The notes under the pieces: generated by a model | Database searches by the model: none | The model's input: the letters and a program-made list of their open reading frames with translations, nothing else | What the model was told of the DNA's origin: nothing | From: Saprospiraceae bacterium | Lineage (GTDB): Bacteria; Bacteroidota; Bacteroidia; Bacteroidales; JAIPBB01 | Length of the DNA: 14,797 nt | Assembly: GCA_021739805.1 (NCBI GenBank) | Contig: JAIPBB010000114.1 | Span: 1-14,797, forward strand | Direction of reading: 5' to 3' | Shown: one piece after another, positions 1 through 14,797 of the stretch | Layout of the letters: every line of letters begins with the position of its first letter | How positions within the stretch are numbered: position 1 is the stretch's first letter | Program-made: the position numbers and the translations under genes

Positions 1-20
1 AGATTAAAATAATTATTAAA

Positions 21-40
21 TAATCTGTGAATCTGTGGCT
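21..40. repeat. Tandem ATCTGTG motif, related to the terminal repeat at 5768/6104
   Basis: TAATCTGTGAATCTGTGGCT contains two copies of ATCTGTG 8 nt apart. The core TCTGTGGC-like sequence also occurs in the 17-bp inverted repeats that bound the non-coding element at 5768-6120. This suggests the left edge of the window holds the end of a similar non-coding repeat. Nothing else is visible in bases 1-60. Confidence 0.3.
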
Positions 41-111
41 TATAATTTAGTTTCCTTTGAAGTAACCAGAAAAAAACATCTCTAAAACATTAAATTTATA
101 AATTCTTTTTT

Positions 112-119
112 TACATTTG
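112..119 (+). promoter_or_regulatory. Candidate Bacteroidota -7 promoter box (TACATTTG) of the ModE-like gene
   Basis: TACATTTG fits the Bacteroidota primary-sigma -7 consensus TAnnTTTG exactly and lies 41 nt upstream of the ATG at 161. The predicted transcription start falls at the left edge of the palindrome at 124-147. No clear TTTG -33 box is visible at the expected spacing, so the promoter may be weak or may depend on another factor. Confidence 0.5.
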
Positions 120-123
120 CATT

Positions 124-147
124 CGATATGAATCAAAACTCATATCG
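124..147. promoter_or_regulatory. Palindromic operator, probable ModE-type binding site (copy 1)
   Basis: This is a perfect inverted repeat, CGATATGA-N8-TCATATCG. It starts 4 nt after the TACATTTG box and ends 13 nt before the start codon of the ModE-like gene. A palindrome over the transcription start of a winged-helix regulator gene is the usual place for an autoregulatory operator. Classic ModE boxes in enterobacteria are also A/T-rich palindromes with CG at the outer ends. The same half-sites with the same 10-nt inner spacing (CGWTATG-N10-CATATCG) recur at 1897-1920. That ModE binds here is inference. Confidence 0.6.
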
Positions 148-160
148 TAAATATATTTAA

Positions 161-532
161 ATGAAGCCTCCAAGAAGTTCAAAAAACGATGTTTTCCTAA
201 GATACAAATTGTGGTTATCCGCAGTTTCGGGAGAAGGTATTCTTGGAGACGGAAAATACAGATTGCTTCGAACGATTGAAGAAAAAGGATCTTTAAAAGC
301 TGCTGCTGACTCTTTAGGAATGAGCTACAGAAAAGCATGGGGTGATATTAAAAAAGCTGAAAATCTGCTTGGCTATGATCTTACTGACAAACATCGTGGC
401 GGTAAAGACGGAGGAAAGTCAACACTTACTGACAAAGCAAAAAATCTACTTGAAGCTTATGATGCCTTGCATAAAAAAATGGATACAGCCATTGCTGATG
501 CATGTGTTGAATTCAATGAAAAGATAAAATAA
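161..532 (+). CDS. Stand-alone ModE-type winged-helix transcriptional regulator
   Basis: This 123-residue protein is one LysR/ModE-type winged helix-turn-helix domain. Residues 27-62 carry the family signature: ILGDGKYRLLRTIEEKGSLK, then AAADSLGMSYRKAW, where the SLKAAADSLGMSYRKAW segment (44-60) is the helix-turn-helix. A basic wing follows (HRGGKDGGKSTLT, 78-90), then a C-terminal helix (91-123) that probably dimerises. Full-length ModE has about 260 residues, with two Mop domains that bind molybdate. Those are absent, so either this protein does not sense oxyanion directly or a partner does. The downstream genes are on the same strand, starting 50 nt after its stop. A palindrome over its promoter suggests autoregulation, and a matching site precedes the TonB operon. 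The family assignment is strong. Molybdate or tungstate as the signal is inferred from the family and from the Moco genes nearby. Confidence 0.88.
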   Translation: MKPPRSSKNDVFLRYKLWLSAVSGEGILGDGKYRLLRTIEEKGSLKAAADSLGMSYRKAWGDIKKAENLLGYDLTDKHRGGKDGGKSTLTDKAKNLLEAYDALHKKMDTAIADACVEFNEKIK

Positions 533-582
533 AATTTAGTTCTTTATTTATTAAAATTAAATTTGCCAACCCAAAAACTAAT

Positions 583-1329
583 ATGAGAATACTGATTGGC
601 ATAGACGACACTGATAACAAAGACAGTAGAGGAACAGGATACAATTCCAGACAATTGGCTGCTGCAATTGAAGCTGAAAATCTTGGACGGGTTCATGGGA
701 TTACACGACATCAATTGTTTGTTCATCCTGACATTCCTTATACTTCGCAAAACAGTTCGGCTTGTCTTGAAGTGATGACTGAGAATTTGAGTGAGATTAA
801 AAGTTTTTGCAGGGATTTTATGCAAAATATCGGTGCAATTGGTTCCGATGTTGGACTTTGCATAGTAGAAATTGATAAGATTTCTGAAGAGATAATTAAA
901 TGGGGAGTTGATGCAAAATCCATAGTACTAAAAATGGATGATGCAATTGAAAAAGCTGAAAGACATGAAATCTATCTCGAAGGATTAACAGGAACAAAAT
1001 GTGGAATTATTGGGGCATTGGCAGCAATTGGATTAAGAGCAGGCGGAAACGATGGGAGATTTATCTGGTTAAACTCAAAGAAAAATCTTCGTGATATTGA
1101 ACATGGAGTTGAAACTATTGAAGATTTGATTAATCAAACAGGAATTAATTTGGTTGAATCGATTGATAAAGAGATTATTAATCCAAAAGATAAAGTATAT
1201 TTAAATGAATGGGCAAGACCTGTTCTTCAAAACAATAAATCAGTTTTGTTAGTTGAAAAAATAACAAATAATAGTAATTATGAATGGAAATGTACAGCAA
1301 AAGAGTTTGTCAAGAAGTTATCTAACTAA
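583..1329 (+). CDS. Short TiaS-like protein (IDDTD kinase-like domain, no tRNA-binding domains)
   Basis: The N-terminus MRILIGIDDTD, followed by RGTGYNSRQLA, matches the phosphate-binding start of archaeal TiaS, the tRNA(Ile2) agmatinylcytidine synthetase. Residues 134-160 carry a second conserved block (GLTGTKCGIIGALAAIG, then GGNDGRF) typical of these proteins. At 248 residues it is much shorter than archaeal TiaS, which has about 420. It ends before the OB-fold and zinc-ribbon parts that hold tRNA, and no CxxC zinc motif is visible. Agmatidine formation is therefore unlikely, and the real substrate is unknown. It follows the ModE-like gene by 50 nt and overlaps the next gene by 50 nt, so it probably belongs to a Mo/W-linked unit. 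An ATP- or nucleotide-dependent role is inferred only from IDDTD. The homology is clear; the function is open. Confidence 0.75.
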   Translation: MRILIGIDDTDNKDSRGTGYNSRQLAAAIEAENLGRVHGITRHQLFVHPDIPYTSQNSSACLEVMTENLSEIKSFCRDFMQNIGAIGSDVGLCIVEIDKISEEIIKWGVDAKSIVLKMDDAIEKAERHEIYLEGLTGTKCGIIGALAAIGLRAGGNDGRFIWLNSKKNLRDIEHGVETIEDLINQTGINLVESIDKEIINPKDKVYLNEWARPVLQNNKSVLLVEKITNNSNYEWKCTAKEFVKKLSN

Positions 1330-1855
1330 ACTTTCGATTGCAAGCTTTTTAGAAATAATTCTCCTACTAGGAGCTGGTGTTTTAGCAATTGTGCTTCATG
1401 CGCGATTAAGAACTCCATTAAATATTCCAGGTCATCATGGCATTGAATTTATGGCAATAATTCTTGCTGCCCGACTAAGCTCAAAAATCAAATGGGCTTC
1501 CAGTATTTCTGCTTTGGGAATTGGAATTTTTCTATTGTTTCCGGTTCTCGGATTTAAAGACCCAATGATGGGTTTTAACTATATGCTACCTTGTTTTATG
1601 GTTGATTTGGCTTATAATTTTATGCAAAATAAAAAATACAGAAATTTAATTCTTGCTTTAGCTACCGGACTTGGTTATATGTTAATTCCTGTAAGCAGAC
1701 TAATTGCAACTATTTCCATCGGAATTCCATATAGTTCTTTCTTTAAGCATGGATTTATTACTCCAATGCTAACTTTCTTAATTTTTGGAATTTTAGGTGG
1801 GATTTTAGGAACAGGTATTTATTTTATTGGCAAAAAATTATTTAAAAAAATATAA
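1280..1855 (+). CDS. Multi-pass inner-membrane protein, ECF S-component-like
   Basis: The 191-residue product is strongly hydrophobic, with about five or six membrane segments near residues 20-42, 54-66, 72-92, 97-115, 122-146 and 158-185. It ends in a positive tail (GKKLFKKI). The motif TPLNIPGHHGIEFMAI (45-60), followed by a short helix-rich bundle, recalls small substrate-binding S components of ECF vitamin/metal transporters such as BioY. I cannot assign a substrate, and no EcfA or EcfT gene lies in the window. The ATG at 1280 overlaps the TiaS-like gene by 50 nt, so translation is probably coupled. A TTG at codon 10 is an alternative start, but the next in-frame ATG (codon 58) would cut off the first membrane helix. 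The context suggests a transport role connected with the ModE-like regulator. A stem-loop terminator starts 7 nt after the stop. Confidence 0.7.
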   Translation: MNGNVQQKSLSRSYLTKLSIASFLEIILLLGAGVLAIVLHARLRTPLNIPGHHGIEFMAIILAARLSSKIKWASSISALGIGIFLLFPVLGFKDPMMGFNYMLPCFMVDLAYNFMQNKKYRNLILALATGLGYMLIPVSRLIATISIGIPYSSFFKHGFITPMLTFLIFGILGGILGTGIYFIGKKLFKKI

Positions 1856-1861
1856 ATCTTC

Positions 1862-1886
1862 AAAGCGATATATTTTATCGCTTTTT
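1862..1886 (+). terminator. Probable Rho-independent terminator after the membrane-protein gene
   Basis: AAAGCGATA (1862-1870) and TATCGCTTT (1876-1884) form a perfect 9-bp stem with a 5-nt loop. A T-rich run reaches 1886. It begins 7 nt after the stop codon at 1855, separating the regulator unit from the TonB operon. The stem is not GC-rich, so termination may be partial. Confidence 0.6.
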
Positions 1887-1891
1887 ATTTG
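1884..1891 (+). promoter_or_regulatory. Candidate -7 box (TTTATTTG) of the lipoprotein/TonB operon
   Basis: TTTATTTG differs from TAnnTTTG at one position. It sits 5 nt before the operator copy at 1897-1920, almost the same geometry as TACATTTG and its operator upstream of the ModE-like gene. It overlaps the T tract of the terminator. No convincing -33 box was seen. Confidence 0.4.
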
Positions 1892-1896
1892 AACAT

Positions 1897-1920
1897 CGTT
1901 ATGCACAGTTTAACATATCG
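1897..1920. promoter_or_regulatory. Palindromic operator, probable ModE-type binding site (copy 2)
   Basis: CGTTATG-N10-CATATCG is a 7-bp inverted repeat with one mismatch. It has the same half-sites and the same 10-nt inner spacing as CGATATG-N10-CATATCG at 124-147. It lies directly downstream of a -7-like box and at the very start of the lipoprotein gene. Two copies of a 14-position motif with identical spacing, each at a promoter, are unlikely by chance. The binding protein is inferred to be the ModE-like product of 161-532. Confidence 0.55.
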
Positions 1921-2806
1921 TTTGAAAATTAAGAGGTTAATTCCAATTTTAATGCTGATTATTATTGCCATTTTTGGCTGCGAAAAGGAGAAAACTGATT
2001 ATCCTCCTCCTACTATTGAATTTATTACTGAAAGTGGATTTGTATTTAATGATACGATTCTTGAAATAGGGGAAAATTTTAAAATCGGCATTAAGGCAAG
2101 CAATCCAAATGTGAATCTGACAAATTTTATTATCCGCGTTCAGAGTGATGAACTTGAAACTTATCTTGATTCAGGGATGAATACTCCAAATCTTCATTTC
2201 GAAAGAAATATTACAAAAGGCATAAAAGAATCTGAAAAATGGATTTTTATAATTAGAGATAAAGATGGCAAATCAGCAGAAGTAAGCATAAATATAATAA
2301 AGGATTCTTCTTCGGCATTTGGAAACATTAAATATTATGCAAATATCGAAATGGGAGCTCAAAATAGTTCTGTTGGAAGTTTTTATTCTTTAACTAATGA
2401 TTCTGTTTATACTTTAAGCTCTGCTTTTGCAAATCAAAACAAAATCGACCTATGTTATTATTACGATTTTATCGACACTGACGAAAACACTATAGCTTCT
2501 CCGGGGGCAAATATTGATGCTTCTGTTTATACAGGGGCAAATGCCTTAGCCAACTGGACAAGCCGTCGAACAACAAGATTTAAGGTGGCAAATATATCTG
2601 AAAATGATTTTCTTAATGCCAATAACGATAGCCTTTTAATAGTATCTTATGGTCAATCTGATGGAAACCGAAAAGCTAAAAACCTTAAAACAACTGATAT
2701 TTTTTCTTTTAAAAATAATGATGGGAAAGTTGGCTTATTTAAGGTGAACACTATTACAGGAACTGATGCTGGGACAGTTAATATTTCAATAAAAATTCAG
2801 GAATAA
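1901..2806 (+). CDS. Outer-membrane-type lipoprotein of unknown function, operon with the TonB receptor
   Basis: The product begins with a basic segment and a hydrophobic stretch (IPILMLIIIAI) ending in a lipobox, IFGC. The Cys at residue 27 would be lipidated, followed by EKEKTDYPPP. The rest (about 275 residues) is polar and beta-rich, with no motif I can name. It has two parts: an Ig-like N-terminal half (TIEFITESGFVFNDTILEIG onward) and a C-terminal half rich in Asn, Ser and Asp. The stop codon overlaps the start of the TonB receptor gene (TAATG), so the two are translated together. The protein may sit on the cell surface as the ligand-binding partner of the receptor, as HmuY or SusD do in other systems, but it resembles neither. 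The frame opens with a TTG at 1889. I took the ATG at 1901, although it lies inside the operator; a TTG at 1922 (MKIKRLIPILM) would also give a good signal peptide and would leave room for a leader. Confidence 0.72.
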   Translation: MHSLTYRLKIKRLIPILMLIIIAIFGCEKEKTDYPPPTIEFITESGFVFNDTILEIGENFKIGIKASNPNVNLTNFIIRVQSDELETYLDSGMNTPNLHFERNITKGIKESEKWIFIIRDKDGKSAEVSINIIKDSSSAFGNIKYYANIEMGAQNSSVGSFYSLTNDSVYTLSSAFANQNKIDLCYYYDFIDTDENTIASPGANIDASVYTGANALANWTSRRTTRFKVANISENDFLNANNDSLLIVSYGQSDGNRKAKNLKTTDIFSFKNNDGKVGLFKVNTITGTDAGTVNISIKIQE

Positions 2807-4887
2807 TGAAAATGAAGTTTAAAATATTTTTTCTTGTTTATATAGTATTTTTATCTCAAACTGCATTGGGGCAAAGTAGTAATGTTGATGATACTATTAA
2901 TATTCCGGAATTTGTTGTTACTGCAAATCGCAGCATCAGAAATATTGATGATGTTCCCGGCAGAGTTGCAGTAATTGACGCAAAAACCATTGAAGAGCTT
3001 CCGGTTCAAAATGTAGATGAGATTTTAAGAAGTATTTCAAGCATTTATGTAAATCGCAGTTGGGGGATTTTTTCTCAAAATTCCAGCGTTACCATGCGTG
3101 GACTTGATGCAAGTGCAAGAGTTTTGGTATTGGTTGATGGTGTTCCTTTGAATAAATCTGCAGGTGGTTCTGTAAACTGGCATTTGATTTCAGTGAATAA
3201 TATCGAGAGAATTGAAGTTATAAAAGGACCGGCTTCGACAATTTATGGGAATAATGCAATGGCGGGAGTTATTAATATTATTACTAAAAATCCGAAGAAA
3301 CCACTTCAGGGAGAAGTTGGACTATTGGCAAGTTCTTATAATTCTTATGGTGGAAATTTTAATCTTTCAGGAACAAATATAAAAAAGAACAATGGTTTTA
3401 CATGGAGTTTAAATTCATTTTATCGCCAGGGAGATGGGTATATTCTTGAAAAAGAAGAATTGCGGGATTCTACTGATGTTAATGCTTTCCTAATGGAGTA
3501 TAGTATTGCCGGGAAACTTGCTTATAGTTTTAATAAAAATCACAAGCTTGAGTTTGCAGTTCAAACTTATGATGATTTAAGAGGACAAGGAAGAAAAGTT
3601 TATGAGGAATATGGTGATTATATGTCGGTGAATACTTCTAATTTGCGTTTAAGCTATGAAGGAATTTTTAATAAAACCGTTTTGAATGTTAACTCATTTT
3701 ATCAAATTGAAGATGAATTCAAACAGTCAGAATCAGTAAGTGCTAACAGTGGAAAATATAAACTCAGCGACAGGGATTCCCGAAAAGATGATTATGGAGT
3801 TTGGGTTAATGCTACAACTTACATTTCCGATAAAAATATTTTAAGCTATGGAATCGACTTGAAACAAGGGAAAGCCGATGTAACCAACACTTATATGACT
3901 TCAACAGATGTTCTGATTTATTCAGGAATACTTGATTTTTATGGGATTTTCGTTCAGGATGAGATTAATCTTTTAAACGACAAACTAACTATTGTTGCAG
4001 GTGCCAGATTTGATAATGCACGATACTATAAAGGAAAATTAATAGTTGAAAATCCAACATCAAACACAGGTTTTGTAACTCCTTTCGATGAAGATTTTAT
4101 TAATTCAAAATGGAATTCATTTAGCCCGAAAATTGCTTTGAAATACAAATTCAACAAATCACAATCTGTATATATTTCTTATTCAAAAGGTTTTATGCCA
4201 CCAAAGCTGGATGACCTTTCAAAATCGGGTAAAATCAACAAAGGATTTAAACTTGCAAATCCTGAATTGGGTCCCGAATATATTTCAAATTATGAAATTG
4301 GATTTAATTTAATATTCTTCAAAAAACTTACGATTGAGCCATCAATTTATTATTCATTAGGAAAAGATTTTCAATATTTTGTCGGGACAGGCGATTCGGT
4401 TGACACAGGTGGTGATGCAATAAAACCGGTTTATCAACGACAAAATATTTCAAATGTTGAGGTAATTGGTGCTGAAATTTCAACGAAATATCAATTATTA
4501 AAAAACTTACAAATCTCGGCTAATTACACTTTTAATGAGTCAAAAATTAAAGATTATAATACTGATAAAGCCAACGGAAATGATATAAGCGGTAACTTTT
4601 TGATTGAAGTTCCAAAGCATATGGTTTATGCAGGTTTAAGCTGGAAAAACAAATATTTCAACACGACAATTTCTTATAATTATATTTCCAGTCAATGGTA
4701 TGATGATGAAAACACAATTTCTATTGACGAATATGATATTATTGATTTACAATTATCAAGAGAATTTGCTAAAAAATTTTATGCTTCATTAAATATTCAA
4801 AACATTTTAAATGACCCATATATTGATAGAAAAGGTTATTTATCACCCGGGAGATTTATTACAGGAGAAATCAAATTTAAATTTTAA
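2806..4887 (+). CDS. TonB-dependent outer-membrane receptor
   Basis: This is a 693-residue receptor with a signal peptide (residues 1-23, cut near ALGQS) and a probable TonB box in PEFVVTANR (34-42). The plug domain covers about 45-162, with the usual signatures SVTMRGLDASARVLVLVDGV (94-113), RIEVIKGPASTIYGNNA (135-151) and GVINIIT. About 22 beta strands follow, ending in the expected terminal Phe (GEIKFKF). The length fits the BtuB/CirA/siderophore type rather than the SusC type of about 1,000 residues, and no carboxypeptidase-like N-terminal extension is present. It overlaps the lipoprotein stop by 1 nt and is followed after 27 nt by a T9SS-exported protein. The substrate cannot be read from the sequence. 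Because the operon starts with a copy of the palindrome that also precedes the ModE-like gene, I infer molybdate, tungstate or a complex of these. Iron, cobalamin or another metal remains possible. Confidence 0.93.
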   Translation: MKMKFKIFFLVYIVFLSQTALGQSSNVDDTINIPEFVVTANRSIRNIDDVPGRVAVIDAKTIEELPVQNVDEILRSISSIYVNRSWGIFSQNSSVTMRGLDASARVLVLVDGVPLNKSAGGSVNWHLISVNNIERIEVIKGPASTIYGNNAMAGVINIITKNPKKPLQGEVGLLASSYNSYGGNFNLSGTNIKKNNGFTWSLNSFYRQGDGYILEKEELRDSTDVNAFLMEYSIAGKLAYSFNKNHKLEFAVQTYDDLRGQGRKVYEEYGDYMSVNTSNLRLSYEGIFNKTVLNVNSFYQIEDEFKQSESVSANSGKYKLSDRDSRKDDYGVWVNATTYISDKNILSYGIDLKQGKADVTNTYMTSTDVLIYSGILDFYGIFVQDEINLLNDKLTIVAGARFDNARYYKGKLIVENPTSNTGFVTPFDEDFINSKWNSFSPKIALKYKFNKSQSVYISYSKGFMPPKLDDLSKSGKINKGFKLANPELGPEYISNYEIGFNLIFFKKLTIEPSIYYSLGKDFQYFVGTGDSVDTGGDAIKPVYQRQNISNVEVIGAEISTKYQLLKNLQISANYTFNESKIKDYNTDKANGNDISGNFLIEVPKHMVYAGLSWKNKYFNTTISYNYISSQWYDDENTISIDEYDIIDLQLSREFAKKFYASLNIQNILNDPYIDRKGYLSPGRFITGEIKFKF

Positions 4888-4914
4888 AATATATTAACAT
4901 CAAAATCAATCAAA

Positions 4915-5766
4915 ATGAAAAAAACAAACCTTTACACAGTTTTAGCGATTATTGCCTTTTTTGGGCTAATCCAAATTAATTCAAGTGCACAAGACACTCT
5001 TGTACAATGGACATTCCCTTCGGATACAGGAGTTGCTGATGGCGGATGTATTCCTGCAAATCTAATTCAGGAAATTGAAACTGCCGGTGGAACTAGTGCA
5101 ATTCAATTTAAAAATGGTTTAACAACAAAAGCTGCCCAGGCAACAGGCTGGCACAATGGTACAGATGCAAAAAAATGGAAAGTTGAATTTGAAACCACTG
5201 GTTACACAAATATTACATTATCATCAAAAATTACTTCTGGTGGTTCAAATCCCGGGCCTAGAGATTTTAAAATTCAGTATAAAGTGGGCAGTGGTGCTTG
5301 GACTGATGTTGCAAATTCAGAGTTTCAAACAGCTAATGATTGGACAACCGGTGTTTTAAATGACCTTGCTATTCCAAATAGTTGTTCAAACCAATCTTCT
5401 GTTCAAATCAGGTGGATTATGACTTCTGACACTGCAAGTAATGGTTCAATAGTTGACTCTACAGGAACTAGTAAAATTGATGACATCATTATTAAAGGAG
5501 CTGTAATGATTAATGTAAATGAAAACATTATTTCAGATTCAAAAATTAATATTTACCCAAATCCTACAACAGATTATTTAAATATTGAAAGCAATACTGC
5601 TTCAATAATAACGCTTTATAATATTATTGGAGAAGAAATTATAAGTTTAAACTCGAATAATTTTGAAAAGATTGATGTGTCAGAATTGAATTCAGGAATT
5701 TATTTATTAAAGATTGAGGATTTAACTGACAAGTCAGTAATTTTGCGAAAAATAATTGTCCAATAA
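4915..5766 (+). CDS. Secreted protein with a type IX (Por) C-terminal sorting domain
   Basis: A signal peptide (residues 1-25, MKKTNLYTVLAIIAFFGLIQ, then INSSAQ) leads into a beta-sandwich-like region of about 170 residues (26-198). This has regular Trp/Gly-rich strands (FKIQYKVGSGAWTDVAN). The last 75 residues are a T9SS type A sorting domain: INIYPNPTTDYLNIES (211-226), ITLYNIIGEEI, IDVSELNSGIYLLKIED (253-269) and the basic end ILRKIIVQ. The protein is therefore exported across the outer membrane and probably anchored at the surface or released. It has only two Cys outside the sorting domain (45 and 157) and no catalytic motif that I recognise. It starts 27 nt after the TonB receptor gene and probably shares its transcript, so it may capture or present the receptor's ligand. 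That role is inference. Confidence 0.85.
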   Translation: MKKTNLYTVLAIIAFFGLIQINSSAQDTLVQWTFPSDTGVADGGCIPANLIQEIETAGGTSAIQFKNGLTTKAAQATGWHNGTDAKKWKVEFETTGYTNITLSSKITSGGSNPGPRDFKIQYKVGSGAWTDVANSEFQTANDWTTGVLNDLAIPNSCSNQSSVQIRWIMTSDTASNGSIVDSTGTSKIDDIIIKGAVMINVNENIISDSKINIYPNPTTDYLNIESNTASIITLYNIIGEEIISLNSNNFEKIDVSELNSGIYLLKIEDLTDKSVILRKIIVQ

Positions 5767-5767
5767 A

Positions 5768-6120
5768 AAAATTGCCACAGATTACTCACAATAGTATTTA
5801 TAATGAAAGGTATTCGTGATTTCATTTCGTTAAATTCACAGATTAATGCCTAAAAAAACATGTATAAAGATTAGAATAAACTGTATAATTGTAAATTAAG
5901 AATAATATTTCGCTCCTACGGAGCTTTAAATTTTGGATATTGCCAAATTCTACAAATATTTCACTCCTAACGGAGTTATAAGAATAATCCCGTAGGGATG
6001 GAATATTTGTAAAAAAACATGCATCAAAAAACAAAAGCCCGTAGGGGTGAAATATTAAAAATCTGATACTTGGAGTAAGGAAAAACAAAAAATCAATTAA
6101 AAATAATCTGTGGCAATTTT
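5768..6120. repeat. 353-bp non-coding element with perfect 17-bp terminal inverted repeats
   Basis: AAAATTGCCACAGATTA (5768-5784) is the exact reverse complement of TAATCTGTGGCAATTTT (6104-6120). Between them lie four short related repeats, two in each orientation, and no plausible gene. The element fills almost the whole gap between the T9SS gene and moeA. Its structure fits a MITE-like or REP-cluster (BIME-like) element mobilised in trans. The minus-strand ORF across it is a hydrophobic translation of repeat DNA and is not called. No obvious target-site duplication was found. Confidence 0.6.
5904..6057. repeat. Four REP-like repeats (AATATTTCRCYCCTACGG), two forward and two inverted
   Basis: The forward copies start at 5904 (AATATTTCGCTCCTACGG) and 5956 (AATATTTCACTCCTAACGG). 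The inverted copies are at about 5990-6007 (CCGTAGGGATGGAATATT) and 6039-6056 (CCGTAGGGGTGAAATATT). The forward copies contain small hairpins: GCTCC-TAC-GGAGC at 5912-5924 and ACTCC-TAAC-GGAGT at 5963-5976. The middle pair (5951-6010) forms one larger imperfect hairpin. Repeats with this core are, from memory, common in Bacteroidota intergenic DNA. They could act as a transcript-end structure or as REP elements mobilised by a RAYT-type transposase. Confidence 0.65.
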
Positions 6121-6153
6121 GAAAGTACACAATTAACGCACAAATAATAAAAT

Positions 6154-7335
6154 ATGATAAAATTTGATGAAGCCTTTGATATAGTGCTAAATTCAGCTCA
6201 ATTTACCCTAGATGCTGAAAGAATTGATTTCATTGACTCTTTGGGAAGAATTCTTGCTGAAGATGTAAATTCTGATATAAATATGCCGCCATTCGACAAA
6301 TCTGCTATGGATGGTTTTGCATGCAGAAAAGAAGATATCAATAATGAACTTGAAGTTATCGAAGTGCTTCCTGCCGGTAAAATTCCTGAGAAAGTAGTTG
6401 GCAAAAATCAATGCACAAAAATCATGACCGGAGCTATTATTCCTGAGGGTGCTGATACTGTTATTATGGTTGAACAAACTGAAACCATTGCCGAGAATAA
6501 AATCAGGTTTACTGCCGAAAAAACCAGAAGCAATATTTGTTATTTTGCTGAAGACATTAAAAAAGATGATTTAGTTCTGAAAAAAGGAATTCAAATCAAA
6601 CCTCAGCATATTGCAGTGATGGCATCGGTTGGATGCACTCAACCACTTGTAACTAAGCAGCCAAAAATTGGCATTATTTCAACAGGTGATGAATTAGTTG
6701 AACCTGCTGAAATTCCTGCCAAATCACAAATCAGAAATAGTAATGGTTACCAATTAATTGCCCAGGTGAAAAGAGCCGGTGCAATTGCAAATTATATTGG
6801 TATTGCTGAAGATTCTGAAGAAGTAACTTTCAACACAATTACGAAAGCTCTTCAGGAAAATGATATTGTCCTTTTAACAGGTGGCGTTTCTATGGGTGAT
6901 TTTGATTTTGTTCCTGAAATAATGATAAAATGCGGCGTTGATATTAAATTCAGGTCGATGGCTGTTCAACCCGGGAAACCAACAATTTTCGGAACTTTCA
7001 ACAACAATAAATTTATTTTTGGATTACCCGGAAATCCGGTTTCTTCATACACTCAATTTGAGCTTTTAGTTAGACCCTTAATTCTAAAATTAATGGGAAT
7101 TTCTGAACAGCCTGTGATGTTAAAACTTCCGTTGGGTGCTGAGTATAAAAGGAGAAAATCAGTTAGAAAATCATTTATTCCGATAAACATTTCTAATGAT
7201 GGAAAAGTTTATCCTGTGGAATATCACGGTTCCGCACATATTCATTCTTATGTTTTTGCTGATGGAATAATTTCAATTGAAATAGGAAGAGAGATTTTAG
7301 AAATAGGAGAAATGGTGGATGTACGACAAATTTAA
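6154..7335 (+). CDS. moeA: Molybdopterin molybdenumtransferase MoeA
   Basis: MoeA inserts molybdate (or tungstate) into adenylylated molybdopterin, the last step of Moco synthesis in the cytoplasm. The 393-residue protein has the usual family length. It shows all the expected motifs: PPFDKSAMDGFA (45-56), IMTGAIIPEGADTVIMVEQT (90-109), ISTGDELV (175-182), NSNGY (195-199), the MPT-binding LTGGVSMGDFDFV (241-253), VQPGKPTIFG (271-280) and GLPGNPVSS (290-298). The C-terminal domain (about 320-393) is complete. The next gene, moaA, starts 17 nt before its stop, so the two are co-translated. The upstream gap is the repeat element at 5768-6120, and I found no clear promoter or ModE-like palindrome before this gene. 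Mo versus W specificity cannot be told from the sequence. Confidence 0.95.
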   Translation: MIKFDEAFDIVLNSAQFTLDAERIDFIDSLGRILAEDVNSDINMPPFDKSAMDGFACRKEDINNELEVIEVLPAGKIPEKVVGKNQCTKIMTGAIIPEGADTVIMVEQTETIAENKIRFTAEKTRSNICYFAEDIKKDDLVLKKGIQIKPQHIAVMASVGCTQPLVTKQPKIGIISTGDELVEPAEIPAKSQIRNSNGYQLIAQVKRAGAIANYIGIAEDSEEVTFNTITKALQENDIVLLTGGVSMGDFDFVPEIMIKCGVDIKFRSMAVQPGKPTIFGTFNNNKFIFGLPGNPVSSYTQFELLVRPLILKLMGISEQPVMLKLPLGAEYKRRKSVRKSFIPINISNDGKVYPVEYHGSAHIHSYVFADGIISIEIGREILEIGEMVDVRQI

Positions 7336-8119
7336 CAGGAAAATCAACTATCTGAGAATTTCAGTTACTGACAGATGTAATTTGAGATGCACTTATTGTA
7401 TGCCTGAATCAGGAATACAACTTTTGGAGCATTCTGAAATTATTTCGTTTGAAGAAATTGTAGATGTTGTTAAAATAAGTGTGAAACTTGGGATAGACAA
7501 AATCAGGATTACCGGTGGCGAACCATTAGTTAGAAAAGGAATTGTCAATCTGGTTGGAATGATAGCTGAAATTCCCGGAATTAATGATTTTGGGTTAACC
7601 ACTAATGGGATTTTATTAAAGAAATTTGCAAAAGAGCTAAAAGAAGCAGGATTGCACAGAGTAAATGTTAGCCTAGACACTCTTGATCCTGAGAAGTACA
7701 AAGAAATAACAAGACTTGGTAATATTGAAGATGTTATTGCTGGAATTTTCGAAGCTCAAAAAGTTGGATTAAATCCTGTTAAAATAAATTGTGTTATTAA
7801 AGAATCATCACAAGAAGCTGATGCTTTGGGAGTGAATGAATTTTGTAAAAAGAATAATTTGGAAATCAGATTTATTCACCAGATGAATTTGAATATGGGT
7901 CATTTTTCAGTTGTTGAAGGTGGTGAAGGTGGCGATTGTAAAATTTGTAATCGTTTGCGGTTAACAGCAGATGGAAATATTAAACCATGTTTATTCAATA
8001 ATCTTGAATATAACATTAGAGAGTTTGGTGTTAACGAAGCAATTAATTTAGCTTTGAAACATAAACCAAAATGTGGAAGTGTAAATAGCACGGGGGAATT
8101 TTATAATATTGGAGGATAG
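7319..8119 (+). CDS. moaA: Compact GTP 3',8-cyclase MoaA (radical SAM)
   Basis: MoaA and MoaC turn GTP into cyclic pyranopterin monophosphate, the first step of Moco synthesis. The radical-SAM cluster motif is C20-x3-C24-x2-C27 (TDRCNLRCTYCMPE), followed by GGEP (66-69) and NVSLD (116-120). The C-terminal substrate-binding cluster is C207-x2-C210-x13-C224 (CKICNRLRLTADG, PCLF). The essential C-terminal GG is present (FYNIGG). At 266 residues it is about 60 shorter than E. coli MoaA (329). Most of the loss is between the barrel (RFIHQMN, 184-190) and the second cluster, where a long linker is replaced by HFSVVEGGEGGD. All catalytic residues remain, so it is probably active, though this linker form differs from the classic one. 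The start overlaps moeA by 17 nt, with an AGGAGA-like sequence at 7305-7310. Confidence 0.9.
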   Translation: MYDKFNRKINYLRISVTDRCNLRCTYCMPESGIQLLEHSEIISFEEIVDVVKISVKLGIDKIRITGGEPLVRKGIVNLVGMIAEIPGINDFGLTTNGILLKKFAKELKEAGLHRVNVSLDTLDPEKYKEITRLGNIEDVIAGIFEAQKVGLNPVKINCVIKESSQEADALGVNEFCKKNNLEIRFIHQMNLNMGHFSVVEGGEGGDCKICNRLRLTADGNIKPCLFNNLEYNIREFGVNEAINLALKHKPKCGSVNSTGEFYNIGG

Positions 8120-8125
8120 AGAGTA

Positions 8126-8160
8126 CTTGGAGTGCACTTGAGTTTGGAGTGCCTGGAGTT
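8126..8160 (+). repeat. Short TTGGAGTGC-type tandem motif
   Basis: CTTGGAGTGC (8126-8135), TTTGGAGTGC (8143-8152) and CCTGGAGTT (8152-8160) form a degenerate 8-17 nt tandem array just after the moaA stop. Related strings occur near 6068 (ATACTTGGAGTA) and on the minus strand near 14744-14760 (AGAGTATTTGGAGTT). Confidence 0.35.
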
Positions 8161-8183
8161 AAAGGGAATACATAAATTCAAAA

Positions 8184-8300
8184 CGTCATTGCGAGGGAGG
8201 AACGACTGAAGCAATCCGTTGGAATAAAGATTAATAGAAATAAAAACAGATTGCTTCGCTTTACTTCGACTTCGCTCAGCACAGGCAGCTCGCAATGACG
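8184..8300. repeat. CGTCATTGCGAG hairpin repeat between moaA and moaC
   Basis: CGTCATTGCGAG (8184-8195) pairs perfectly with CTCGCAATGACG (8289-8300). Inside, GAAGCAATC (8208-8216) pairs with GATTGCTTC (8249-8257). This is a dispersed repeat seen in many bacterial phyla. The right arm also contains ACTTCGACTTCGCTCAGC (8263-8280), another frequent repeat core, which makes the right arm longer. The 117-bp unit is non-coding and fills most of the moaA-moaC gap. It could form a stable stem-loop in the shared transcript. A minus-strand ORF over it only translates the repeat. Confidence 0.7.
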
Positions 8301-8326
8301 GAGGAAGCAAAAAATATAACAATAAA

Positions 8327-8779
8327 ATGAACAAACTTAGTCATACCGACAACCAAGGAAAAGCCAATATGGTTGATGTTGGAAATAAACCAAATCAACT
8401 TAGAACTGCAAAAGCCGAAGGTTTTATTAGCTTAAATACAGAAACTGTAAAGCTTATTAAAGAAAATGAAATGAAAAAAGGTGATGTTCTTACTATCGCT
8501 GAAATTGCAGGTATACAAGGTGCCAAAAGGACTAGTGAACTTATTCCATTGTGTCATCCTTTGCAACTGACGAAAGTTGATGTAAATGCAAGCCTTGAAG
8601 AAAATGGAGTAAGAATAAAAAGTTTAGCAAGATGTATTGGGCAAACAGGTGTGGAAATGGAAGCATTAAATGGAGTTAGTGTTGCTCTGCTTACAATTTA
8701 TGATATGTGTAAGGCTGTTGATAAGAACATGATAATTAGTGATGTGAAATTGATTGAAAAAACTAAAGAAGATATTTAA
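8327..8779 (+). CDS. moaC: Cyclic pyranopterin monophosphate synthase MoaC
   Basis: MoaC converts the product of MoaA into cyclic pyranopterin monophosphate. The 150-residue protein has the typical family length. Visible motifs are MVDVGNKP (15-22), RTAKAEGFI (26-34), KRTSELIPLCHPL (67-79), the catalytic block GQTGVEMEALNGVSVA (104-119) and LTIYDMCKAVDKNM (121-134), which carries the conserved Asp and Lys residues. It lies on the same strand as moaA, 207 nt downstream across a hairpin repeat. The start ATG follows an A-rich stretch, as is usual for Bacteroidota, so no Shine-Dalgarno was needed to choose it. Confidence 0.95.
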   Translation: MNKLSHTDNQGKANMVDVGNKPNQLRTAKAEGFISLNTETVKLIKENEMKKGDVLTIAEIAGIQGAKRTSELIPLCHPLQLTKVDVNASLEENGVRIKSLARCIGQTGVEMEALNGVSVALLTIYDMCKAVDKNMIISDVKLIEKTKEDI

Positions 8780-8800
8780 TAAATATTTACATTTTTTAAG

Positions 8801-8935
8801 ACATTGAATTTCAAAATAACAAACCACAAAAAACAAATAAATTCCAATATCTAATATCCAAACCTTTTTGGTCATTATAATTTGGTGTTTGAGATTTATT
8901 TGAGATTTGAATATTGCATTTTGGAATTTGATTTT
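8801..8935. repeat. AT-rich imperfect hairpin between moaC and the MOSC-MogA gene
   Basis: The 215-nt gap after moaC holds CAAATAAATTCCAATAT-like sequence on the left and repeated GAGATTTATTTGAGATTTG-like sequence on the right. These are partly complementary, and the centre is CCAAA-CCTT-TTTGG (8858-8871). The low-complexity TTGGAATTTG/GAGATTTATTTG style matches, from memory, a dispersed intergenic repeat in several phyla. Pairing is imperfect and the boundaries are approximate. No gene is supported here. Confidence 0.4.
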
Positions 8936-8994
8936 TACTGCTTTATAGTAAATAAGAAAAACTAAATTCCACTTAATTAAACAAAGAGTAAAAG

Positions 8995-9930
8995 ATGAAA
9001 AAGAACACAATTAAAATCTTAAGCACAAATATCTCAACTAAAAAAGGAACTGTAAAAAAACCGGTTGAATTTATTGAACTAAACGACAGAGGAATTGTAA
9101 ATGATGCTCATGCAGGGAAATGGCACCGACAAGTTAGCATGTTAGGCAACGAAAGTTTCAAAAGATTTTCAGAGCTTGCAGGAAGAAGTATAAATTTTGG
9201 AGAATTTGCCGAAAACCTTACCACCGAAGGCATGGAACTTTTTAAAGCTTCTCCGTTGGACAGATTTTCAAATGAAAATATTGAACTCGAAATAACTCAG
9301 ATTGGCAAAAAATGTCATGGAGATTCATGTGCCATTTACAATGAAGTTGGAAATTGCGTTATGCCAAAAGAAGGAATTTTTGTCAGAGTTATTCGTGGTG
9401 GGAAAGTTCAAAAAGGTGACACATTTCAATATCATCCAAAACTCTTTAGAACTCTAATTATCACACTTAGTGATAGAGCAAGCAAAGGCGAATATGCTGA
9501 TAAAAGTGGTCCAAAAGTGAAAGAGGCAATCGATACTTTCTCAGGTTTTAATAATTTCAAAAACACAGTTGAAAATGTAATTATTGCTGATGATGAAATT
9601 CAATTAAAAGAAATCCTTCTCAAAGCAAAAAACGATTACGATTTTATTTTCACAACCGGTGGAACAGGTATCGGTCCCAGAGATATAACTGTGGATGTTG
9701 TGAAACCTATGCTCGACAAAGAAATTCCCGGAATTATGGAAATGATTCGTATGAAATATGGCATGGAAAAACCAAATGCCCTTATCAGCCGTAGTGTTGC
9801 CGGACTTTTAGGAAATACAATGATTTTCACTCTACCCGGAAGTGTAAAAGCTGTAAACGAATATATGACTGAAATCACAAAAGTTTTGCGTCATTTAATT
9901 ATGATGCTGAATGGGATTGATGCACATTAG
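8995..9930 (+). CDS. MOSC domain fused to molybdopterin adenylyltransferase (MogA/MoaB)
   Basis: This 311-residue protein has two domains. Residues 1-148 are a MOSC domain: NDAHAGKWHRQVSML (36-50), NLTTEGMEL (74-82) and the Cys-containing block KKCHGDSCAIYNEVGNCVMP (105-124), with Cys 107, 112 and 121, then EGIFVRVIRGG. MOSC domains carry sulfur or bind Moco. Residues 152-311 are MogA/MoaB, which adenylylates molybdopterin before MoeA adds metal: ITLSDRASKGEYADKSG (156-172), the MPT-binding TTGGTGIGPRDIT (220-232), EIPGIMEMIR (243-252) and SRSVAGLLGNTMIFTLPGS (265-283). Both domains look intact. The fusion suggests coupled handling of the adenylylated or metal-loaded cofactor, for example insertion or sulfuration. 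It is the last gene of the Moco cluster, 215 nt after moaC, and may also use its own promoter. I give no symbol because it is a fusion. Confidence 0.92.
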   Translation: MKKNTIKILSTNISTKKGTVKKPVEFIELNDRGIVNDAHAGKWHRQVSMLGNESFKRFSELAGRSINFGEFAENLTTEGMELFKASPLDRFSNENIELEITQIGKKCHGDSCAIYNEVGNCVMPKEGIFVRVIRGGKVQKGDTFQYHPKLFRTLIITLSDRASKGEYADKSGPKVKEAIDTFSGFNNFKNTVENVIIADDEIQLKEILLKAKNDYDFIFTTGGTGIGPRDITVDVVKPMLDKEIPGIMEMIRMKYGMEKPNALISRSVAGLLGNTMIFTLPGSVKAVNEYMTEITKVLRHLIMMLNGIDAH

Positions 9931-9998
9931 ATTTCATGCAGACTTTAAGCTATTTGCATTGATTTATATATTTTTCTCGATTTTCCCACTTTAATTAA

Positions 9999-10006
9999 TA
10001 AATTTG
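9999..10006 (+). promoter_or_regulatory. Candidate -7 promoter box (TAAATTTG) of the ligase/hydrolase operon
   Basis: TAAATTTG fits TAnnTTTG exactly and lies 52 nt before the ATG at 10059, in the 128-nt gap that separates the Moco cluster from the next operon. A TTTG -33 box at the usual spacing is not evident. Confidence 0.35.
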
Positions 10007-10058
10007 GACAAATTATTTAATTTACTATTCACCATTTTGCACTAAAACTACTATCATT

Positions 10059-11060
10059 ATGAAAATTTGCTTTATTATGAGTCCTTGGGAAAAGATTAAA
10101 CCCAAACAGGATTCAACACTTAGAATAATTCATGAATCAGTATTGAGAGGTCATGAAGTAGCTATTACCAGCACATCTAACCTCACCATACGAGACAGTA
10201 TAACACTTAGTTATTGTCGAACTATAGAGCCAATATCCAAAATTTCTAATAGTTACAATTCCTTCTATAATTCTGTGATTTTCAAAAATGAAATGCGTGC
10301 TTTAAAGGAATTTGATGTGATTTTTATGCGTGAAGACCCACCTTTAGATTCCTTAGTCCTTAACTTCTTAGATTCTATTAAAGACGATGTATTTATTATC
10401 AATGCCATAAGAGGTCTTCGGGAAGCAAATAATAAAATTTATACTGCTGCTTATTACGATCCTGAAAGAGAGTTGATACCGACTACTCATGTTTCCAAGA
10501 ATATTGATTATCTATTAAAAATAATCAAAGAATCTGAAAATGATAAAATGATTATGAAACCACTTGATGGTTATGGAGGAAGTGGAGTAATCGTAATCGA
10601 AAAATCGGCTATGCACAACATTAAATCTCTTCTTGATTTTTATGTACATCACAGCGAAGGAAAATCTAACTATGTAATTCTGCAGGAATATGTTGAAGGA
10701 GCCGAAAATGGCGATGTGCGAGTGTTGATGCTTGATGGTAAACCAATTGGAGCACTTCGTAGAAGACCTGCTTCAGGAGATGCAAGGTCAAATATATCGG
10801 CTGGTGGAAGTGTTGAAAAATATATTTTAACAAAAACTGATAAGAATCTTTGCGAAAAAATTGGAGAAAAACTCGTTCGAGATGGAATTTACTATGCAGG
10901 TCTCGATATTATTTCAGGAAAACTTATTGAAGTTAATGTATTAAGCCCCGGAACTATAACTGATATAAATCGACTAAACAATACTAAAATCCAAAAGAAA
11001 ATTCTTGATTTCTTAGAGAATACTGTTGCCAAAATAAATAGAGAAAAAAGAATATTCTAA
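10059..11060 (+). CDS. GshB-like ATP-grasp ligase
   Basis: The 333-residue protein has the layout of prokaryotic glutathione synthetase (GshB). There is an N-terminal Rossmann-like part (1-120) with FMREDPPLD (89-97, matching the GshB DPP motif). The ATP-grasp part has KPLDGYGGSGV (167-177), QEYVEGAENGDVRVLMLDG (209-227), RSNISAGGSV (243-252, the RGNLAAGG-type nucleotide loop) and the metal-binding EVNVLSPG (291-298) with Glu 291 and Asn 293. Such enzymes join a carboxylate to an amine at the cost of ATP. No gshA-like gamma-glutamylcysteine synthetase is nearby. The following gene, 9-18 nt downstream, encodes amide- and peptide-hydrolase domains. The acceptor may therefore be a peptide other than gamma-glutamylcysteine. 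Fold and reaction type are well supported; the substrate is unknown. Confidence 0.85.
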   Translation: MKICFIMSPWEKIKPKQDSTLRIIHESVLRGHEVAITSTSNLTIRDSITLSYCRTIEPISKISNSYNSFYNSVIFKNEMRALKEFDVIFMREDPPLDSLVLNFLDSIKDDVFIINAIRGLREANNKIYTAAYYDPERELIPTTHVSKNIDYLLKIIKESENDKMIMKPLDGYGGSGVIVIEKSAMHNIKSLLDFYVHHSEGKSNYVILQEYVEGAENGDVRVLMLDGKPIGALRRRPASGDARSNISAGGSVEKYILTKTDKNLCEKIGEKLVRDGIYYAGLDIISGKLIEVNVLSPGTITDINRLNNTKIQKKILDFLENTVAKINREKRIF

Positions 11061-11069
11061 ATTAAAATA

Positions 11070-13082
11070 TTGGAACAAATGCAACATTTGGAAATTAAGG
11101 AAATCATAAAATTAATTAAATCAGGAAAAACCTTTGAAGCAATTTCAACTGATGGTTCTTTGAAGATTAAAATTACCAGGTATTTACCTTACTGTTGCAC
11201 TGCAATACATGATGGAAGTAATTTACGAACGAGTCTTAGTGAAAAAATTGCCTTGGATAATTTCAGTCGATGGCATGAGGAAGACCCATTTACAGGAGAT
11301 TTCATTGCTTCAATGCCAATTACTTTAATAGCAAATGATTCTCGTTTTGAATATGATTTAAACCGAAATCCTGATGATTGCATTTATGAAGAAGCCTGGG
11401 GGAAAAAAGTTTGGAAAAGAAGTTTAACACCAAAAGAAATACAAATAAGTAAGCAAAAACATGCAAATTATTATAAAGTTACGCACGCACTAATCGAAAA
11501 ACTGGAGGAATTATTTGATGCTTGTGTGGTTTATGATTTTCATTCTTATAACTATAAACGTTGGGACAGAAAAGTACCATTATTTAATATTGGAACTGAA
11601 AAATTAGATATTAATAAATACAATTCAATTCTTAAAAACTGGACAGATGAACTTTCAGCTATTTCACTTCCAGATATTGAGAATGTTACAAATACAAACG
11701 ATGTATTTTTTGGTAGAGGATATAATCTTCAATACATAACTGATAATTTTAAGAATACGCTGGTTCTTGCTACAGAAGTGAAAAAAGTATATTGCGATGA
11801 ACTTACAGGAGATGTTTACCCCAAAATTGTTAAACTATTACAACAAAAATTAAAAAAGGCAATTTTAAATAATGCCAATTTTTTTAGTCATAAAATGACA
11901 AATTGGAAATTTGAAAAGGCGGCCAAACTTTTGGATAACAATATTGATAATACTATTTTCAAAGTTGACAAAGGACTGTATAACCTATTAAAGAATTTTG
12001 AACTTTTAGTCTACGTAAACCCCAATAATACTAAAACTGAAAAAAACAGATTTTTTAAAAGCAAATTTACAGAACCCCCTAGATTCAAATATAGACCAAT
12101 ACCAATTGAATTTTACAGTTTAAAACAAGAATTAAGTAATCTTAAAGTTCAGGATATTTCTGATATTACAATCAGGAATTTATATGAATCAGTTATCAAT
12201 AGTTATTTCGACAAAATTGATTTGTTGTCCACACTAAATACTCCTAAATTTTTATATAACTCTCTTCGCTACTATGGACGACCTACGAAAAAGGACATTC
12301 AAAATGCACAATACTTATTATATGTTCCGCCAATAGCAGGTGAACCTACTCGGTCACCAAGCTTAGGAACTGACCAAGCCATTCAAAGTTTTAAGGAAAG
12401 TTTAGAAAGCTACGGTTTTGATGCCAAAATAGAATTGAGTAATAAAGTAATCTCGCAGGTGATGGTTCTAAACTCTAAAAAAACTATTTTATTTAAACCA
12501 GATGCAAAATTTACGAGAACAGAAATTAGTGCAATGGTTGCTCATGAGATTGGTGTTCATATGCTTACAACTATTAATTCGAATCTGCAAAAACTTAAAA
12601 TTTTCAATCTTGGGTTACCGGTAAATACAATGACACAGGAAGGATTAGCTATATTATCAGAATATTTAAGTGGTAACATTACTATTAAGCGTCTTAAGAA
12701 AATAGCTTATAGAGTTATTATTACTGATATGATGTGTAGCGGTGCAAATTTTATGGAATGTTTTAAGTTTTTAATTGATAACCATATGGAAGACCCAAAT
12801 GATGCTTTCAGTTTAGTTACCAGGATTTTCAGAGGTGGTGGATTTACTAAAGATTATCTTTATTTAAATGGTTTTGTGAAAACCCTACGTTTCTGGGAAA
12901 GTAATCATAATCTTGAACCACTTTTAGTTGGCAAAACATCACTTGAATTTTATAATACTATCGTAGAAATGATAGAAAGAGATATGATTCAAAAACCAAA
13001 ATATATAACACAAAGTTTCATTAAACCTAAAATTGAAAATAATAATGAAATTTATGAATATATTTTTAGTGGGCTGAAATAA
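11070..13082 (+). CDS. Fusion: N-formylglutamate amidohydrolase-like domain + DUF1704/QEGLA (MATCAP-like) metallopeptidase
   Basis: This is a 670-residue fusion. Residues about 25-265 resemble N-formylglutamate amidohydrolase (HutG-type FGase): AIHDGSNLR (45-53), FTGDFIA (74-80), VVYDFHSYNYKR (153-164) and LATEVKKVYCDE (233-244). Residues about 290-670 are DUF1704, called in databases 'flavohemoglobin expression-modulating QEGLA motif protein'. They carry the HExxxH zinc motif AHEIGVHMLTT (491-501), TQEGLA (522-527, probably supplying another ligand), TRIFRGGGFTKDYLYLNG (584-601) and two-helix packing around them. The animal members of this family are MATCAP/KIAA0895L tubulin tyrosine carboxypeptidases. 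Both catalytic cores look intact. No signal peptide is visible, so it acts in the cytoplasm. It follows the ATP-grasp gene by 9 nt. I took TTG 11070; ATG 11079 is an equally possible start, giving 667 residues. The link to flavohemoglobin is only a family name. Confidence 0.85.
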   Translation: MEQMQHLEIKEIIKLIKSGKTFEAISTDGSLKIKITRYLPYCCTAIHDGSNLRTSLSEKIALDNFSRWHEEDPFTGDFIASMPITLIANDSRFEYDLNRNPDDCIYEEAWGKKVWKRSLTPKEIQISKQKHANYYKVTHALIEKLEELFDACVVYDFHSYNYKRWDRKVPLFNIGTEKLDINKYNSILKNWTDELSAISLPDIENVTNTNDVFFGRGYNLQYITDNFKNTLVLATEVKKVYCDELTGDVYPKIVKLLQQKLKKAILNNANFFSHKMTNWKFEKAAKLLDNNIDNTIFKVDKGLYNLLKNFELLVYVNPNNTKTEKNRFFKSKFTEPPRFKYRPIPIEFYSLKQELSNLKVQDISDITIRNLYESVINSYFDKIDLLSTLNTPKFLYNSLRYYGRPTKKDIQNAQYLLYVPPIAGEPTRSPSLGTDQAIQSFKESLESYGFDAKIELSNKVISQVMVLNSKKTILFKPDAKFTRTEISAMVAHEIGVHMLTTINSNLQKLKIFNLGLPVNTMTQEGLAILSEYLSGNITIKRLKKIAYRVIITDMMCSGANFMECFKFLIDNHMEDPNDAFSLVTRIFRGGGFTKDYLYLNGFVKTLRFWESNHNLEPLLVGKTSLEFYNTIVEMIERDMIQKPKYITQSFIKPKIENNNEIYEYIFSGLK

Positions 13083-13144
13083 GAGCTAAATTTTTCAGTG
13101 AAAAGTAACTGCTAATTGACATTATTTTGATATCCATATAATAG

Positions 13145-13152
13145 TAATTTTG
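13145..13152 (+). promoter_or_regulatory. Candidate -7 promoter box (TAATTTTG) of the secreted-protein gene
   Basis: TAATTTTG fits TAnnTTTG and lies 32 nt before the ATG at 13185. A TTTG occurs at 13126-13129, but its spacing of 15 nt is shorter than usual. A TTGACA (13116-13121) and a TATAAT (13137-13142) with a 15-nt spacer are also present. They are less likely to serve the Bacteroidota primary sigma factor. Confidence 0.35.
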
Positions 13153-13184
13153 ATTTTAGTATTTATTATCCTTATGATGAAAAG

Positions 13185-13931
13185 ATGAAATTCCTGTTAA
13201 GTCTGACAATAATATATTTTACCTTATTCTCCTTTGTTTTCGGACAGGATGATTTATATAATGAATATTTAATGAATCCTCCCGACACCTTTAAAACCTA
13301 TAAGCCAGCAGAAATAAAATATGTTGAAACTCTTGACTCAGTTAATGGTAATATTTTTGATTCAATTTTAAATCCTACTGCATATTTTATTGATACTTAC
13401 AAGCCTGGTAAAGGATATTCCTGGTGCATTGCATTAAAAAAAGAAAACCATTATCTGGTGTTTAACCCTTTTGAAAACAGCGATGCCGACTGCTCATTAA
13501 ACGATTTGAGTTTTGAAAGAAAGAATTTTAATGATTGCGGAAATGAAGAACTTATAATTCTTTGGAATAACACTTTAGGTCATACCGGATGGGAATCAGC
13601 TATCTATGAAAAGAACAAAGGAGAATTAATTTGGGATTTAGATAGCCTGACAAAGCTTTTTGATTTTCAAAATTACTATAGTTTTGAATCATGGTGGACT
13701 ACTTATGCACCTGATTCAACTGACACTCTTGACTATTCGGAAAGAGAAGTTCTTGACACCGGTGGTGAAAGTTTTTGTGAAAATTTTATTATTAAAATTG
13801 ACAAGAAGAAATTAACTATTCAATACGATAATGATTGCCAAATTCTAAACGGAAATATTGAGCAAAAGAAAACAGACAATAAAATTTATATTTATAAATT
13901 GACAGATAAGGGATTAATAAAGCAAAATTAA
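13185..13931 (+). CDS. Secreted protein of unknown function
   Basis: I do not recognise this 248-residue protein. It has a clear signal peptide (MKFLLSLTIIYFTLFSFVFG, cut before QDD) and no lipobox, so it is probably periplasmic or exported. It has no T9SS sorting domain. The mature part is acidic and aromatic-rich, with five Cys (81, 103, 118, 198, 218) that could form disulfides. The stretch GKGYSWCIALKKENHYLVFN (75-94) and a GHTGWESAIYEK segment (132-143) are the most distinctive. It stands alone between the ligase/hydrolase operon (102 nt upstream) and a convergent gene. A very short ORF (ATGATGAAAAGATGA, from 13174) overlaps the start codon and might affect translation. The start at 13185 is supported by the signal peptide. 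Confidence 0.75.
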   Translation: MKFLLSLTIIYFTLFSFVFGQDDLYNEYLMNPPDTFKTYKPAEIKYVETLDSVNGNIFDSILNPTAYFIDTYKPGKGYSWCIALKKENHYLVFNPFENSDADCSLNDLSFERKNFNDCGNEELIILWNNTLGHTGWESAIYEKNKGELIWDLDSLTKLFDFQNYYSFESWWTTYAPDSTDTLDYSEREVLDTGGESFCENFIIKIDKKKLTIQYDNDCQILNGNIEQKKTDNKIYIYKLTDKGLIKQN

Positions 13932-13990
13932 ATTAAAAATTTCAGCAACAACCAGAAACTGGAAAACAGTGAATAAACTATTTGAAATTG

Positions 13991-14719
13991 CTATAATCCA
14001 AACCCAATCTTCATCCCTGCCATAATACTCACAAACATGGGCAAGTCCGGGTCGTCATACCATAAAGAATAATTCTGACCTAAATTGTTTTCCATAATTG
14101 AATTCTCAACACCATCATATAAGACATTTAAGTATTTATATCTTAGGCCAATACCTAAATAAAAATCAAGAATTGCATTACTGTTTTTAATAAAGTTTGT
14201 TTCTGCTCCCATCATGAAATGTGCAGCTCCAACATGTTTTACTGTTGTAACATTAACTAATTGTGTGTACTGACCGCCCATTACCCAGTATTCTACTTCA
14301 TTTTCTGTATATTGCCCATATTTATACATCATATCAACTCCAAAATACAGCCGGTTGTTGGGGTTTTTTAACGAATCAGCCTTTCCTAAACTAGATTCAA
14401 AATATGTTCTGTAATTAGTGCGAAATTTGACTCCATTATAAGTCCTGTTAATATCACCTCTTGAAAAAAAGTATGATTCATTCAGAAAAACATAACCAAT
14501 TTCATGTTGCCATTGAGCTTTGCCTTTTTTCACCGGATAAGAATATCCAAGCATTAACGATGGCTCTATTTCCAGTAAATTGAAAGGGCTAATCTTTATG
14601 TAATGATTAAAATTAGTTTTGCTGCTATAATTTAATGAGCTGTTTGATTTTTCCTGACTAAATATTTTTCCACTGCAAATTATACATACCAAAACTATTA
14701 TGAATGTTAGTTTTCTCAT
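13991..14719 (-). CDS. Outer-membrane beta-barrel-like protein of unknown function
   Basis: The 242-residue product starts with a signal peptide (MRKLTFIIVLVCIICSGKIF, cut near SQEK). It continues with alternating aromatic/polar strands (YIKISPFNLLEIEPSLMLGY, HEIGYVFLNESYFFSRGD, LYFGVDMMYKYGQYTENEVE, LDFYLGIGLRYKY) and ends in a strand-like GMKIGFGL. This pattern fits an 8- to 12-stranded outer-membrane barrel like those common in Bacteroidota. There is no PF/Pfam-style motif I can name. I chose the ATG at 14719 because the upstream in-frame start at 14764 adds a charged stretch (MLEYLELKKFKINLI) before the signal peptide. It is convergent with the secreted-protein gene, with a 59-nt gap that contains only weak hairpins and no clear terminator. 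It is the only minus-strand gene. Confidence 0.75.
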   Translation of the reverse strand: MRKLTFIIVLVCIICSGKIFSQEKSNSSLNYSSKTNFNHYIKISPFNLLEIEPSLMLGYSYPVKKGKAQWQHEIGYVFLNESYFFSRGDINRTYNGVKFRTNYRTYFESSLGKADSLKNPNNRLYFGVDMMYKYGQYTENEVEYWVMGGQYTQLVNVTTVKHVGAAHFMMGAETNFIKNSNAILDFYLGIGLRYKYLNVLYDGVENSIMENNLGQNYSLWYDDPDLPMFVSIMAGMKIGFGL

Positions 14720-14797
14720 AATTAAATTTATTTTAAACTTTTTTAACTCCAAATACTCTAGCACTATTCCCTAAGACCCTGCTAAAATAGATGAAAT

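Follow-up and report, generated by a model that had tools for sequence, protein, structure and literature searches.

A ModE-like regulator without sensor domains and a variant ModE box linked to tungsten-type target genes in Bacteroidota

Introduction

In E. coli, ModE represses modABCD. The TunR tungstate regulators, in which a recombinase-like DNA-binding domain is joined to Mop domains, act in tungstate/molybdate homeostasis, and in the HmuY/HmuR-type pairing a lipoprotein accompanies a TonB receptor. As far as its excerpted text goes, PMC2408646 describes E. coli ModE as activating moa, an enzyme operon; for modABCD it cites a reference calling ModE a repressor, yet its own text says that ModE upregulates this operon. 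The E. coli ModE consensus is given as ATCGNTATATA-N6-TATATANCGAT in the excerpt of PMC545781 and in a near-identical form in that of PMC2700814. In Desulfovibrio and Desulfotalea psychrophila, single-domain ModE proteins consist of the DNA-binding domain alone; the same excerpt of PMC545781 calls their sensing mechanism unclear, reports no E. coli-type sites for the single-domain proteins examined there and proposes CGGTCACG-N14-CGTGACCG for Desulfovibrio.

Here we describe a 14,797-nucleotide contig of a Saprospiraceae bacterium (the whole stretch, called the window) together with related loci and genomes. The system is a ModE-regulon variant whose regulator has no sensor domain and whose targets are of the tungsten type; its binding and its metal are predicted from sequence. 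It resembles the E. coli ModE regulon in the winged-helix fold, the operator core CGNTAT-N12-ATANCG and the presumed activation of an enzyme operon (moa in E. coli), but it has no Mop sensor domains, carries G/C at box positions 7/18 and is directed at other targets, namely the aldehyde:ferredoxin oxidoreductase AOR, a member of the tungsten-enzyme family, P5CDH, WtpA, a TonB module and its own gene. With the Desulfovibrio and Desulfotalea psychrophila proteins it shares a probable ModE DNA-binding domain that stands alone, whereas E. coli-type sites and targets were found here. The putative role in tungstate/molybdate homeostasis is that of TunR, exerted by a ModE winged helix without Mop domains. 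As in HmuY/HmuR, a lipoprotein gene is followed by a TonB receptor gene whose product is nearest to a heme receptor family model, but the HmuY match is subthreshold and the pair lies within a ModE-box regulon. Among the matches listed in a search of open-licence literature, covering titles and the starts of abstracts, no publication dealt with a regulon that joins ModE to AOR and P5CDH, or with a TonB system for tungstate.

Results

Two operators in the window and their promoters

Operator 1, CGATATG-AATCAAAACT-CATATCG, occupies positions 124-147 and operator 2, CGTTATG-CACAGTTTAA-CATATCG, positions 1897-1920 (neither assigned to a strand), with the half-sites, spacing and positions that a previous sequence-only reading had described. 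The consensus of the Bacteroidota -7 box is TAnnTTTG. The modE-like promoter carries an exact copy of it on the forward strand, TACATTTG at 112-119, 4 nt ahead of operator 1, and 13 nt separate this operator from the modE-like ORF (161-532). The TonB operon is preceded by the -7-like box TTTATTTG at 1884-1891 (forward strand), 5 nt ahead of operator 2. The ATTTG -7-like box reported 4-5 nt before each palindrome is thus confirmed, as an exact match to the consensus at the first site and with one mismatch at the second. The TTTATTTG box sits within the T-tail of an intrinsic terminator at 1862-1884 (forward strand; hairpin scan and folding, z -3.4), and operator 2 lies in the lipoprotein leader, its last base one nt ahead of the likely TTG start codon at 1922. 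Judged by their position relative to the -7 box, both operators would be of the repression type.

When up to 3 mismatches were allowed, the pattern matched the window 7 times on both strands against 1.1 expected, a number reached by none of 200 shuffles; 4 of the 7 matches are the two sites themselves. The reversed-pattern control, with 26 sites across 393 genomes that measure about 1-7 Mb, predicts far fewer than one site per 14.8 kb. The two palindromes are genuine rather than chance matches. A sigma-70 promoter scan of the window, with a model not made for Bacteroidota promoters, remained at shuffle level (32 vs 32.5).

A ModE-like protein reduced to its winged helix

The gene at 161-532 (forward strand) encodes a ModE-like regulator of 123 aa with a winged-helix domain only. 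HTH_1 was the sole domain found in this protein, from which the C-terminal tandem Mop/TOBE molybdate-binding domains are absent, and its TIGR00637 score of 80 bits is under the cut-off of 98.5. Among solved structures, A. tumefaciens 2ijl and E. coli ModE 1b9m come nearest to it, in sequence as well as in fold. With a winged helix, no sensor domain and a location near moeA-moaA-moaC (6154-8779), the protein belongs with the single-domain ModE-like proteins. This stripped-down protein, predicted to bind as a dimer, is the most likely ligand of the two sites. A scan of viral contigs for close relatives of the regulator gave 28 pattern matches, none of which was confirmed.

Other genes of the window

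Downstream of the regulator gene and on the same strand, positions 583-1329 encode a protein resembling TiaS and methanogenesis marker 11, with weak matches below the family cut-offs and a match to the TiaS structure 4rvz (E 2e-4); it is short, with a weak TCKD-type domain, and 50 bases of its frame are shared with the next gene. This next gene (1280-1855, forward strand) encodes a membrane protein whose predicted fold resembles an ECF S component, a candidate inner-membrane part of an uptake system; S components and pMMO-B were nearly tied in the predicted-fold comparison, and the S-component label is tentative. A canonical ECF module was considered doubtful, EcfT (PF02361) being mostly absent (2/20 genomes with a gene of this type and without WtpA, and 2/20 other genomes). 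Some ECF S components are reported to function alone.

The lipoprotein gene (1922-2806, forward strand; HmuY E 0.021, subthreshold) likely starts with TTG: the mechanical ORF start at 1889 is probably too early, since the in-frame TTG at 1922 gives a signal peptide when read by eye. It is followed, on the same strand, by genes for a TonB-dependent receptor (2806-4887; PF00593/PF07715), whose nearest model, the TIGR01785 heme receptor family, scored under its cut-off, and for a T9SS-sorted protein (4915-5766; PF18962). Beside this module, profile matches identified the pterin-cofactor genes moeA, moaA, moaC and a MOSC-moaB fusion (6154-9930, forward strand). Further on, positions 11070-13082 encode a fusion of an N-formylglutamate amidohydrolase-like domain with MATCAP (tyrosine carboxypeptidase), next to a glutathione-synthetase-like gene. 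The TonB operon and the TiaS-like and S-component-like genes are candidate parts of a tungsten/molybdenum uptake system. None of the AOR, P5CDH and WtpA genes lies within the window.

Conservation of the box at modE-like genes

We compared 80 loci encoding relatives of the regulator and counted as a site any match to at least 10 of the 12 fixed positions that lies no more than 120 bp ahead of modE. Such a site was present in 38/80 loci, 24 of them scoring 12/12, compared to 9/755 other ORFs of the same loci. Relatives, too, carry the motif CGWTATG-N10-CATAWCG ahead of their modE-like genes; in the other 42 of the 80 loci no such site was found within 120 bp of modE. The E. coli core CGNTAT-N12-ATANCG is retained by both window sites and by those of relatives. 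When positions 7 and 18 were left free, they were G and C in 33/33 modE-upstream sites, the window included, where E. coli has A/T; in exact sites, for which the search itself fixes position 7, the half-site extends as CGWTATG(T/C)A. Because core and spacing equal those of the E. coli box, CGWTATG-N10-CATAWCG is best described as a variant of the known ModE box rather than the new Bacteroidota ModE-type motif suggested earlier; it differs from the E. coli box by the G/C at positions 7 and 18.

Of the 16 closest loci, 15 have the modE site and 9 the TonB-lipoprotein site, which corresponds to operator 2; all 16 carry a third site, which lies 2.4-5.5 kb upstream. This third site is followed by AOR according to Pfam in the two loci tested (L001 and L003), and blastp placed AOR upstream of modE in 16/16. 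The AOR of L001 has clear Pfam domains and scores 91 bits, far below the NCBIfam cut-off of 868. L008-L010 have AOR, modE, P5CDH and the moe/moa genes together in a single cluster. As the window starts only 160 bp ahead of modE, a corresponding AOR gene would fall outside it.

In a selection of 18 loci, most of which belong to other phyla such as Planctomycetota, Hydrogenedentota and Spirochaetota, the site is usually about 170-340 bp before modE, and a WtpA-like gene lies directly 3' of modE in 10. In seven loci from other phyla (L049, L053, L068, L069, L071, L078 and L080), a box at about this distance leaves a long leader ahead of the modE-wtpA pair. Rfam at gathering thresholds gave no family in the window or in seven non-Bacteroidota modE-like loci; the search covered all of the long-leader loci but L069, and none of these six had a match. 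It therefore lends no support to a known riboswitch in these leaders.

The motif follows the regulator across genomes

All genome-wide tests were run on relatives. Exact sites were present in 20 of 21 genomes holding such loci (1-3 each, 41 in total; reversed pattern, 2). Across 393 genomes of one order, the exact motif was found in 63 (93 sites) and the reversed pattern in 24 (26 sites). The ModE-like protein, called present at E<=1e-25, was detected in 110 of these 393 genomes. The exact motif occurred in 50/110 genomes with the protein compared to 13/283 without it (odds ratio 17, p 8e-21) and, at the looser threshold of E<=1e-10, in 50/137 compared to 13/256; the reversed pattern was not associated with the protein (p 0.35). 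In genomes without the protein at E<=1e-25, the motif rate (0.053 per genome) was near that of the reversed control (0.060). The motif is thus not at background rate and follows the ModE-like protein, which the reversed pattern does not. The exact motif is absent from 60/110 genomes with the protein; since 42/80 loci also have no modE site, either the pattern misses some sites or some clades differ. AOR (PF02730, E<=1e-15) was detected in 107/110 genomes with the protein compared to 43/283 without it (p 3e-56), a co-occurrence that may partly reflect pterin-cofactor use in general.

Target genes

We inspected 68 of the 93 order-wide exact sites (67 regions). Target genes adjoin 54 of the 68: P5CDH-type genes 22, TonB-module genes 18, ModE 7, AOR 6 and WtpA 5, some sites being shared by two genes; 4/68 lie inside ORFs and 10/68 elsewhere. 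None of 28 reversed-pattern sites adjoins such genes, and 21 lie inside ORFs. CGTTATGGAACTTCCNCCATATCG matches within long ORFs of three genomes (L108, L124 and L150) are a conserved coding stretch mimicking the box. The regulon is accordingly wider than the two-site local regulon first proposed, since it includes AOR, P5CDH and WtpA genes. The link proposed earlier between modE autoregulation and the TonB operon is backed by conservation (38/80 loci; 18/68 order-wide sites), with the 123-residue protein as the predicted binder.

TIGR01236 (P5CDH) scored above cut-off in 11/12 proteins tested, the exception (L117) being another aldehyde dehydrogenase; on these scores, P5CDH (NAD-dependent glutamate-semialdehyde dehydrogenase) replaced a generic aldehyde dehydrogenase label. 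TIGR03730 (WtpA), a regulon member of relatives and not of the window, was above cut-off in 7/7 tested and NF003196 in 5 of the 7. Three of the 18 TonB-module sites (L151, L155 and L161) first reach a homologue of the T9SS protein, whose sorting tail is common to many proteins, and the lipoprotein and TonB genes continue only in L155. By their identity, the regulon targets AOR, P5CDH and WtpA point to tungsten.

A second aldehyde-dehydrogenase-like gene follows P5CDH in L101 (7637-9190), L110, L116, L119, L122, L140, L148 and L166; that of L101 is an L-piperidine-6-carboxylate dehydrogenase, above cut-off, a hint that lysine-derived semialdehydes may be involved too. In L134 and L137, a 226-aa ORF begins about 95 bp past the site, and behind it lies a gene for a distant homologue of AOR (26-27% identity); the pair is perhaps a two-subunit tungsten enzyme of the regulon.

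Two promoter geometries

The -7 boxes were counted over distinct sites, against backgrounds of 1.2% (upstream test) and 2.9% (downstream test). At AOR promoters, an exact -7 box begins 30-46 nt after the site in 29/31 and never just before it. By contrast, a box lies just before the site at modE in 25/47 (exact TAnnTTTG beginning 8-14 nt before it), P5CDH-type genes in 19/35, TonB-module genes in 7/31 and WtpA in 2/8; at 2/35 P5CDH-type sites the box is placed as at AOR. The AOR sites show an asymmetry, too: their left end is CG in 31/31, their right end in 7/31. The direction of control is read from the position of the site relative to the -7 box alone: the modE and P5CDH geometry suits repression and the AOR geometry suits activation.

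Discussion

We propose that a dimer of the 123-residue winged-helix protein, devoid of the molybdate-sensing domains of ModE, would bind CGWTATG-N10-CATAWCG. Under tungsten (or molybdenum) sufficiency, it would cover the transcription start of its own gene, of the TonB/lipoprotein operon, of the metal-free P5CDH and, in genomes that have it, of the tungstate importer WtpABC, and would thereby repress them. AOR, the enzyme of the tungsten family, would be activated at the same time from a site whose centre lies at about -65; metal scarcity would lead to the opposite pattern. We consider it likely that the sensor-less ModE is a dual tungsten-linked regulator that matches metal uptake and enzyme choice to tungsten supply. 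This poses the question of how a ModE without sensor domain reads metal supply: it may bind the oxyanion itself, it may work with a partner, for which the TiaS-like protein is a candidate, or its abundance may be controlled. No Mop domain was found in the 10 of 10 WtpA-negative genomes among 30 tested. A stand-alone Mop sensor partner was rejected: in these 30 genomes the TIGR00638 matches lie in frames of 348-423 aa, one of which is the WtpC-like ATPase of L106, bar one 85-aa frame (G384).

The probability that the palindromes arose by chance or as artefacts of coding sequence is negligible: 4/68 order-wide sites do lie inside ORFs, but the shuffle, reversed-pattern, -7 box position and modE-upstream controls contradict this reading. 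A different regulator that merely co-occurs with the ModE-like protein is an improbable binder of the sites. Binding by the ModE-like protein is predicted, and the motif occurs in 13/283 genomes without this protein, five of these with AOR; yet in such genomes the motif is about as frequent as the reversed control (0.053 vs 0.060 per genome), the box has the E. coli ModE core and spacing, and it recurs at the modE-like gene itself (38/80 loci vs 9/755 other ORFs).

Constitutive binding, with metal control exerted through the amount of the protein or through a partner, for instance the TiaS-like protein, is a possibility that we regard as doubtful. The ModE-like protein has no sensor domain, and truncated E. 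coli ModE has been reported to repress without molybdate, which counts in favour of such binding; against it, the AOR/P5CDH arrangement would have no switch, and the TiaS-like gene is missing from some loci that keep the site (L008-L010). The signal might also be molybdenum instead of tungsten, in an ordinary ModE regulon in short form whose AOR relatives are merely pterin enzymes. The protein, the box geometry and the neighbouring moa/moe genes are all ModE-like, the two oxyanions are indistinguishable from sequence alone, and some AOR-family enzymes prefer molybdenum, such as E. coli YdhV according to the excerpted text of PMC13328260. We nevertheless hold molybdenum to be the unlikely signal, given that the recurrent targets are AOR, with two of its nine PDB homologues named tungsten enzymes, and WtpA, named for tungstate, and that AOR is found in 107/110 genomes with the protein.

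Beyond the dual tungsten-linked regulator proposed above, a broader reading is put forward as a tentative suggestion, more speculative than established. The sensor-less ModE would run a tungsten regulon in Bacteroidota and beyond that toggles between the tungsten enzyme AOR and the metal-free P5CDH, together with an undescribed TonB-dependent tungsten uptake system (HmuY-like lipoprotein, TonB receptor, solitary S-component-like permease and TiaS-like partner) able to replace WtpABC. If this is true, the AOR of the toggle would be a glutamate-semialdehyde oxidase. The regulon would offer a testable example of a swap between a tungsten enzyme and a metal-free enzyme under one regulator, it nominates candidates for tungsten uptake at the outer and inner membranes, and the group of single-domain ModE proteins thereby gains a likely operator and regulon.
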